Source: Balneolaceae bacterium (GTDB taxonomy: Bacteria > Bacteroidota > Rhodothermia > Balneolales > Balneolaceae). From it: DNA of 64,000 nt. The position numbers and the translations under genes were made by a program. The stretch covers positions 1 through 64,000 of the forward strand of contig JAFIES010000048.1 in the NCBI GenBank assembly GCA_020832415.1, written 5' to 3'. Positions within the stretch are counted from its first letter, which is position 1. The number at the start of each line of letters is the position of its first letter. The notes under the pieces are model-generated. The model was given only the letters and a program-made list of their open reading frames with translations, had not been told where the DNA came from and searched no databases. This document shows, in pieces, positions 1-64,000 of this stretch.

Positions 1-37
1 GTATGATTTTTTTTAGGCAGATCCGGGCATTGCCTCA

Positions 38-170
38 CGACTCTTCAAGGAGCCCCCGATAAAAAGCACCGGTCACGCTTGGAGGTCGCTGAACTGAGCA
101 ACCTGCCAGACAACCGCGACTCTTGCAGGAGCCCCCGATAAAAAGCATCGGGGCACGCTTGGAGGTCGCT
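38..170. repeat. Two tandem-spaced direct repeats of about 53 bp
   Basis: Positions 38-90 and 117-170 are nearly identical. Each begins CGACTCTT, contains AGCCCCCGATAAAAAGCA and ends CACGCTTGGAGGTCGCT, and they are separated by 26 bp. They differ by a few substitutions and a one-base length change. No protein-coding sense is apparent. They lie upstream of the first gene and the array may continue beyond the left edge. The nature of the repeat (transposon remnant, intergenic repeat family or regulatory duplication) cannot be told from this window. Confidence 0.7.
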
Positions 171-330
171 ATAGCCGGCCCCGCCTGTTGAGTCACTGCT
201 GTCGTAGGGAATATCTACCATGTTTCGTGATTCATCGGTGAGTATCAGAATTTGCAGTTGGGTAAAATTCTCTATATTTCAGGGTAATGTCGTCTTATTG
301 GCTCCGTTATCATCAGAAACAGATAAGAAT

Positions 331-852
331 ATGATCCGATTCGTTACTTTTTTCGCGCTTTTGATCGCACTTCCATTCACCCTTTTTGCACAAAATGAAA
401 TCGAGCGTGAGCGAATCTCACTGCAGGGTTTGCAGGAGTTTGGTTTCTCAGCCAATATTCAGGGCAGCCGAACCGTGGCAGAGAGTGAGCATCTCACTCC
501 ATCAGTAATTCGCCAGTTGGCTATCGACAGGCTTGTTGAAGCTAATATCAATTATATAAGTGATGAAGAGGTGCGTTCATCGGCCGATGTGCCATTTCTG
601 CACATGCACATCAACACCATGCAGCTCGAAAATGGATTGGTACCTTTTTCCATTCAGCTGAGGATGTATCAGCCGGTACGATTACCACTCAACCGCGACC
701 TGCAAACATCAGCCAGCACCTGGGAAACGGGAATGGTTGGAATTGTATCACACGATCAGCTTCAAACCATCAACTTTGCGGCAGAGGAATTGGTATCCGA
801 TTTTATTGAGGACTATTACCTGGCAAATCCACGGCTTGCACGAGGAAGATAG
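331..852 (+). CDS. Secreted protein of unknown function (173 aa)
   Basis: The reading frame is open from 220, but ATG 331 is preferred because it starts a clean signal peptide: MIRF, a hydrophobic stretch of about 14 residues, then cleavage after LFAQ. The mature part (about 153 aa) is mixed alpha/beta with no cysteines and no motif I recognise. Its C-terminal third contains a helix with an acidic face. The look is that of a periplasmic lineage-specific protein. The gene stands alone, with a convergent gene ending 8 bp downstream. No function is proposed. The first 37 codons of the longer frame look non-native, so the start at 331 is fairly secure. Confidence 0.65.
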   Translation: MIRFVTFFALLIALPFTLFAQNEIERERISLQGLQEFGFSANIQGSRTVAESEHLTPSVIRQLAIDRLVEANINYISDEEVRSSADVPFLHMHINTMQLENGLVPFSIQLRMYQPVRLPLNRDLQTSASTWETGMVGIVSHDQLQTINFAAEELVSDFIEDYYLANPRLARGR

Positions 853-859
853 CTGCTTT

Positions 860-1069
860 CTATCGGCCTTTCTGATCTGATGCAGTCCCTTTCGAAGCCT
901 TATCAAACCAGATTCCGCACTCTTCTCCCCGGCAACACTCATCTGTGTTGATTCCGCATGCAGCACACTGTCCGTGCCCGTGAACCCAGACGAGATCAGC
1001 AAATTGCCCGCAATAAAGACACCTGCGGGGCGGATTTTTTGAGTTGTTATTATGATTCAGTGAGTTCAA
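860..1069 (-). CDS. Small cysteine-rich zinc-ribbon-like protein (69 aa)
   Basis: The protein has CxxC pairs at C17/C20 and C35/C38, then C45, C46 and C51, with histidines H30 and H32 between them. This spacing is typical of a structural zinc ribbon. The only plausible start is TTG at 1069, since a stop lies two codons upstream and no ATG is in frame. The start overlaps the end of the upstream MBL-hydrolase gene by 20 bp, which suggests translational coupling. Partner and function are unknown; a metal-binding or nucleic-acid-binding accessory protein is a guess. Cysteine density and the coupled position argue that the gene is real; the weak start lowers confidence. Confidence 0.55.
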   Translation of the reverse strand: MNSLNHNNNSKNPPRRCLYCGQFADLVWVHGHGQCAACGINTDECCRGEECGIWFDKASKGTASDQKGR

Positions 1070-1949
1070 GCCAGGCTACATCAATATTTCTTGGAAGTGA
1101 GAGAAAATCACTCGGGCTGATGATATCGGGAAATTGATCGAATGATGTTCGGGAAGTAAGCTCCTCACGGCTCATACCGGCAGCAATGCCATCGCGGGTA
1201 TACTCAAGCAAATGCGAGAGAAAATCCCGCTTGTGGAGCAGCTCCTCACGGCTTCCCGTTACGCCAAATTCGGGATTTCCATGCCCGAAGATAAAGAGTG
1301 TTTCGGAGTCGGCTTCACCGGCAACTGTTTCCAGCAGGTTGATCCACCCGGAAATCATTGCACCGCCGTTTCTGTCGATAAAAGGGTAGAGCCGGTTGAA
1401 AACCAGATCGCCCATGTGAGCTATGTTGGCATTTTCAAACCAGATTACAGAATCACCTTTGGTATGTGCGGCTCCATAATATTTTGCGGTGATGGTTTCA
1501 TCACCGGCATCAAAACTAAACTGATCATCAAAAGTAGTGGTTGCGTAAGCCTGTGCATCTTCATTATCGTTATTTTGAGCAGCCGTACGCTGGAGACCGG
1601 GTACATTTGCATGTGCAATTATCTTGTAACCATCATTCTCAAAAATCAGATTGCCGCCGGTGTGATCGCCATGATGGTGAGAATTAAAGAGTACTTTTTC
1701 AGGGCCGGTTCCGAAGTTCGAAATTCCATCAACAAAAGCGCGGGCTGGGTCGGGAAACTGAGAATCAACAGCTACAATGGCCCCATCGGTTGTAAACCAG
1801 CCAATGGTACCGCCCTGCATGGAGAATATTCCCACACCATTGCGAAGCTCAGTAAACTGGGTTCGCGCAAATGATGAGAGATATTTTGGCAAAATGGTGG
1901 CACCTGCAGAGAGCAGGCCGAGGTTTTTGAGGAAATCGAGGCGATTCAT
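1050..1949 (-). CDS. Exported MBL-fold metallo-hydrolase (299 aa)
   Basis: The N-terminus (MNRLDFLKNL, then a hydrophobic segment) resembles a Tat-type or secretory signal like those of many Bacteroidota exported oxidoreductases and hydrolases. The zinc-binding HHHGDH motif is at residues 91-96. Downstream metal ligands can be placed in the AAHTKGDS, GDLVF and FGHGNPEF segments, giving the full HxHxDH...H...D...H set of the metallo-beta-lactamase superfamily. The substrate is not predictable (SoxH-like or lactonase-like members share this layout). The reading frame extends to 2012, but starting there would overlap the upstream GroES-like gene; ATG 1949 leaves a 16-bp gap. It is likely cotranscribed with the genes on both sides. 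Confidence 0.85.
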   Translation of the reverse strand: MNRLDFLKNLGLLSAGATILPKYLSSFARTQFTELRNGVGIFSMQGGTIGWFTTDGAIVAVDSQFPDPARAFVDGISNFGTGPEKVLFNSHHHGDHTGGNLIFENDGYKIIAHANVPGLQRTAAQNNDNEDAQAYATTTFDDQFSFDAGDETITAKYYGAAHTKGDSVIWFENANIAHMGDLVFNRLYPFIDRNGGAMISGWINLLETVAGEADSETLFIFGHGNPEFGVTGSREELLHKRDFLSHLLEYTRDGIAAGMSREELTSRTSFDQFPDIISPSDFLSLPRNIDVAWLELTES

Positions 1950-1965
1950 GGCAGCCGGTTTATTA

Positions 1966-2343
1966 CTATTCAAGGTGATGATCATCCCGGATGAGCAGCA
2001 AAATAGATGCATGCGGGAGGATCAGATATTTTTCGTTTTCAAATTCAATTTCATGCGCCCTGCTTTTCAAAAAGATGGCAAGATCTCCTTCTCGCGCCTG
2101 CATGCCCATATATCTGGGTTCGGGAGAGCCATCTTTCCACGGCTCATCAATTTCTTGTGAGGGAATGGGGTAGCCGGGCCCGGTTTTTATGATGTAACCA
2201 CTCTGTATCTCCTCTTTCTCCTTGATGGAAGCCGGAAGCACGAGTCCGCTTTTGGTGTGCGTTTCCAGATCGCGCGGTTTCAGCAAAACACGGTCGCCAA
2301 TTACAATAAATTTATCAACGGAGTTTAGATATTCCTGAATCAT
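1966..2343 (-). CDS. GroES-family co-chaperonin-like protein (125 aa)
   Basis: Chaperonin-10 signatures are visible: GDRVLLKP near residues 17-24, then a mobile-loop-like segment (KSGLVLPASIKEKEE), followed by SGYIIKTGPG and the terminal strand YLILPHASILLLI. It is longer than standard GroES (about 95 aa). The extra length is an insertion of roughly 30 residues (about 73-100) between the core strands plus a short charged tail. No groEL is adjacent, so this is probably a paralogue and not the housekeeping GroES. It is the first gene of a probable three-gene minus-strand unit with the MBL hydrolase and the zinc-ribbon protein. Confidence 0.8.
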   Translation of the reverse strand: MIQEYLNSVDKFIVIGDRVLLKPRDLETHTKSGLVLPASIKEKEEIQSGYIIKTGPGYPIPSQEIDEPWKDGSPEPRYMGMQAREGDLAIFLKSRAHEIEFENEKYLILPHASILLLIRDDHHLE

Positions 2344-2508
2344 ATAAATGAGGCTGTCTTAAAATTCGCTTTCTAAAAAGTTATTCGCATATTCAGACAA
2401 AGTTACAATATCATGTTAAACATTACTACACACCCTGTTTTCCGGGAACTCAAAACGCTTAAAAACTTTTAGTAACCAAAATATTTCGAAATCTAAACTT
2501 CTTTCTCC

Positions 2509-4242
2509 ATGAAAATCGTTCTCTCCTCATTAACGGCACTATTCTTCTCTCTTACTCTTTTTTCCGCTGATCTCTATGCACAGATTGATCGTGAATCGGG
2601 CGCCGGTTTTGTAACCCGTTCCGAAGTTATTGGTCAGCGCGGTATGGTAGCCACAAGCCAGCCACTGGCCACACAGGTTGGCCTGCAAATTCTTCGTGAG
2701 GGTGGAAACGCTATTGATGCAGCCATAGCCGCAAATGCCGCTGTAGGACTGATGGAGCCTACCGGAAACGGAATAGGTGGTGATCTTTTTGCAATTATCT
2801 GGCACGCCGAAAGTGAGCAGCTTTATGCCATTAATGCGAGTGGACGGTCACCAATCGGCCTTTCGTATGATCGGTTGATGGAGATTCTGGATGAGATGGA
2901 AGAGAATAGAATTCCACCGTATGATCTTCTTTCAGTATCCGTTCCGGGGGCAGTGGATGGCTGGTTTGAACTCCATGAGAAATTTGGATCGCTTCCGATG
3001 GAGCAGATCCTGGCTGAACCCATTTACTACGCTGAGGAAGGTTTTCCGGTAAGCGAGGCCATCTCGATGTACTGGCAGCGATCGGCCGGGTTTTTGAGCG
3101 AGCAACCGGGTGCTTTCAGAGAGACATTTACAATAGATGGCCGCGGGCCTGCAAAGGGTGAGGTTTTCAGTAATCCTGACCTCGGTAATACATTTCGCCT
3201 GCTTGCGGAGCATGGCCGCGACGCGTTTTACCGCGGAGAGATTGCCGAAAAGATTAATGCGTGGATGCAGGAAAATAACGGCTATCTGAGATTTGAAGAT
3301 TTTGACCGGCACAGATCAGAATGGATCGACCCGATTTCTGTGAATTACCGAGGGTATGATATCTACCAGATTGGTGGCAATAACCAAGGGACAGCCGTGC
3401 TGCAGATGCTCAATATACTGGAAGGTTATGATCTCTCCGCGAAAGGTTTTGGAACGGCGGAAACCCTTCATCTTATGACTGAAGCCAAAAAGCTAGCCTA
3501 CGAAGATCGGGCAAAACATTATACTGATCCTGATTTCTACAACCAGCCGATGGATCGCCTTTTATCGAAGGAGTATGCAGCTGAAAGGCGTGAACTGATT
3601 GGTGAACGGGCTATGCGCGGGGTAGAGTCCGGTGTGGATGTGATGGAGGATGGTGATACTATCTATCTCACAACTGCGGATAAACATGGCAATATGGTTT
3701 CACTGATTCAAAGCAATTTTCGCGGAATGGGAACCGGATTTGTAGTGCCGGGAACGGGTTTTAGTTTTCAGAATCGTGGCGAGCTCTTCTCGCTTGATCC
3801 CGATCACCCCAATGTTTACGAGCCGGGTAAACGGCCTTTTCATACCATTATACCCGGCTTTGCGATGAAGGATGGCAAACCGTGGTTCAGTTTTGGAAAT
3901 ATGGGTGGTGCCTATCAGCCGGTGGGTCATCTCAGCATTATTACCAATGTGATCGATTTTGGAATGAACATTCAGGAGGCGGGTGATGCTTTCCGATGGA
4001 TGCATGATGGCTCAACCGAGCCAACCGAAAGCAGAGAGGCGATGCTTGACGGTACCGGTCGACTGCATATAGAATCCGGTGTGAGCTACGAGGAGGTGCG
4101 TCAGCTGCGAAGCATGGGCCATACCGTGCGGATTGGCGAGCAGTTTTTTGGCCGCTACCAGGGGATACTTTTTGATCCGGAACAGGGTGTTTATTACGGA
4201 GCCAGCGAATCTCGCTTCGACGGGCAAGCGGCGGGGTATTAA
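2509..4242 (+). CDS. ggt: Gamma-glutamyltransferase (577 aa)
   Basis: This is a periplasmic Ntn-hydrolase that cleaves gamma-glutamyl bonds of glutathione-like or other gamma-glutamyl compounds and can transfer the glutamyl group to amino acids. A signal peptide ends near LYAQ (residue 25). The large-subunit start TSQPLATQVGLQILREGGNA and NGIGGDLF are family hallmarks. Alignment with the E. coli segment NTTHYSVVD places the autocatalytic nucleophile at Thr384, in GDTIYLTTADKHGN, where the precursor would split into large and small subunits. The small subunit carries TGFSFQNRGE and a GGAYQPVGH glycine segment. Length matches the family. The gene is monocistronic, with divergent spacing to the GroES-like gene. 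Confidence 0.93.
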   Translation: MKIVLSSLTALFFSLTLFSADLYAQIDRESGAGFVTRSEVIGQRGMVATSQPLATQVGLQILREGGNAIDAAIAANAAVGLMEPTGNGIGGDLFAIIWHAESEQLYAINASGRSPIGLSYDRLMEILDEMEENRIPPYDLLSVSVPGAVDGWFELHEKFGSLPMEQILAEPIYYAEEGFPVSEAISMYWQRSAGFLSEQPGAFRETFTIDGRGPAKGEVFSNPDLGNTFRLLAEHGRDAFYRGEIAEKINAWMQENNGYLRFEDFDRHRSEWIDPISVNYRGYDIYQIGGNNQGTAVLQMLNILEGYDLSAKGFGTAETLHLMTEAKKLAYEDRAKHYTDPDFYNQPMDRLLSKEYAAERRELIGERAMRGVESGVDVMEDGDTIYLTTADKHGNMVSLIQSNFRGMGTGFVVPGTGFSFQNRGELFSLDPDHPNVYEPGKRPFHTIIPGFAMKDGKPWFSFGNMGGAYQPVGHLSIITNVIDFGMNIQEAGDAFRWMHDGSTEPTESREAMLDGTGRLHIESGVSYEEVRQLRSMGHTVRIGEQFFGRYQGILFDPEQGVYYGASESRFDGQAAGY

Positions 4243-4272
4243 CAGATGCGTGTACTTGAAGGAAGAAACTAC

Positions 4273-4375
4273 AACTTGTAAGAGTCAGTAGCCTGGTACC
4301 GCACCTCCGGTGCGGATGGTTGGTTGTTCGCGCAGTTTTTTTTACAAAGATGTTGCTCCTCCGGAGCAGGGGTGT
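4273..4375 (+). repeat. Palindromic module A1-B1
   Basis: Module A starts AACTTGTAAGAGTCAGTAGC and contains the hairpin CCGCACC-TCC-GGTGCGG (4299-4315). Module B follows after GGTTG...CGCAG and a T-run: TTTACAAAGATG, then the hairpin TGCTCC-TCC-GGAGCA (4354-4368) and GGGGTGTG. A-B recurs at 5236-5310 and 5495-5600. It encodes no credible protein. Confidence 0.85.
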
Positions 4376-4502
4376 GTCTGCCGAAACCGCCGTTACCCAC
4401 GCTTGATTATGGACAGGTTTTTCTTACAAAGCTAGACTACCCCAAGCAGGAGTGTAACTTAGTACAAGGAACCACTATACGCTTTTACCACTCACTTAAT
4501 AA

Positions 4503-4576
4503 ATGCCCCGGACGGGGCATTATCTTTGTAAAAACTATAGTCTCTCACAAAGTGCCTGCCCCGGGAGGGGCAGTAC
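4503..4576 (-). repeat. Palindromic module C1-D1 (inverted B and A)
   Basis: Hairpin ATGCCCCG-GA-CGGGGCAT (4503-4520) is followed by TATCTTTGTAAAAA, the reverse complement of the TTTTTACAAAGAT that precedes the module B hairpin. A second hairpin, CTGCCCC-GGGA-GGGGCAG (4556-4573), is followed by TACT, mirroring the GTAC that precedes module A. C-D is therefore a diverged, inverted copy of A-B, so 4273-4576 forms one large inverted-repeat unit. Confidence 0.75.
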
Positions 4577-4608
4577 TATCTCTGCCGAAACAGGTGGTGA
4601 GAAACCGC

Positions 4609-5252
4609 AACTTGTAAGAGTCAGTAGCTTTGTACCGCACCTCTGGTGCGGATGGTTGATGGCTTGCGTAGTTTTTTTTGTAAGGATTTCAAAGATATCG
4701 GTTCATACTTATAGAAAAGCAATTACAAACGATAAACAATAAGCCATGGCGGATACCTACACCCAGATCTATATCCAATTTATCTTTGCGGTTCAAAACC
4801 GAAGAAGTCTCATACACCATAGTTGGGAAGCAAAACTACACAAGTATGTAACCGGTATTGTTCAAAATAAATCACATAAAATGATCGCAATTAACGGGAT
4901 GCTCGATCATGTACATATGTTTATTGGTTACAGGCCGACAGAGTCCATGTCAGAACTGATTAAGGTTGTAAAAGGTGAAACATCCAAGTGGATCACAGAT
5001 AAAGGCTTTATAAAGGGAAAGTTCAGTTGGCAAGAGGGATATGGAGCGTTTTCTTATAGCCGCAGCCAAATCGACCGCGTCTATCACTACGTTATGAACC
5101 AAAAGATACATCATCAAAAGAAGTCGTTTCGTGAAGAGTACCTCGAATTACTTGAAAAATTTGAAGTTGATTATGATGAACGCTACATCTTCAAACCGGT
5201 AGATTAGCTGAGTGTTTACTTTTGAGTGATAGGTACCGCACCTCCGGCGCGG
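4609..5252 (+). mobile_element. IS200/IS605-type element bounded by A-type hairpins
   Basis: The transposase gene 4746-5207 is flanked by two A hairpins in the same orientation: CCGCACC-TCT-GGTGCGG at 4635-4651 on the left and CCGCACC-TCC-GGCGCGG at 5236-5252 on the right. Direct-oriented subterminal hairpins without terminal inverted repeats or target duplications are the known end structure of IS200/IS605 elements, which move as single strands. The outer limits are not exactly defined: the conserved 20 bp before the left hairpin starts at 4609, while the right copy keeps only about 5 bp of it. The A2 copy is not followed by a B hairpin. Confidence 0.65.
4746..5207 (+). CDS. tnpA: IS200/IS605-family Y1 (HUH) transposase TnpA (153 aa)
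   Basis: This is a single-strand DNA transposase of the REP-associated or IS200 type. The HUH metal-binding motif is HVH at residues 55-57 (LDHVHMF), and the catalytic tyrosine is probably Y115 in YVMNQ, matching the family YxxxQ helix. Length agrees with full-length TnpA (about 150 aa), and no frameshift is seen. No TnpB or IscB gene accompanies it. It is embedded in an array of imperfect palindromes whose sequence resembles its own flanking hairpins, as in RAYT/REP systems. It starts at ATG 4746; no strong ribosome-binding site precedes it. Whether it is still mobile or has been domesticated cannot be told. Confidence 0.9.
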   Translation: MADTYTQIYIQFIFAVQNRRSLIHHSWEAKLHKYVTGIVQNKSHKMIAINGMLDHVHMFIGYRPTESMSELIKVVKGETSKWITDKGFIKGKFSWQEGYGAFSYSRSQIDRVYHYVMNQKIHHQKKSFREEYLELLEKFEVDYDERYIFKPVD

Positions 5253-5310
5253 GTGGTTGATGGCTTGCGCAGTTTTTTTACAAAGATGCTGCTCCTCCGG
5301 AGCAGGGGTG
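5236..5310 (+). repeat. Palindromic module A3-B2
   Basis: Hairpin CCGCACCTCCGGCGCGG (5236-5252, one A-C mismatch) is followed by GTGGTTGATGGCTTGCGCAG and a T-run. Then comes TTTACAAAGATG and the hairpin CTGCTCC-TCC-GGAGCAG (5289-5305). It directly follows the transposase gene, and its A part is the candidate right end of the element. Confidence 0.8.
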
Positions 5311-5433
5311 TGGCAGTTTAGACTGCCGGCAGGTTTTTATGATCTTGGGCATGCTAACCAAGGTGCTGACTCCAACTGAAAAATGGATTTAACAAAGAAA
5401 CGAAGAGTCTAAAAGGCATTTAATTATACTTGG

Positions 5434-5466
5434 GTGCCCCGGAGGGGGCACTATCTTCGTAAAAAC
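5434..5466 (-). repeat. Palindromic module C2
   Basis: Hairpin GTGCCCC-GGAG-GGGGCAC (5434-5451) is followed by TATCTTCGTAAAAACC, the same arrangement as module C1 with one change in the tail. No clear D hairpin follows this copy. Confidence 0.7.
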
Positions 5467-5494
5467 CATGCCTTAAAATGGAGAGGCGAGTAAT

Positions 5495-5600
5495 AACTTG
5501 TAAGAGTCAGTAGCTTTGTACCGCACCTCCGGCGCGGGTGGTTGATGGCTTGAGCAGTCTATTACAAAGATATTGCTCCTCCGGAGCAGGGGTGTGGCAG
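5495..5600 (+). repeat. Palindromic module A4-B3
   Basis: The A leader AACTTGTAAGAGTCAGTAGC is fully conserved. The A hairpin CCGCACCTCCGGCGCGG is at 5521-5537 and the B hairpin TGCTCC-TCC-GGAGCA at 5574-5588, joined by GTGGTTGATGGCTTGAGCAG and TTACAAAGAT. After module B the tail GGGGTGTGGCAGTT-GAGACTGC is shared with the B2 copy (GGGGTGTGGCAGTTTAGACTGC). Confidence 0.8.
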
Positions 5601-5790
5601 TTGAGACTGCGGGAGTGTGCTTTATCATATTGTCTGGATTATACAGACGTGTGCTTCCTGCTGGAAAGAAGGGGTTATTTTGATGGTGAATGCGAGAAAC
5701 GGCTTTTGTTATTCTGTTGCGCTAGCAGATACTGTGGTGTAACACTCTAGCTTGCAACACTATATGTTTCTTATATCAACTCACCTATAA

Positions 5791-5864
5791 ATGCCCCGGA
5801 CGGGGCATTATCTTTGTAAAAATAAGTCTTTCCATGGAGAGGCTGCCCCGGCAGGGGCAGTACC
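5791..5864 (-). repeat. Palindromic module C3-D3
   Basis: Hairpin ATGCCCCG-GA-CGGGGCAT (5791-5808), identical to C1, is followed by TATCTTTGTAAAAA. Then comes the hairpin CTGCCCC-GGCA-GGGGCAG (5843-5860) and TACC. With A4-B3 it closes a third inverted-repeat unit spanning about 5495-5864. Confidence 0.78.
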
Positions 5865-6274
5865 TTCAACTTTAGAGAGCACCGGCTAACATACCGGGGG
5901 CAAGTATAGTATAAAAAGTATTACAAAATTCATCATAAATAATATCAATGAAGTGTGTTTTTAATTAATTATTTATAATAAAACATTGAACATTATTTTC
6001 ATACATTCATCAATCACAATTATATGTGTCTATAATTTATCATGCGTAAATCATGTTATATATTATAATAAATCAATTATGATCAATTATTAATTGCATA
6101 AATAGTGACATCAAATAAGCTGCATAGTACCATAGCTTGAGAGATCCATTATCGTGGAGGTTTGTGAATCTGCCGAAAAGATACGTGAGATTTACAGAAT
6201 ATCAGCCGAAACGGGTTTCAACATTGCTTTTCCTATTTCACAGTTACAAAACAATAACTACTAAAAAACATGCC
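5865..6274. other. Very AT-rich intergenic stretch
   Basis: From about 5900 to 6120 the sequence is conspicuously AT-rich, with runs such as TTTTTAATTAATTATTTATAATAAAA and repeated ATAATAAATCAATTATGATC, unlike the balanced composition of neighbouring DNA. I see no gene. It must hold the promoter of the lipoprotein gene starting at 6275. The open frame from 6137 to 6274 looks non-coding. Confidence 0.6.
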
Positions 6275-7744
6275 ATGAAACACGTAATTCAAACCTCAGC
6301 TACGCTTATGTTGCTGGGATTACTGCTATTTAGTTGTGAAAATATAAGTTCACCAAATTCAGATGTTCAAAATAAAGCCGACAGAGTATTAAGTCTCAAT
6401 CCTTTTTCAGAAAGCAATAATGAATTTGTGCTGAAAGATGAGGAGAGTACACCTGGAGTGAATGTTACCGTTAATCGTATTCCTGGTTCTGGTGAAACAA
6501 CTTTTGAATATGTTGTAGAAAATAATATTCCAAGCCCCGGGAATCGAACCGTTCAGTTCTTTAATCTCGAGTTGCCATCATGTCTTGGTCAGCCAACATT
6601 TACACCGGATCTGGGTGAAGGAGGTTCAATTTCAAATGATGGAATTACATGGAATCAAACTATTTCCGCACCGTCTTCAGGGGGTTCTTCTGCAAATAAT
6701 TCAAGAACCTACTCCATTACATACGAGGGGAATGTTTCTGCCGGAGAAATTAATGCAAAGGCCACAAGTGGCGGTGAAGCAGGACGGGTTTTTTCAGGTG
6801 TAGTTCTGGGGCCCATTTGTCCCTCAGTTGAGGTTACTATAACATTTTCCGGAAGTGTATATATCGATGCGAACGAAGATAACACCAAAGATCCGGAAGA
6901 ATATGGTCTTGATAACATCGAGGTATCTCTTTACTCGTTTGTTGGTGATGACGAAACATTGATCGGTTCTCAAACAACCGGCGTAACAGGCGAATTTTCA
7001 TTTGAAGTTGAGGCAATTTCTGGTATTAATTTCAGAATTAAAGTACCTGAAAATAAGGTAGACAATGTTTACTACCAGGCCATTCCTGTTACAAGCAGAG
7101 ACTTTCTTAATGTAACTGAAGATGTTGAAAATATTCATTTTGCCTATGTTCTTGATATTGATCAGATGGTTGCGGATTTGTTGAGCGGTGAAATTCTTAA
7201 GAACACAAAATCAACACAGTACTGGGCATTTCAGCTTCAGCATGCGGCTGTTAATCAGCGGCAGGTAGATCAAAACCCAAATGTTGATTTTACCAGAGCA
7301 AAGATGAACACATTGCTGGAAACAGTAGAAGGATTACTGCCAATTGTAGAAGAACCATTCAAATTTGAAGGAAATAACGAAAGAGAAAAAATACAGGATG
7401 CACTGCGAATTCTACGAGGCCAGAAATATGAGGATTCTGAATTGAGTGATCTGATGAAAGAACTGCTTACCGCAGAACTAAACGTGGCTAACGAGTTGGG
7501 TGCGTTAACGCCTGAAGGTGAGATAAACGATCCGTTTAACAGAGCGATACTCATATTTGGGGAAGCCATTGCATGCAACGCTTTAGGCACTTGCCCCGTG
7601 GGAACAGTTGTGCCTGCGGGATCTGCAATCATGGGCAACCTGATTGTTGGCGGAACAGATGGGTTAACATCAAGTGCTACACTATCTGACGGAACAACAG
7701 TACTGCGTGCTTTTAATGGTACCGGTGGTATCGGCAGCAATTAG
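6275..7744 (+). CDS. Lipoprotein with SdrD B-like domain (489 aa)
   Basis: ATG 6275 begins a lipoprotein signal, MKHVIQ... with lipobox LLFSC, so the mature protein is probably anchored in the outer membrane. Residues about 60-190 are Thr/Ser/Gly-rich beta-strand sequence of unknown family. Residues about 195-285 (GSVYIDANEDNTKDPEEYGLDN...) fit the SdrD B-like / Cna-B-like fold seen in surface proteins, with its Asp-rich calcium-loop-like start. The last 200 residues are mostly helical. The sensor-kinase gene starts 31 bp downstream with no terminator between, so the two are probably coexpressed. A role in signalling with that kinase is inference from position only. Confidence 0.75.
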   Translation: MKHVIQTSATLMLLGLLLFSCENISSPNSDVQNKADRVLSLNPFSESNNEFVLKDEESTPGVNVTVNRIPGSGETTFEYVVENNIPSPGNRTVQFFNLELPSCLGQPTFTPDLGEGGSISNDGITWNQTISAPSSGGSSANNSRTYSITYEGNVSAGEINAKATSGGEAGRVFSGVVLGPICPSVEVTITFSGSVYIDANEDNTKDPEEYGLDNIEVSLYSFVGDDETLIGSQTTGVTGEFSFEVEAISGINFRIKVPENKVDNVYYQAIPVTSRDFLNVTEDVENIHFAYVLDIDQMVADLLSGEILKNTKSTQYWAFQLQHAAVNQRQVDQNPNVDFTRAKMNTLLETVEGLLPIVEEPFKFEGNNEREKIQDALRILRGQKYEDSELSDLMKELLTAELNVANELGALTPEGEINDPFNRAILIFGEAIACNALGTCPVGTVVPAGSAIMGNLIVGGTDGLTSSATLSDGTTVLRAFNGTGGIGSN

Positions 7745-7775
7745 TTTTATTCGGTTTTTTTAAATATTCTGTGTA

Positions 7776-10700
7776 ATGAAATGGAAGTTCCTGATAGCCA
7801 TCACCGCGGTATTATTGGTTGCAAGCAGAGTGAATGCTCAGGAACGCCCGATAACAAATTACACACCTGACAGCGAATTATTAGCCCTGCCTTCTGCAAT
7901 GGTAACGTATGTTTACCAGGACAGGCAGGGCTTTATTTGGTTTGCTGTTTACTCATCCGGGCTTGTTCGGTTCGATGGAAGCCGCCTGATCCAGTTTGAT
8001 CAGGAAAAAGGTTTAAGTGATCTTGGCATCTGGCAGATCCTGGAAGATTCAAACGGGTATTTATGGGTCTCATCTCACGAAGGTCTTGTGGTTACAGAAA
8101 AGCCGCTTACCGGGTATCGATCTCATTCAGAAATTACATTCACCTCCACATTCAGCGGGATCCCGCTTACGGATGATGTTTTAACTCATCACAGAATTAC
8201 CTCAGATAACTCAGGCCGGGTTTTGGCAGGAACATCGGATGCAGGTATTATCCGGTACTTTATCGATGACTTAGGTGTGATGTTTGCTGATACTGTCTCT
8301 ACTCAAATAAAGAGTGACAGGTATCTGGGAGTTACCTCTATTCGTGCCGGATCTGACAATTCGGTTTTGGTAAGCCTTGAGGGCGGAGACTTATATCGCC
8401 TTAAGGATAATGAACTTTTTCATATTTACTCTCCTGCGGAGGTTTATGGCGGTATCGAAATTATTTCGATGCTGGAGGATGATGATGATAAAATTTGGAT
8501 CTACCGGCAGAACGGGGAGATACTCGTTTTGGGTGTTGATTCCGATTCCTCAGAATTGATCCACACAAATCCATCAACAAATATTAATGGATTGCAGGCC
8601 TTTTCTGATGGTACGGTATGGGCAACAAATAGTGCGAATGGCATCAGCCGGTTTGATATACAGAGCGGGCAGCTTGTTGATACATACACAAGAGTTACCG
8701 GATTACTCAGCAATAATGTATTCCATGCATTGGAAGATCGTGAAGGCAATATGTGGATTGCGCAATCCGGAGGTGTTTCGAAACTGAGATATAATTACCG
8801 GGCGTTTGAAAATATAAGTGAGCGGTCGTTTGCAGGAGAGCAGCCCCTGCTGCCATCAGGCAGGATTAATACTGTATTCATTTCAGAAAATGAATCGATG
8901 CCCTGCAGATTTTGGGCGGGTACAGAAAACGGGGCTACATGTATTACTAATGATGGTACATCAGAATATATCACGCAATCTGAAGGTTTAACAGGCAATT
9001 GGGTAAACGGACTCTCTTCAGACAGGAGCGATAGAATCTGGGTAGCTACAACCCAGGGTTTAAATGGCATTGCTTTTTCAACCGGGGCAATTCCGCCCAA
9101 TGCAACCAATACGGAAAGAATCAGAATTGCCGGATATGATGGCTGGCTTTTTACCATTCCAGGCAGCCCTCCATTTATTGCCGCTGAAGATTTATTGTTA
9201 AACAACAATGGCAGTTCCCGTTCGGTTAACTCATCTTGGTTTCCAGGGCTCAGGAGTTTATATGGTATTGTTGATGGATCTGTTTATGAGTTTAATATGG
9301 AGCATGGCCTGCCGTCTACACTATATAAATCTGTTGCTGCAGACAATCGCGGATATCTCTGGGTTGGCACACTTGACCGCGGATTGTATAAATCAAATGC
9401 GCCGATAACGGCTGAACTTCTGCGGGGAATCAATTCAGCTGAATTTGAGGGAATCAGTTTCAGCCAGTTTTGGTCACGAGATAACGGAGCTCCTACTAAT
9501 CATATTGAGAAACTCTTGTATCATGATGGTAAAGTCTGGATTGGAACACAGGAGGGGCTTTATGCAATGGATCCTGAGAACGGCGAGATTATCCATCACA
9601 TATGGCGCGGAAACGGATTACTGGCAGATAATGCTGTCAGTTTTGCACTTTCCCCAAAAACCGGAAATCTCTGGGTGGGTACCAACAGGGGGCTTGCCGA
9701 GGTAGATCCACAAAGCGGGGTTGTTCTTAAAACAGTAACCAGGCAAGATGGCCTGATTGACAATGAAGTATGGCTGTATGGATCAGTGAAGGTGGACCGG
9801 CATGGTTCGGTTTATTTTGGTACTGCGAATGGGTTGTCGATTTATCATCCGGATGATGACAGAATCAATCTTACCCCTCCGCTTCTTCATCTTATCTCTT
9901 TTGAACTTACCGACCAGGCTGAGGGCAGGAATGAAGTAGTTTTTGAATACGCTGCAACCAGTTTCGGAAATACCTCACAAATTCGATACAGAACCCGCCT
10001 GCTGGGATATAATGAGCAATGGTCACCCGAAACAGATGAGGTTCGCTTACGCTATACAAACTTGCCGGCTCTCTTTTTTCCCAAAACGTACACGCTCGAA
10101 GTGATGGCTGTAAATGAGAGCGGTATTCCATCAGAGGAGCCGCTCAGCTTTTCATTTTCCATAGAACCGGTTTGGTGGCTGCAATGGTGGGCTTTTCTGT
10201 TTTATCTGCTGTTATTGGGATCTGTAATTTTCATTATTGACAGAGTACAGCGTTCGCGGCTCATCAAAAAAGAGCGAGATGCAGCACGGCTTCGGGAAGC
10301 TGAACTGCAGGCAGAAACAGCAATGGCACGATCAAAAGCAGCAGAAGCACAGGCGAAGGTTTTAAAATCAGAAAATGATCGTAAAGCACTTGAGCTGGAA
10401 AAAGCCCGAGAACTTGAAGTAGCCTATCATAATTTAAAAGCCGCTCAAAATCAGCTGATTCAGGCTGAGAAAATGGCTTCACTCGGGCGGCTATCCACGG
10501 GCATAGCGCATGAGATAAAAAATCCGCTGAATTTCATCAACAATTTTGCTGCGGTTTCAAATGAAATGGTTGATGAGCTTTATGAAGCGATCAGAATTAA
10601 AGATGATGATGAGGTGCATTATATACTCCAAAACCTGAAGCATAACACAGGTAAAATTGAAGAGCATGGAAAAAGGGCAGATTCTATTGTACGCTCTATG

Positions 10701-11222
10701 ATGCAGCATGCGAGGGGAGGAAAATCTACCTTTGAAATGATTGATCTGAATGACACGGTTCAGAAATATGTGGATCTGGCATACAATGGTAAGAGAGCAA
10801 AGAATCCCGATTTTTATTCAAAACTGGATATCAAGCTCGATCCTGCCATAAAGGAAGTGAAGGTAATGCCTCAGGAAATCGGGCAGGTATTGTTAAACAT
10901 TATAGGTAACTCGCTGGATGCCGTTTGGGATGCATCAAAAAATGGCAAGATTGTGGAAGAACCGGAAATAAAGATCCACACTGCCTTGAAGATGGAAGAG
11001 ATTGAAATTCGTATTGCGGATAACGGACCTGGAGTTCCGGAAGAACTTAAGGAGAAAATTTTCGAACCGTTTTTTACCACAAAACCCACCGGTGAAGGAA
11101 CCGGCTTAGGACTGAGCCTGAGTTATGATATTATCACGCAGGGGCATAATGGTTCGCTTACACTTGAAAGCCGTAAAGGAGAGGGCGCCGCATTTATTAT
11201 TACCCTTCCCAGGTTGAGTTAA
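7776..11222 (+). CDS. Propeller-sensor histidine kinase (1148 aa)
   Basis: A signal peptide (to about VNAQ) is followed by about 700 residues of repeated WxxT/G..GL-type blades ([47 protein letters not shown]), i.e. two regulator-type beta-propellers. Next come a Y_Y_Y-like beta domain (about 700-795), one membrane helix (about 800-822), a long Glu/Ala-rich coiled coil, HisKA with His912 in [10 protein letters not shown], and a HATPase domain with N-box Asn1045 (GNSLDAV), DNGPGVP and GTGLGLSLS. This is the architecture of Bacteroidota periplasmic-propeller kinases, which often sense polysaccharide fragments. Unlike hybrid members it ends after the ATPase: no receiver or AraC domain follows, so its response regulator is elsewhere. 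It is probably cotranscribed with the preceding lipoprotein. Confidence 0.9.
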
Positions 11223-11226
11223 GAGC

Positions 11227-11261
11227 AAAAAAAAGCCACTCCAAATTTCTTCGGAGTGGCT
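11227..11261 (-). terminator. Rho-independent terminator for the S9 peptidase gene
   Basis: Read on the minus strand, AGCCACTCC (arms 11234-11242 and 11253-11261, perfect 9-bp stem, 10-nt loop) is followed by eight T residues (A8 at 11227-11234 on the plus strand). It lies just beyond the stop codon at 11288. It may also limit plus-strand transcription from the kinase gene, though no T-run follows on that side. Confidence 0.85.
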
Positions 11262-11287
11262 GAAAACCAGAATCAGTAAATGATTTC

Positions 11288-13645
11288 TTAATCGGGCAGA
11301 TTGTAGTTTACATCTGTTCGGTAGTAACCCATCAGATGCTCTGCAAAATAATCCCACAACATTCGCTCGAAATAAGCAGTATATCGTCCAAATCCATGGC
11401 GGGCTTCGGGGAAAATCATCATATCAAATCGCTTGCCCTCGCGTATCAATGCATCGGCAATACGGTATGTATTGGCGGGGTGTACGTTGTTATCCATCTC
11501 GCCGTGTACAAGCAGCAGGCGTCCCTGCAGATTACCGGCCAGCTCGGCATTGGATGGAATTCGGGAGCTAAACGTTGTTTTTTCTTCCTCCACCTCTTCG
11601 CCATCTTCATTTTCTACAGTAACCGTTTCGGTCTTGGCTGTAACACCGTGATGCACTTCGCTCCACCAGATGTTATAGATATTATTATCATGGTTACCGG
11701 CCGATGAAACAGCAACTTTGAAAAACTCGGGATAGGTTAGCAGTGCTGCTGTACTCATAAAACCACCACCGGAGTGTCCATAGATTCCCACTTTATCAAG
11801 GTCGATGTAGGAGCGGCGGGCGCCAAGCTGTTCGATACCGTAGCGGTTATCGGCCAGGGCGTAATCGCGAAGATTATCGTGCCCGTAATTGTGATACCAC
11901 TTATCCCGCAGCGGACTTCCACCACGGTTACCCATGGCAACAACTACAAAACCAACCTGCGCAAGTGAGTGTGCACGGGCGGCTGTTCCGCCAATGGAGA
12001 AATTTCGCGGGTAAGGCTCAACCTGCGGGCCGGGGTATACATACGAGATAATGGGGTATGATTTGTCCGGATCGAAATCAGCCGGTTTCCACATTACGCC
12101 ATAAAGATCAGTCACGCCATCTTTCGCTTTCACAGAGAAGTTTTCAGGAAGGTTATAGCCTGCTTCCTTCAATCGGGTAAGGTCTGTCTCTTCAAGTACA
12201 ATCAGCTCTTGTCCGTCTTTGTCGCGAAGAACGGCTGTAGTTGGCAGATCGGGCCGCGAGTAATTTTGAACAAAGTAGTTGCGGGTGTCGCTCATGCTGA
12301 TGGTGTGATTGGCATCTTCAGGGGTGATGAGTCTTTGGCGGGAACCATCAAACCGAACACTGTAGTAGTGCGCATAAAATGGATTTCTGCCTTCTTCTTT
12401 ACCAAATCCTTCAAAGTAGATGGTGGATGCAGTTGTATCAATTGCAGCGATATCACCCACCATAAAGAACCCGTCGGTGATGCGGTTTTGCAGGTTGCCT
12501 TCACTGTCGTATCGATAGAGCTGTCCCCAGCCTGTTCGTTCACTCCACCAGATGTACTCTTCACCTTCATTGATAATACCAAGCTGAGCATAGCGGGTGT
12601 TGAAATAGGGTTCACTTTTTTCTGACCAGAGCACTTCTGTTTCGCCGGTTGTGGTGTTTGCTTTTACAACATCCAATTCATCCCAGGTTCGGGTTCGCCT
12701 CAGGATCCAGAGATAATCCGATTCATCGGAGGTGAATATACCACCGCCATTAAAGTAGACGCCTCCCAAAGATTGATCGGGCCATTTATCGGTATCGAGG
12801 CGAACATGCTCTTTGGTTTCCATATCAAACACAAGAATTTCGTCCTGATAGTGATTATCCTCGCCCGGCAAATTGTATTTATAGGTCTCCAGTTCGGGTC
12901 GCGGATTTGCAACGGTGTTAATTACCCAAAGCTCATCAACTTCGCGCCAGTCCTGCCGTTTTACATAGAGTTTTTTCGAATCTTCAAACCAGTTTGCACG
13001 CGATCGTAAACGCTCGGTTGAAGTTGTATCACCATGATTTTGCTGAAAACTGTACCATCGTTCACCATCTTCGGTCAGACGGATTTCGGTACTGTCGGGA
13101 TCGTCGGTTCTCATCACATAGAGATCGTGTTCACGGGCGAAGGCGATCCAGGTACTGTCGGGCGAATAGGTTGCCCATGGTTCGCGCTCTTCGGCTTCCA
13201 GTGAATCGCCTTTTACAAGCTCATTGCGATCCAGGTAATATTTAAACTCAATACTGTCTACATGGAAAGAGAAAAGCTGACGGTCGGTATCGTAATCAAA
13301 GCCTTTGAGGTCAAGATCGTTTGCATTAAAACCGCGGTTGAAGGCTTCAGAGAGTTCGGCTGCCATGCGTTGCACATCAAAAAGCGGGCGGGAAGTTTGC
13401 CGGGCAGCATCAACGAATGTCCAGCGTTTTCTGTCGCCGTCCTGCCATTCGTACCAGAATCGGTCTTCATCTTCAATCCAGTTGGCACGTAAAAAAGTGC
13501 TTCCTGTCATGTTTTGCATGTTGCTGCCGGTAAACCGTTCTGCAAGTTCAAAATTGGGCTCTTGTTGTGCAGTTGCATTCTCAGAGATAGAGAGAGACGC
13601 GAAAAACAGCCCCACAGCCAAAAGGCTAATCGTATATAATTTCAT
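11288..13645 (-). CDS. S9 family dipeptidyl-peptidase IV-like serine peptidase (785 aa)
   Basis: This is an exported prolyl-oligopeptidase-family enzyme expected to remove dipeptides (often X-Pro) from oligopeptides in the periplasm. ATG 13645 gives a signal peptide ending near ATAQ; the reading frame extends 12 codons further, but that start is less likely. An N-terminal DPPIV-type propeller covers about residues 40-500. The alpha/beta-hydrolase domain has the nucleophile Ser625 in GHSGGG, Asp718 in GEMDNNVHP and His750 in ARHGFG, a complete triad. A Glu-rich insertion (VENEDGEEVEEEKT) lies between Ser and Asp. The gene is monocistronic with its own terminator. Confidence 0.92.
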   Translation of the reverse strand: MKLYTISLLAVGLFFASLSISENATAQQEPNFELAERFTGSNMQNMTGSTFLRANWIEDEDRFWYEWQDGDRKRWTFVDAARQTSRPLFDVQRMAAELSEAFNRGFNANDLDLKGFDYDTDRQLFSFHVDSIEFKYYLDRNELVKGDSLEAEEREPWATYSPDSTWIAFAREHDLYVMRTDDPDSTEIRLTEDGERWYSFQQNHGDTTSTERLRSRANWFEDSKKLYVKRQDWREVDELWVINTVANPRPELETYKYNLPGEDNHYQDEILVFDMETKEHVRLDTDKWPDQSLGGVYFNGGGIFTSDESDYLWILRRTRTWDELDVVKANTTTGETEVLWSEKSEPYFNTRYAQLGIINEGEEYIWWSERTGWGQLYRYDSEGNLQNRITDGFFMVGDIAAIDTTASTIYFEGFGKEEGRNPFYAHYYSVRFDGSRQRLITPEDANHTISMSDTRNYFVQNYSRPDLPTTAVLRDKDGQELIVLEETDLTRLKEAGYNLPENFSVKAKDGVTDLYGVMWKPADFDPDKSYPIISYVYPGPQVEPYPRNFSIGGTAARAHSLAQVGFVVVAMGNRGGSPLRDKWYHNYGHDNLRDYALADNRYGIEQLGARRSYIDLDKVGIYGHSGGGFMSTAALLTYPEFFKVAVSSAGNHDNNIYNIWWSEVHHGVTAKTETVTVENEDGEEVEEEKTTFSSRIPSNAELAGNLQGRLLLVHGEMDNNVHPANTYRIADALIREGKRFDMMIFPEARHGFGRYTAYFERMLWDYFAEHLMGYYRTDVNYNLPD

Positions 13646-13817
13646 AGAAATGAGTTTGGAATTTTGGTTAAGGTCGGACAATATCTAAAAGATATTTGTG
13701 AGAAGCAGGGTTTTTACAAATTTTATGAGGTACTTAATCTGCCTTTATCCAAATGAGAGTTTGATGAAAGAAGGGAATTACTGGTGAACGTATATTCCGA
13801 AAGTTGGGATAACCTGA

Positions 13818-14948
13818 TCAGAGTGTTTGTTTTATCTCTTCGTAATACTCTTCGTAGATGGTTACGATTTTATCAAGTTCGAAGGTTTCTGCCCGTTTTC
13901 GTGCAGCTGCGGCCATTTTGTTGTGTAGTTTTTCATCCTTGAGGATTTTGGTAGCACAGCTCCCCAGGCATTCAATATCCCCGAGTTCGCAGAGGTAACC
14001 GGTTTCTCCATGCACGTTTACTTCCGGAAGGCCGCCAATGTTCGAACTTATCACCGGTACACTGCAGCTCATTGCTTCCAGCGCTGCAAGGCCGAATGTT
14101 TCACTGCCGGATGGAATCATAAACAGGTCAGATACAGAAAGAACTTCTTCAACCTGCTCTTGTTTACCCAGGAAACGTACGTGATCACACATTTTCAGTT
14201 CGCGGCATTTTTTTTCCGCTTTGGCTCTCTCGGGTCCATCACCCACCATAAGTAGTTTAGCCTTTACGCCATTTTTTAAAATCTGATCAAAAGCAGCCAC
14301 TACATCGGTAACCCGCTTTACTTCCCGGAAATTAGATACATGGGTTACAATTTTTTCACCATCGGGACAGATCGCCTTTTTGAAGTGCTCTTTCTTCGAT
14401 TTTTTGAACCGATCCAGATCGATAAAGTTGGGAATTACCTTAATCTCTTTTTTGATATCGAAGAGCCGGTACGTTTCATTCTTCAAATATTCAGAAACAG
14501 CAGTAACACCATCACTCTGATTGATGGAAAAATCAACCACCTGTTTGTAGGTAGGGTCGCTGCCGATCAGGGTGATGTCGGTTCCGTGCAGAGTTGTAAT
14601 TACCGGCACTTTCGATGCCTTGCTGTTCAGTATCTGCTTTGCGAGGTAAGCACTGGTTGCGTGCGGTATGGCGTAATGCACATGCAGCACTTCAAGTTTC
14701 GCAAACTGAATGAGGTTCACCATCATGTTGGCCAGGGCCAAGTCATACGGTGGAAATTCAAACAGAGGATAGGTGCTCAGATCTACTTCATGATAGGTGA
14801 TGTCTGTCCGGAAAGAGTCGAGCCGTGCAGGCTGGGCATAACTTATGATATGCAAATTGTGGCCCCTGTTGGCAAGGCCTTTGGCGAGTTCAGTAGCTAC
14901 CACGCCACTGCCGCCAAATGTTGGATAGCAAACTATTCCGATATTCAT
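13818..14948 (-). CDS. bshA: N-acetyl-alpha-D-glucosaminyl L-malate synthase (376 aa)
   Basis: This GT4-family retaining glycosyltransferase joins UDP-GlcNAc and L-malate, the first step of bacillithiol synthesis. The BshA-specific N-terminus MNIGIVCYPTFGGSGVVATELA is present. HVHYAIPHATSAYLA and TTLHGTDITLIG follow as in characterised BshA, then a GT4 donor-binding core (HVSNFREVKR, GDGPER, PSGSETFGLAALEAM). Length equals the family norm. No bshB or bshC lies nearby in this window. The promoter probably lies in the palindrome-bearing intergenic region 14949-15209 shared with the divergent gene at 15210. Confidence 0.93.
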   Translation of the reverse strand: MNIGIVCYPTFGGSGVVATELAKGLANRGHNLHIISYAQPARLDSFRTDITYHEVDLSTYPLFEFPPYDLALANMMVNLIQFAKLEVLHVHYAIPHATSAYLAKQILNSKASKVPVITTLHGTDITLIGSDPTYKQVVDFSINQSDGVTAVSEYLKNETYRLFDIKKEIKVIPNFIDLDRFKKSKKEHFKKAICPDGEKIVTHVSNFREVKRVTDVVAAFDQILKNGVKAKLLMVGDGPERAKAEKKCRELKMCDHVRFLGKQEQVEEVLSVSDLFMIPSGSETFGLAALEAMSCSVPVISSNIGGLPEVNVHGETGYLCELGDIECLGSCATKILKDEKLHNKMAAAARKRAETFELDKIVTIYEEYYEEIKQTL

Positions 14949-15023
14949 GAAGCGTTTATTTCGATGTAAAAAGTGAGTAAATGGCCGCTTTTCGATTATT
15001 AAAGCAAGATACGCAATATTTAA

Positions 15024-15052
15024 CGCTAATAATTAGCGAAATGTTCAACATT
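15024..15052. promoter_or_regulatory. Two adjacent perfect palindromes, candidate operator
   Basis: CGCTAAT-A-ATTAGCG (15024-15038) and AATGTT-C-AACATT (15040-15052) lie one base apart in the divergent region between bshA and the gene at 15210, about 75 bp upstream of the bshA start. Perfect 7-bp and 6-bp arms with single-base centres suit dimeric regulator sites. The regulator is unknown. Confidence 0.4.
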
Positions 15053-15209
15053 GAAGTGGCTTGTTTGAGGCGGATTTTACAAAGCTGTTGCGATTATGGA
15101 TACCCCTGAACGGTAACCGCTTGCAAAACAATAATTTTTGTTGCAAATGAGATGATTTAGAAAACTATTCCGCATTTATCTGTATGAACAACAACTAAAT
15201 AGAGAAAAA

Positions 15210-16058
15210 ATGAAAGGGAAATATCAAAATAGAGAATGGTTGAGAGATAATGGATGGGAACTCAAAAAGTCGACAATGTTGATGGTAATTGGTGTCGCAC
15301 TACTGTTTGGTGGGGCAGCCGATTTAACAGCTCAAACAGATGAGCCTCCATCTGAGGTGTTGCAAGGGCTTGATCTGCCCGGGGATTTGCCCGCTATGTG
15401 GCAGACAGAAAATATTCGTCTTGAAAGGGGTGCAATTCGATATGCCCACGCACCAGTCCAGATGATTCAGCGAATGCAAAGACGCTGGAACGAAGATAAA
15501 GTGATGGAAGCAGCTCTGCATAATCACAATGGGTGGGAGAATATTCGTAACACAGCCATTGGCGAAGTTCGATACATACAACCAAGAAGCGGATCAATGA
15601 GGCAGGTGGTGGTAAAAGAAGAGGAATCTGAAACGGAAGGACTGAGGCGCTGGGTGTTTTATCAGTATGAAGACTTGTCTGAACTGGGGATGGATGATTT
15701 TTTCATCCCGAGAGTAGCCGTTGAAAAAGCGATGGATGGTACTTCCGCAACGTTCATCAGGCTCGATCCGGACGGACAAACCGGTTTGGGCCATTTTGGA
15801 AAAAGTGGCTGGAGTATGGAAAATGGCCGCATGGTATACTGGATCTACACCGTGCCGGATACAGATTATAGTTCGGCAATTTTCAGCTTTGAAGAGGAAG
15901 GTGATACTGTTATCAGCAGAACATATACCACGGGCCGACAATTGACCGGGGAGCTTCGTTACAGTAAAAGCAACGGTGCCGGAAGCTTTATGGCACCCGG
16001 CCAAAATAATGACCTGCCCATTTGCTGGGACTCATCGATGAATAACAGTGAGTGCTGA
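15210..16058 (+). CDS. Secreted protein of unknown function (282 aa)
   Basis: ATG 15210 follows AGAGAAAAA. The N-terminus has a long, charged n-region (MKGKYQNREW...) before a hydrophobic segment LMVIGVALLFGGAADLTAQ, so cleavage after TAQ is likely. An internal ATG (residue 23) would give a shorter signal with almost no positive n-region and is less likely. The mature part is rich in Trp, Tyr, Glu and Arg, includes RLDPDGQTGLGHFGKSGWSM and ends in a two-cysteine tail (PICWDSSMNNSEC), a possible disulfide. I do not recognise the family. It is divergent from bshA and convergent with the beta-helix lipoprotein. Confidence 0.65.
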   Translation: MKGKYQNREWLRDNGWELKKSTMLMVIGVALLFGGAADLTAQTDEPPSEVLQGLDLPGDLPAMWQTENIRLERGAIRYAHAPVQMIQRMQRRWNEDKVMEAALHNHNGWENIRNTAIGEVRYIQPRSGSMRQVVVKEEESETEGLRRWVFYQYEDLSELGMDDFFIPRVAVEKAMDGTSATFIRLDPDGQTGLGHFGKSGWSMENGRMVYWIYTVPDTDYSSAIFSFEEEGDTVISRTYTTGRQLTGELRYSKSNGAGSFMAPGQNNDLPICWDSSMNNSEC

Positions 16059-16102
16059 GGTTTGCCGATACGGTAAATTTGAAAAATTCTGAGTGAGCCG
16101 GT

Positions 16103-17650
16103 TTAATTATTCCATATTTCGGGTCCCATACTTCTGTCTTCACGCACATGCGCTCTGATATCCGCATTGGTTACGCCACATCGCCCATCGGACCATGCAC
16201 GATTCAGTGCGCCTGAAGCATTTCGCCAATGTGCTACATTTGTGCCCGGAGTAAACTGATGGTTTCCACAGGGTAAGGAATACTCTGCAGAGTAAAAGGC
16301 TACGTTGCTTTCAGCCCAGCTAACACTGTACATTCGGTTGCCTTCAACTTTTATATTTGTTCCGCTCGCAATACCGATGCCAACCTGACCCGGATTTACC
16401 CCGATATTCCCGATGGCCTCCTGGTAGCTGCCCGTTGCATCTGCCAGCATAATAAAAGAGCCGGAATTCGATTCGCTATGGCCCTTTGCTCTGTTTTGGT
16501 TTACCTGTATCCAGCTATTTTCGGTTCCGTTCGACATGAAGATGTTAATCCAGTCTTCAAGCGGAGCCTGGCCGGTCTGTTCGGTATGTTCCATCACATT
16601 TCTGTTGATACGTATACCTGCACCGTTGCATTTATCACACTGAAAAAAGTTTCTGCCGGAGTTCAGTGCCCTGTTTCCGGTCACTTGTAACGGCCCGCTG
16701 CTATCCCGAAAGCGAATACCGGATGCTGCATTCTCTATATATGAATCGCGCACCTCAATATTTTCTGAGTTGTGAAACATTACAGCACCAAATTCCTGCC
16801 CATGTTTATCTGTGGCGATATTTCTGAACTGAACATTGTGAATAACCGTATATACACTGCGGGTAGAGTAAATACCATGATCGGTATAGTTTTCGATATT
16901 GATCCAGGAGATTGCATTGCCGGTCATGCCACCACTGAATGCCCGCTGCTGCGAATTTTCTCCATCAAGAACAGCCCGTCCCACGCCAATCCAGTTGTTT
17001 CCCTCTTTTGATGACTCCACCATCTGCCCCGTATGAGTTCCGGGTAAAATGAAAAAAGTTGTTCCTGAAGGACAGCTTAAGTTGGCCACATTAAAATTTT
17101 CCCCCGGAGAAAGCCAAACACGGTCTCCACTCATATTGAAAAGCTCACTGCACGTTTCACTCAGATTATTTTCGTTAATGTTCAGTAGAATGGATCTGAT
17201 CTCTTCAGTGGTAAAATCTCTGCCCGGGTCTCCGCCATCCCTTGAAGCAGCTTGTGTAATTCTTCGGCTCACAGTTCGATGGTTAGATTCTGAGATATTC
17301 CTGGGGTTTCTGTCTAATGATGCAGATGTTTCAGCTAAACTTTCCAGGGTTTCATCACTCAGTTCAACGGAATAATATGTAGCGCTCAAAATTGGTGCAC
17401 CCAGTGATTGAATATCGCTGCTGCTCATGTTTCTGATACGTGATGCCCGCATACCGCGCGTCCGGTTTACCATATCGGCAAAGTCGGTTGAAACTTCTGC
17501 GGCTGTTACGTCTGTCATATCCGGCGCACTTGCGGTTTCAGTTTGAGGGTCGCCGCCTGATTCACCCTGAAGAGCAAGTTCTATAAATGTACAACTACCA
17601 ACGATTACAACTAAAAGTGCAAGCAGAAACAATAGTTTGATATTTTTCAT
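16103..17650 (-). CDS. Right-handed parallel beta-helix lipoprotein (515 aa)
   Basis: MKNIKLLFLLALLVVIVGSC is a lipoprotein signal with cysteine 20 as the lipidation site, so ATG 17650 is chosen over a TTG four codons upstream. Residues about 160-420 contain repeated short strands with Asn/Gly turns (WINIENYTDHGIYS, VIHNVQFRNIATD, IEVRDSYIENAASGIRFRDS, LQVTGNRALNSGRNFF), the PbH1 signature of pectate-lyase-like beta-helices. CDKC near residue 330 and two further cysteines could form disulfides. Such proteins bind or cleave polysaccharides; no catalytic residues can be assigned by eye. Monocistronic. Confidence 0.8.
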   Translation of the reverse strand: MKNIKLLFLLALLVVIVGSCTFIELALQGESGGDPQTETASAPDMTDVTAAEVSTDFADMVNRTRGMRASRIRNMSSSDIQSLGAPILSATYYSVELSDETLESLAETSASLDRNPRNISESNHRTVSRRITQAASRDGGDPGRDFTTEEIRSILLNINENNLSETCSELFNMSGDRVWLSPGENFNVANLSCPSGTTFFILPGTHTGQMVESSKEGNNWIGVGRAVLDGENSQQRAFSGGMTGNAISWINIENYTDHGIYSTRSVYTVIHNVQFRNIATDKHGQEFGAVMFHNSENIEVRDSYIENAASGIRFRDSSGPLQVTGNRALNSGRNFFQCDKCNGAGIRINRNVMEHTEQTGQAPLEDWINIFMSNGTENSWIQVNQNRAKGHSESNSGSFIMLADATGSYQEAIGNIGVNPGQVGIGIASGTNIKVEGNRMYSVSWAESNVAFYSAEYSLPCGNHQFTPGTNVAHWRNASGALNRAWSDGRCGVTNADIRAHVREDRSMGPEIWNN

Positions 17651-17870
17651 AATTGTACTCAAATAGTGTGATTTTTAATACATTCCAACATATTGCCTGT
17701 GGTAATGAAGTGCAATAGCATACGTTGTTAAATAGCAGTTTCCCCTCGCTGTTCCGGGTTTGATTCTATTTAATGCGATTCAATTTCGATTAGGAGCAGT
17801 TAGGTGAAAATTATCATTTCCTGTATATTCAGGGTTGTATCATTTTTAAAAACTTAGAGTACAGAGCATC

Positions 17871-18632
17871 ATGGCAGGACATTCCAAATGGGCGAACATC
17901 AAACATCGCAAAGCGCGGGAAGATGCAAAACGTTCAAAAGCTTTTACCAAACATATCCGTGAAATTACAGTGGCCGCACGGGAAGGAGGGGGAGATCCTG
18001 ATGCAAATCCCCGTTTGTCACTTGCCATACAGAATGCAAAAGGGGTAAATCTGCCCAAAGACAATATTGAGCGCGCCATTAAAAAAGGGACCGGCGAGCT
18101 GGATGATGGCTCGGGAAATTACGAAGAGGTTACTTACGAAGGGTACGGCCCCGGCGGAATCGCCTATTTTATCGAAGCAACGAGCAACAATCTAAACAGA
18201 ACGGTAGGTGAAATCCGCTATCTGTTCAACAAGCACGGTGGCAATTTGGGGACGGATGGATCCGTTGCTTATCTGTTCGAACAAAAAGGTGCAATAAAAA
18301 TAAACAGTGAAGGTCTCGATGCCGAAGAAGTTATGCTGCAGGCCATTGATGCGGGCGCCGATGATGTGGAGATAGAAGAGGAGTTTATTGAAGTATTCAC
18401 GGCACGCGAAAACCTGATTTCCGTTAGAAAAAAACTCGAAGAGCAGGGGATTTCAGTTGAGTCGGCAGAGCTGCAGCGCATTCCAATGACGGAAGTTTCG
18501 GCCGATCCGGAAACCGCTCAGAAAAACCTCAAACTGATGGATCTTTTTGATGAGAATGATGATGTATCGAACGTCTTTACAAATCTCAGTCTCAATGAAG
18601 AAACCCTTGCGTTCTTAGAGGATAATTCATAA
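17871..18632 (+). CDS. yebC: YebC/PmpR-family protein (253 aa)
   Basis: The conserved start MAGHSKWANIKHRK and the segments REITVAAREGGGDPDANPRL, NLPKDNIERAIKKGTGE and YEGYGPGGIA identify a full-length member. In other bacteria family members act as transcription regulators (PmpR type) or help ribosomes over polyproline stretches (YebC2 type); which applies here is not decided by sequence. The gene lies 63 bp upstream of the batC-like gene, where ruvC or similar genes often sit in other genomes, so it could share transcription with the bat cluster. Confidence 0.93.
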   Translation: MAGHSKWANIKHRKAREDAKRSKAFTKHIREITVAAREGGGDPDANPRLSLAIQNAKGVNLPKDNIERAIKKGTGELDDGSGNYEEVTYEGYGPGGIAYFIEATSNNLNRTVGEIRYLFNKHGGNLGTDGSVAYLFEQKGAIKINSEGLDAEEVMLQAIDAGADDVEIEEEFIEVFTARENLISVRKKLEEQGISVESAELQRIPMTEVSADPETAQKNLKLMDLFDENDDVSNVFTNLSLNEETLAFLEDNS

Positions 18633-18695
18633 AACGATTCATAATCATTTTAATGAACAGACGTTAGAATTCTGTTTAAACCAACTACGTACACC

Positions 18696-19394
18696 ATGAG
18701 AATAGTAAGTTTTATCATTCTGTTTGTTTTCCTCACAGCCTCTGCGGTTAGTGATGCCCGAAAAGCAAACGCAGCCTTTGAACGTGGTGATTATGCAGAA
18801 GCCGTTCAGCTTTACAGGCAGGCCATCCAGCAGGACCCTGAGAATGCAAGACTGCATTTTAATCTTGGAAATGCGTTGAGTCAGCTTGGCCAGAAAGATG
18901 AGGCCGCTGAGGCATACAGCCGCTTTAATGAACTTGCGGATTCGCCTGTTGATCAGTCCATGGCAGACTACAATATGGGCAGAATGCTAACCGATGATGA
19001 AAATTATGAAGAGGCATTGAACTACTTCAGGGAAGCATTAATCAAAAACCCCAATGATGATGATGCAAGGCACAATTTCGAGCTTGCTGTAAAAAGGCAG
19101 CAGCAAAATGAGCAGGAGCAGCCCGAAGATGATAGCGGCGGCGATGGTGGTGATGATGAAGATCAGCAGCAAGATCAGAATGATGATCAAGATCAGGAGC
19201 CGCAGATGGATCAGCAGCCCGATTCACCGCAAGATCAGGATGGAGATGGCGAACAAGAGCAGCGCCCGCTTGATATGAGCCCTGAAGAAGCAGAAAATAT
19301 TCTCGATGCTCTTGAACAGCTTGAACGCGAACTGCTCGAAAACCGGAAGAAAGAATCCTCAAGCCCCCCATCGCGAAATGAGAGAGATTGGTAA
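18696..19394 (+). CDS. batC: BatC-like TPR protein (232 aa)
   Basis: A signal peptide of about 20 residues precedes three TPR repeats (residues about 22-130: ANAAFERGDYAEAVQLYRQA, ARLHFNLGNALSQLGQKDEA, ADYNMGRMLTDDENYEEALNYFREA). A Gln/Asp/Glu-rich low-complexity tail (about 135-195) and a C-terminal helix follow. This organisation and the following BatD and BatE genes fit BatC of the Bacteroides aerotolerance cluster. The stop lies 17 bp inside the batD gene, indicating coupling. The batA, batB and moxR genes usually found upstream are absent here. Confidence 0.78.
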   Translation: MRIVSFIILFVFLTASAVSDARKANAAFERGDYAEAVQLYRQAIQQDPENARLHFNLGNALSQLGQKDEAAEAYSRFNELADSPVDQSMADYNMGRMLTDDENYEEALNYFREALIKNPNDDDARHNFELAVKRQQQNEQEQPEDDSGGDGGDDEDQQQDQNDDQDQEPQMDQQPDSPQDQDGDGEQEQRPLDMSPEEAENILDALEQLERELLENRKKESSSPPSRNERDW

Positions 19395-21162
19395 ATCCGG
19401 TTTGAAAAATTTAAAACGGGTATGCAGCTTATTGGTTTTGTTTATGTGGGCAGGCAATCTGCATGCGCAGGATTTTCAGCTGCAGGCAACCGTATCCGAA
19501 AGCCGTATTTTTATCGGCGAACAGTTTACACTTGATGTAGAAGTGACCGGTTCGTCCATGAGAGATGTTGGTTTACCGGTAATTTCGAGTATCGATGGCG
19601 TTCGTATCTTATCATCCACACCATCGCGAAGCACCAGTATTTCTATCGTAAACGGGCGTACCACAACATCAACCACATACACCTTTAATCTGATTGCGCG
19701 CGAAGCCGGCAATTTCACTATTCCACCGGTTCATATCAGTATTGATGGAGAAGAACGATCAACCAATCCGATAAACATTGAAATTATTGAGCGCGGGCAG
19801 TTATCAGATGATGGTCGTCGCCAGCGCCCCGATATCTACCTTGAAGTTTCTGTGGATGAGCAAAATCCTGTACCCGGCCAGCAGATTGTAGCTAGCTTAA
19901 ACCTCTATTTCAGGCAGGGAATAGAGGTAACATCCTTCCAGCCCACTGCGGGATGGCGTACCGATGGTTTCTGGAAAGAAGAGCTTCAGAATGTACGGCA
20001 GCCACAGGCCGAAACCGTAATAATTGATGGTGTACGTTACCGAACGGCCACACTGATGAGCTATGCACTCTTTCCATCAAGAAGTGGTCAGCTCACACTT
20101 TCGGAATTTCCGCTAAATGTGGGTGTGCGTTCGCAGCCTTCAAGAAACGATCCTTTTGGTAGTTTTTTCGGTTCGGGGAGCAATCAGCGCAGGGTTTCCC
20201 TGGAATCGGAACCGGTAACGCTGAATGTAACACCACTCCCGGTTGCAGAGAATGCCGTTACGATGAATGCAGTTGGTGACCTGCGAGTGGAACGCAGGCT
20301 TTCGGACACAGAGGTGACCGCGGGCGAATCGATTGAATTGATTACAGTAGTTGAGGGAACAGGTAATATTCCACTTATACGAAGACCGGAATATAATTTG
20401 CCTGACGGGCTTGAGCTTTATACGCCTCAAGAGAGTAGTAATGTTGAGAGAAGAGGGCTCACCATTCGCGGAGATAAAACGTTTACTGAGCTGATGGCAG
20501 CCCGGGCCCCGGGAACCTACCGAATTCCGGCTGAGCGTGTAGCTGTATTCAATCCGCAAACCCGCAGATACAATTATATAACTCTTCCGGAGCTGCGCTT
20601 TGAAGCCCTGCCTTCGCAAAATAATCAATTAACTCAGGTATCACTTCAAACTGCACGTTTACAACCGGTAACCGGTCTGGCTGTTTGGAGTAATGATACA
20701 ACCGGTTCTGTTTTTGGCAGTTTTTGGTTCTGGTTACTTTTACTAATTCCCGCAGCTGTTCTTGTTGCGGCATACATCAAGCGAAAAGAGGTGAGACGGC
20801 TTGAAACCGACATTGAATTTTCGAGGAAATATTATGCTGAAGAGCGAGCCCTGGAAAGATGCCGGATTGCGAGGGAGCTTGTTGACAAAAACAATGCAAA
20901 AGAGATTTATGGCACATTACATGAAAGTGTATTTAATTTTATAGCTGACAGGTTTGCACTGCCTGCAGCCGGCCTGTCTGATAAAGAGCTGCTTGACAGG
21001 GCAGCTGCGAAGGGTTTGCCTGATGCGTTGAGGGAGAAATCACGTATGATGCTGGATAAGTGCGCCACCATTCGCTATGCACCAACCGGTTCACCCGCCG
21101 ATTTCAGGCAGGATATTATTAAAACCGAAGCATTAATTGCAGAACTGAAGGAGAGCATTTGA
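19378..21162 (+). CDS. batD: BatD family protein (594 aa)
   Basis: ATG 19378 (MREIGKSGLKNLKR...) starts a signal peptide ending LHAQ; an earlier in-frame ATG at 19306 would overlap batC heavily. The mature part has the BatD/oxygen-tolerance beta-sandwich repeats: QLQATVSESRIFIGEQFTLDVEV, RPDIYLEVSVDEQNPVPGQQI and RVERRLSDTEVTAGESIELI. A membrane helix follows near residues 448-470 (FWFWLLLLIPAAVLVAAYI), then a cytoplasmic helical tail. BatD probably assembles with BatA/B/E at the inner membrane. Overlaps of 17 bp with batC and 4 bp with batE show an operon. Confidence 0.85.
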   Translation: MREIGKSGLKNLKRVCSLLVLFMWAGNLHAQDFQLQATVSESRIFIGEQFTLDVEVTGSSMRDVGLPVISSIDGVRILSSTPSRSTSISIVNGRTTTSTTYTFNLIAREAGNFTIPPVHISIDGEERSTNPINIEIIERGQLSDDGRRQRPDIYLEVSVDEQNPVPGQQIVASLNLYFRQGIEVTSFQPTAGWRTDGFWKEELQNVRQPQAETVIIDGVRYRTATLMSYALFPSRSGQLTLSEFPLNVGVRSQPSRNDPFGSFFGSGSNQRRVSLESEPVTLNVTPLPVAENAVTMNAVGDLRVERRLSDTEVTAGESIELITVVEGTGNIPLIRRPEYNLPDGLELYTPQESSNVERRGLTIRGDKTFTELMAARAPGTYRIPAERVAVFNPQTRRYNYITLPELRFEALPSQNNQLTQVSLQTARLQPVTGLAVWSNDTTGSVFGSFWFWLLLLIPAAVLVAAYIKRKEVRRLETDIEFSRKYYAEERALERCRIARELVDKNNAKEIYGTLHESVFNFIADRFALPAAGLSDKELLDRAAAKGLPDALREKSRMMLDKCATIRYAPTGSPADFRQDIIKTEALIAELKESI

Positions 21163-21923
21163 GGATTAAAGCTGTAATTCTGTTTAGCTGCTTTTGGCTG
21201 TTGATGAGTGCAGGTGTGTTTGCGCAGCAATCCCGCTTTGATGAAGCCAACACACTTCTTGAACAAAGCCAATACCGTGATGCCATTGAGCTGTACAAAT
21301 CTATTGCTGAGGACGGATATCATTCCGGAGCGCTTTGGCTCAATATGGGAGTGGCCTATTCACAACTCGATTCACTTGGTGTTGCCAAATTTTACCTGCT
21401 GAAGGCCGAGAAATACAAGGAGACCAAAGCGCTTGCCGGTGAAGGGCTTGAGTTTGTGAACGACCGTTTTTCGAGAAGATCTGCAGTTTTGCCCCCATTA
21501 CCGTGGGACCGTTTTTTTCAAAACCTGGCTGACAGATATAGTTTATGGATGATTAACCTTACGGCAATTCTGATACTCTATTTCGGAGTGGCACTCATCA
21601 TTGGCTCATGGTTTCGTAAAGATTTTCGAAGGCTGCTTGCCAAATCGGGTTATGCAGTAATTGGGCTATCTGCAATTTTATTTCTTTTTGCCGTAATCAT
21701 AAACTATCAGCAGAACAGGTATGGTACCGGAGTGATGATTGATAGGCAAATTTCTGTGTTTCAGCAGCCAAATGAGCAATCATCCGTAGTGAGTATTGCA
21801 TACGAAGGCTATACCATGCGGGTTGATTATACTGAAAGTGAAGGGGTTGAAGATTGGAAATATGTGCGCCTTGAAAACGGTATGTATGGCTGGATCAGAG
21901 AGAACAGCCTGATGATTTTTTAG
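21159..21923 (+). CDS. batE: BatE-like TPR and SH3-like membrane protein (254 aa)
   Basis: The start is TTG 21159, overlapping the batD stop in TTGA. A good Shine-Dalgarno (AAGGAG, 21148-21153) five bases upstream supports it over any internal ATG. Order: signal peptide ending VFAQ, TPR pair (SRFDEANTLLEQSQYRDAIELYKSI, GALWLNMGVAYSQLDSLGVAKFYLLKAE), two membrane helices (about 128-147 and 163-183), then a C-terminal SH3b-like domain (SVFQQPNEQSSVVSIAYEGYTMRVDY ... MYGWIRENS split by strands). This matches BatE. Last gene of the bat operon; it ends 9 bp before the convergent GWxTD gene, with no terminator visible. Confidence 0.82.
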   Translation: MRIKAVILFSCFWLLMSAGVFAQQSRFDEANTLLEQSQYRDAIELYKSIAEDGYHSGALWLNMGVAYSQLDSLGVAKFYLLKAEKYKETKALAGEGLEFVNDRFSRRSAVLPPLPWDRFFQNLADRYSLWMINLTAILILYFGVALIIGSWFRKDFRRLLAKSGYAVIGLSAILFLFAVIINYQQNRYGTGVMIDRQISVFQQPNEQSSVVSIAYEGYTMRVDYTESEGVEDWKYVRLENGMYGWIRENSLMIF

Positions 21924-21932
21924 CAGAGAATA

Positions 21933-23981
21933 TTAATCTACTACTTCAAAACGGATATTTCTCTGCTTGCTTTGCTTTGATTCTGTATCAGAAAATTGCG
22001 CAACCAGTTCATAAAGGCCCGGTGAAAGATTTGCTGTTTCTATCTCCAGGTCTTCAATCACATGCCGTTCCTCATTTGTAAAGTTGAGAGTGAGGATAAA
22101 CTCGGTTTGATCTGTTAAGACATTTCCATCATCATCAACGGGAAGAATTCGGTAGGTTAACTCAAACTGTGTGAATTGATTTTCCATCCGCCGCAAATTG
22201 TACACTTCAAAATGGAGCAACAGAATTTCGCCGAAAGGAACAATCTGGTTGTTGGCAACTGCAAATGAAAAAGGTTCGGAAACATAATTTTCATCATGAT
22301 AGCCCAGCACCAGATCGGCAACTTCGAGTGAATCGGGGTGGCTGATGAGCGGTTCCGGTAGACGGTATTGAAGTCTGTTCCAGCCCCGAAGTTCTGCAGG
22401 AAATGGGGTATTGTTGATGGTAGCTGCATCGGGGTCATAATTCATCAGCAGAACTGAGATGGATTGATTGGCCCTGTTGGTATGGGGTATTTTAAATACA
22501 GACTCTGAGAGCTGGTAACTATTTGCACTGCTGATGTTAATTTGAGGAAAATCTTCGAGCATTTCAGCAACTCGCCAGTATTCATCATACGTCTGGATGT
22601 TATGGACGAGTTCATAGAGTGGGTTTTCTTCCAGTATATTCACACCATTCTGAAAGCCATTATTCTCAAAACTACGCCCTCTTGTGCGGTGATAATCTAT
22701 CATTAACGCTTCCCGTGGTGAGCTCTCTACATAGGTTAAAAGATATGGCTGCAGATCATCATCAAGAAAACGATACTGGTGAACTTCGAGCGGTATCCGG
22801 GTGATACTCTGCTCATACGTAGACGTTTCGCGGTCGATCCGAATTCCGCGCTGGCTTACAAGCTGCTGGCTCTCCGTTCTGAAAGCGAGATCCATCCCCC
22901 TGAAAGCTTCAATGCCCTGATCGAGCACACGTGTTCTGAGTTCATTGAGCCTGTTTTCAAAAAAGGGATCAACCATGGTTAACTGTTCATAATAGATCAG
23001 CTGCAGCATTAAAGCGGGTGTTATTCCGGCCCGTGTAAATTCAATGGAATCACTTTGGCGTACTCTGTCTGGGTGGTAAGCGCGTTCTGGAATGAAATCT
23101 TCAAGGCTGGTCTGCATCAAAAACTGATCCGTTCTTACATCTGTACCGAACAAGAAAATAAGCGGTTCCGATTGTGATTCTGATAATTGTGTATAAAACC
23201 AGATTTCATATTCCGGATAGCGATGGAATTCGTAGATGGCGTTTTGAAGCCGGTTGATGATATCCTCATCTTCACGGGGAAAAATATCCCGATATTCCAG
23301 ATCATCACTCCGTTGGGTATAGTTGTGAGCCTGATTTTCGAGCCACGACCGGATGTTAAAACTTTGCAGCGTAAGTATACCGGATCGTTTTCTTTCCGGT
23401 TCACCATAGCGAATATGTATAAGGGCACGGTCGTCAGTGCCGTACACAGTATTGTTGTTTCGGGTAAAGTGTTTCCGGGAATAGGCAATTCTTTTCCAAT
23501 GTTCAATCAGCCGTTCGTTGGTTACTTTTGCCGGAGTTGGATCTTTTTGCACCCAATACCCGCGCATATCCCGGATCAGTTCCCTGTCGCGGCCGGTCCA
23601 CCACTCCATCCATTGCCTGTGTATCCCCTCACCAATAATAGGGCTCATTCGGTCAATCTCCTGCCGAAGTGCAGCCCGGCTGTCCATGCCTTCGCCATTG
23701 CTTATGGCACGAAGATACATTTCGGTAGCTGCTTCATAGTAGCTGCGAAGCTCATTTTCAGTTACAACACGGATAAATTCAAAACCAATTCTGCCATCAA
23801 CACCCCCGTTTCTGTCGTATGCGGTGTACCAGATGTCGAGCGCATTGGTTGTGTTGCCGCGATATAATTCATCGAGGCCTCTTTCATAAGCCCGCTGTGG
23901 CTGTGCAAAAAGGGCTGTACCTGCAAAGCTAAAGCAGGTAAGGGCAAGAAGGAGTAGTATGCGATTTGAAGATAAAACCAT
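21933..23981 (-). CDS. GWxTD domain-containing secreted protein (682 aa)
   Basis: A signal peptide (to LFAQ) is followed by a TPR-like helical start (AYERGLDELYRGNTTNALDIWYTAY). The GWxTD-type domain at about 150-290 contains VYGTDDRALIHIRYGEPERK, the usual core of this family. The remainder (about 300-682) is beta-rich, with a C-terminal domain ending LSPGLYELVAQFSD, resembling carboxypeptidase-regulatory-like sandwiches. GWxTD proteins are common in Bacteroidota, Balneolota and Ignavibacteria relatives and have no established function. Monocistronic, convergent with batE. Confidence 0.8.
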   Translation of the reverse strand: MVLSSNRILLLLALTCFSFAGTALFAQPQRAYERGLDELYRGNTTNALDIWYTAYDRNGGVDGRIGFEFIRVVTENELRSYYEAATEMYLRAISNGEGMDSRAALRQEIDRMSPIIGEGIHRQWMEWWTGRDRELIRDMRGYWVQKDPTPAKVTNERLIEHWKRIAYSRKHFTRNNNTVYGTDDRALIHIRYGEPERKRSGILTLQSFNIRSWLENQAHNYTQRSDDLEYRDIFPREDEDIINRLQNAIYEFHRYPEYEIWFYTQLSESQSEPLIFLFGTDVRTDQFLMQTSLEDFIPERAYHPDRVRQSDSIEFTRAGITPALMLQLIYYEQLTMVDPFFENRLNELRTRVLDQGIEAFRGMDLAFRTESQQLVSQRGIRIDRETSTYEQSITRIPLEVHQYRFLDDDLQPYLLTYVESSPREALMIDYHRTRGRSFENNGFQNGVNILEENPLYELVHNIQTYDEYWRVAEMLEDFPQINISSANSYQLSESVFKIPHTNRANQSISVLLMNYDPDAATINNTPFPAELRGWNRLQYRLPEPLISHPDSLEVADLVLGYHDENYVSEPFSFAVANNQIVPFGEILLLHFEVYNLRRMENQFTQFELTYRILPVDDDGNVLTDQTEFILTLNFTNEERHVIEDLEIETANLSPGLYELVAQFSDTESKQSKQRNIRFEVVD

Positions 23982-24154
23982 CAGGCTGAGAAAATTAATG
24001 TATTCTGATGAAAATAAAACGAATTAATATCAGTGAAACGTGTTTGCTTTGGTGAATCAAAAAAAGTGTTTAAGGTTCCAAAAGGAAGTTCATTTTTTGT
24101 ACCTTTAACCATCGAATGAAAAATAACGGATTGTTGCTGAATTAGAAGCAAAAA

Positions 24155-26014
24155 ATGGCAAATAATTACCGGGCACTTACCCGCACATACCGGCCCCAAA
24201 CCTTTGAAGATGTTGTATCGCAGGAACACGTGAGCAGCACTTTGAAGAATGCCATCAAGCAAAACCGACTTTCGCACGCCTACATGTTTTGCGGCCCGCG
24301 TGGCGTTGGAAAAACAACCATGGCAAGAGTGCTTGCGCGCGCCATCAACAATATTGATGACACGGTTGACGGTGAATCGCTCAGCCAGACTCTCAATGTT
24401 GTAGAGATTGATGCAGCATCGAACAATAAAGTTGAGGATGTTCATCATCTGCGCGAAATTGTGCGCGTTCCTCCACAAAGCGGCCGCTACAAAATTTTTA
24501 TTATTGATGAGGTTCATATGCTCAGTAAGCAGGCATTTAATGCCTTGCTGAAAACACTTGAAGAACCGCCGCCACATGCGATCTTTATTTTTGCCACAAC
24601 GGAACCGCATAAGGTTCTGCCAACTATTTTGTCGCGGGTTCAGCGATTCGATTTTAAGCGTATCAGTGTTGATGAGATTACATCACGCTTGCGGGAAATT
24701 TGCGGGAAAGAGGGAATTACCATCGATGAAGAGTCGCTGCATACAATTGCACGAAAAGCAGATGGTGCCTTAAGGGATGCCCTCGGGTTGATGGATCAGG
24801 CCATTGCTTTCTGTGGAATGAACATTCAATACAGCGAACTAACCCAGGCACTGAACGTGGTGGGTAATGAAGAGCTCTTCGAATTTACCAAGGCTGTAGC
24901 CAATCGCGACTCAAAATCAGGCCTTTTGTTGATTGACAGGCTCCTGAAAGAGGGAATTGATATTCAGGAGTTCCTGGTTTCTCTCACACTGCATATTCGT
25001 AATCTCTATGTTGCTCTGCAGGCAGATAATATGCATCTGGTTGAGGCTACCGATGAGACAAGGCAGCGATATAAAGATATTGCCGGCCACTTTTCGGAGG
25101 ATGACCTGATGAGAATGCTTCACCTGGTGAGCGAGGCCCAGCTAAATATGCGTGAAGTGCAGCAGCCACGGGTCTATTTTGAAATCCTGATGCTGAAGCT
25201 GGTTCACATGAGCCGGGTAAAGCAGCTTGGCGAGTTGCTCTCTGTGATGGATGATCTAAAAAAAAAAGGAATTGATCCGGAAGGAGTCTCCGTAACCTTT
25301 AAGGAGCGCGGGCTCATAAAAGAGAGCTTTAGGGCCACAGAACCCGGTCGAGTTTCAGGAAATGAACCTGAAGAAAAACCTGTCCCCGAGGTAAAGCAAA
25401 TATCGAACAGCGCAGCGAAAGACGTTCAGGCTGAAGAAACCCCTGTAAAACCTGTATCCGAAGAACCCAAGAACAGATCGCTCCCCAATCGTGTAGAAGA
25501 GAATACGGATGAAGATGATCTGAGTGAGCTCTTGATGGGAAAACCATTTCTCAGATCGATACATCAGCCCCACAGGTCCAATGGGAAAGCTCCTGCAGAA
25601 ACACCTGTTCAGAAAACACCCGAAGTTGAAATAAGCAGTGTAAAACTGAACGGCATTGAGGATATCGAGGAGAAGTGGGATCAGTTTCTTGATCTTGCCA
25701 ATCAGCATCTTTCTCAAACGCTTTTTATCATCATTAAAGATGTTCGGCTGAAAGATCTGAAGGGCACGGAACTGATTATTTCAGTGAACACACCGTTTGC
25801 TGTTACAGCTGTTGAAGAGCATAAAATGCAGCTCTCATCATTGATGAAACAGACCATAGGAGTACATATTCGGTTTAAATGTGTTTGCGAAAGGCAGAAA
25901 GTGAATACAGAAGAATCTCTTAGCCCTTACGATCGGTTTAAGCAGCTGCAAAAAAAGGATACACACCTGAAAACCATTGTAGAGCTATTCGGCGCTGAGC
26001 TGGAATACACATAA
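24155..26014 (+). CDS. dnaX: DNA polymerase III subunit gamma/tau (619 aa)
   Basis: Clamp-loader AAA+ ATPase. YRALTRTYRPQTFEDVVSQEHV, Walker A GPRGVGKT (47-54), Walker B IIDEVHML (116-123) and sensor 1 ATTEPHKVLPTI are all present. Domain III ends near residue 360, followed by the tau-specific linker and polymerase-binding domain. Two oddities. The four-cysteine zinc module normally between Walker A and EIDAAS is replaced by a cysteine-free segment (about 62-82). An A10 run at 25258-25267 (codons 368-371) lies just after domain III; a shift into the -1 frame ends at TGA two codons later. That predicts a gamma-like short form of about 373 aa. First gene of dnaX-ybaB-recR. Confidence 0.95.
   Translation: MANNYRALTRTYRPQTFEDVVSQEHVSSTLKNAIKQNRLSHAYMFCGPRGVGKTTMARVLARAINNIDDTVDGESLSQTLNVVEIDAASNNKVEDVHHLREIVRVPPQSGRYKIFIIDEVHMLSKQAFNALLKTLEEPPPHAIFIFATTEPHKVLPTILSRVQRFDFKRISVDEITSRLREICGKEGITIDEESLHTIARKADGALRDALGLMDQAIAFCGMNIQYSELTQALNVVGNEELFEFTKAVANRDSKSGLLLIDRLLKEGIDIQEFLVSLTLHIRNLYVALQADNMHLVEATDETRQRYKDIAGHFSEDDLMRMLHLVSEAQLNMREVQQPRVYFEILMLKLVHMSRVKQLGELLSVMDDLKKKGIDPEGVSVTFKERGLIKESFRATEPGRVSGNEPEEKPVPEVKQISNSAAKDVQAEETPVKPVSEEPKNRSLPNRVEENTDEDDLSELLMGKPFLRSIHQPHRSNGKAPAETPVQKTPEVEISSVKLNGIEDIEEKWDQFLDLANQHLSQTLFIIIKDVRLKDLKGTELIISVNTPFAVTAVEEHKMQLSSLMKQTIGVHIRFKCVCERQKVNTEESLSPYDRFKQLQKKDTHLKTIVELFGAELEYT
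25258..25267 (+). promoter_or_regulatory. A10 slippery run, candidate programmed frameshift in dnaX
   Basis: The zero frame reads CTA-AAA-AAA-AAA-GGA (Leu-Lys-Lys-Lys-Gly). A -1 shift or an extra A in the mRNA gives AAA-AGG-AAT-TGA, stopping at about residue 373. Loss of one A gives a stop nine codons on (TCT-CCG-TAA). The position, just after the clamp-loader domain III, matches where E. coli and Thermus make gamma. The mechanism (RNA polymerase or ribosome slippage) is inferred. Confidence 0.6.
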
Positions 26015-26103
26015 GCTATTTGAAGAAACCGGAATCTGCAATAAGATGAATTTTTGTCTGTTTGATTCCGTTCTAACATTAAATCACAAAATTATACAGA
26101 GAT

Positions 26104-26451
26104 ATGAATCAATTTAATATGGCAGACATGTTTGGTAAAATTTCAGACATGCAGGCTAAAATGAAGGAAGTACAAGATCGCCTTTCAGAAGTAGTGGTAG
26201 AAGCTGAAGCGGGTGGCGGAATGGTAAAAGTTAAGGCCAACGGAAAGCGTGAGATTTTAAGCGTTGAACTGGATAAAGATGTTGTTGACCCTGAGGACAA
26301 GGAGATGATTGAAGATCTCGTAGTTGCAGGAGTAAACAGGGCACTTGTGAAAGCCGAGGAAGCCGCTAAAGAGAAAATGCAGGAAGTATACAAAGATATA
26401 CTGCCCGGTGGCGGATTACCCGGAATGGATATGAGTAAATTCGGCCTCTGA
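26104..26451 (+). CDS. ybaB: YbaB/EbfC family nucleoid-associated protein (115 aa)
   Basis: This small DNA-binding protein has the family pattern: a helical start with MADMFGKISDMQAKMKEVQDRL, the strand EAEAGGGMVKVKANGKREILSVELD, the segment VVDPEDKEMIEDLVVAGVNRAL, and a glycine/methionine-rich tail (LPGGGLPGMDMSKF). Members form dimers that bind DNA and sit between dnaX and recR in very many genomes, as here. It is 89 bp after dnaX and 73 bp before recR, consistent with one transcript. Confidence 0.95.
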   Translation: MNQFNMADMFGKISDMQAKMKEVQDRLSEVVVEAEAGGGMVKVKANGKREILSVELDKDVVDPEDKEMIEDLVVAGVNRALVKAEEAAKEKMQEVYKDILPGGGLPGMDMSKFGL

Positions 26452-26524
26452 ACTGCACAGATTTTGATGTTTCAGGTCACCTCTTACAGGCTTGTAAATC
26501 ATCCAAAACATTAATGATTGTTTC

Positions 26525-27130
26525 ATGCAAATAACCTCAGAAGCTCTTGAACGGGCTATCGAAGAGCTTGCCAAATTGCCCGGTACGGGCCGAAAATCAG
26601 CACAGCGAATTGCAATTCATCTGCTCAAACAAACCGAAGAGAATGTTTTTAAACTGGCCGAAGCACTAATTCAGCTCAAGAAATCGGTGCAGAGATGTAC
26701 AGTTTGCGGAACCATAACAGATTCCAATCCCTGTTCCATTTGCAGCAACCCCAAGAGAAATAATGGCGTAATCTGTGTTGTGGAAGAGTTTCAGGATGTG
26801 TTTATCATTGAAAAAACCAATGAATTTCGCGGACGATACCACGTTCTGGGAGGCACAATTTCTCCCCTTGAAAATATTGGGCCCGATAACATTCGGATCA
26901 AAGAGTTGCTCCAGCGAGCCGGCAGCACCGAAGAGAAAGTGACGGAGGTAATTCTGGCCCTCAATCCCGATGCAGAAGGCGAAGCCACATCGTATTACAT
27001 TAACAAACTTCTCCAAAATTATGAAGTTAATGTAACCCGCATTGCCTACGGCATACCGATGGGAACCGAACTGGAATACATCGACGAGGCTACCCTGAGC
27101 AGGGCATTTTTAAGCCGAACAACATTTTAA
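26525..27130 (+). CDS. recR: Recombination mediator RecR (201 aa)
   Basis: RecR works with RecO/RecF to load RecA on gapped DNA. Present are the helix-hairpin-helix LAKLPGTGRKSAQRIAIHLL (residues 15-34), the C4 zinc finger CTVCGTITDSNPCSIC (about 59-74) and a Toprim domain beginning ICVVEEFQDVFIIEKTNEFRG with YHVLGGTISPLENIGPDNI. The C-terminal Walker-B-like segment VTRIAYGIPMGTELEYIDEATL also fits. Length is standard. Third gene of dnaX-ybaB-recR; the M1 peptidase gene begins 33 bp downstream. Confidence 0.96.
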   Translation: MQITSEALERAIEELAKLPGTGRKSAQRIAIHLLKQTEENVFKLAEALIQLKKSVQRCTVCGTITDSNPCSICSNPKRNNGVICVVEEFQDVFIIEKTNEFRGRYHVLGGTISPLENIGPDNIRIKELLQRAGSTEEKVTEVILALNPDAEGEATSYYINKLLQNYEVNVTRIAYGIPMGTELEYIDEATLSRAFLSRTTF

Positions 27131-27163
27131 CATCTTCAAATCACAACCTATCTCAATTAAAAA

Positions 27164-29101
27164 GTGAACAACTATTTTTCTGCAAACCTGTCTAAAACTG
27201 TAGCTCTATTCATTTCGTCTCTGTTTTTCTGGGCGATTGCTCTGACCGATACTTCTGATGGCCAGACAAAAACCTGGCAACAGAAAGTGGAGTACGAAAT
27301 GGAGATTGATATGGATGTTGAAACCAATCAGTTTAATGGCTATCAAAAGCTTACATATCATAATAACTCGCCCGATACACTGAACAGGGTTTTCTATCAT
27401 CTCTTTTTCAATGCGTTTCAACCCAACAGCATGATGGATAAACGCTCGAGAACCATTGCCGATCCCGACAGAAGAGTTCGCGACAGAATTTACCATTATG
27501 ATGAAACCGAGATTGGTTACCAGAAAGTGAGTCGTATGACTCAAAACGGTCACGATATCGAGTACACCATCAAAGGAACCATTATGGAAGTACATCTGCA
27601 TGAACCCATTCTGCCGGGTGAAACCGTGGTTTTTGAGATGGAGTTCGATGCACAGGTTCCGTTACAAACCCGCCGGTCGGGCAGGGACAATGCAGAAGGT
27701 ATTCGTTTATCGATGGCGCAGTGGTATCCCAAAATTGCAGCGTATGATAAACGTGGCTGGTACCCTGAACCCTACATTGGCCGCGAATTTTACGCACCGT
27801 TCGGTACATTTGACGTAACCATACATATCGACAGAAACTATGTGGTGGCGGCAGGTTCCATTCTGCAAAACCCGGAAGAAGTTGGGTTTGGCTATACTGA
27901 TGAAGCTGATGTGACTAAGCCTGAAGGTGAAAAACTGACCTGGCATTTTCGCTCGGAGAATGTACACGATTTTATGTGGGCTGCCGATCCTGATTACACA
28001 CATACAACCGCTAAGGTGCCCGGTGGACCGTTACTCAGGTTTTTCTATCAAACCGACCCAGTAGCAGAAAATGCCCCGGAAGATCAGCAGGAGAGACTGC
28101 TTGCCAACTGGGAAGCTCTACCCGAATATACGATTAAGGCTTTTGAGTATATGAATGAGCGATACGGAATCTATCCGTATGAGGAGTACATTGTTATTCA
28201 GGGCGGTGATGGAGGTATGGAGTACACTATGGGAACGCTCATCACGGGAAACCGAACGCTTCAAAGTCTGGTGGGAGTAACCGTACACGAGCTGGTTCAT
28301 GCCTGGTACGAAGGGGTAATTGCTAATAACGAAATTTACGATCAGTGGATAGACGAAGGATTTACTGTTTATGCCACAGCATTTATTATGAACGAGCTGT
28401 TTAATGATGGCGAGGGAGACCCGATGCAGAGTCGGTATGATGGGTATTTCAGAGTAGTGGAGGCCGGCCTTGAGGAACCAATGCATCTGCATGCAGACCA
28501 TTATGTTACCAATACGGCGTATGGAGTTGCTTCTTACGGCAAAGGGGCAATTTTTCTGCATCAGCTTGGATATGTTATCGGGGAGGATGTACTTCAGCGA
28601 ACATTGAAACGATTTTTTGATGAGTGGAAATTTCGGCATCCTGACGGATATGACTTTATACGGATTGCTGAAAGGGAGAGTGGAATCCAGCTGCGATGGT
28701 ATTACGAATATTGGATCAACACCACAAAAACCATCGATTATGCTGTAGCAGAAGTTGTTTCTGCCGATGAATCAACAAATGTTACGCTTGAACGAATAGG
28801 CCTGATGCCTATGCCCCTGGATGTGGAGGTTGAGTTTGCCAATGGTGAGATAGTTCACCACTACATACCCATGAGAATAATGTGGGGAGAGAAAGAGAAT
28901 GAACTGTCTGATATCACACGTTACACTGAAGAAGACTGGCCATGGGTATTCCCTGAATATCAATTTTCAATAAAAGCCCCAAAAGATGAGATTGTACGGA
29001 TTGAAATTGATCCATCTTTGAGAATGGCAGATATTGACCGAAGTAATAACATCTGGGTACCGGCAACACCAGATGCAGAGAGCGATTACGAAACTGAATA
29101 A
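27164..29101 (+). CDS. M1-family zinc metallopeptidase, exported (645 aa)
   Basis: GTG 27164 starts a signal-peptide-like segment (MNNYFSANLSKTVALF...DGQ); no ATG is better placed. The gluzincin site is complete: HELVH at 375-379 and the third ligand Glu398 in WIDEGF, the HExxH-X18-E pattern of M1 aminopeptidases. The upstream exopeptidase loop reads GGMEYT where many members have GAMEN, so N-terminal amine recognition may differ. An N-terminal beta-saddle domain (about 40-260) and a reduced C-terminal part complete it; the ERAP-like helical domain is short. Expected role: periplasmic peptide trimming. It lies close behind recR and ahead of the malic enzyme gene on the same strand. Confidence 0.9.
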   Translation: MNNYFSANLSKTVALFISSLFFWAIALTDTSDGQTKTWQQKVEYEMEIDMDVETNQFNGYQKLTYHNNSPDTLNRVFYHLFFNAFQPNSMMDKRSRTIADPDRRVRDRIYHYDETEIGYQKVSRMTQNGHDIEYTIKGTIMEVHLHEPILPGETVVFEMEFDAQVPLQTRRSGRDNAEGIRLSMAQWYPKIAAYDKRGWYPEPYIGREFYAPFGTFDVTIHIDRNYVVAAGSILQNPEEVGFGYTDEADVTKPEGEKLTWHFRSENVHDFMWAADPDYTHTTAKVPGGPLLRFFYQTDPVAENAPEDQQERLLANWEALPEYTIKAFEYMNERYGIYPYEEYIVIQGGDGGMEYTMGTLITGNRTLQSLVGVTVHELVHAWYEGVIANNEIYDQWIDEGFTVYATAFIMNELFNDGEGDPMQSRYDGYFRVVEAGLEEPMHLHADHYVTNTAYGVASYGKGAIFLHQLGYVIGEDVLQRTLKRFFDEWKFRHPDGYDFIRIAERESGIQLRWYYEYWINTTKTIDYAVAEVVSADESTNVTLERIGLMPMPLDVEVEFANGEIVHHYIPMRIMWGEKENELSDITRYTEEDWPWVFPEYQFSIKAPKDEIVRIEIDPSLRMADIDRSNNIWVPATPDAESDYETE

Positions 29102-29124
29102 CTGACACTAAATATCTTACTGGA

Positions 29125-30294
29125 ATGCCTTCAGAAGCTTCACACGATTTTGGGAAAAAAGCCACAGAGGCTCATAAAAAGTATGGCGGAAAAGTTGCCA
29201 TACAATCAAAAATGCCTCTCGAAACGGTTGAAGATCTCAGTATAGCCTATACGCCGGGAGTTGCACAACCCTGTATAGAAATTTCTGAGAACCGAAACCT
29301 TGTTTACGATTACACATCAAAGAAAAACACCGTTGCTGTGGTCAGTGATGGTTCAGCAGTTCTCGGGCTCGGCAACATCGGGGCGGAAGCCTCCCTGCCG
29401 GTGATGGAAGGAAAAGCTGTTCTCTTTAAAAAGTTTGCTGATGTGGATGCAATACCCATTATTCTGGATACACAGGACACCGAAGAGATTATTACGGCTG
29501 TAAAGATGATCGCACCTACTTTTGGAGGTATAAATCTTGAGGATATTTCTGCTCCCCGCTGTTTTGAAATAGAACGCAGGCTGAAAGAGATTCTCGATAT
29601 TCCCGTAATGCACGATGATCAGCACGGTACAGCGGTGGTTACTCTTGCCGGTTTGATGAATGCAATGAAAGTTACAGGTAAAAATTTTGAGAATATCCGG
29701 GTAGTTGTTAACGGTGCAGGTGCGGCAGGTAAAGCGATCATCATGCTGCTTCGCGAGGTTGGTGTTCGCGATATTGTGATGTGCGACAGCCGCGGAATCA
29801 TTTTCAGAGACCGGGGTGATCTCACACAGGTGAAAGAGGAGCTGGCAGCCATCACAAATGAGAAACAGATAGAGGGCAAACTCGCAGATGCCGTTAAAGG
29901 CGCGGATGTTTTTATCGGTGTATCCGTACCGGGTGTTTTGACTTCTGCAATGGTGAAGACGATGAATGTTGACTCCATTATATTTGCGATGTCGAACCCC
30001 ACACCGGAAATCATGCCGGCAGAAGCTGTTCAGGCCGGAGCGAAAATTATAGCCACCGGGCGGTCGGACTTTGCCAACCAGATCAACAATGTTCTTGCCT
30101 TTCCCGGGATATTTCGTGGCCTGCTTGATGCCCGCGCGGCAACACTAACCAATGAGATCTACATTGCCGCTGCACAAGCCATTGCCGGTTGTGTGGAAAA
30201 TCCATCCGAGGATAAGATCATACCAAGTGCGTTTGATACATCTGTTGCCCCTGCAGTGGCGCAGGCTGTAAGAGAGTGCTGCCGGAAGATGTAA
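29125..30294 (+). CDS. Malic enzyme, short form without PTA domain (389 aa)
   Basis: This enzyme decarboxylates malate to pyruvate with NAD(P). Motifs: YTPGVAQPCIEI (malic N-terminal domain), SDGSAVLGLGNIGAEASLPVMEGKA, the metal-binding loop GGINLEDISAPRCFEIE, MHDDQHGTA, and Rossmann VVNGAGAAGKAIIMLL (about 193-208). It stops at about 390 aa, whereas MaeB-type enzymes of Gram-negatives carry a further phosphotransacetylase-like domain; this is the short type. Cofactor preference is not assignable by eye. It ends 4 bp from the convergent proline dehydrogenase gene. PPDK at 39917 could continue pyruvate to PEP. Confidence 0.92.
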   Translation: MPSEASHDFGKKATEAHKKYGGKVAIQSKMPLETVEDLSIAYTPGVAQPCIEISENRNLVYDYTSKKNTVAVVSDGSAVLGLGNIGAEASLPVMEGKAVLFKKFADVDAIPIILDTQDTEEIITAVKMIAPTFGGINLEDISAPRCFEIERRLKEILDIPVMHDDQHGTAVVTLAGLMNAMKVTGKNFENIRVVVNGAGAAGKAIIMLLREVGVRDIVMCDSRGIIFRDRGDLTQVKEELAAITNEKQIEGKLADAVKGADVFIGVSVPGVLTSAMVKTMNVDSIIFAMSNPTPEIMPAEAVQAGAKIIATGRSDFANQINNVLAFPGIFRGLLDARAATLTNEIYIAAAQAIAGCVENPSEDKIIPSAFDTSVAPAVAQAVRECCRKM

Positions 30295-30298
30295 TAAT

Positions 30299-31150
30299 CT
30301 ACTTTTTAAACATTGTTGACAGTACGAAGAAGATATTCTCTTTTCGCTCCATCAGCCGGCGCTTAAAATATGGAAACCACATGGTGCCATAAGGCACATA
30401 AACCCGCGCTTGATATCCATCTTTCACCAGCTGCTCCATTGTCTCTTCGCGCAGACCGTAAAGCATCTGGAATTCGAACCTCTCTTTACCGATTTTCTTC
30501 TCTTCGGTGTAGGTTTTTATCCAGTCGATTAGTTCATCATCGTGCGTGGCAATTCGGGGGAAAGCTGTTTTCTCGAGCAGAACCTTTGCATACGACTTGA
30601 ATGCTTCCCTGATTTCGGGCATTGATTGAATGGCAATATTTCCGGGCTCTTTATACGCCCCTTTACAAAGGCGAACGTCTGCGCCAAGTTCAGCAAGATC
30701 TTCAATGTCTTTTGCGGTGCGATGCAGATATGCCTGGATTACAATACCAACATGTTTGCCATACTTCTCAAAAGCATCTTTAAAGATATCGATGGTGCTT
30801 TGGGTGTAATCCGAAGCCTCCATATCTATTCTTACAAAAGAGTCGAGCTCACGTGCTTTGTCGAGAAGTTTGTAGAGATTTTTTTTGCAGTACTCTTCAT
30901 CTATATCAAGCCCCATCATGGTAAGTTTGATGGAGATGGTGCTGGTTAGCGCAGCCGCTTTAATATTTTCGAGCAGCTGGATGTAGATCTCTACAGTTTC
31001 ATCAGCTGTGGTTTTCTCTTTTACGTTCTCCCCAAGAAGATCGAGTGTTACACGGATATTTTTGGCATTGATGGCTTTAATTTTTGGCACGGTCTCTTCA
31101 AAAGTCTCCGCAGCCACAAAGCGTCTGGCCAGTGCAAATGGTAGTTTCAT
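30299..31150 (-). CDS. putA-like/prodh: Proline dehydrogenase (283 aa)
   Basis: This FAD enzyme oxidises proline to pyrroline-5-carboxylate at the inner membrane face. It is a monofunctional TIM-barrel form. Visible are VTLDLLGENVK near the start, ISIKLTMMGLDID (barrel strand with conserved Lys), FVRIDMEASDYTQSTID, VQAYLHRTAKDI-like IVIQAYLHRT, VRLCKGAYKEP, IATHDDELI, FEFQMLYGLR and the substrate-binding end YFKRRLMERKEN. ATG 31150 is chosen; a TTG three codons upstream is less likely. The P5C dehydrogenase partner is not in this window. Confidence 0.92.
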   Translation of the reverse strand: MKLPFALARRFVAAETFEETVPKIKAINAKNIRVTLDLLGENVKEKTTADETVEIYIQLLENIKAAALTSTISIKLTMMGLDIDEEYCKKNLYKLLDKARELDSFVRIDMEASDYTQSTIDIFKDAFEKYGKHVGIVIQAYLHRTAKDIEDLAELGADVRLCKGAYKEPGNIAIQSMPEIREAFKSYAKVLLEKTAFPRIATHDDELIDWIKTYTEEKKIGKERFEFQMLYGLREETMEQLVKDGYQARVYVPYGTMWFPYFKRRLMERKENIFFVLSTMFKK

Positions 31151-31339
31151 AATCGGCAATTATTCGGTATTTGACAGGGCTCAATAATAGGGAACTCTGC
31201 CGATACAAACACATACGGGAAAACAAGAATTCAAAAAATTTTTTCCGTTTTGCAACTCACATAGTACAATTGCGTAGCAGAAAAATGAGAATGAATCAGT
31301 GGTTGCATTCTCTTCAATACATTTGCTCTTTAAAAAAAT

Positions 31340-32281
31340 ATGGTGGGAAGAATGATTCAAAAAGTTACACAGGCATTCACAGCGTTTATTGCACTTTTAC
31401 TATCCATTTTAAGCATCGCTGAAGCCCAGTCTCAAAATGATGCCTATAGTATCGACCGGTTTGAAACATCGGCAAGTCCCGAGGTTTCCATCAGAACGTC
31501 GGGCGGATTTATCAATGTAATTGGCCATGACGAAAATTATGTAGAAGTTCAGATGTTTGTGAGAAGAGGCAGCCAATATCTTTCGCAGAGTGATACCGAT
31601 CTGTCGGATTTTGAAATAAATATCTACGAAAGTGATGATTTTGTAACTGCACAAGCCAGGACGAACAGATCGGGGTTTTTAAGGGGCACAAACCGAATTT
31701 CAATATCATTCAAAGTATACGCGCCATATGCATCAATTATTGAGGGCCAAACCAGTGGCGGAAGTGTTACCGCAGAGCATATTTATAACAGCGTAAATTT
31801 AAGAACAAGCGGAGGGAGTATTACTGCAAAAAATCTTGAAGGTGATGTAAAACTTCAAACATCAGGTGGCTCATTAACACTAAATGAGATTTCCGGAAAT
31901 ATTCAGGCGCAAACAAGCGGTGGCAGCATACGAACCAGCTCAATTGAAGGTATTGCAGATTTGCGAACATCGGGTGGTAGTATCCGGCTGGATGATATAT
32001 CAGCAAAGTTGAGCGCAAGAACCAGTGGCGGCAGTATCAGGGGCAACTTTAGTACCTTCTACGATGATATTGATCTGCAGACAAGCGGTGGCAGTATTAC
32101 AATCGAAATTCCGGTAACAGAACATCTGGATATGTACCTGAGGGGGAACAGGGTAAACGCACAATTAAATAATTTTTCAGGTGAGGCAGAAAGAAATGTC
32201 ATCAGAGGGCGAATTGGTGATGGTGGGCCGATGGTTTCTGCAAGAACTTCAGGTGGTTCGGTTACCCTTCGATATCAATAG
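31340..32281 (+). CDS. DUF4097-family beta-strand repeat protein, secreted (313 aa)
   Basis: A signal peptide ends near AEAQ; a second ATG at 31352 gives a more compact signal and is equally possible. The mature protein has nine TSGG motifs. Five consecutive copies are spaced exactly 18 residues apart (TSGGSVTAEHIYNSVNLR and so on), one rung of a right-handed beta-helix each, and the Thr-Ser-Gly-Gly turns would stack into a ladder. Adhesin or polymer-binding roles are conceivable, but no function is known. A terminator follows at 32306, so it is separate from the oxidase operon. Confidence 0.85.
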   Translation: MVGRMIQKVTQAFTAFIALLLSILSIAEAQSQNDAYSIDRFETSASPEVSIRTSGGFINVIGHDENYVEVQMFVRRGSQYLSQSDTDLSDFEINIYESDDFVTAQARTNRSGFLRGTNRISISFKVYAPYASIIEGQTSGGSVTAEHIYNSVNLRTSGGSITAKNLEGDVKLQTSGGSLTLNEISGNIQAQTSGGSIRTSSIEGIADLRTSGGSIRLDDISAKLSARTSGGSIRGNFSTFYDDIDLQTSGGSITIEIPVTEHLDMYLRGNRVNAQLNNFSGEAERNVIRGRIGDGGPMVSARTSGGSVTLRYQ

Positions 32282-32305
32282 TTTAGCTTAGTTTTTTTAT
32301 GCGAT

Positions 32306-32340
32306 AAGTGCACATCCAAAGGGTGTTGCACTTTTTTTTA
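32306..32340 (+). terminator. Rho-independent terminator after the DUF4097 gene
   Basis: AAGTGCACATCC and GGGTGTTGCACTT form an imperfect stem around AAA, followed by a run of T residues (32332-32339). It lies 25 bp after the stop codon and about 90 bp before the oxidase operon. Confidence 0.75.
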
Positions 32341-32427
32341 TTTTGGATAGACTTGTCTTTTTACTTTCTTATAGAGAATGCGTTAAATTCGCGAGGTTAA
32401 CAAAAATAAAAACTAAGAGGTAGCAGG

Positions 32428-32562
32428 ATGGGGAATAACGAATCCAATGGAGAAGTTGAAGAGTTTCGGCCAAAAGGTGCAATTGCATTCTTTATAGTGT
32501 TGATTCTGTTTTTTGCAGTAGTATGGTTTGCACTTTACTTTGAACTATTAAGCAGGGGGTAA
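32428..32562 (+). CDS. cbaD: ba3-type cytochrome c oxidase subunit IIa (44 aa)
   Basis: This tiny gene is easily missed. ATG 32428 encodes MGNNESNGEVEEFRPKGAIA, then one membrane helix (FFIVLILFFAVVWFALYFEL) and a short RG end. A single-helix subunit IIa of 34-45 residues directly ahead of subunit II is the arrangement of the Thermus ba3 oxidase (cbaD-cbaB-cbaA). A hydrophilic start, one helix and the 4-bp gap to subunit II all match. In Thermus the helix replaces the first helix of subunit II in the complex. A plausible ribosome-binding site (AAGAGG) lies 7-12 bases upstream. Confidence 0.82.
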   Translation: MGNNESNGEVEEFRPKGAIAFFIVLILFFAVVWFALYFELLSRG

Positions 32563-32566
32563 TGCA

Positions 32567-33043
32567 ATGGATAATTCAGAAAAACTTGCTTTAGGATTGA
32601 GTGGATTGCTGCTGGTACTTTTTTTCGGGGCAATTATGTATGCAGCCGTAGCTAAAGATATCGACGTGCCAACGTGTATAACAGATATGGATCCATTTGT
32701 TACAGACACACTGTTTCAAACAGGCCCTGATTCATACGAACTGCAAATGGTTGCAAGGATGTGGGCATTTCAGCCAAGTACGGTTCGGCTGCCGGTGGGA
32801 TCAACTGTGGATCTCTATGTAACATCACAGGATATTATTCACGGCTTTAAAGTTGAAAAACACAATGTAAATTTGATGGCTATACCCGGTGCCATTAATT
32901 ATATGCGTGTAACTTTTAATGAGCCGGGTGAATATATGTACGCATGCCATGAATTTTGCGGTGCTGCACACCATACCATGGCCGGACGCTTTATCATCGA
33001 AGAGCGTTTAGATGAACCTGAAGTGGATGGAGGTGCTCTGTAA
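32567..33043 (+). CDS. cbaB: ba3-type cytochrome c oxidase subunit II (158 aa)
   Basis: The electron-entry subunit carries the binuclear CuA centre. One N-terminal membrane helix (about 9-28) is followed by a periplasmic cupredoxin domain. CuA ligands are all visible: His92 (DIIHGF), Cys127, Glu129 and Cys131 (CHEFC), His135 and Met138 (HHTM). The length (158 aa) is that of short B-family subunits with a single helix, as in Thermus ba3 (about 168 aa), and not the 250-300 aa of aa3 enzymes. Start ATG 32567 is 4 bp after the subunit IIa stop and its GGGGG Shine-Dalgarno lies inside that gene. It overlaps subunit I in TAATG. Confidence 0.95.
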   Translation: MDNSEKLALGLSGLLLVLFFGAIMYAAVAKDIDVPTCITDMDPFVTDTLFQTGPDSYELQMVARMWAFQPSTVRLPVGSTVDLYVTSQDIIHGFKVEKHNVNLMAIPGAINYMRVTFNEPGEYMYACHEFCGAAHHTMAGRFIIEERLDEPEVDGGAL

Positions 33044-34734
33044 TGGGAGATTATTCGTTCAGGTTTACAAAATCAGAAAAGAGGCTGGTTGCAGTACTTA
33101 TTATTATCCCGATGGTACTGCTGTTTATCGGGGTGTATGGCGGGCTTATGCAAACCCTGTTTCGTGCCGGTATTATCCAGAGTGACCCTTTTGTAGGCGG
33201 AGATTACTACAAAGGGCTGACCTTTCACGGCGTGCTGAATGCCATAGTATTTACCACTTTCTTTGCAGTGGCATTTGGTAATGCATTGATTCCATACTCT
33301 CTCAAAAAGAACCTCAATGTAAAAGTTGCGTGGACAAGCGGTATCCTGATGCTGGTAGGATCAGTGATGGCTGCCATTGTTATTCTGATTGGTGAAGCAA
33401 CGGTTCTTTACACATTTTATCCGCCGCTCAAAGCACATCCGCTCTTCTATATCGGTTTAACTCTGCTTGTTGTGGGCTCGTGGGTGGCTTCCGGCAATTG
33501 GGTGCCAATGTATTTACAATGGCGAAAGGAGAACGAGGGTAAGAAAACCCCGCTTGCTGTGGTAGGTATGTTTACCACATTTATAGTGTGGTTTATCGCA
33601 ACACTGGCTGTTGCTGTTGAAATTCTTTTTATGCTGCTTCCGTGGTCATTAGGCTGGGTTGATGAAATCAACGTGATGCTTGCCCGAACACTATTCTGGT
33701 TCTTTGGGCATCCGCTTGTCTATTTCTGGCTGCTCCCGGCTTACGTGATGTACTACGTATTTATGCCAAAACTTGCAGGCGGAAAGCTCTTTTCTGATAT
33801 GGCCGGCCGTCTCGTATTTATGATGTTTATTGTATTCTCCGTTCCGGTTGGTACGCATCATCAGTACATGGATCCTGCTATCAGTTCGCAATGGAAGTTG
33901 CTGCATGGTATTTTTACGTTTGCGGTAGCCCTGCCAAGTTTAATTACGGCATTTACCATAGCAGCTTCTCTAGAGTATGCAGGTAAACTGAGAGGGGCTA
34001 AAGGTTTGTTCGGCTGGATGTGGAAACTGCCATACTTTAAGAAAGAAAACTGGTTTTTTGCCTACCTGATTACCGGTCTTATCATCTTCATATTTGGCGG
34101 TATAGGTGGAATTATCAATGCTTCCTATCAGATGAATACCGTAATCCACAATACAGCCTGGGTTCCGGGTCACTTTCACCTAACGGTTGCAGGGCCTGTT
34201 ATGCTCGCATTCCTTGGAGGCAGTTTGTATCTGGTGGGTCAGTTTTTGAACAAGACAATCCGTTTAAAAACCTGGGCAATGATAGCACCTTATATCTACA
34301 CGATTGGGTTGCTGATTATGTCGTACGGGCTGAAGATTGGCGGTTTGATGGGCATGCCGCGAAGAACCAATACCGGTGCTTCGTATGCAAACCCGGACAG
34401 TGTTCTCTACCAGGCTGATTGGATGCCATATATCGATCTTACTGTGATTGGTGGGTCCATTATGTTTGTGGGTATTGTTATCTACATCATATCATTCTTC
34501 ACCACTGTTTTCTCCAAGAGCAATGGTCCGGAAGAAGATGCTGTGGTTACCTTCCCGATATCCGAGCCGTTGCATGATGAGCCGTCAACCTGGCTGAGAA
34601 ACTTTAAGCCGTATATAATTATTGCCATCATCTTAATCGTGCTTTCATATACACCTGTTATATATGATGTGTTACAGGCTACCTATGGCGGCTCACTGCC
34701 GTACAGCCCGGATAGCCCGGTACCATTGAGGTAA
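33043..34734 (+). CDS. cbaA: ba3-type cytochrome c oxidase subunit I (563 aa)
   Basis: The catalytic heme-copper subunit reduces O2 to water and pumps protons. Ligands: His62 (FHGVLNA) and His379 for low-spin heme, His377 for heme a3 (GHFHLT), and CuB ligands His223, His272 and His273. Tyr227 in GHPLVYFW is placed for the His-Tyr crosslink. The GHPLVYF motif lacks the Glu of A-type enzymes (GHPEVY), so this is a B-type oxidase with a single K-type proton channel, typical of high-affinity, low-oxygen respiration. Thirteen or so membrane helices are visible. Translationally coupled to subunit II; SCO follows after 19 bp. Confidence 0.96.
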   Translation: MGDYSFRFTKSEKRLVAVLIIIPMVLLFIGVYGGLMQTLFRAGIIQSDPFVGGDYYKGLTFHGVLNAIVFTTFFAVAFGNALIPYSLKKNLNVKVAWTSGILMLVGSVMAAIVILIGEATVLYTFYPPLKAHPLFYIGLTLLVVGSWVASGNWVPMYLQWRKENEGKKTPLAVVGMFTTFIVWFIATLAVAVEILFMLLPWSLGWVDEINVMLARTLFWFFGHPLVYFWLLPAYVMYYVFMPKLAGGKLFSDMAGRLVFMMFIVFSVPVGTHHQYMDPAISSQWKLLHGIFTFAVALPSLITAFTIAASLEYAGKLRGAKGLFGWMWKLPYFKKENWFFAYLITGLIIFIFGGIGGIINASYQMNTVIHNTAWVPGHFHLTVAGPVMLAFLGGSLYLVGQFLNKTIRLKTWAMIAPYIYTIGLLIMSYGLKIGGLMGMPRRTNTGASYANPDSVLYQADWMPYIDLTVIGGSIMFVGIVIYIISFFTTVFSKSNGPEEDAVVTFPISEPLHDEPSTWLRNFKPYIIIAIILIVLSYTPVIYDVLQATYGGSLPYSPDSPVPLR

Positions 34735-34753
34735 ATTTTCAGGCAGATGTGAA

Positions 34754-35374
34754 ATGCAGTTAATCAGTTCAGGAAGTTATTACAGATTATCATTCAGTTT
34801 AATGATTGCAGCTTTGGCAACGCTAGTATTGTTGGCGGGCTGCAATCGTCTTTCTGTTAAGGATACGCTCGAAGGAGAAGAGTATACACTTGTTGATCAA
34901 TTCAATGAGGATGTTCGTTTTCCTGAAGCCTATCGCGGTAACGTGATGCTGGTTGGATATGTATACACTCACTGCCCTGATATCTGCCCCATCATTACCT
35001 ATAACATGCGTGATGTGCAGCGGGCCTTGCCGGATGAGGAAAATTTTATGCTCGTAAGCATATCATTCGATCCTGACAGGGATAGCCCGGAAATACTCTA
35101 CAATTACGCAGAAAGTTACCGGGTAGATCAGCAAAACTGGAGATTTCTTACCGGAAATCGTAATCAGGTGGAAAACCTGCTTGGAAAGCTTGAAATAGCC
35201 ACCGTAAAAACACCAACAAGGTTTGTTGATGAGCGCCCCATATACTTTATCGATCACACAGACAGGGTAACGTTAATCGATAAAAAAGGGCAGGTGAGGC
35301 GTACATACTCCGGAAGCGAATTTAAAGCAGAAGAAATTGTTGATGACATAAGAATTCTGTTAAGTGAGCTTTAG
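34754..35374 (+). CDS. SCO1/SenC-family copper chaperone, lipoprotein (206 aa)
   Basis: It delivers copper or reduces cysteines of CuA in subunit II. The lipobox LLAGC (Cys30) anchors a thioredoxin-fold domain with the copper site Cys74-xxx-Cys78 (THCPDICP) and His168 (FIDHTD), the canonical CxxxC...H set. FDPDRDSPEILYNY is another family segment. The gene is 19 bp after subunit I on the same strand, so assembly of this ba3 oxidase is the evident job. A palindrome at 35395 and an 82-bp gap separate it from the next gene. Confidence 0.93.
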   Translation: MQLISSGSYYRLSFSLMIAALATLVLLAGCNRLSVKDTLEGEEYTLVDQFNEDVRFPEAYRGNVMLVGYVYTHCPDICPIITYNMRDVQRALPDEENFMLVSISFDPDRDSPEILYNYAESYRVDQQNWRFLTGNRNQVENLLGKLEIATVKTPTRFVDERPIYFIDHTDRVTLIDKKGQVRRTYSGSEFKAEEIVDDIRILLSEL

Positions 35375-35394
35375 AAACCGTAACTTTACCTGAA

Positions 35395-35407
35395 TGTTTA
35401 GTAAACA
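35395..35407. promoter_or_regulatory. Perfect 13-bp palindrome upstream of the cupredoxin gene
   Basis: TGTTTA-G-TAAACA lies 50 bp ahead of the azurin-like gene start, with a second half-like AATGTTTAAA at 35411-35420. It could be an operator giving that gene its own control; no regulator can be named. Confidence 0.35.
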
Positions 35408-35456
35408 AGGAATGTTTAAATACTGAGAAGTAAAATCAAAACACATATCAAATAAA

Positions 35457-36005
35457 ATGAAACACTTATTTATTAGTTCTATACTTTTTGCACTGATGTT
35501 TGCTTTGGTTGCTTGTGGCGGTGGAGAAACCGCAGAGCAGGCAGCAGAAGAAGTAATTGATGACGGTGTAAGAACCATCGAAATTATCGGCACCGACGAC
35601 ATGAAGTTTGTAGTTCGTGAAGCTGCAGATGGACTCATCACCGGCGGACAAGCAGGTCAGTATATCTTATTAGAGGGCATCGAAGCCGAACCGGGAGAAG
35701 AACTCAGAATTCGGTTAACTACTATCAGTAACTTGCCTGCTACAGCAATGTCTCACAACCTTGCCATTGTTGATCTCGGCACGGATGTTGATGCTTTTGC
35801 GAGAGCCTCAATTACAGCCCGCGACAATGAGTACATTGCTCCGGACTTTGAGGATCAGGTAATTGTTACCACAGCTATGCTTGGAGACGGCGAGACAGAC
35901 ACCATCACATTCACTGTACCGGATGTACCGGGTGAGTATGACTATGTTTGCACATTTCCCGGACACTTTGCAGGCGGAATGGTTGGTAAGCTGATTGTTC
36001 AATAA
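35457..36005 (+). CDS. Azurin/auracyanin-like blue-copper lipoprotein (182 aa)
   Basis: The lipobox LVAC (Cys20) and an acidic linker (ETAEQAAEEVIDD) tether a cupredoxin domain. Type-1 copper ligands are complete: His100 (MSHNLAIVDLG), Cys165, His170 and Met175 (VCTFPGHFAGGM), with the azurin-like spacing. The MSHNLA context is shared with azurins and auracyanins. Lying directly after a ba3 oxidase and SCO, the likely role is a membrane-tethered electron donor to CuA of subunit II (inference). The terminator at 36042 ends the cluster. Confidence 0.9.
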   Translation: MKHLFISSILFALMFALVACGGGETAEQAAEEVIDDGVRTIEIIGTDDMKFVVREAADGLITGGQAGQYILLEGIEAEPGEELRIRLTTISNLPATAMSHNLAIVDLGTDVDAFARASITARDNEYIAPDFEDQVIVTTAMLGDGETDTITFTVPDVPGEYDYVCTFPGHFAGGMVGKLIVQ

Positions 36006-36041
36006 ATTTGATTTAGTTTTAAATCACATTCTAGAAAAGAG

Positions 36042-36072
36042 AAAGGCCATACAGTAATGTATGGCCTTTTTT
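36042..36072 (+). terminator. Rho-independent terminator of the oxidase cluster
   Basis: A perfect 11-bp stem AAAGGCCATAC / GTATGGCCTTT with a 6-base loop is followed by further T residues. The A-rich left side could also serve the convergent minus-strand gene ending at 36080. Confidence 0.9.
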
Positions 36073-36079
36073 ATGCCCG

Positions 36080-36499
36080 TTATTTGAATGAAACGTATAC
36101 AGCTTCGTTAGAAGAAGCGGACCTTTTAATAGCTTCTTCGAATGTTTGCATCACAATATCTTCAGATGAATTTTTTTCCACTTCTATGGATTGAAGATTT
36201 GCACTCGGGCCTGCAGCACATACAACAGTAATTTCCATTGGTGAGTATAGGCTGAGAGTTACGAATTGAGCTACCATATTCAGAAAACTAAGCCGCGTTT
36301 CTACTCTCGCAACACCATTAGAACAGTGCCTTTCAGCATGGACAATACTTGGTGGTACCAAACCGCCAATAAACGATGCCGCCCATTTCTTTTCATAAAC
36401 GTCCGAAGAGGTTTGCATGCCGGTTGAAATTTGTGCGTGATAGCATCCGGCAAAGATAAATGGAATAAAAATAAAGATGAGTAAAATGTGTTTTTTCAT
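36080..36499 (-). CDS. Bor-like lipoprotein (139 aa)
   Basis: ATG 36499 starts MKKHILLIFIFIPFIFAGC, a lipoprotein signal with lipobox FAGC; longer in-frame starts upstream are unlikely. The core segment AERHCSNGVARVETRLSFLN...FVTLSLYSPMEITVVCA resembles the phage lambda Bor / Iss family pattern (C..G...VET..SF.N....T.G.Y.P....V.C), including both cysteines. Bor and Iss are surface lipoproteins linked to serum resistance in enterobacteria; that function cannot be assumed here. Residues about 105-139 extend beyond lambda Bor. Monocistronic. Confidence 0.68.
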   Translation of the reverse strand: MKKHILLIFIFIPFIFAGCYHAQISTGMQTSSDVYEKKWAASFIGGLVPPSIVHAERHCSNGVARVETRLSFLNMVAQFVTLSLYSPMEITVVCAAGPSANLQSIEVEKNSSEDIVMQTFEEAIKRSASSNEAVYVSFK

Positions 36500-36593
36500 A
36501 ATGTTGTGTTTAATTTGAGGTTTCATTTGATCTGACAATAGACAATATTATTTTGACAAAATCAATGAATACGGCCACTGAATTTATTCCCCT

Positions 36594-37064
36594 ATGAAAG
36601 AATTAACTATTACTGAAGCTGACTTTTCAAATAAAGATCATACCGATGCAATTCTACAAATAACTGATGCTTACGCCCGCGATTCTATGGGGCTCGGTAA
36701 GCCGTTGCCTGAAGAATCCAGAAACAAACTGATTGAAGAGCTCAAGAACTTTCCCGGCACGATCTGTTTCCTCGCTTTTTCAAATGGCAAGGCTGCCGGT
36801 GTTGCAAACTGTTTCTACACGTTCTCAACATTTAAAGCCGCAAAAGTAATTAATGTACACGATCTCGCTGTAATGCCGGAATTCAGAAGCCTTGGCATTG
36901 GCCAGGCACTGCTTGGAGCTGTAGAGAAAAAAGCCCTGGAAACCAATTGTTGTAAAGTTACCCTGGAGGTGAGAGAAGATAACCGGGCCCGGGGATTGTA
37001 CGAACGTGTTGGTTTTTCGTACGGTGAGCCAACAATGTATTTTATGACGAAAGAACTCTCATAA
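36594..37064 (+). CDS. GNAT-family N-acetyltransferase (156 aa)
   Basis: The acetyl-CoA-binding core is clear: VINVHDLAVMPEFRSLGIGQALLGAVEKKA (motif A with RSLGIG, around residues 85-115), then VTLEVREDNRARGLYERVGFSYGEP (motif B). The N-terminal half holds the acceptor-binding part. Its substrate is unknown; the RGLYERVGF ending resembles RimI-like and small-molecule acetylating enzymes alike. It is a single gene whose stop overlaps the convergent CPBP gene by six bases (TCATAA). Confidence 0.88.
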   Translation: MKELTITEADFSNKDHTDAILQITDAYARDSMGLGKPLPEESRNKLIEELKNFPGTICFLAFSNGKAAGVANCFYTFSTFKAAKVINVHDLAVMPEFRSLGIGQALLGAVEKKALETNCCKVTLEVREDNRARGLYERVGFSYGEPTMYFMTKELS

Positions 37065-37985
37065 ATTCACTTGAATTGAGATCTGTTCAGGTTGAGCAGT
37101 TTGCTCTGCGATCGGCACTTTCTTGTGAACAATGCTCCAGTTCTGCATGATGTAGAGTGTCAGCCAGCCCGAACTGATGATAAACAGAATAATTCCTATC
37201 CATCCAAACTCTACATAAGGTTCTGTTGTCTCCCATGGACTCAGGGGAAAAAGTTTGTCATCAATAAAAATAAAGATCACCACCAGGCCATTGTTGATTG
37301 CGTGAATAACTACAGGTATGAATAATGATGATGTTTTCAGGTAGATCAGGCTAAGGATCACTCCAAAAACAATTGCGCCGATTACATCGATATGCATAAC
37401 ACCAAATAGTATCGATGAAAGTATCACCCCGGTTTTAAACCCGAATTTCCTCCCGAATCTTTCGATCATTGCAGCTCGAAATACCAGTTCTTCCAGCAGT
37501 GGGGGTAAAACAGCAACGGCCACAAATATATAGAAATAGTCGATATACGGGGTTTCTGCGGTTGTTACCAGCATATCAATACTGTTCATAAAATCGAGAT
37601 AACTCTGTGCAAATTCAGCACTCAGAGTGTTGAACAGCAAAATTGTAACCCAGATCACAGATATAGAGAACAGAATCAGGGGAATAACCAGCAGAATATC
37701 TATATGGTGTTTTCCTGTGGATTTAAGAATAGGTTTGAGACTCAGATCTTTTTTGGAGAAGGCATAATAGATGAGAGCAAGGGGTATAAGGTAGATGGTT
37801 GCACTAATGAGCAATTCCATTTTGAGGCCGGTTACCACCTCTTTCGTATTCAGAATAAATAAAAGAAGCCCAAAAGGAAGCAGGGAGAACAGAGCAATAA
37901 ACAGAGCCCTGCTGATGGATATACTGCTAAACCTCTTCCTGATCTGAAAATTCAATTGAGAATTCTCTTCTCTGCGAGTCTGCAT
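37059..37985 (-). CDS. CPBP-family intramembrane glutamic protease (308 aa)
   Basis: An integral membrane protein with about eight helices. The Abi/CPBP motifs are intact: EELVFR (motif 1, around residue 165), ILFGVMHID (F...H motif 2) and VVIHAINN (motif 3, H...N). Family members include Rce1-like CAAX proteases and bacteriocin-related proteins; the substrate is unknown. An initial charged stretch (MQTRREENSQLNFQIRKRF) is cytoplasmic. It follows the M28 peptidase gene by 10 bp on the same strand, so the two are likely cotranscribed. Confidence 0.9.
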   Translation of the reverse strand: MQTRREENSQLNFQIRKRFSSISISRALFIALFSLLPFGLLLFILNTKEVVTGLKMELLISATIYLIPLALIYYAFSKKDLSLKPILKSTGKHHIDILLVIPLILFSISVIWVTILLFNTLSAEFAQSYLDFMNSIDMLVTTAETPYIDYFYIFVAVAVLPPLLEELVFRAAMIERFGRKFGFKTGVILSSILFGVMHIDVIGAIVFGVILSLIYLKTSSLFIPVVIHAINNGLVVIFIFIDDKLFPLSPWETTEPYVEFGWIGIILFIISSGWLTLYIMQNWSIVHKKVPIAEQTAQPEQISIQVNL

Positions 37986-37995
37986 GGTTCAGAAA

Positions 37996-38952
37996 TTATC
38001 TGTCTGAGGATTCTTCAATCAGGTCAAGATTTTGATCGATATCGCGAAGGAAGCTGATAATGGTTCCAACCGCATCTACGTAGAAGTCCGGATTGATATT
38101 CTCAAAAATATCGGATGGCTGGTGATAATGGGGATGATCTTCCACGCCAAAATAAATAAAGGGAATGCCCTGCTGGTGAAAAGGCCCGTGATCGGACGAC
38201 ATGGTCCAGTCATCGCGCCCATCAGCACCATCATAGCCAAAGAGTACATCAATTGGTGCACCGGCAGTTGATTCCTCTACCAAAGGCCTTAAAAACGGGT
38301 AGTGATTTGTTCCGACAGCATAGAGCTCATTTTCAAAATTGGTGCTTATCATATCCATGTTTACGTTCATAACAAACTGATCGAGCGGAACCGGCGGATT
38401 CTCTACAAAATAGCGCGCTCCCTGAAGCCCCTGCTCTTCTGCATCGAATGCGACAAAAATGATACTATTCTCCGGCTGATTGTGTGAGAAATAACGTGCA
38501 GCTGCCATCAATCCGCCGGTACCGGATGCATTATCATCAGCGCCATTATAGATTTCTCCGTCCCGAACTCCAAGGTGGTCATAGTGAGCAGTTACCACGA
38601 TATAACGATCGGGATGTGAGCTGCCTTCGATGTAACCAATCAGGTTTACGGCAAGATCGAACTCAACACCGGATCGGGTATTGATAAAGCTGAAATGCTG
38701 TTCATAGGAATCCCCAAACATCAGCAGATCGAGTGAATGAAATCGCTCGGCAATGTATTCCCGTGCAACCAGGTTTCCCTCGGTTCCTGTGAGGCGGCCT
38801 TCGAGTTCATCAGATGCAAGAAATTCAATATCAGCCAGGAGTTGTGCTCTGTCTGTAATTTCAAACGTCTGATCTTGTGCACTATTAAAGTTGCACGAAG
38901 AGAGAATGAGCAAAAAAATGAGAAGGGAGAAAAACTTATGAATGGCAGTCAT
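37996..38952 (-). CDS. M28-family zinc aminopeptidase, lipoprotein (318 aa)
   Basis: ATG 38952 gives the lipoprotein signal MTAIHKFFSLLIFLLILSSC; a longer frame to 39015 looks non-native. Two-zinc site: His in AHYDHLG, bridging Asp in NGADDNASGTGG, Glu pair in DAEEQGLQGARYF, Asp in VNMDMIS and His in DHGPFHQQGIPFIYFG. All M28 ligands are present. DELEGRLTGTEGN near residue 50 is a family N-terminal signature. It probably acts as a membrane-anchored exopeptidase. Likely first gene of a two-gene unit with the CPBP protease. Confidence 0.92.
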   Translation of the reverse strand: MTAIHKFFSLLIFLLILSSCNFNSAQDQTFEITDRAQLLADIEFLASDELEGRLTGTEGNLVAREYIAERFHSLDLLMFGDSYEQHFSFINTRSGVEFDLAVNLIGYIEGSSHPDRYIVVTAHYDHLGVRDGEIYNGADDNASGTGGLMAAARYFSHNQPENSIIFVAFDAEEQGLQGARYFVENPPVPLDQFVMNVNMDMISTNFENELYAVGTNHYPFLRPLVEESTAGAPIDVLFGYDGADGRDDWTMSSDHGPFHQQGIPFIYFGVEDHPHYHQPSDIFENINPDFYVDAVGTIISFLRDIDQNLDLIEESSDR

Positions 38953-39146
38953 GATATAACTTGATATAGGTTTTGAAGTGGTTGAATATATTCTGCTGTG
39001 TTGCCTTAAGATCATTTAAATGATAGTGTAACAGTTATGATACGGAAACGTAGATATCAAAACAGAATTAGATGCTTAAAAGTGATTTGAGATTATTGTC
39101 AGTATTCATACTATACGTTTGAAACCAGCCAAAAAGCCTGTCCAAA

Positions 39147-39851
39147 ATGACCACAAAAAATCAAAATTCCGGATATCGAAGTACAAAACAGAGTGACGAT
39201 CTGCTCAATAAGTATATCAGTGAGAGAGTAGATCAGAAACAAGTTGAGAAGAAAGAACCAGAAGGTGACAACAAAATCGGCAGATTTATCCGTGTTGCTG
39301 TTATCGTATTGCTGGGCTTTTTTCTGTTGAGAGCGGCAAGCAATATTTCAATATTTCCGAATAGCCCGGTTTTCAATTCGGCATTAATTAGCAGCGGACC
39401 GAGCGAAGATCTTTTGAACCGAATGGGTTCATTGATGACAGAAATGGGGTATACAAATCTTTCGCATGATGAGTTGAGGGAACTTCGATCAGAAGGGGTA
39501 ACTGCCACCTACATATCAAACATCCGTGCACTGGGATTTACAGATCTTACCCTTGATGAGGCTGTGAGCCTTTCGAATGCGGGTGCACGCCCAACATTTA
39601 TTGCCATGATGATTGAGCTTGGCTATACCGATCTTGCCATTGCAGATTTTATCCAAATGAGAAGAGCAGGAGTTACCGCACATTACACAAGCAATGTACA
39701 CGATCTTGGCTACACAGATGTAACCCCGGAGCAACTGATCAGAATGCGCCAGATCGGGCTGTCCACTTCGCTTATTGAACGATTGCAACAGGAACGGGGC
39801 CAGGATATTGGCCTCGATGAGATTATTCGCTATCGGATAAGCAACCAATAA
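39147..39851 (+). CDS. Membrane-anchored 29-residue-repeat protein (234 aa)
   Basis: A charged cytoplasmic start (about 45 residues) is followed by one membrane helix (RVAVIVLLGFFLLRAA, about 49-65), then four repeats of exactly 29 residues, each starting G(Y/F)T(D/N)L and holding G(V/A)..(T)..(Y/F)I. The repeat resembles C-terminal repeats seen after BlaR1/M56-like proteins in Bacteroidota and Acidobacteriota, but here there is no peptidase domain. The repeats would lie in the periplasm. Function is unknown; a ligand-binding or scaffolding role is a guess. Monocistronic, convergent with PPDK. Confidence 0.75.
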   Translation: MTTKNQNSGYRSTKQSDDLLNKYISERVDQKQVEKKEPEGDNKIGRFIRVAVIVLLGFFLLRAASNISIFPNSPVFNSALISSGPSEDLLNRMGSLMTEMGYTNLSHDELRELRSEGVTATYISNIRALGFTDLTLDEAVSLSNAGARPTFIAMMIELGYTDLAIADFIQMRRAGVTAHYTSNVHDLGYTDVTPEQLIRMRQIGLSTSLIERLQQERGQDIGLDEIIRYRISNQ

Positions 39852-39893
39852 AAAAGAGAAGCCGATATCAGAGCGAATGTCTGAACCGGCTTC
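39849..39893 (-). terminator. Rho-independent terminator of the PPDK gene
   Basis: On the minus strand the stem GAAGCCG / CGGCTTC (39858-39864 with 39887-39893), extended by an inner TCAGA/TCTGA pairing, is followed by a T-run (A-run at 39850-39855 on the plus strand). It lies 24 bp after the PPDK stop at 39917. Confidence 0.8.
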
Positions 39894-39916
39894 CCTCGGG
39901 TCATCAAGCCAAAAAA

Positions 39917-42550
39917 CTATGCATTTAGTGCTGCCTGTGCAGCAGAAAGCCTTGCTACCGGCACTCTGAATGGTGAGCAGGATACGTAATCGAGCCCCAA
40001 TTTGTAGCAAAACGTTACACTACGGGGTTCGCCTCCGTGTTCACCACATATTCCAACTTTGAGAGTTGGTTTCTCCATGCGGCCATTTTTTGCCGCCATC
40101 TCTACGAGTTGACCTACTCCTTCAATATCGAGCACCTGGAATGGGTCTTCCTGGAGTATACCTTCTTTCAGATATTCACCCAAAAACTTACCGGCATCAT
40201 CCCGGCTGTAACCAAATGTCATTTGAGTCAGGTCATTGGTTCCAAATGAGAAGAACTCAGCATCTTTCGCAATTTGGGAAGCCACGAGTGCAGCTCTTGG
40301 TATCTCAATCATCGTACCGACGCGATAACGAACTTTTTTGCCGGTTTCACCAAACACAACGGCTGCTGTTTTATCGATCACCATTTTTTGTGCGCGAAAT
40401 TCCTGAGGTGTGCCAATCAGGGGAATCATGATTTCCGGTGTTACATCCATCTTTTCTTTCTTGAGTTCGATGGCTGCTTCCAGTATTGCCCTGGTCTGCA
40501 TCTCAGTTATTTCGGGATAGGTAATTCCAAGGCGGCACCCTCTGTGCCCAAGCATGGGGTTAAACTCCTTCAGTGAGCGCACTTTGCGTTCGAATAATTT
40601 CCGGCTAATTCCAAGTTCATCAGCTACGGCATCGATTTCATCTTTATCGTGCGGTAAAAATTCATGAAGTGGGGGATCAAGAAGCCGAATTGTAACGGGT
40701 AGTCCCTTCATCGCTTTAAAAATATCGATGAAATCCTGCCTCTGGTAAGGAAGCAGTTGTTCAAGAGCGTCCTTCCGGGCTTCATAATGATCGGAGATAA
40801 TCATTCGCCGGATGGCTTTAATTCTCTCTTCTCCAAAAAACATGTGTTCTGTACGGCATAAACCGATTCCTTCAGCACCAAATTCGCGTGCTCTTTGGGC
40901 GTCTTCGGGTGTGTCGGCATTGGTGCGTACATGCATGTCGCGGAATTCATCAACCCAGTCCATAAACAACTTGTAGTCAGCTTGCAATTTGGGTTTAATA
41001 ACTTCCTTCTGCCCTGCAATTACCGTTCCGCGGGCTCCATCTATAGAGATCCAGTCGCCTTCGTTTATGGTAACTTTTCCATTGGTAAAGTTGCCATTTT
41101 CATAATCAATGATAATGTCATCGCATCCGGCAACACACGGTTTGCCCCATCCGCGGGCAACAACGGCTGCGTGGCTGGTCATTCCGCCCCGCGAGGTAAG
41201 AATACCCTGAGCGGCCGACATACCGCCTACATCTTCCGGGCTGGTTTCGATACGAACCAGTATAACCGATTCGCCATTTTGTGCGGCCTCTTCGGCTTTA
41301 TCAGATTCAAAAACCACCTTTCCGACCGCGGCTCCGGGTGATGCCGGCAGCCCAACACCAAGCACTGAATCCGGATCAACGGTTTTTGCATCTATTTGAG
41401 GATGCAGCAGCTGGTCGAGGTGGGTGGGTTCCACATGGGTTTTTACAGCTGTCCGTTTTTCGATCAGCCCTTCTTTAACCATATCCGTTGCTATTTTAAT
41501 AGCTGCGTGGCCGGTTCGTTTTCCGCTTCGGGTTTGGAGGATGTAGAGTGTGCCTTTTTGAATGGTAAACTCAATATCCTGCATGTTGCCATAATGCTTC
41601 TCGAGTTTTCGGCCCCATTCTTCGAGTTCATCGTAATCTTTAGGCATCAGCTTTTTAAGTTCACTGATATCATTCGGGGTTCTGATTCCGGCAACCACAT
41701 CTTCACCCTGGGCATTAATCAGAAATTCACCATATAATTTATTTTCTCCTGTAGATGGGTTTCTGGTGAAACAGACCCCGGTTGCGCAGTCATCACCCAT
41801 ATTTCCATACACCATGGCCTGTACGTTTACTGCGGTTCCAAGCAGGCCGGTAATGTGATTTATCCTGCGATATTTAATTGCCCGGTCGCTCTCCCATGAT
41901 TCAAAAACGGCATTAATGGCCCACTCAAGCTGCTCAAACGGATCGCCGGGAAACATATAGCCTGTAGCTTTTCTGTAAACAGCTTTATAGCGGTTCACAA
42001 GCTCTTTGAGGTCTTTTGTGGTCAGCTCAGTATCCTCTTTTACGTTTTTCGCTTTTTTAAGAGATTCTATAGCTTCTTCAAAAAGTTCGTGTGGAATGCC
42101 CATCACAACATTGCCAAACATATCGATAAACCGCCGGTAACTGTCGTATGCAAAACGTTCATTATTGGTGTGCTCAGCAAGAGCTTCTACGGTATTATCA
42201 TTCAAGCCGAGGTTTAATACGGTATCCATCATACCGGGCATCGAAACAGCAGCACCGGAGCGTACCGAGAGCAGAAGGGGGTGCTTTGAGTCCCCGAATT
42301 GAGTCTCCATGATCTCTTCAATAAACTTTATACCCTCTTTCACCTGGTGTTTCAGTCCAAGCGGCCAGTTGTGTTCATGTGTTGAGTAATAGTGGCAGGC
42401 ATTCGTGGAGATGGTAAAACCGGCAGGAACCGGCAGCCCTATGGTTGACATTTCGGCGAGATTGGCTCCTTTTCCGCCAAGTAGTTGTTTCATCGACCGA
42501 TCGCCATCGGCAGTTCCGTTTCCAAATGTGTAGACATGTTTTCCCTTCAT
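39917..42550 (-). CDS. ppdK: Pyruvate, phosphate dikinase (877 aa)
   Basis: It interconverts pyruvate + ATP + Pi and PEP + AMP + PPi. ATG 42550 ([12 protein letters not shown]) is chosen because GAGGAAG lies just upstream and PPDK proteins start this way. An N-terminal ATP-grasp domain ([21 protein letters not shown]) is followed by the swivelling phosphohistidine domain with His460 in [17 protein letters not shown]. The PEP-binding TIM barrel has Cys835 in GICGEHGG and [17 protein letters not shown]. Length and residue numbering fit the Clostridium symbiosum enzyme. Monocistronic with its own terminator. Confidence 0.96.
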
Positions 42551-42930
42551 CTCTTCCTCGTTTTTTGTTTTTATAAGATTGCAGACGTTGCCTTTCAAAT
42601 TCACAGTAAAATTCAACTCTTCTGATGGTGTGAATTTCGTGCCGTGGGTATATGTATAAGCTTATTAGTGAGATTTTAAAAGACCGTCATCAGTGAATTT
42701 GAGACAGAATCTATTTCTTCGAATATCATCATATCAGCATCAAAAAAAGTACTAACAAGAATCAACTCAATTAACTTTAAACCTACAATCAGGTAAATCC
42801 CCACTGATTTGTCGGGTTCGGCCTTAGCATCAGATTTTGAAGGAGTGATTTTAAAACTCTTCGTTTGAATCCAACCGCAGCCATGCCTATTTTCGGTCTG
42901 CCAATAAAACATAGCCCTGATCGTGTTTCT
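42551..42930. other. Divergent intergenic region, no gene recognised
   Basis: This stretch separates the PPDK and YfcC-like genes and must hold both promoters. Open frames run into it from either side, but none has a convincing start, composition or family match. Confidence 0.5.
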
Positions 42931-44304
42931 ATGAAATTTAAAATGCCACACACACTTACGCTGCTCTTCTTTTTGATGGTGGCCGCACTTATAGCAACCT
43001 GGATTATTCCGCAGGGAGCTTTTCAAACCGAAGTGGTAGATGGCAGGGAAGTGGTGGTTCCGGGTACCTTCGAAGTGGCCGAAGATGGCGAATTCCTCAG
43101 CCCGATATCCCTGTTTACGGCAATACCGCGGGCTTTCGCTGCGGCGCAGGATATTATTTTCTTTCTGTTTATCATCGGTGGTGTGATGGCAGTAATCCGA
43201 AAAACCGGCGCTATTGATGCACTGCTTGGCAGGTTACTCGAAAATCTTGGAGGCCGGCCGGGCACTTTGATTTTCATCGTAGTGTTTGTGTTTGCCCTGG
43301 CGTCGAGCGCTGTGGGTGCATCGGCAGAGTACATACCTTTTGTTCTGATACTTGTGGCGCTATGCCGAAGCATGAAAATGGATACGATGACTGCCGTTGG
43401 AATCATCGTTGCGGGGTATGGAATCGGGTACGGAGCAGCAGCATTCAACCAGTATACGGTAGTTGTGGCGCAGGGTGTTGCAGGGTTGCCAACCTACTCC
43501 GGAATGGAAGTTCGGCTCGCAATTATGGTGCCTTTTGTGATGATCGGGGCCCACCATGTCTGGAGCTATTCAAGAAGGGTGCAGGCAAATCCGGCAGCAA
43601 GCCTCATGGCTGGAATTGAACCACCCGATGCGGGAGCTCCGCCTAAAGAGTATCCGGCTCTCACCATCACGCACATCTCAATTTTGGTCTCGTTTATTGT
43701 AGCTTTGGGCGTGGCTGTTTACGGAATCCGTTATCACGGCTGGTATCTGATTGAACTTGGAGCTGCCTTTTTGATTTTGGGAATCGTTGCTGCGCTCATC
43801 GGTAGAATTGGCCCCAGCCTGATGGCAAAAGAGTTTGTGATCGGTGCACGGGAGTTAACCGAAACAGCACTGCTGGTTGGTGTTGCCAGGGGGATCGCAC
43901 TCATTATGGAAGATGGCGAGATTTTGCACACCATTGTAAATGCACTTTCTGTACCGCTTGGAATGGTTGGCCCGGAGCTTTCAGCGGTTGGTATGATGAT
44001 TATGCAGACCATTTTGAACCTGTTTGTGCCATCAGGGAGCGGACAGGCTTTTGTTACGATGCCACTGATGGCTCCGTTGAGTGATATTCTCGGAGTGTCG
44101 CGCCAGATAGCCGTTCAGGCATTTCTGTTTGGTGACGGTTTTGCAAATATGATTGTACCCACAAATGCAGTGCTGATGGGTATCCTCGGAATGGCAGGCG
44201 TACCGTATGACAGATGGTTCCGGTTTTGCATGCCGCTGCTTTTGAAACTGCTTGCTTTTGCAGCAGTTTGTATGGTGGGAATGGTGATGTTTGGCTTCTC
44301 TTAA
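42931..44304 (+). CDS. YfcC-family putative carboxylate/amino-acid carrier (457 aa)
   Basis: A membrane protein with about 12 helices. Start ATG 42931 (MKFKMPHTLTLLFF) matches the usual beginning of YfcC relatives; two earlier in-frame ATGs (42865, 42883) look non-native. Family segments include WIIPQGAFQ, FFLFIIGGVMAVIRKTGAIDALLG, SSAVGASAEYIPFV and the re-entrant NLFVPSGSGQAFVTMPLMAPL. The ion-transporter superfamily includes DcuC-type dicarboxylate carriers; the substrate here is unknown. It ends in a 4-bp tail-to-tail overlap with the alginate-lyase-family gene. Confidence 0.85.
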   Translation: MKFKMPHTLTLLFFLMVAALIATWIIPQGAFQTEVVDGREVVVPGTFEVAEDGEFLSPISLFTAIPRAFAAAQDIIFFLFIIGGVMAVIRKTGAIDALLGRLLENLGGRPGTLIFIVVFVFALASSAVGASAEYIPFVLILVALCRSMKMDTMTAVGIIVAGYGIGYGAAAFNQYTVVVAQGVAGLPTYSGMEVRLAIMVPFVMIGAHHVWSYSRRVQANPAASLMAGIEPPDAGAPPKEYPALTITHISILVSFIVALGVAVYGIRYHGWYLIELGAAFLILGIVAALIGRIGPSLMAKEFVIGARELTETALLVGVARGIALIMEDGEILHTIVNALSVPLGMVGPELSAVGMMIMQTILNLFVPSGSGQAFVTMPLMAPLSDILGVSRQIAVQAFLFGDGFANMIVPTNAVLMGILGMAGVPYDRWFRFCMPLLLKLLAFAAVCMVGMVMFGFS

Positions 44305-45521
44305 TGGTTCGAAAAGCCTTTTGTTACATCAATCATTTCCATAGTTCTGAGAAGTATCAGCTCCGGATTTCTTACCTGCGGTTTGATTCGCTTAATCTCT
44401 TCGAAAATGGCCGGATGATTAAAATAGACCACAGATTTTAGCAACAGATCAAGATAGAGGCGGTCTGTGTCTGTACGGTCTATCGGATCGAGAATTTCAT
44501 CAACATGAATTTCTTGCATGGAGTTGATTAAGTGAAAGAGGGCATCCTTAATAGTGCCACTCCATGGGCTACTCTTCTGCTGCAATTCGATCTCTAAATT
44601 TTCGGCCAGGGTTAAGAGTTCAAACCATCCGTTTAAATTGTAGATACTGTAGTGTTCAGGTTTTGGGCGGCGGGCTTCATAACGTTGTCTCCCGGATCGG
44701 GTAATCTGCCGGTTCAGGCGCTTCTTTGTAATCGACTCTATATGCTGTGCAGCATACTCTTGTTGACCCACGTAGTTCGCAAATAGTACCACCTGCACAT
44801 CGTACCATGTGCCATGATTATTTTTGGATCGCATCTCCTCCAGGCCAAATTCGCTGTTTCGAAGCCAGTTGAGATAGTGTGTAAACCAGTTTTTCAAACC
44901 GGTTTCGAGCTTATCGGACCAGTACCCAGAGCGTTGAAGTACCGGAATGGAGTGAATCACCCGAACCAGCCACCAGGTATCAATGATGCCATATGAGCGG
45001 CCACTATCCCTGCCGCGAACCATTTGGGCATGCTCAAGATGCGGGAGCATGGCGCTGTTTTGATCAACGAACCAGGTTTGAAGTTGCTCAACGGCTTGCT
45101 CTGCAAAAGTCTCATCGCCACTTATCATGTAGGCACCCGACAGCAACTCTACCCGCTTGGCCATTTCAATCATTGCCGGTAGATCAGACGCTTCACTTCT
45201 CGTTTCCGGGTTTACATTTCCATCATCTCTGATGTACGGCAATCCGTTTTCATTTGATGGATCGGGCCACCAGTAACAAGCCAGACTTACATAGGTGCCG
45301 GGGCCAAAGTCATACCCCACACTTTTTTCAGCATGAATCGATACGGGTGCTTTCAGTGATATCTCATGAGCCTGCAGAACAAGATCTTCAGATCCATTCA
45401 TCAGAAAAAGGTCATCCATTGAATTGTCATGCTGATAGGCACCCTTCTCAGTCTCAATACATTGGACAAATATCAAAGCAGAAAAAATCAGCAGAAAAAG
45501 GTGATGACGGTGGCGGGTCAT
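44301..45521 (-). CDS. Alginate-lyase-family (PL5-like) lipoprotein (406 aa)
   Basis: A lipoprotein-like signal (LIFSALIFVQC) precedes an all-helical toroid domain. Family signatures are YVSLACYWWPDP and NNHGTWYDVQ, the Asn-Asn-His of the latter being the expected catalytic/neutralising residues. Members split alginate or related uronate polymers by beta-elimination, but the family name also covers enzymes on other polysaccharides. No PUL-like SusC/D genes are near, so the substrate is open. Monocistronic. Confidence 0.85.
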   Translation of the reverse strand: MTRHRHHLFLLIFSALIFVQCIETEKGAYQHDNSMDDLFLMNGSEDLVLQAHEISLKAPVSIHAEKSVGYDFGPGTYVSLACYWWPDPSNENGLPYIRDDGNVNPETRSEASDLPAMIEMAKRVELLSGAYMISGDETFAEQAVEQLQTWFVDQNSAMLPHLEHAQMVRGRDSGRSYGIIDTWWLVRVIHSIPVLQRSGYWSDKLETGLKNWFTHYLNWLRNSEFGLEEMRSKNNHGTWYDVQVVLFANYVGQQEYAAQHIESITKKRLNRQITRSGRQRYEARRPKPEHYSIYNLNGWFELLTLAENLEIELQQKSSPWSGTIKDALFHLINSMQEIHVDEILDPIDRTDTDRLYLDLLLKSVVYFNHPAIFEEIKRIKPQVRNPELILLRTMEMIDVTKGFSNH

Positions 45522-45669
45522 GATAATGTGTGCAATCGTTAAACAGTAAGAAATATCTGTTCTGCAAGATAGAGAAAGAAAAAGTAATCGAAATAATTTT
45601 CAAACGGTTTGGGTGTGAATACGTCTAATAGTACAGAACCCAACCAATGATTTAACAAAGGTGAAAATC

Positions 45670-46392
45670 ATGAAAAAATTAGCATTGTTGTTACTATTTG
45701 TATTCATCATTCATAGTGGTGGATTTGCACAACCGGGCCAGCAGTCCGGTGCATGGATGGCAGGCGGCCATCATTTTATTGCCCAGTACGGTGATGTTCT
45801 GGATTTGAGTGACGATCAGAAAAAAGAGCTGATTGCAATCTCTATGGACCAACGTTCAGAGCGCAGAGTTACACAGCAGCAAAACCGAAGAGACAGAGGC
45901 CCGGCAGTTCGCGGAAACCGCCAAAATAACAGGCAAAGTTATGGAGCGCGGGGTAGCGGAATGCGATCAAACTACGGGGATCGGTTTGAAAACAGAGCAG
46001 AAATGCAGAGCCTCATCCGTGAAGTACTTACTGATGAGCAGATGGATAAGCTTGAGGCTGTACGGGCAGATCGCACCAATCGTATGATTGAAATGCGTAC
46101 ATTACGGCATGAAGTGATGATCGAAAGGGCCGGTTTAGAAGATGATAAGGCAGCCAGGGTTAAAGAGTTACTCGATAATCATGCAAAAAACAGACCCGTT
46201 CTTGCCGGAAATTTTACCCGGGAAGAAGCCACTGAGCAGAGAGAAGCAAGGTGGGAAGAGTACACAGCTCTGCACGATGAATTAAAGCAACTTCTGACCG
46301 CAGCCGAATATGAACACTTTCGAACTTATATGGCACAAGGCCGGGCTTCCAACTGGAACAGAAACAGGGCGCCGGGCTACAGAAACAGATAA
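45670..46392 (+). CDS. Spy/CpxP-like periplasmic protein (240 aa)
   Basis: ATG 45670 is preferred over GTG 45661: it starts MKKLALLLLFVFIIHSGGFAQ and AAAGG precedes it by 8 bases. Two helical Spy-type segments are visible, each with an LTxxQ-like turn: LDLSDDQKKELIAIS (about 40) and VLTDEQMDKLEAVRADR (about 120), separated by an Arg/Asn/Gln-rich linker. Spy and CpxP proteins are envelope chaperones or stress-sensor modulators. It is 34 bp ahead of the ECF sigma gene, probably a member or target of the same operon. Confidence 0.75.
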   Translation: MKKLALLLLFVFIIHSGGFAQPGQQSGAWMAGGHHFIAQYGDVLDLSDDQKKELIAISMDQRSERRVTQQQNRRDRGPAVRGNRQNNRQSYGARGSGMRSNYGDRFENRAEMQSLIREVLTDEQMDKLEAVRADRTNRMIEMRTLRHEVMIERAGLEDDKAARVKELLDNHAKNRPVLAGNFTREEATEQREARWEEYTALHDELKQLLTAAEYEHFRTYMAQGRASNWNRNRAPGYRNR

Positions 46393-46426
46393 CAGAGATC
46401 CAGGAGTGTAATCCGGTGGATGTGTA

Positions 46427-46939
46427 ATGGATAAAGAGAAAAAGGAAACATTTCAGAAAGAGATACCGAATCTTTATCCGCGCCTTCACCGGGCACTCTC
46501 GGCTTATCTGACCGGCACAAACATCGATCCCGAGGATATTTTGCAGGAGGCATTTTTGAAAGCATATAAAAATATTGAGCACTTTCAGGGCAGCTCGAGC
46601 CTTTATACCTGGCTTTACTCCATCGCAAGAAATCTGAGTATTGATGAGATGAGGAAACTGAATAAAGAGAAGGGACGCAGTTCTGTGCCTGTTGAGGAGT
46701 TTGAGATTGCAAGTGATGAGTATTCGAGCCGGGATCAGCGAGAAGAGATTCTTCAGCTCAGAAAAGGAATCGCACAGCTGCCCGAACTGCTCAGAACGAT
46801 TGTAGTGATGAAATCGATTGATGGACTGAGTTACAGTGAAATCAGTGAAGTAACCGGAGTCAATGAGCAGACGCTGAAAAACAGGATGTTCAGAGCACGG
46901 AAAGAACTTGTTCAAATCATGAAAAAAAACAGAGTCTGA
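46427..46939 (+). CDS. ECF RNA polymerase sigma factor (170 aa)
   Basis: Sigma-70 region 2 is seen in DPEDILQEAFLKAYKNIEHFQGSSSLYTWLYSIARN (about 32-66), which recognises the -10 element. Region 4 is LPELLRTIVVMKSIDGLSYSEISEVTGVNEQTLKNRMFRARKEL (about 118-162), which binds the -35 element. A short linker replaces region 3. The stop overlaps the next gene in TGATG, the usual arrangement for a sigma and its membrane anti-sigma. Spy-like genes on both sides point to envelope or metal stress. Confidence 0.94.
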   Translation: MDKEKKETFQKEIPNLYPRLHRALSAYLTGTNIDPEDILQEAFLKAYKNIEHFQGSSSLYTWLYSIARNLSIDEMRKLNKEKGRSSVPVEEFEIASDEYSSRDQREEILQLRKGIAQLPELLRTIVVMKSIDGLSYSEISEVTGVNEQTLKNRMFRARKELVQIMKKNRV

Positions 46940-47397
46940 TGAATTTAAAACGAATTCAGCTGGAAAGAAAAATTGCAGATGCAGCGGATGGTCAGCTGTC
47001 CGAAGAAGAACTGGAAGGCTTAAAAACCGAGCTGCAGCCATATCCTGATTTAATGCAGGATTTTGAAGAGATGATGGGTTTGCCCGATCTCACGAACCTG
47101 TTTGGAGAAGTGGCAGATGCCGGCCGGTTCCATCATCAGATAGAGAGTATACATCGTGAAATCATCGGGTTTGAGACAACTCACCAGAGTTTCGAAGAGG
47201 TTACAATCTACTGGTTCAAGAGATATGCGGTTGCGGCATCAATCGCCATCCTTGCCCTCTCATCCTTCTATAGTTTAAGTACGGGAATAAATGGACAGTT
47301 TGATGATGATGTGCTGATAAGTGACCTCTTTTATTCGGGGCCGGAAAGTGATGCAGATGAGTATGTAATCTATCTCGAAGAAATTTCAAATCAATAA
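46939..47397 (+). CDS. Putative single-pass anti-sigma factor (152 aa)
   Basis: The cytoplasmic N-terminal part (about 1-88) is helical and begins KIADAADGQLSEEELEGLKTEL, a layout like zinc-free anti-sigma domains that clasp the sigma factor. One membrane helix follows (YAVAASIAILALSSFYSL, about 92-109), then a 40-residue acidic periplasmic tail. No ZAS HxxxCxxC motif is present. Assignment rests on topology and on direct translational coupling to the ECF gene. It is not a family I recognise by sequence. Confidence 0.68.
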   Translation: MNLKRIQLERKIADAADGQLSEEELEGLKTELQPYPDLMQDFEEMMGLPDLTNLFGEVADAGRFHHQIESIHREIIGFETTHQSFEEVTIYWFKRYAVAASIAILALSSFYSLSTGINGQFDDDVLISDLFYSGPESDADEYVIYLEEISNQ

Positions 47398-47406
47398 CTC
47401 AGTGTA

Positions 47407-47880
47407 ATGAATACAAAACAAAAAGCTGCATTTGCATACATCGTAATTTTTCTTGTTGGCCTGGCAGCCGGTTTATTGGTAAGCAACCATTTTTCTCCGG
47501 TATCAGCTAATGGCGGAACCGAATTCACTGAAGAGCAAACCGGAAGTGATCGCTTTGGATGGCAAAGAGAGCGTGGTGAACGGCCGGTGAGAGGATCCCT
47601 GGGGAATTATCTATCAAGGCGATTGGATTTGGAGGCAGATCAGCGAGATCTTTTTATGGAGCATCTGGAAGGGTATCATGCCGATATTCGGCAAACAATC
47701 TATCAGCAGCGGGAAACAGAGGGGGAGATTATTCGTGAGAAATACCAAATCTTCAGGAAGGGAATTGCGGATATTCTGAGCGATGAACAACTACGACAAC
47801 TTGATGCGATGGTACATCCCGATTCAGTACGATCATCGGGATTTCAGCGAATGAGGGGGTCAGGGAGGCCGGGAAGATAG
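47407..47880 (+). CDS. Membrane-anchored Spy/CnrX-like sensor protein (157 aa)
   Basis: An N-terminal membrane anchor (AAFAYIVIFLVGLAAGLLVS) is followed by a periplasmic helical hairpin: LSRRLDLEADQRDLFMEHLEGYHADIRQ and EKYQIFRKGIADILSDEQLRQLDAMV, the fold of the CnrX/Spy (heavy-metal-resist) superfamily. Histidines and Met in FMEHLEGYH could bind a metal. The order sigma, anti-sigma, CnrX-like parallels the CnrYXH metal-sensing systems of Cupriavidus, although the order and sequences differ. Last gene of the operon. Confidence 0.72.
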   Translation: MNTKQKAAFAYIVIFLVGLAAGLLVSNHFSPVSANGGTEFTEEQTGSDRFGWQRERGERPVRGSLGNYLSRRLDLEADQRDLFMEHLEGYHADIRQTIYQQRETEGEIIREKYQIFRKGIADILSDEQLRQLDAMVHPDSVRSSGFQRMRGSGRPGR

Positions 47881-47923
47881 CCTCAGGAAGAAGTTTTAAA
47901 GAGAATTACCGGAACTGTTTAGC

Positions 47924-48301
47924 TTATGCAACAGCTGTTGCCGATATAAAAGTGTGTAAAGCACCAACCAAATCTGACTTAGACACCGGCTTTTGCAACA
48001 ATCCTGAGTTGATAATTGTCTGGATGTCATAAAAAAGCTTGGTATCGTTCAGCGCTGTGATAAAAATCACGGGCACTTCAAGCTGTTCGCGAATTTTTTT
48101 AACTGCCTGCACGCCATTCATATCTCCTTTCAGATATACGTCCATTAGAATGAGATCGGGCTTGGCTTTTTGTATTTCACTTAGCGCTTCGTCACCGGAC
48201 CTGCAAACTGCAGTTACACCAAAATTTTCGCTCTCTAAAATCTTTTTGAGTACAGTAGACTGAATGAAACAGTCCTCGACGATTAATACCTGGTTATTCA
48301 A
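47924..48301 (-). CDS. Stand-alone response regulator receiver (125 aa)
   Basis: CheY-like domain: acidic pair Glu9/Asp10, phospho-acceptor Asp54 (LILMDVYLKG), Thr82 (FITAL) and Lys104 (LQKPVS). There is no output domain. The start is TTG 48301: the protein aligns from here (MNNQVLIVED), and no in-frame ATG occurs before a stop upstream. Partner kinase unknown; the propeller kinase at 7776 lacks a receiver, but no link is shown. A small hairpin GCGCTT/AAGCGC (48346-48366) lies 45 bp upstream. Convergent with the CnrX-like gene. Confidence 0.9.
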   Translation of the reverse strand: MNNQVLIVEDCFIQSTVLKKILESENFGVTAVCRSGDEALSEIQKAKPDLILMDVYLKGDMNGVQAVKKIREQLEVPVIFITALNDTKLFYDIQTIINSGLLQKPVSKSDLVGALHTFISATAVA

Positions 48302-48907
48302 TAGTCCAGATGTTAGATGTTATTATGTTTACTAAGATTGCTTTTGCGCTTACTCTTTTAAAGCGCGGTTACATGAATTTGTATAGGCTTGATCTCAAAC
48401 AAACTCGCTAAATTGTATTGATCGTAATGTCATTAATTAGGTTTAGATTTTCAAGAGATTCCGGCTTTATAAGAAAATTCTAACAGTCTGTTTCTTAAGA
48501 GTTCAGTTATCAAAAAAGAATAATGCTCAGAATTGAAAAAAAAGTGACGGTCTGTTTGTCGGTTTTTTTATCCAAAGACACAAATTTAGCTCAAAAAACT
48601 CCTTTTTTTGCAAGATCTCTCTCTGATCATTCAGGAATCTGCAAATGGGTGAATTACTTGTTTAAACAGTAAAAAATTGGAACCGATTTTACTAAGCTGA
48701 GTATTTAAGATCTGCTTACCTTTTTATGCTCTATCTCAATAGCGCATTACTATTTATGAATCGATTTTTTAGCCTCAGTTTCTGAAACTCCCCATATCGG
48801 CTATTCGTTATAACAGCCATCTAATAACGGAGATAAAAAACAAACCTCCGAACTGATTATCAAATCAGAAAAACATACATAAATAAAAAGAGTATCCAAT
48901 TAAAACA
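48302..48907. other. 600-bp divergent intergenic region
   Basis: This is AT-rich DNA between the receiver and ankyrin genes. I see no gene, tRNA or repeat family. Small palindromes occur at 48346-48366 (GCGCTT...AAGCGC) and 48853-48868 (CTGATT-ATCA-AATCAG), the latter 40 bp ahead of the ankyrin gene. Its length for two small genes leaves room for long leaders or an RNA gene that cannot be recognised by eye. Confidence 0.5.
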
Positions 48908-49381
48908 ATGAAGTACCAAATAGTTAAAACATTAACCATTCTTATCATTTCCGGACTTTTAACAGGGTCTGTTTTTGCAAAAGAGAACATAGTAAAAGAC
49001 GATCTGATCGAAGCTGTAAAAACTATCGATTTGGTTAGCCTGAACGTACTGCTTTCAGAAGGAGCAGATATCGATACAGTTGATGCTGAGGGCAACACAC
49101 CCCTTATGATTGCATCAAAAATTGGCAACCCAAGAATGCTGCGTATCATCCTGGTGCACAACCCCGACATTAATGCTGTGAACAGTAACGGAGAAACCGC
49201 ACTTATGATTGCCGCCGAAAACGGCCAGTATTCTGTAGTGGAGCAGCTGCTCGATAGAGGAGCGGATGTCTATGCCAAAAACAAAGAGGGATTAACCCCG
49301 CTGGACCTGGCAACACGCTTCGGCCACAGACAGATTGTTGATGTACTGAGCAGTACAACAGAGGAGATCATCTCCAGATAA
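48908..49381 (+). CDS. Exported ankyrin-repeat protein (157 aa)
   Basis: The signal peptide ends SVFAK. Three full ankyrin repeats plus a partial first one follow: EGNTPLMIASKIGNPRMLRIILVHNPDIN, NGETALMIAAENGQYSVVEQLLDRGADV and EGLTPLDLATRFGHRQIVDVL. Periplasmic ankyrin proteins are sometimes linked to catalase protection or protein binding; no partner is visible here. It has its own terminator at 49408. Confidence 0.9.
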   Translation: MKYQIVKTLTILIISGLLTGSVFAKENIVKDDLIEAVKTIDLVSLNVLLSEGADIDTVDAEGNTPLMIASKIGNPRMLRIILVHNPDINAVNSNGETALMIAAENGQYSVVEQLLDRGADVYAKNKEGLTPLDLATRFGHRQIVDVLSSTTEEIISR

Positions 49382-49407
49382 TCTGTTTACAACACAGTGA
49401 TTTTTAG

Positions 49408-49443
49408 AAGCCTCGGATTGCAACTGCAGTTCGGGGCTTTTTT
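49408..49443 (+). terminator. Rho-independent terminator of the ankyrin gene
   Basis: Stem AAGCCTCG / CGGGGCTT (one G-T pair) around TTGCAACTGCAGTT-type loop sequence, followed by TTTTTT. It lies 27 bp after the stop codon. Confidence 0.82.
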
Positions 49444-49556
49444 GTATTCACTTGTTATTATCGATCAATCACAACAGGGAATTGCCAAAAGAAGCTTTCC
49501 AATACAACAAACATTTCGTTTATTCAGGTATCCTAAATTTGAACCCAATACCTGAA

Positions 49557-52010
49557 ATGAAACGATCGATTCAAGCAGCACTTTTCACACTTTTTATAGC
49601 CTGTTTACCTTTTCAATATGCAAACGCCCAATCCATCTCCGAGCACACCTCCGGCATGGAGCTTTATGAGGGCTTCTTCAACTTCTGGTGGGATGATGAT
49701 ACCGGAAAAATCTGGCTGGAAGTGGATAAACTGGACCAGGAGTTTATCTATGTGAATTCGCTGGCCTCAGGTGTTGGCTCGAATGATATTGGCCTTGACC
49801 GGAGCCAGCTTGGTAATACCCGCATTGTGAAGTTCAAACGGGTGGGTCCGAAAGTTCTGCTGGTACAGCCCAACTACGATTACCGGGCAACATCGGGTGT
49901 GGCGCTGGAGGAGAAATCGGTGGATGAGGCATTTGCGCGTTCGGTACTTTTTGGTTTTGATGTGGAGATCCGTGAAGGGGATCGTGTTCTTATAGATTTG
50001 ACCGATTTCCTGATGCAGGATGCCCACGGGGTTGCGGAGCGCCTGCAGGCACGAAACCAGGGGAATTTTTCACGAGATCTCAGCCGGTCTGCCATCTACA
50101 TTCCCGGTACATTCAACTTCCCGAAAAACTCAGAGTTTGAAGCCACACTCACGTTTACCGGCTCAGGTGCCGGGGCATGGCTGCGATCTGTCGCACCTTC
50201 GAATGATGCCATTACCGTGAGGCAGCACCACTCCTTTGTGCAGCTTCCCGATGATGGCTACAAACCGCGAAAATTTGATCCGAGGTCCGGGTTTTTCCCG
50301 ATCAGCTATCAGGATTATAGTGCACCTATTGGTGAGGATATGAACCGTCGTTATATCGTACGCCATCGTCTCGAGAAAAAAGACCCAACCGCCGAAGTGA
50401 GCGAAGCGGTGGAACCCATCGTATTTTATCTGGATAACGGTACACCCGAACCGATCAGAACTGCGTTGCTGGATGGCGCCCGATGGTGGGCTGAGGCGTT
50501 TGAGGCAGCCGGTTATAAGGATGCCTACAGAGTTGAAATTCTGCCCGATGACGCCCATCCACTTGATGTGCGATACAATGTGATCAACTGGGTGCATCGA
50601 TCTACCCGGGGCTGGTCGTACGGTTCATCAGTGGTGGACCCGCGCACGGGTGAAATCATCAAAGGAAATGTGCTGCTCGGTTCGCTGCGAGTAAGGCAGG
50701 ATTATATGATAGCCGAAGGCCTGTTGGCTCCCTATGAGGAGGGCGTGGACCCTGATCCCCAGATGCTGGAAATGGCGCTGAACCGAATCCGTCAGCTATC
50801 AGCTCACGAAATTGGCCATACACTCGGCATTGCTCATAATTTCGCGGCCAGTGTGAATGATCTTGCTTCGGTGATGGATTATCCCCATCCCATGGCCACC
50901 ATCAATCCGGATGGTTCACTCAGCCTTGATGGTGCATATGATATTGGCATCGGTGAGTGGGACAAACGCGCTGTGATTTGGGGCTACCAGGACTTCCCCG
51001 ATGGCGTGGATGAAGAAGAAGCCCTCGAAGAGATCATCCGGGAGACTATTGATATGGGCCTGCTCTACATTTCGGATGAAGCGGCTCGTCCGCAGGGTGG
51101 TGCTCATCCTCATGCACACCTGTGGGATTATGGCTCTGATCCGGTTTCCCAACTCAGCCATATTCTTGATATACGTCAGGCGGCACTGAACCGTTTTGGC
51201 GAGAGAAATATCAGGGAAGGCCGCCCGATGTCTTCACTGGAAGATGTTCTGGTGCCGATCTATCTCTATCATCGCTATCAGACCGAAGCCACAGTGAAAC
51301 TGATTGGCGGGGTGGATTATGCCTATAACCTTCGGGGTGATGGTCAGCCCGGTCCGCAAATAGTGGATGCCAATGTACAGCGCGAAGCTTTGGCAGCGAT
51401 GCTCGAAACTCTCAACCCCGATGTACTTGCGCTGCCGGAAGAGTTGCTGGATATGATTCCTCCGCGTCCGGCACGTATTCCAACCACGAGAGAACATTTC
51501 AGGGGATATACAGATCCCATGCTTGACCCGGTTGCAATGGCTGAAGTAGCCGCCAACCACTCTGCCTCACTGATCTTCAACCCTGAACGCAGTGCCCGCC
51601 TTTTGATGCAATCAGCCAGAAGCAGCAATTACCCTGATCTCGCAGATGTTACAGAATCTGTATTGGGTGCAACTCTATTGGGGGATCGTCAGCAAGGCTA
51701 CATCAGTGCTATTCAAAGAGGTATCAATACAGCTGTACTTCGAAACTTATTACAGCTTGCCGGAAATGGAAATTCTTCACCCGATGTGAAGGCCGTCACA
51801 AAAATGCTTATAGAAAATCTGCAGATGCAGCTTACCGAGCGGGTTTTTGGAACGGATGATCTGGTCTGGAGTGCGCATTATAATTATGCACTTCGAAAAA
51901 TTGAGCAGTTTATGGATGATCCGTCCGCGTTCTCGGCCCCACCGGCTCCCTACATACCGCCTGGTGCACCCATTGGCAGTGGTGAGGTGATGTTGATGTG
52001 TGAGTTTTGA
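49557..52010 (+). CDS. Zinc-dependent metalloprotease, DUF5117-type, exported (817 aa)
   Basis: ATG 49557 (MKRSIQAALF...YANAQ) begins a signal peptide; the longer frame from 49452 is rejected. The N-terminal half (FFNFWWDDDTGKIWLEVDKLDQEFIYVNSLASGVGSND split over two strands) is the DUF5117-like start. The protease domain has the metzincin motif HEIGHTLGIAH at 417-427 and the Met-turn SVMDYPHP. The C-terminal region is helical (DUF4953-type). These large secreted proteases are widespread in Bacteroidota; physiological substrates are unknown. Its stop is 3 bp before the inverted repeat at 52013. Confidence 0.9.
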   Translation: MKRSIQAALFTLFIACLPFQYANAQSISEHTSGMELYEGFFNFWWDDDTGKIWLEVDKLDQEFIYVNSLASGVGSNDIGLDRSQLGNTRIVKFKRVGPKVLLVQPNYDYRATSGVALEEKSVDEAFARSVLFGFDVEIREGDRVLIDLTDFLMQDAHGVAERLQARNQGNFSRDLSRSAIYIPGTFNFPKNSEFEATLTFTGSGAGAWLRSVAPSNDAITVRQHHSFVQLPDDGYKPRKFDPRSGFFPISYQDYSAPIGEDMNRRYIVRHRLEKKDPTAEVSEAVEPIVFYLDNGTPEPIRTALLDGARWWAEAFEAAGYKDAYRVEILPDDAHPLDVRYNVINWVHRSTRGWSYGSSVVDPRTGEIIKGNVLLGSLRVRQDYMIAEGLLAPYEEGVDPDPQMLEMALNRIRQLSAHEIGHTLGIAHNFAASVNDLASVMDYPHPMATINPDGSLSLDGAYDIGIGEWDKRAVIWGYQDFPDGVDEEEALEEIIRETIDMGLLYISDEAARPQGGAHPHAHLWDYGSDPVSQLSHILDIRQAALNRFGERNIREGRPMSSLEDVLVPIYLYHRYQTEATVKLIGGVDYAYNLRGDGQPGPQIVDANVQREALAAMLETLNPDVLALPEELLDMIPPRPARIPTTREHFRGYTDPMLDPVAMAEVAANHSASLIFNPERSARLLMQSARSSNYPDLADVTESVLGATLLGDRQQGYISAIQRGINTAVLRNLLQLAGNGNSSPDVKAVTKMLIENLQMQLTERVFGTDDLVWSAHYNYALRKIEQFMDDPSAFSAPPAPYIPPGAPIGSGEVMLMCEF

Positions 52011-52012
52011 TG

Positions 52013-52535
52013 GACGGGAAACGTGAAACGGCAGACGACAAACATCTTACGAATTAAGTTTATTGCTTAACCATTGAACTTAAGAGTGCAAAATTGGCAT
52101 TTAATAATTCAGAAAGATCATCAAGGTTTGTTCTCTGCAGGTATGTTAACTCGCATGCAATTTCGATTTGAGTATCTAACTCAACAAGAGATGATCTGGC
52201 AATTTCATAAAACCGAACTCTATCTCTCTTATGTGTTCTTGCTGAACCTTCACTGATATTTGATGGAATGGAAACGGATGCTCTTCTCATTTGATTTGTC
52301 AATCCAAACTTTTCTTCCTCTGGAAATTTATTAGTCAAACGATATACTTCTTTAACTAATAAGATACTTTTTTTCCAAACCTTTAAGTTTTTGTGCTGTA
52401 GTTTTAACATAATTCACTCCATTAAATTTTGTTTTAATGTATGAACCACGAAAAAGCATTTCCTTACAAAAATTTTTAAAGAATCTGGAAAAAGTGTCTC
52501 ACGTCTGCCGTCTCACGTTTCCCGTTTCCCGTCTC
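52013..52535. mobile_element. Inverted-repeat-bounded cassette carrying a four-helix-bundle gene
   Basis: The left repeat 52013-52037 (GACGGGAAACGTGAAACGGC then AGACG) matches the reverse complement of 52502-52526 at 24 of 25 positions. The right side continues with an extra TTCCCGTCTC (to 52535) and a repeated TCTCACGT word. The only gene inside is the four-helix-bundle protein at 52060-52410. The cassette starts 3 bp after one host gene, and its right edge contains the stop codon of the next. That looks like insertion between two genes. No transposase lies inside. Confidence 0.6.
52060..52410 (-). CDS. Four-helix-bundle protein, S23/bIVP family (116 aa)
   Basis: Family hallmarks: LKVWKKSILLVKEVYRLT, FPEEEKFGLTNQMRRASVSIPSNISEGSART, RVRFYEIARSSLVELDTQIEIA and LLNANFALLSSMVKQ. 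The family was first found as ORFs in 23S rRNA intervening sequences (S23) and includes the Avd accessory protein of diversity-generating retroelements. Members are pentameric and basic, and bind nucleic acid in the Avd case. No reverse transcriptase or rRNA lies nearby. It is the sole gene within the inverted-repeat cassette 52013-52535. Confidence 0.92.
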   Translation of the reverse strand: MLKLQHKNLKVWKKSILLVKEVYRLTNKFPEEEKFGLTNQMRRASVSIPSNISEGSARTHKRDRVRFYEIARSSLVELDTQIEIACELTYLQRTNLDDLSELLNANFALLSSMVKQ

Positions 52536-53946
52536 AAGCCCCTTCCATCCTCATCCTTACAGGATCCCATCTCAATACGCGTTCTTCGCGCATGCTGATG
52601 TTGGTTAACAGTGACGGAGCCGCAGCCCTGAAACCAACTTCCGGACCCTGAACTTCATCTGTATCATTTCTGATGGAATCGAAGAAATTGATGAAATGAT
52701 CAAGACGAGAATCGTAACCACCGGGAGCACGAAACTCCTCATTTTGAGTCATTTCCGGACTCTGTTCTACAATTTTTTCTCGTTCGGCACGGAGCTGCTC
52801 TTCAAACGTACGTTGATCGGCTTCGGAGAATGTAAAGACAGAGTTATAGCCTCTCACAAGATTATCGATACTTGGCTCACGGCGTGGAATACTGGTAAGT
52901 TTTAGCGAAGCACCCGGATTCACTTCTATGGAACCTTCATCACCAATAAAGAGGAACTGGGTGCCTGAACCACCGCCATCTGCCAGGTTACTCTGCAGAA
53001 CGCAGGTAAATTCCGGATGATTTTCTGTCTCCGGATAGTGATACTGCCCGCAAACAACATCTTCGGCATCCCGTCCGTCAAACCATGATCGCAACCCACC
53101 AAACCCGGAGATCATCGTTGGTCCGTGGGAGTTCACAACAGTATGGATTCCCGTGAACAGGTGAACAAAAAGGTCACCCGGCACGCCGGTTCCGTAATCA
53201 TCGTAATTTCTCCATTGGAAAAATCGCTGTGGATCCCAGCTGCGTTGTTGTGCATGGCCTAAAAAGCCGTCCCAGTCTACATTATCGGGGCTCGCAAAAT
53301 CGGGGACAGAGTACTGCCATGCGCCAAGGGATGAGTTGCGGTTGTACGTTGCCACAATCTGATTCAGATTACCAATTGCGCCTGATTTGAACAGTTCGGC
53401 CGCTTTGTGGAAAATCATATCACTGCCAAACTGGCTTCCAACCTGCAGCACTCTATCGGAACGTCTGTGAGCTTCAATGACGGGGTTGCCCTCTTCAATT
53501 TTCTGCACCATGGGTTTTTCGCAGAACACATGTTTACCGGCCTCAAGTGCATCAACGGCCATTTTTGCATGCCAGTGATCGGGGGTGTTGATCAAAACCA
53601 CATCAACATCAGAACGGTTTAAGATTTCCCGGTAATCTCTGGTGGTAAAAATATCATTACCATAAAGCTCTTTTGTGCGAACCAGGCGAGAATCGTACGC
53701 ATCTGCAGCTGCTACAAACTCAACTCCGGGTACCTGAAGTGCAGTTCTTACATTGTAATGAGCGATAATTCCCATGCCAATGGCCGCAATCCGAATACTG
53801 TCATTCGCTGAAAAGAGGCCTTTCCAGTTTTTTGCCGCCATTTCACTGTAGGGGGATTGGGCTTTCCCAAGAAGAGGGGCCACGGTAAGGCCGGCCATCC
53901 CGAGAGCACTGTTTCTTAGAAAGTTTTTTCTTGATTGTTTAGACAT
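52534..53946 (-). CDS. Gfo/Idh/MocA-family oxidoreductase with Tat-like signal (470 aa)
   Basis: MSKQSRKNFLRNSALGMAGL resembles the Tat-type leader of many exported Bacteroidota oxidoreductases. The Rossmann part starts IRIAAIGMGIIAHYNVRTAL; TPDHWHAKMAVDALEAGKHVFCEKP carries the catalytic Lys of the EKP motif. The C-terminal alpha/beta domain binds sugar-type substrates. The NAD(P) glycine motif reads GMGIIA where GxGxxG is usual, so the last glycine is missing. The substrate is unknown. Its stop codon (TGA, 52534-52536) lies inside the end of the inverted-repeat cassette. Confidence 0.9.
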   Translation of the reverse strand: MSKQSRKNFLRNSALGMAGLTVAPLLGKAQSPYSEMAAKNWKGLFSANDSIRIAAIGMGIIAHYNVRTALQVPGVEFVAAADAYDSRLVRTKELYGNDIFTTRDYREILNRSDVDVVLINTPDHWHAKMAVDALEAGKHVFCEKPMVQKIEEGNPVIEAHRRSDRVLQVGSQFGSDMIFHKAAELFKSGAIGNLNQIVATYNRNSSLGAWQYSVPDFASPDNVDWDGFLGHAQQRSWDPQRFFQWRNYDDYGTGVPGDLFVHLFTGIHTVVNSHGPTMISGFGGLRSWFDGRDAEDVVCGQYHYPETENHPEFTCVLQSNLADGGGSGTQFLFIGDEGSIEVNPGASLKLTSIPRREPSIDNLVRGYNSVFTFSEADQRTFEEQLRAEREKIVEQSPEMTQNEEFRAPGGYDSRLDHFINFFDSIRNDTDEVQGPEVGFRAAAPSLLTNISMREERVLRWDPVRMRMEGA

Positions 53947-54294
53947 GGTTTATCCTCAATATCATTTTTTTTATTGGTTCATCATAAAAGCGGATGATTA
54001 TGGTAGTCGATTCCGAATATTAGATATGATTATCTTATATAAGTGAACATTATCTAAAATGGGTGTCTAAATCAACACAAAGTGGCAAAAATATCTAATC
54101 AGTGTCACACAGGTGAACGGATATGTGTTAAAATACCATTGGCATTTCATTCAATTACAGCATAGACCCATTTCGGTGGTTCTTATCCGGACTGAATCAA
54201 TGCCAGTTGTTCCTGACCGGTTCACAAATATCACCACTCGATGAGAATTAGGCATTGATGACATCTGTAGCCTCGGGGAATTTAAGGCTCAAAT
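53947..54294. other. Noncoding region upstream of the Gfo/Idh/MocA gene
   Basis: I see no gene, RNA or recognisable repeat here. It contains the promoter region of the oxidoreductase gene and leads into the palindrome cluster at 54332. Confidence 0.5.
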
Positions 54295-54331
54295 CTGAAA
54301 ACCAGGGGTGTTGCCCCGGGCTATATTATGC

Positions 54332-54740
54332 GACCCTTTCAGGGTCTGTTTTTATCCACAAGTGGCAGCTCCGGCTACTTTGCTTTAAACCATTAAATCA
54401 GGGATATGGGTTCACAGCCTTTAAACCCAAAGTAGATATATCTTCCTCAGAACATCTGCCGTGCCTACGGCACTTATTTATAGTTGGTGTCCACGATAAT
54501 CCACAGATTAAAATCTGTGGTTACAGTATCCGGCGTGCCGATGGCACTTCTTCAGTGACAAAGGTAGTATAAACTTCCAAGTGGCGGAGCCACGCACAAT
54601 TTTGGAACAGCGGGATTTATCCCGCTGTTAAAGAGACTGTTCAAAGCACTTGAGTGGCAGCGCCACGGTACATCTTACTCACAAATACCTGCCTCGTCTG
54701 CGGTACTTATTTAGGGTTGGTATTGCTCTCCATATCCACA
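54332..54740. repeat. Second cluster of short palindromes, different family
   Basis: At least eight hairpins within 340 bp: GACCCT-TTC-AGGGTC (54332), TGCCGT-GCCT-ACGGCA (54457), CCACAGATT/AATCTGTGG (54501), GTGCC-GAT-GGCAC (54535), GTGGC-GGA-GCCAC (54581), AACAGCGGGA-TTTA-TCCCGCTGTT (54606) and GTGGC-AGC-GCCAC (54654), plus a decayed GTGGCAGCTCCGGCTAC (54362). Two copies share the tail CTTATTTA..GTTGGT (54472, 54706). No transposase is adjacent and the sequences differ from those at 4273-5864. Confidence 0.75.
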
Positions 54741-54862
54741 CCGATCATCACAGACCCCCAAAAAAATAATCCATAAAATCATTGAAGATTCATTTCTGCC
54801 CTCTTTTCAAAAAATGATTACATTCCAACCGTCACCATATATGCTACTAACCATTTTGGCAC

Positions 54863-56062
54863 ATGATCAAAGGATTCAGGTTTAACAAAAATGAGCGGGG
54901 CTTCTCTCAGAAAACATTCAGTTTTATGAGGAAAACCATTATCCCAACTACCAAATATCTCTTTAACCCCCGCATCACCAACCCACACAACATGCCTCTT
55001 ACCGGGCCATGTTTTATATACGGGAACCACTCCAACTACTTTGATCCGTTCATGCTCAACGTTGGGCTTACTAAAGAGCCCACAGCAGGAGTGATGACCC
55101 GTGATCAGTTTCATAAAACGCTGCCCCGGATTTTCATGGATAGTATCGGGATTGTACCTACCAGTAAATATGTGCCTGAGCCGGGTATCATCCGTAGTGT
55201 AATCAGAATGATTGATCAGCGCCGAATGATTGTAATTTTTCCCGAAGGCGGGCGCCGCTGGGATGGCAAGCCAAAGCCGCTTATTGAAACCACGCTGAAA
55301 CTTTTCTGGAAGATGGGCATTCCGGTGCATCCGGTTCAGATTCACGGATCCCATTTACACTGGCCCCGATGGGCAGATAAATACAGGAAAGGGAGTGTGG
55401 AGATGCGATTTATGGATCCTGTTCACGCCTCCGATTTTAATGATTATGATACCTTTGCTGATCATTGCCGACAGCTGATCAGTTTTGATGAGTACAATCC
55501 GCCGGAAGGAGCCTATCCTGTATCGTGCAGTAAGCCCGCATCGGGAATTCAGCGGCTGCTATACCGTTGTCCCGAAACCGGTGTAGATGGCGCCATCTTT
55601 TCACCTGATGGTGAGTACGTTTTCAGCAGGGCTGCTTCGTTTCGATATAAAATGAATGTGGCATCCCGCCTGGTGGATAAAAACGGGAATTTGATCTCCG
55701 TTGTGGATCTTTTTGAGAAGATCAACACCATGCCGATGGTCTCAGTGAGATATAAAGAGGGGATTTTGCTGGAAAAACATGGCAGCCAGATCTATATGAT
55801 CGACAAAGAGCATCAGCTTGTAAAATTGAACCGGTCGATCGTTGAACTCCATACCGACAGGCTGATGATCTACATGGGTTCCGAAACATTTAATCTGCCG
55901 CTTGAGGATATCCGCTATATATCTGTGGAGCAGAATCATAAAATAACTGTTACCACCCCTGATCTTACACTACAGATTGATCTTGCCGGCAAAAGCGCGT
56001 TACAGTGGCAGCTCTACATCAACCGCCTGAAAAAGGGTGAAAAACCGGTGGCTTCTCTCTGA
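54863..56062 (+). CDS. PlsC-like lysophospholipid acyltransferase (399 aa)
   Basis: The acyltransferase motif NHSNYFDPF (H-x4-D, about residues 56-64), MTRDQFHKT, and FPEGGRRWDGKPKPL (motif III) place it in the PlsC/AGPAT superfamily. The domain ends near residue 215. A further 180 residues follow, with beta-rich, membrane-associating-like sequence of unknown type. It may act on lysophosphatidate or another glycerolipid/aminolipid. The stop overlaps the GltS-like gene start in TGATG, so the two are cotranslated. Confidence 0.87.
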   Translation: MIKGFRFNKNERGFSQKTFSFMRKTIIPTTKYLFNPRITNPHNMPLTGPCFIYGNHSNYFDPFMLNVGLTKEPTAGVMTRDQFHKTLPRIFMDSIGIVPTSKYVPEPGIIRSVIRMIDQRRMIVIFPEGGRRWDGKPKPLIETTLKLFWKMGIPVHPVQIHGSHLHWPRWADKYRKGSVEMRFMDPVHASDFNDYDTFADHCRQLISFDEYNPPEGAYPVSCSKPASGIQRLLYRCPETGVDGAIFSPDGEYVFSRAASFRYKMNVASRLVDKNGNLISVVDLFEKINTMPMVSVRYKEGILLEKHGSQIYMIDKEHQLVKLNRSIVELHTDRLMIYMGSETFNLPLEDIRYISVEQNHKITVTTPDLTLQIDLAGKSALQWQLYINRLKKGEKPVASL

Positions 56063-57444
56063 TGAGTTCGTGGATCGTAGAAATTTCTGCCGGTGAGTTT
56101 TTTCTTGATTTTGCCTGGATGGGGGCACTGCTTGTGCTTGCCACCTACCTTCGCAGCAAACTGAAACTGCTGCAGGAGTATCTGATACCTGCCAACCTTC
56201 TTGCGGGTATTATCGGGCTGGTTGTTGGCGCAAATCTGCTCGGCTGGGTTGATCTCACATCCGAGAGGCTGGGCACCTACGTCTATCATCTGCTGGCTCT
56301 GTTGTTTATTGCACTCAGCCTGCGCGCACCAAGAAGGCGGATTGGTTTATCATCCGTAAAATTCGCCCTCATTTTTATGTTTGTGTACCTAACACAGGCT
56401 ATTATTGGACTTCTCATCGCATTTACTCTTTTTTATACCATCATGCCCGACCTGTTCGTGGGAATCGGGTTTTTGCCGCCACTCGCATTTGGGATGAATC
56501 CAGGAATTGCATACTCAATTGGTGTTAATTGGGAGCAATTTGGTTTTGAGCATGGCGGTATTGTTGGCCTCACATTTTCTGCTGCAGGTTTTGTTGTAGC
56601 CTACACAGTGGGAATTGCACTTGTAAAACGAGGAATCAACAAGGGAAAAGCAGCATTTATTGATGCAGGAAAGGATCTGCCGGAAGATGTAAAAAGAGGA
56701 ATTGTATCAAACCCAAAAGCTGACTCGGGAGAACGAATCACCACATCATCCGAAAATATTGAATCCCTTACGTTTCATATCGGCCTGATCGGGTTTACGT
56801 TTATTCTTACCTACGCCTTTGTAAAACTGATGGAGATGGGGCTTGTAGCCGTTGGTGCCGAGAATGAAATCTCAACACTCTGGTCGTTTCACTTTATATT
56901 TGCGGCAATCGTAGCTCTCTTTGTTCGCAAGCTTCTCGACTGGACCCAAGCCAGCCGGGTTGTTGATGATATTACCATGACCCGTTGCTCAAATCTCTTT
57001 ATGGATTTTATGATTGTTGCTTCGGTAGCGGCTATCAGTCTTGTTGTTGTGATTCAATACTGGCTGCCGCTGCTACTTATATCAGTTGCGGTTGGTGTAG
57101 CAACCTGGGCAGTGATCTCATTTCTGATAAAAGATGCTTTCAGAGATTTTGCATTCGAACGATTTGCAGCCATTTTTGGCAATATGACGGGTACGCTGCA
57201 ATCAGCACTGGTTCTGCTTCGTATCCTCGATTCGGGAATGAAATCACCCGTAAGTTACAATCTTGTTTACGGCAGCGGACTTGCACTTGTATTTGGGTTC
57301 CCTTTGTTGATATTGATTAATGCGCCAGTTCACTATTTCATAGACGTCATCCAGGGATTCTGGATCGTACTTTTTGCACTCATCGCTTATACACTTTTGA
57401 TGGCCGTTGGCTGGCTCTACCTGAAACGATCAAATTCGGGTTAG
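56062..57444 (+). CDS. GltS-family sodium/glutamate symporter-like protein (460 aa)
   Basis: An integral membrane protein with about 12 helices. It begins with an outward helix and a charged loop (YLRSKLKLLQEYLIPANLLAGIIGLVVG split into two), and carries the conserved GltS pattern of two inverted repeats: GFLPPLAFGMNPGIAYSIG in the first and AIFGNMTGTLQSALVLLRILD in the second. A hydrophilic middle loop (about 190-235) is longer than in E. coli GltS. Substrate glutamate is likely but unproven. Coupled to the acyltransferase gene. Confidence 0.82.
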   Translation: MSSWIVEISAGEFFLDFAWMGALLVLATYLRSKLKLLQEYLIPANLLAGIIGLVVGANLLGWVDLTSERLGTYVYHLLALLFIALSLRAPRRRIGLSSVKFALIFMFVYLTQAIIGLLIAFTLFYTIMPDLFVGIGFLPPLAFGMNPGIAYSIGVNWEQFGFEHGGIVGLTFSAAGFVVAYTVGIALVKRGINKGKAAFIDAGKDLPEDVKRGIVSNPKADSGERITTSSENIESLTFHIGLIGFTFILTYAFVKLMEMGLVAVGAENEISTLWSFHFIFAAIVALFVRKLLDWTQASRVVDDITMTRCSNLFMDFMIVASVAAISLVVVIQYWLPLLLISVAVGVATWAVISFLIKDAFRDFAFERFAAIFGNMTGTLQSALVLLRILDSGMKSPVSYNLVYGSGLALVFGFPLLILINAPVHYFIDVIQGFWIVLFALIAYTLLMAVGWLYLKRSNSG

Positions 57445-58211
57445 ATCCCCCGGCGAAGGCCTCGTTCGGTGAAGCGCCAATCTTCAATAGTGGAGTTAAC
57501 CTCTCTTTCACTCCAGGAAATTTCAGTTTTACGATCTTCCCTAAGATCAAACATGGTCATCTTGGCAGGGCTCCAGAGTCCATCAGAGATCTCTTCAAAC
57601 TGTTCTGCTTCGAGGCGCTTTATTTGATTGTCATTTTCATCAAAATAGTGAATGGTCTTAAGTGCGTATGTCTCTTTGATGATTTCAAACTTCACATAAC
57701 TGTATTGATCGGAATCGGACTTTGAGGCTCGAATGAGGAAAATTTCATCATGTTCCTCGAGCCATTCAAAGTCATAATCATCGGGATTTTGATCGCCAAG
57801 ATCTTCGTAGGTGAAATCACTGCCCATAAAGCGGTCGCCACGCTCTGAGGAACCAATGGTTTGAATGCGTCCAACAGAGGGGAGGAACAGCCGTTGTGTA
57901 GTGCTGCCATCCTCATTTACTGAGAGAAACCCGGTTCCTCGTACATTTCCAGGGGCAGAAAAAACAATCAAACTGCTGGTATCGTCTCCATCATTTTTGA
58001 TCCATGACTGCATGGTGCGGCTGCGTGTTCGTCCGCGGTTATCGGTGATCACCATTTCCATGATGGCTGTTTCTGACTGAATGGAGTTACGCCGCTCTTC
58101 AACTTCCTCAAAGATGGCCCGTGCTTCAGCTTCGTCGGTAATTCGCTCCTGGGCAGCCAAAGAAAAAGCAAAAAAGAGTATAGATATGAGTGAAAATAAA
58201 AATGTCTTCAT
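57441..58211 (-). CDS. LolA-like outer-membrane lipoprotein-sorting protein (256 aa)
   Basis: A signal peptide (MKTFLFSLISILFFAFSLAAQ) is followed by the half-barrel beta fold of the uncharacterised LolA-related family: SETAIMEMVITDNRGRTRSRTMQSW, SSLIVFSAPGNVRGTGFLS, LFLPSVGRIQTIGSSERGDRFMGSDFTYEDL. Proteins of this type often lie next to MMPL/RND exporters; none is near here. The stop overlaps the convergent GltS-like gene by four bases (TTAG). Separate from DUF5995 upstream by a 118-bp gap. Confidence 0.87.
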   Translation of the reverse strand: MKTFLFSLISILFFAFSLAAQERITDEAEARAIFEEVEERRNSIQSETAIMEMVITDNRGRTRSRTMQSWIKNDGDDTSSLIVFSAPGNVRGTGFLSVNEDGSTTQRLFLPSVGRIQTIGSSERGDRFMGSDFTYEDLGDQNPDDYDFEWLEEHDEIFLIRASKSDSDQYSYVKFEIIKETYALKTIHYFDENDNQIKRLEAEQFEEISDGLWSPAKMTMFDLREDRKTEISWSEREVNSTIEDWRFTERGLRRGI

Positions 58212-58329
58212 GATAGTATGTTTTCCCGAAAAAACGCATCAAATCAGAGAAACGTTCGAGGTTGTTTAGCGCAGACGATCTCAATCTAAAAAGTTACAAA
58301 TTGATACAGGAAGGTGTCACATCCCTGGT

Positions 58330-59115
58330 TCACGATCTGCGGAAGAACCTTCGGATGCGGGTAAGAACGCCATTTATTCGTTTTGCAATAGTTACTGATC
58401 TTGTAAATCGGGGATCCTTTGTAGGAGATGCCATGATGAGCCTGGCAAGTACTGCGGCCTGTTCATCCAGTGCTTTTCGAAGGATTGTTCGTTCGGTACC
58501 GCTTTTTGCATTGGATAAAGCTACGGCAAATATCCAGGCGTGTTCGCGTGCTTTAGGGATGCTGAAGTTTGTAACATCATCACTGATTTGCCCGGTTTTA
58601 CGATCGAGCCGAGCCAGAATGGGGGCGTATTTGGTTGAAACTTCCCGCTTGAGGCGTTCTGTGGATCGTTGAAGAATGTTGTTTATTTCGGTATGATCGT
58701 GATATTTATCGCTGCGGCCCGGGTCAATCCCAACATCATAAAGAGAGATTGCCAGATCGTGATTGATGTGTGCATTTATTCCGAGAATCAGATGCTGAAT
58801 GATCAGTCCTTCATCTCGTTTGGCAGTTTCAAATGCGATAAACCACGATTTGGGCACTTGTTTTAATTTGCCGTTTTCGTAACTGAGGAGCGCTTCGCGG
58901 TAAAGATTTCCAAAACGAATCAGATACGATGCCACCCACTCCGGATCACGGAATGAACTCTCCATCTGCCCGGCAATTGCCCGTGTAATTTCAAGATAGG
59001 CCGTGGCAAAAACACCACGCAGATCGCCGGTTTCTAAACACAGTTTTTCAAACTCTGATAAGCCCTCAGCCACTTCATCAACAGTAGTGTACTCGGTTTT
59101 TAAAAGATCAGTCAT
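58330..59115 (-). CDS. DUF5995-family protein (261 aa)
   Basis: A soluble, mainly helical protein with the DUF5995 core: VASYLIRFGNLYREALLSYE, KSWFIAFETA and HLILGINAHINHDLAISLYDVG. The clustered His and Asp residues in the last segment and in YHDHTEIN suggest a metal site, as in zinc-dependent phospholipase-like helical folds. That is inference. Function is unknown. It is followed by LolA-like on the same strand and preceded by lgt 76 bp upstream. Confidence 0.82.
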   Translation of the reverse strand: MTDLLKTEYTTVDEVAEGLSEFEKLCLETGDLRGVFATAYLEITRAIAGQMESSFRDPEWVASYLIRFGNLYREALLSYENGKLKQVPKSWFIAFETAKRDEGLIIQHLILGINAHINHDLAISLYDVGIDPGRSDKYHDHTEINNILQRSTERLKREVSTKYAPILARLDRKTGQISDDVTNFSIPKAREHAWIFAVALSNAKSGTERTILRKALDEQAAVLARLIMASPTKDPRFTRSVTIAKRINGVLTRIRRFFRRS

Positions 59116-59191
59116 ACGTACAATCCATCCGAGGGTTAAACCTGAGTTGTTCTTTAATTTTCAGTAAGTGATCCTGATTCACCAAAAAGAG

Positions 59192-60220
59192 CTACCTGCG
59201 CAGGGGTGCTCCTTCTTTTTTCCAGTTCACTTTTTTCCATAAAAGCCAGATGCCAAACAGAACAAATGGAATACTCAGGAGTTGACCCATGTCGAACATT
59301 GAACCTTGCAGAAAATCGGCCAGGGTCTCTTTGGTAAATTCAATGAGAAATCGTCCACTGAAAAGTACGACTAAAAACGCTCCGAACAGGGAGCCTTCAG
59401 GTGGTTTTTTGTTGTATTTGAAGTAGATCCAGCCCAATACAGCGAGTACAATAACGCACAACACAGCTTCATAAAGCATGGATGGATGGCGAGGAAGCAT
59501 ATCGATTCGTTCGAAAATGATAGCCCACGGAAGATCCGTTGGCATACCGAGAATTTCTGAGTTGAAGAAATTGCCAATTCGGATAAACATTCCCCCAATG
59601 GCTACACCGGGTACAACCCTGTCGGCCACCCACATAAACGTAACACCTGCAGTCCGTTTTGCATAAAGCCACATCGCTATGATGATACCTATTGCAGCAC
59701 CATGGCTGGCAAGTCCGCCGGTCCAAACCTGTGGAATCAAATGGATGTTTCGCAGATAAAACTCGGCCTCATAAAAGAACACGTGCCCCAGTCTAGCTCC
59801 GATTATGGTGGCAACCAGCACATAAATCAGCAAGCGATCGAGCTCTTCCTGAGACTTTCCTGCGTCCATAAACATTTTGAAACCAAGGGAGTATCCTGTT
59901 ATAAAAGCGAGGGCAAACATCATTCCGTACCAGCGTGGAGAAATGGGACCAATACTTTCGAACGAGGGAGAATCAATAAACAGAAATGGCAGCTGCCCGA
60001 TGATGAGTGCTCCAATAATCAATCCCCAGAATTGAAGCGCGGGTGGCGAGGCAGGTTCTTTACCTTTTACGGGTGGCGGAGTGATCTTTTTATAGCCAAA
60101 ATAGATAACTGCCACAGAGAGAATGATGCCCCAGATAGAAACTGAAAACGGCAGGCTGATTTCAGGAATGGTGAAGATGATGGGATCAGCATTCCAGGTG
60201 ATAAAATTTTGTGAATCCAT
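59192..60220 (-). CDS. lgt: Prolipoprotein diacylglyceryl transferase (342 aa)
   Basis: It transfers diacylglycerol from phosphatidylglycerol to the lipobox cysteine of prelipoproteins in the inner membrane. Visible are ISPRWYGMMFALAF, IGARLGHVFFYE, the catalytic-region His in GGLASHGAAIGI and the signature RIGNFFNSEILG (Lgt motif), with seven membrane helices. The N-terminus is about 40 residues longer than in E. coli Lgt owing to an extra hydrophobic segment and a Pro-rich loop (PPPVKGKEPASPPA). The many lipoproteins in this window depend on it. Confidence 0.94.
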   Translation of the reverse strand: MDSQNFITWNADPIIFTIPEISLPFSVSIWGIILSVAVIYFGYKKITPPPVKGKEPASPPALQFWGLIIGALIIGQLPFLFIDSPSFESIGPISPRWYGMMFALAFITGYSLGFKMFMDAGKSQEELDRLLIYVLVATIIGARLGHVFFYEAEFYLRNIHLIPQVWTGGLASHGAAIGIIIAMWLYAKRTAGVTFMWVADRVVPGVAIGGMFIRIGNFFNSEILGMPTDLPWAIIFERIDMLPRHPSMLYEAVLCVIVLAVLGWIYFKYNKKPPEGSLFGAFLVVLFSGRFLIEFTKETLADFLQGSMFDMGQLLSIPFVLFGIWLLWKKVNWKKEGAPLRR

Positions 60221-60311
60221 GAAAAATTTTCAGGGTTGGTAATTTGATGCAACCCTGAAAATACAAAAGGGGCGGGGCAAATACATTGCCATTTGCGAAA
60301 CTTCACATTTG

Positions 60312-63300
60312 TTAAAACAATCTTCTCAACAGATCCCGCGCTCCGTCCTGAATGTAATCTCTTACAATGCGCTCGATGGTTTCATTATCGGGGCGAATCT
60401 GAGGATTAGCAGTTGTGCCTGTAATACGAATGGGTACTGCCATCCTTCCATCTTCCAGCTGAAGAGCATCTGCTGCACGGCTTGAAATGACCGTTGCAAT
60501 ACCCCGTTTAAAACGCTCAGGCAGCAATAATGTAGCACGGTAGTTGATGCGATCGTTCACCATGTGGAGGGTTCCATCCAGCTGCATACCCAGGTTTCCG
60601 CTGGTGATACTGAAATTCTGAATCGTCATCACAGTGTCTTTGATACTGAAGTCTGCATTCCAGGCGTCAAGGGTAAGTGTTTCCAATTCGCTGGCGTTTA
60701 AAAACTCTGCAATACGTCTTTGAATAGGGTGTCCACGCATCTGTGCACGGCTCATACCAAATGATCCGCTTGCATCTGTAGTGGTAATATCGGGATCAAT
60801 TTCGGGGGTTAGTTGCGTGAAATACCGGACTTGGGTATTGAACTCGCCGGTGATATAGTTATGGAGAGTGCTCTGCGGGCCTAAAAATCCGGTATCACGG
60901 AAGAAGGCTTCTGCTCTCACACCTTCAAGTTTTCCGTTGAAAAGAAGGTTGGTTTGCAGCGGGTCGGGTACGTTCCAGTCCATGCGCCCTGTGGCGGTTC
61001 CTTCAAAAAGTTTTGCCTGTGCTTCATCCACCCGGATGAGCGTTGGTGTGATGCGGCTCGTTCCTGTTATTTCAGTAATCGGAATACCAAAAATTACCAG
61101 GCGGTCGATAGTTGCATTTACGTTTGCTGTGAGATTTGGCAATTCGATAGGAATAGGATCGTCTGTTTCATCATCCCAGTCTATCATCTCATCCATGTTT
61201 AGAAAACGGCTGCGATACGTACCTGAAATAGCCGGCATGGTTTCGGTTGAGTTGTGATCATCCAGAAAACCGAGATAATTACGTAATGCTCCCTGCAGGC
61301 TGATGTCGGTTGAGCCGTACTTCATGGTGAAGCGCTCGAGGTTCATGGTTTGCGGCGTGATGCTCATCCTGCCGTTTAATTCGGTTACAGGCAAAAAGAG
61401 TGAATCTCCTGCAGCTGATACGTCGCTTACTTCGAGTGAACCGTTTAGTGCAATTCTTGCGATATCATTGGTCGGTCCCCGGGTACTCAGGTTCATTACG
61501 GCATTGCCGGCAAGTTCCTGTATCCATGGTTCAAGCGAATAGTAGGTTGATACACTGCTTAATGCGGCGTTTCCATCAAATGTGAGATCAACCTCAGGGT
61601 TATCGCTCAGATAATTCACCACACTGCCACGCATGGAAAGGTTATTCTCTCCGGTTTTAAAGCGCGCCTCACTGATGGAGAGCCTTCGGCCGGTAGCTTC
61701 TGCACGAAATGTAATGTCTTCAAGCGGACTTGAAACGATACTGTGTGCAAGATAGCCGTTGGTCAGCTCAAACGTACTTTGCTGAAGCAGTGTCTCGATT
61801 TGATCGGGATCAGGCCGGCCGCGAAGGGAAACCCTGGCAACCAACTGACCACGCATGCTGAGGGTGTCCTCATCAATCGGGTAGAAATCTTTGATGGTAG
61901 CCAGATCGAAGTTGATATCGGCATTTACATCTACGGTGCGCTGAGCTTCATCGAGTGGCCGAAGCACTGTGCCTGACAAACGAAAACGGTTGTTTGCAGC
62001 TGTGAAACCTGATTCTTCAATGAGTATCCGGTCCTGATTGGCATCAATACGTGCATTGATCTGCTCGATGGGACGGGGTACATCAGCATATTTTAACAGG
62101 CCGTTTGTGAGGTTAAAGACCCCGGAAAAAACGGCATCTTCGGGGCTGTCAACCCGGCCGGTTGCACGTGCAGCAGTTTTCAGAAGTCCGGCAAGCTGTT
62201 CCACTCCCAGATCTTCGATAGGGTAGAAACTGCTGATCGTCTCCAGGTTAATATCTCCATCGAGATCAAGCGAGAATGTGGCATCATCTTCAAGCGGACG
62301 CTCAACTGTACCGGATGCGGTGATACTGTTCACCCCGGCGCGCGCCCTGAAATTACTGATTGTAGCCAGCTCATTATTAAACAGGATGCGGAAATTAATG
62401 TCCTCAATTGCCTCCGGCAGATCGGGATTTTGCAGGAATCCATCGGTTACCTCAAGGGTAAAATCAAAGTTTGGTAATGTATCCTCAGTGAATACACCCT
62501 CAACAGAACCTTCAAGAAGAAGTGAGCCCCTCGTTTGCAGCCCGGTGATGTACTCTTCAAAATCGGGTGGTGCAAGGCGAAGAAGTTCTCCAAAATTTTC
62601 GGATGAAGATGCAAACTGAAGATCAAGTGCAAGCTCATCACTGCCCCAGTCAGAAACAGAACCGGTAAGGTTTAGTGCCAGTCCGCGGATCGAAACCGTA
62701 CCCTCCGTGAAGGTTACTATCTCGTTCTCCAAATCAAGTGTTGACGTTTGATTGATGGCCATCGGCAGATTGCTGATATATGATGTACCATCCATCATCA
62801 CATTCAGTGAGCCAAGTTCTGCATCCACTCGGCTTTCCAGAATGTCGCCAAAAAAGAGTGAGATATCGGCATCGAGCTGTTCCAAAGAGATGGCTGAATT
62901 TGATGTCTCATCGATGTAAAAAACAGAGGCGTTTCTCAGCGTAAAACCGGGTATCGATATGCTATAACCACCTTCTTCATCTTGAACATCCTCATCTTCC
63001 AGGAGAAAGTCGATATTGGTAGTGGAGTCGGCAAAAACGGTATAATTAATAACCGGGCGGGTGATAGAGAGTCTCGATACAGAGATTTCATCCCGAAAAA
63101 GAGGAAATAGTTCTAGGGAGACAAGCAGTTCATCAAGGGATGCTACCAGGTCTCCCTGCGGATCGGGTATGCGCAGGCCATCAATATCGAGGCCAAAACG
63201 CGGAAAGGTTCGGAAAAATGTAATCGACATGCGATCAACCTCTACCTCACTGCCTACTGCACTTTGAACATGAGGGAGGATGGTATTTTTGAGACGTTCA

Positions 63301-63383
63301 TCTGTGAAGTAGATGTTTAATCCCACAAGAAGCAGGATAAAAAGGGCAAGCAGTACTGCAATAATCTTTAAAAATAGTTTCAT
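60312..63383 (-). CDS. AsmA-family protein (1023 aa)
   Basis: The N-terminal membrane helix (LKIIAVLLALFILLLVGLNIYF) and the AsmA start LPHVQSAVGSEVEVDRMSITFFRTFPRFGLDIDGLRI identify the family. A long chain of amphipathic beta repeats follows (segments like RASGTV, VSLRGR, SLQGALRN), ending with ERFKRGIATVISSRAAD and ITGTTANPQIRPDN, typical of the AsmA C-terminal part. These proteins form periplasmic grooves thought to carry phospholipids between membranes. Monocistronic. Confidence 0.9.
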   Translation of the reverse strand: MKLFLKIIAVLLALFILLLVGLNIYFTDERLKNTILPHVQSAVGSEVEVDRMSITFFRTFPRFGLDIDGLRIPDPQGDLVASLDELLVSLELFPLFRDEISVSRLSITRPVINYTVFADSTTNIDFLLEDEDVQDEEGGYSISIPGFTLRNASVFYIDETSNSAISLEQLDADISLFFGDILESRVDAELGSLNVMMDGTSYISNLPMAINQTSTLDLENEIVTFTEGTVSIRGLALNLTGSVSDWGSDELALDLQFASSSENFGELLRLAPPDFEEYITGLQTRGSLLLEGSVEGVFTEDTLPNFDFTLEVTDGFLQNPDLPEAIEDINFRILFNNELATISNFRARAGVNSITASGTVERPLEDDATFSLDLDGDINLETISSFYPIEDLGVEQLAGLLKTAARATGRVDSPEDAVFSGVFNLTNGLLKYADVPRPIEQINARIDANQDRILIEESGFTAANNRFRLSGTVLRPLDEAQRTVDVNADINFDLATIKDFYPIDEDTLSMRGQLVARVSLRGRPDPDQIETLLQQSTFELTNGYLAHSIVSSPLEDITFRAEATGRRLSISEARFKTGENNLSMRGSVVNYLSDNPEVDLTFDGNAALSSVSTYYSLEPWIQELAGNAVMNLSTRGPTNDIARIALNGSLEVSDVSAAGDSLFLPVTELNGRMSITPQTMNLERFTMKYGSTDISLQGALRNYLGFLDDHNSTETMPAISGTYRSRFLNMDEMIDWDDETDDPIPIELPNLTANVNATIDRLVIFGIPITEITGTSRITPTLIRVDEAQAKLFEGTATGRMDWNVPDPLQTNLLFNGKLEGVRAEAFFRDTGFLGPQSTLHNYITGEFNTQVRYFTQLTPEIDPDITTTDASGSFGMSRAQMRGHPIQRRIAEFLNASELETLTLDAWNADFSIKDTVMTIQNFSITSGNLGMQLDGTLHMVNDRINYRATLLLPERFKRGIATVISSRAADALQLEDGRMAVPIRITGTTANPQIRPDNETIERIVRDYIQDGARDLLRRLF

Positions 63384-63574
63384 AAGGGCTCTGTTGATTT
63401 ATTGGATAAACGCCTGATAAGTTAAATTGTTTCTAAGCGATAGGTACGAAATAAAATGATCATCTGATATAGAGCGGAATCATAATTTTGCTATCGATTC
63501 AATCCGGTCACCGGCACAATTAAGGGTCAAATTGACTTAGAATTGAATGCAGGATTTACAGGAGTTTGCTACTG

Positions 63575-63994
63575 CTATTTCAACTCTTTTAAAATATGAA
63601 GTAGTTGAATGGAAGTGTAAACAGGCAGCTCGCTCTTAACGAAGTCTTTTGTATTTCTTGTGAGAACAGCATCCACACCGGTTTGTAAAGCCGATTGATA
63701 TAAAACTGCATCTTCAAAGTCCGGAAATTGTGCAGTTACGGCACTTTCCAGAACGGCCCTGTTAACCGGTGAAATGTTGAAGATCTTAAGAAGGGAATGG
63801 ATATGGCTGTTAGCCTGAGTTTTGGAGATTGTTTTTCCAATCAAATAATGGATGGTTGTAACGGTAGTGCCGCAAACCCAACCCTCAATTTTGTTCTGTT
63901 CAGCCAGGCCAATGGTATGAGCAGAATGTTCATAAAACGGAGCTCTTTCCAGAAAAAGGTCTAACAGAATATTTGTATCAAAAAGTACCTTCAT
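63575..63994 (-). CDS. PIN-domain ribonuclease-like protein (139 aa)
   Basis: A VapC-type fold: MKVLFDTNILLDLFLERAPF gives the first acidic residue Asp6 with Asn8; FPDFEDAVLYQSA and DAVLTRNTKDF supply the later acidic cluster. The gene is complete. A partner antitoxin would be expected just upstream on the minus strand, beyond position 64000, so pairing cannot be judged. A terminal VYTSIQLLHIL matches PIN-family ends. Confidence 0.87.
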   Translation of the reverse strand: MKVLFDTNILLDLFLERAPFYEHSAHTIGLAEQNKIEGWVCGTTVTTIHYLIGKTISKTQANSHIHSLLKIFNISPVNRAVLESAVTAQFPDFEDAVLYQSALQTGVDAVLTRNTKDFVKSELPVYTSIQLLHILKELK

Positions 63995-64000
63995 CCAACA

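Follow-up and report, generated by a model that had tools for sequence, protein, structure and literature searches.

The dnaX locus and its A10 run

The window, that is, the whole stretch of 64,000 nucleotides analyzed here, carries on its plus strand an open reading frame of 619 amino acids (positions 24155 to 26014) that is dnaX, the gene for the full-length tau subunit of DNA polymerase III. The encoded protein matches TIGR02397 (dnaX_nterm) over residues 5 to 349, with an E value of 3.2e-119 and a score of 398 bits against a cutoff of 250, and it also exceeds the cutoffs of PF13177, PF22608, and PF12169. It comprises the AAA+ clamp-loader core and domain III, the latter defined by the PF12169 match (E = 1.4e-11) at residues 233 to 362, encoded by positions 24851 to 25240, where the conserved core ends. 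Directly downstream on the same strand lie a gene of the YbaB/EbfC family (26104 to 26451) and recR (26525 to 27130), both of which are open reading frames named by gene order, and the order dnaX-ybaB-recR is common to the window and the E. coli annotation.

Six residues past the end of the domain III match begins a run of ten A residues (25258 to 25267), a putative slippage site contained in the sequence CTAAAAAAAAAAGGAATTGA (25256 to 25275), which can be divided as CT-AAAAAAAAAA-GGAATTGA. In particular, the run takes in the last base of codon 368 and all of codons 369 to 371 (CTA AAA AAA AAA). The addition of one A would give CTA AAA AAA AAA AGG AAT TGA, with translation ending in LKKKRN after 373 residues at the TGA of the -1 frame (25273 to 25275), and the removal of one A would give an alternative short form of 379 residues, ending in LKKKELIRKESP at the TAA of the +1 frame (25293 to 25295). 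The two stops thus lie 2 (-1 frame) and 8 (+1 frame) codons past LKKK. The 373-residue form (24155 to 25275), which would arise from a transcript with eleven A residues or from a -1 shift, is predicted to be a gamma subunit with domains I to III, without the linker and without the tau domains at the C terminus. The preliminary description of this DNA had placed CTA and ten A residues at codons 368 to 371, just past domain III, with a -1 shift reaching TGA after AGG-AAT to give about 373 residues and with a +1 frame closing within ten codons; the sequence, the PF12169 match, and the translations bear out each of these points.

The run in dnaX is the sole A or T run of at least nine nucleotides in the whole 64-kb window. 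Across the 3.94-Mb genome there are about 11 distinct runs of at least ten A residues, four of which are located on the sense strand of long open reading frames, namely, dnaX, copA, and two accessory genes. An A10 run of this sort is therefore rare in the genome, not unique, and its significance comes from its conservation. The runs in the accessory genes (L139, G000:C21:5171-5180; L141, G000:C39:4918-4927) belong to one gene whose product resembles a polysaccharide flippase and one whose product resembles an ATP-grasp enzyme. The genome-wide counts of A9 were based on pattern searches, from which 30 runs were sampled; 11 of the 30 are on the sense strand within a stop-to-stop open reading frame, many of them close to its beginning and hence perhaps 5' of the actual start codon. 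Toward its 3' end, dnaX also has a second, shorter run, an A7 (25950 to 25956, CTG CAA AAA AAG), which in relatives ranges from about A6 to A8 and whose variation contrasts with the fixed run at 25258.

Conservation of the run in the Balneolaceae

The closest records that bear a name belong to Rhodohalobacter and further Balneolaceae, and relatives of dnaX were gathered at the genus, family, order, and class levels. Of 87 Balneolaceae loci, 79, representing 19 of 21 genera, carry A9 or A10 at an identical codon position and phase, counts that are not independent since the family sequences are kin. Among the family loci carrying the run, no copy is broken by AAG or otherwise interrupted, and the question raised when the site was first described, of its persistence in the face of synonymous drift, is thus answered in the affirmative within the family.

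The alignment of 78 of these genes allowed us to compare the third-base positions of 364 codon columns. Exactly three of them, in codons 368, 369, and 370, show zero variation, and these are precisely the wobble positions inside the run. The Lys column that comes next ends in A in 88% (12% variable), and the other Leu, Val, or Ile columns are at most 47% A ending, versus 100% at codon 368. In the latter, the residue may be Leu, Val, Ile, or Ala (TTA, CTA, GTA, and ATA, with GCA in genus g20), and the final base is always A; in these genes, codons ending in A account for 19% of those for Leu, 27% for Val, and 13% for Ile. Codon 371 is AAC, AAG, or AAA, so that Asn and Lys replace each other and the A residues are retained. 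Because the wobble positions are invariant, codon 368 always ends in A, and residue 371 varies, the conservation of the run reflects selection acting at the nucleotide level and not on the protein.

The aligned genes had been chosen by the presence of at least nine A residues, so that the wobble result could be circular, and the family loci outside the alignment were therefore inspected. These are seven loci of genus g19, one of genus g9, and L194 of genus g13, which has the run. The left-out g19 and g9 loci that are readable at the site present other residues there and no LKK; the alignment left out no locus for a synonymous break. A few members of the family (L160 and L170) have no run of at least eight A residues in the linker, from which it follows that gamma may not be indispensable.

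Stops in the shifted frames

A stop in the -1 frame occurs within 2 codons past the run in 86% of 76 genes, versus 28% in a background made of random codons of the same linkers, and a stop in the +1 frame occurs within 10 codons in 93%, versus 34%. When one gene per genus was considered (17 genera), the values were 15.7 versus 4.7 for the -1 stops and 15.1 versus 5.4 for the +1 stops, and none of 5,000 background draws reached either per-genus value. At the homologous site of 54 relatives without the run, the -1 stop is found in 4% and the +1 stop in 17%. This comparison shows that the stops in both shifted frames have been selected for.

Relocated and reversed runs in relatives

In genera g19 and g9, which have no LKK motif at position 368, several members present A9 or A10 at position 393, 403, or 410, and the -1 frame closes 2 to 7 codons further on. 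A similar arrangement is seen in family f2, where L246 has CTG AAG AAA at the old site, with AAG as codon 369, and an A10 at about position 407 leading to EKKKS and a stop; L244 and L249 resemble it. In family f3, the run is in another phase and leads to KKKTP and a stop. Genus g20 displays the reversed layout in two species (L183 and L186), where frame 0 closes at AKKKD and the tau C terminus, of 190 to 222 amino acids, lies in the -1 frame after A10 and requires one extra A to be reached; this C terminus ends in FGAELKQ, versus FGAELEYT in the window.

Of the named Bacteroidota loci, 35 of 73, among them loci of Saprospiraceae, Alistipes, Chitinophaga, and Flavobacteriales, have a run past domain III together with an adjacent -1 stop or a reversed layout. 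The latter applies to L059, L072, L084, and L099 (Crocinitomicaceae, Flavobacteriales, and Bacteroidales), where a frame 0 stop is located right past A10 and tau continues in the -1 frame; in annotations, the dnaX genes of these four loci probably figure as truncated or split genes. The signature was not found in the sampled dnaX loci of Prevotella and Bacteroidaceae. These run-less loci (L043, L045, L047, L048, L056, L061 to L063, L067, L069, and others) feature past domain III a conserved stretch of the form GGGCG... or GGGCTT...GCCC, after which comes a motif of the LKPIF or LKSLF kind; this may be a motif of the protein or a signal of some other sort. Since the run moves, changes phase, and exchanges the roles of the two products while keeping its stops, a frame-shifting function is the best explanation for it.

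A second gene with the run

One of the four genes with a sense-strand A10 run, copA, was picked as a negative control, and it failed as such, having the same device in the genus of the window. In the window's own genome (L255), the copA run is located at G000:C51:10112-10121 on the minus strand. This species and five others (L256 to L260) have copA as a single open reading frame with A9 or A10 just past the second of its metal-binding domains; the -1 frame closes 2 to 3 codons past the run. The gene is split in 13 more species of this genus (L263 to L275): the metal-binding domains are encoded in one frame and the ATPase in another, frame 0 closes soon after A9 or A10, and the full pump is regained in every case by adding one A. 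An ordinary copA without a run occurs in two further members of the genus, L261 and L262, and the copA orthologues sampled outside the genus are single open reading frames.

The layout is common to 13 species, and for this reason an assembly error is very unlikely. For CopA to be functional in these species, the run must slip, which offers indirect evidence that A9 and A10 runs slip in the genus of the window and makes copA a likely second slippage gene. In E. coli, copA is subject to -1 ribosomal frameshifting that yields a copper chaperone (Meydan et al. 2017, cited through PMC5009743 and PMC9548414). The genus resembles E. coli in that the run lies just past the metal-binding domains, with a short chaperone and a full pump predicted from one gene; it differs in having usually two metal-binding domains, and not one, before the site, in the pure A run, and in that the pump, not the chaperone, is the shifted product in the 13 species. 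Taken with dnaX, these observations make it reasonably likely that the genus uses poly(A) slippage as a general device to obtain two products from one gene, tau and gamma from dnaX and chaperone and pump from copA, with runs that move and rephase, defaults that switch, and nearby stops that are kept.

A predicted dual product and its possible routes

It is possible to hypothesize the following mechanism for the window. RNA polymerase would slip on the A10 run and generate mRNAs of mixed run length. Transcripts with ten A residues (or 10 + 3n) would encode full-length tau, and those one or two residues longer, or one shorter, would meet a stop within 2 to 8 codons and encode gamma, a protein of about 373 to 379 residues that would keep the AAA+ core and domain III without the C-terminal tau region. 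Slippage would have to occur here at a useful frequency, mainly during transcription, and gamma would enter clamp loaders. On the strength of the comparative sequence data, we consider it very probable that dnaX yields a short and a long form and, with somewhat less assurance, probable that RNA polymerase slips at the A10 run in a programmed way, so that one gene supplies two clamp-loader subunits.

Three explanations besides slippage by RNA polymerase or by the ribosome were considered. The run could simply follow from a conserved Lys-Lys-(Lys/Asn) linker and A-rich codon usage, with no dual product, and indeed Lys 369 and Lys 370 are invariant across the 78 genes, in which AAA makes up 67% of the Lys codons. 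However, of the other adjacent Lys pairs in these genes, only 41% are AAA-AAA, the preceding codon ends in A throughout even though its residue changes, among 364 wobble positions the three of the run vary least, the shifted-frame stops are enriched, and g20 needs a shift to make tau; chance or codon bias, rejected mainly on the wobble invariance and the 41% figure, is thus a very improbable reading. Equally improbable is a contingency tract at the DNA level, where replication slippage would toggle dnaX forms by phase variation. Homopolymers mutate readily, and the run is A9 in some species and A10 in others, but the length changes are compensated, with frame 0 open in 77 of 79 copies, and the two exceptions have one common stop and belong to one genus; moreover, dnaX is presumably an essential gene, no random off-states occurred among the 79 copies, and phase variation was rejected on the compensation and the lack of such states. 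The idea that the run is a translational pause or a nucleic acid signal, and not a slippage site, can draw on the finding that poly(A) lysine codons slow ribosomes and make them slide (eLife 2015, PMC4363877), but it leaves the enriched -1 and +1 stops and the reversed layouts without an explanation, and we give it the least credit of all.

More weight is due to programmed -1 ribosomal frameshifting, in which ribosomes would shift on A_AAA_AAA or A_AAA_AAN and reach the -1 stop to produce gamma, as in E. coli. Both slippery heptamers are present in frame in every copy; as to the A_AAA_AAG form used by E. coli, it occurs in 19 of 76, with A_AAA_AAC in most relatives and A_AAA_AAA available in the window. 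The -1 stop is the nearest and most strongly enriched one. Furthermore, every reversed layout (two g20 dnaX genes, four dnaX genes of other Bacteroidota, and 13 copA genes) uses the -1 direction, a uniformity that Antonov et al. 2013 (PMC3711429) take as a hint of frameshifting but that insertion-biased slippage predicts as well. A Shine-Dalgarno (SD)-like sequence within 20 nucleotides upstream of the run occurs in 22 of 78 copies, versus 6% in the background, starting 7 to 9 nucleotides upstream in some relatives; it is absent from the window copy and from 56 of the 78. On the other hand, one heptamer needs seven A residues and leaves the invariance of at least nine without a reason: with A_AAA_AAA alone, codon 371 could vary, and with A_AAA_AAN the third base of codon 368 could, yet neither has departed from the A run. 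A -1 shift likewise gives no reason for a closed +1 frame, yet the +1 stops are enriched. The Rfam DnaX element has no match at an E value of 10 or below, and a frameshift element of that type was accordingly rejected. Nor could we detect a conserved downstream stem-loop, the mean z score being -0.17, versus -0.06 for the next 60 nucleotides, in a weak test where the E. coli dnaX control gave 0.23 in spite of its stem of -19.7 kcal/mol. Ribosomal frameshifting is, on balance, unlikely to be the main route.

Transcriptional slippage is favored, although not proven, as the main route, and the greater part of the confidence we place in a dual product goes to it, because the conserved unit is of at least nine A residues, both shifted frames are closed, and there is neither an Rfam DnaX element nor a conserved stem-loop or SD-like sequence. 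The proposal of the preliminary description that dnaX has two products is supported by the enrichment of stops in both frames, by the relocated runs with their -1 stops, and by the tau of g20 that is obtained only by a shift; its view of RNA polymerase slippage as the probable cause is preferred over ribosomal -1 frameshifting and stands short of proof.

Comparison with known systems

In Thermus thermophilus, dnaX undergoes transcriptional slippage on an A9 run with stops in both frames (Larsen et al. 2000, cited through PMC1088944 and PMC5009743). The window shows the same arrangement, with a run of at least nine A residues inside one open frame for full-length tau, close stops in both nonzero frames, and a predicted truncated gamma, but it comes from another phylum, and its slippage is predicted from sequence. 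With E. coli, the window has in common the gene and the outcome, a gamma that terminates shortly past a slippery site rich in A. The E. coli signal joins A_AAA_AAG to an SD-like sequence upstream and a stem-loop downstream; the Balneolaceae site, by contrast, has no Rfam match and no conserved SD-like sequence or stem. Antonov et al. 2013 (PMC3711429) describe two-ORF dnaX genes with A7 to A10 runs, Chlorobi included. Genus g20 and the loci L059, L072, and L099 of Crocinitomicaceae and Flavobacteriales are like these genes, since poly(A) lies at the frame transition and tau needs a shift, whereas the default in the window is the opposite, with tau in frame 0 (to 619 residues) and gamma predicted to come from slippage. 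In the literature searched, mostly papers available without subscription, we found no report of dnaX slippage in this group; the kind of slippage is known from Thermus, and the Balneolaceae case is apparently undescribed within that literature.

Significance

Baranov et al. (PMC1088944) point out that truncating slippage sites are hard to spot by comparison. The combination of wobble invariance and stops in both shifted frames identifies the site in dnaX, and the same test could find others. The need for gamma, and the reason why some bacteria make it, is an unsettled question, and one review (PMC3290774) describes most bacteria as being without frameshift signatures in dnaX. Since the signature reported here is strictly selected throughout the Balneolaceae and recurs in other Bacteroidota, gamma may be far more widespread than has been supposed.
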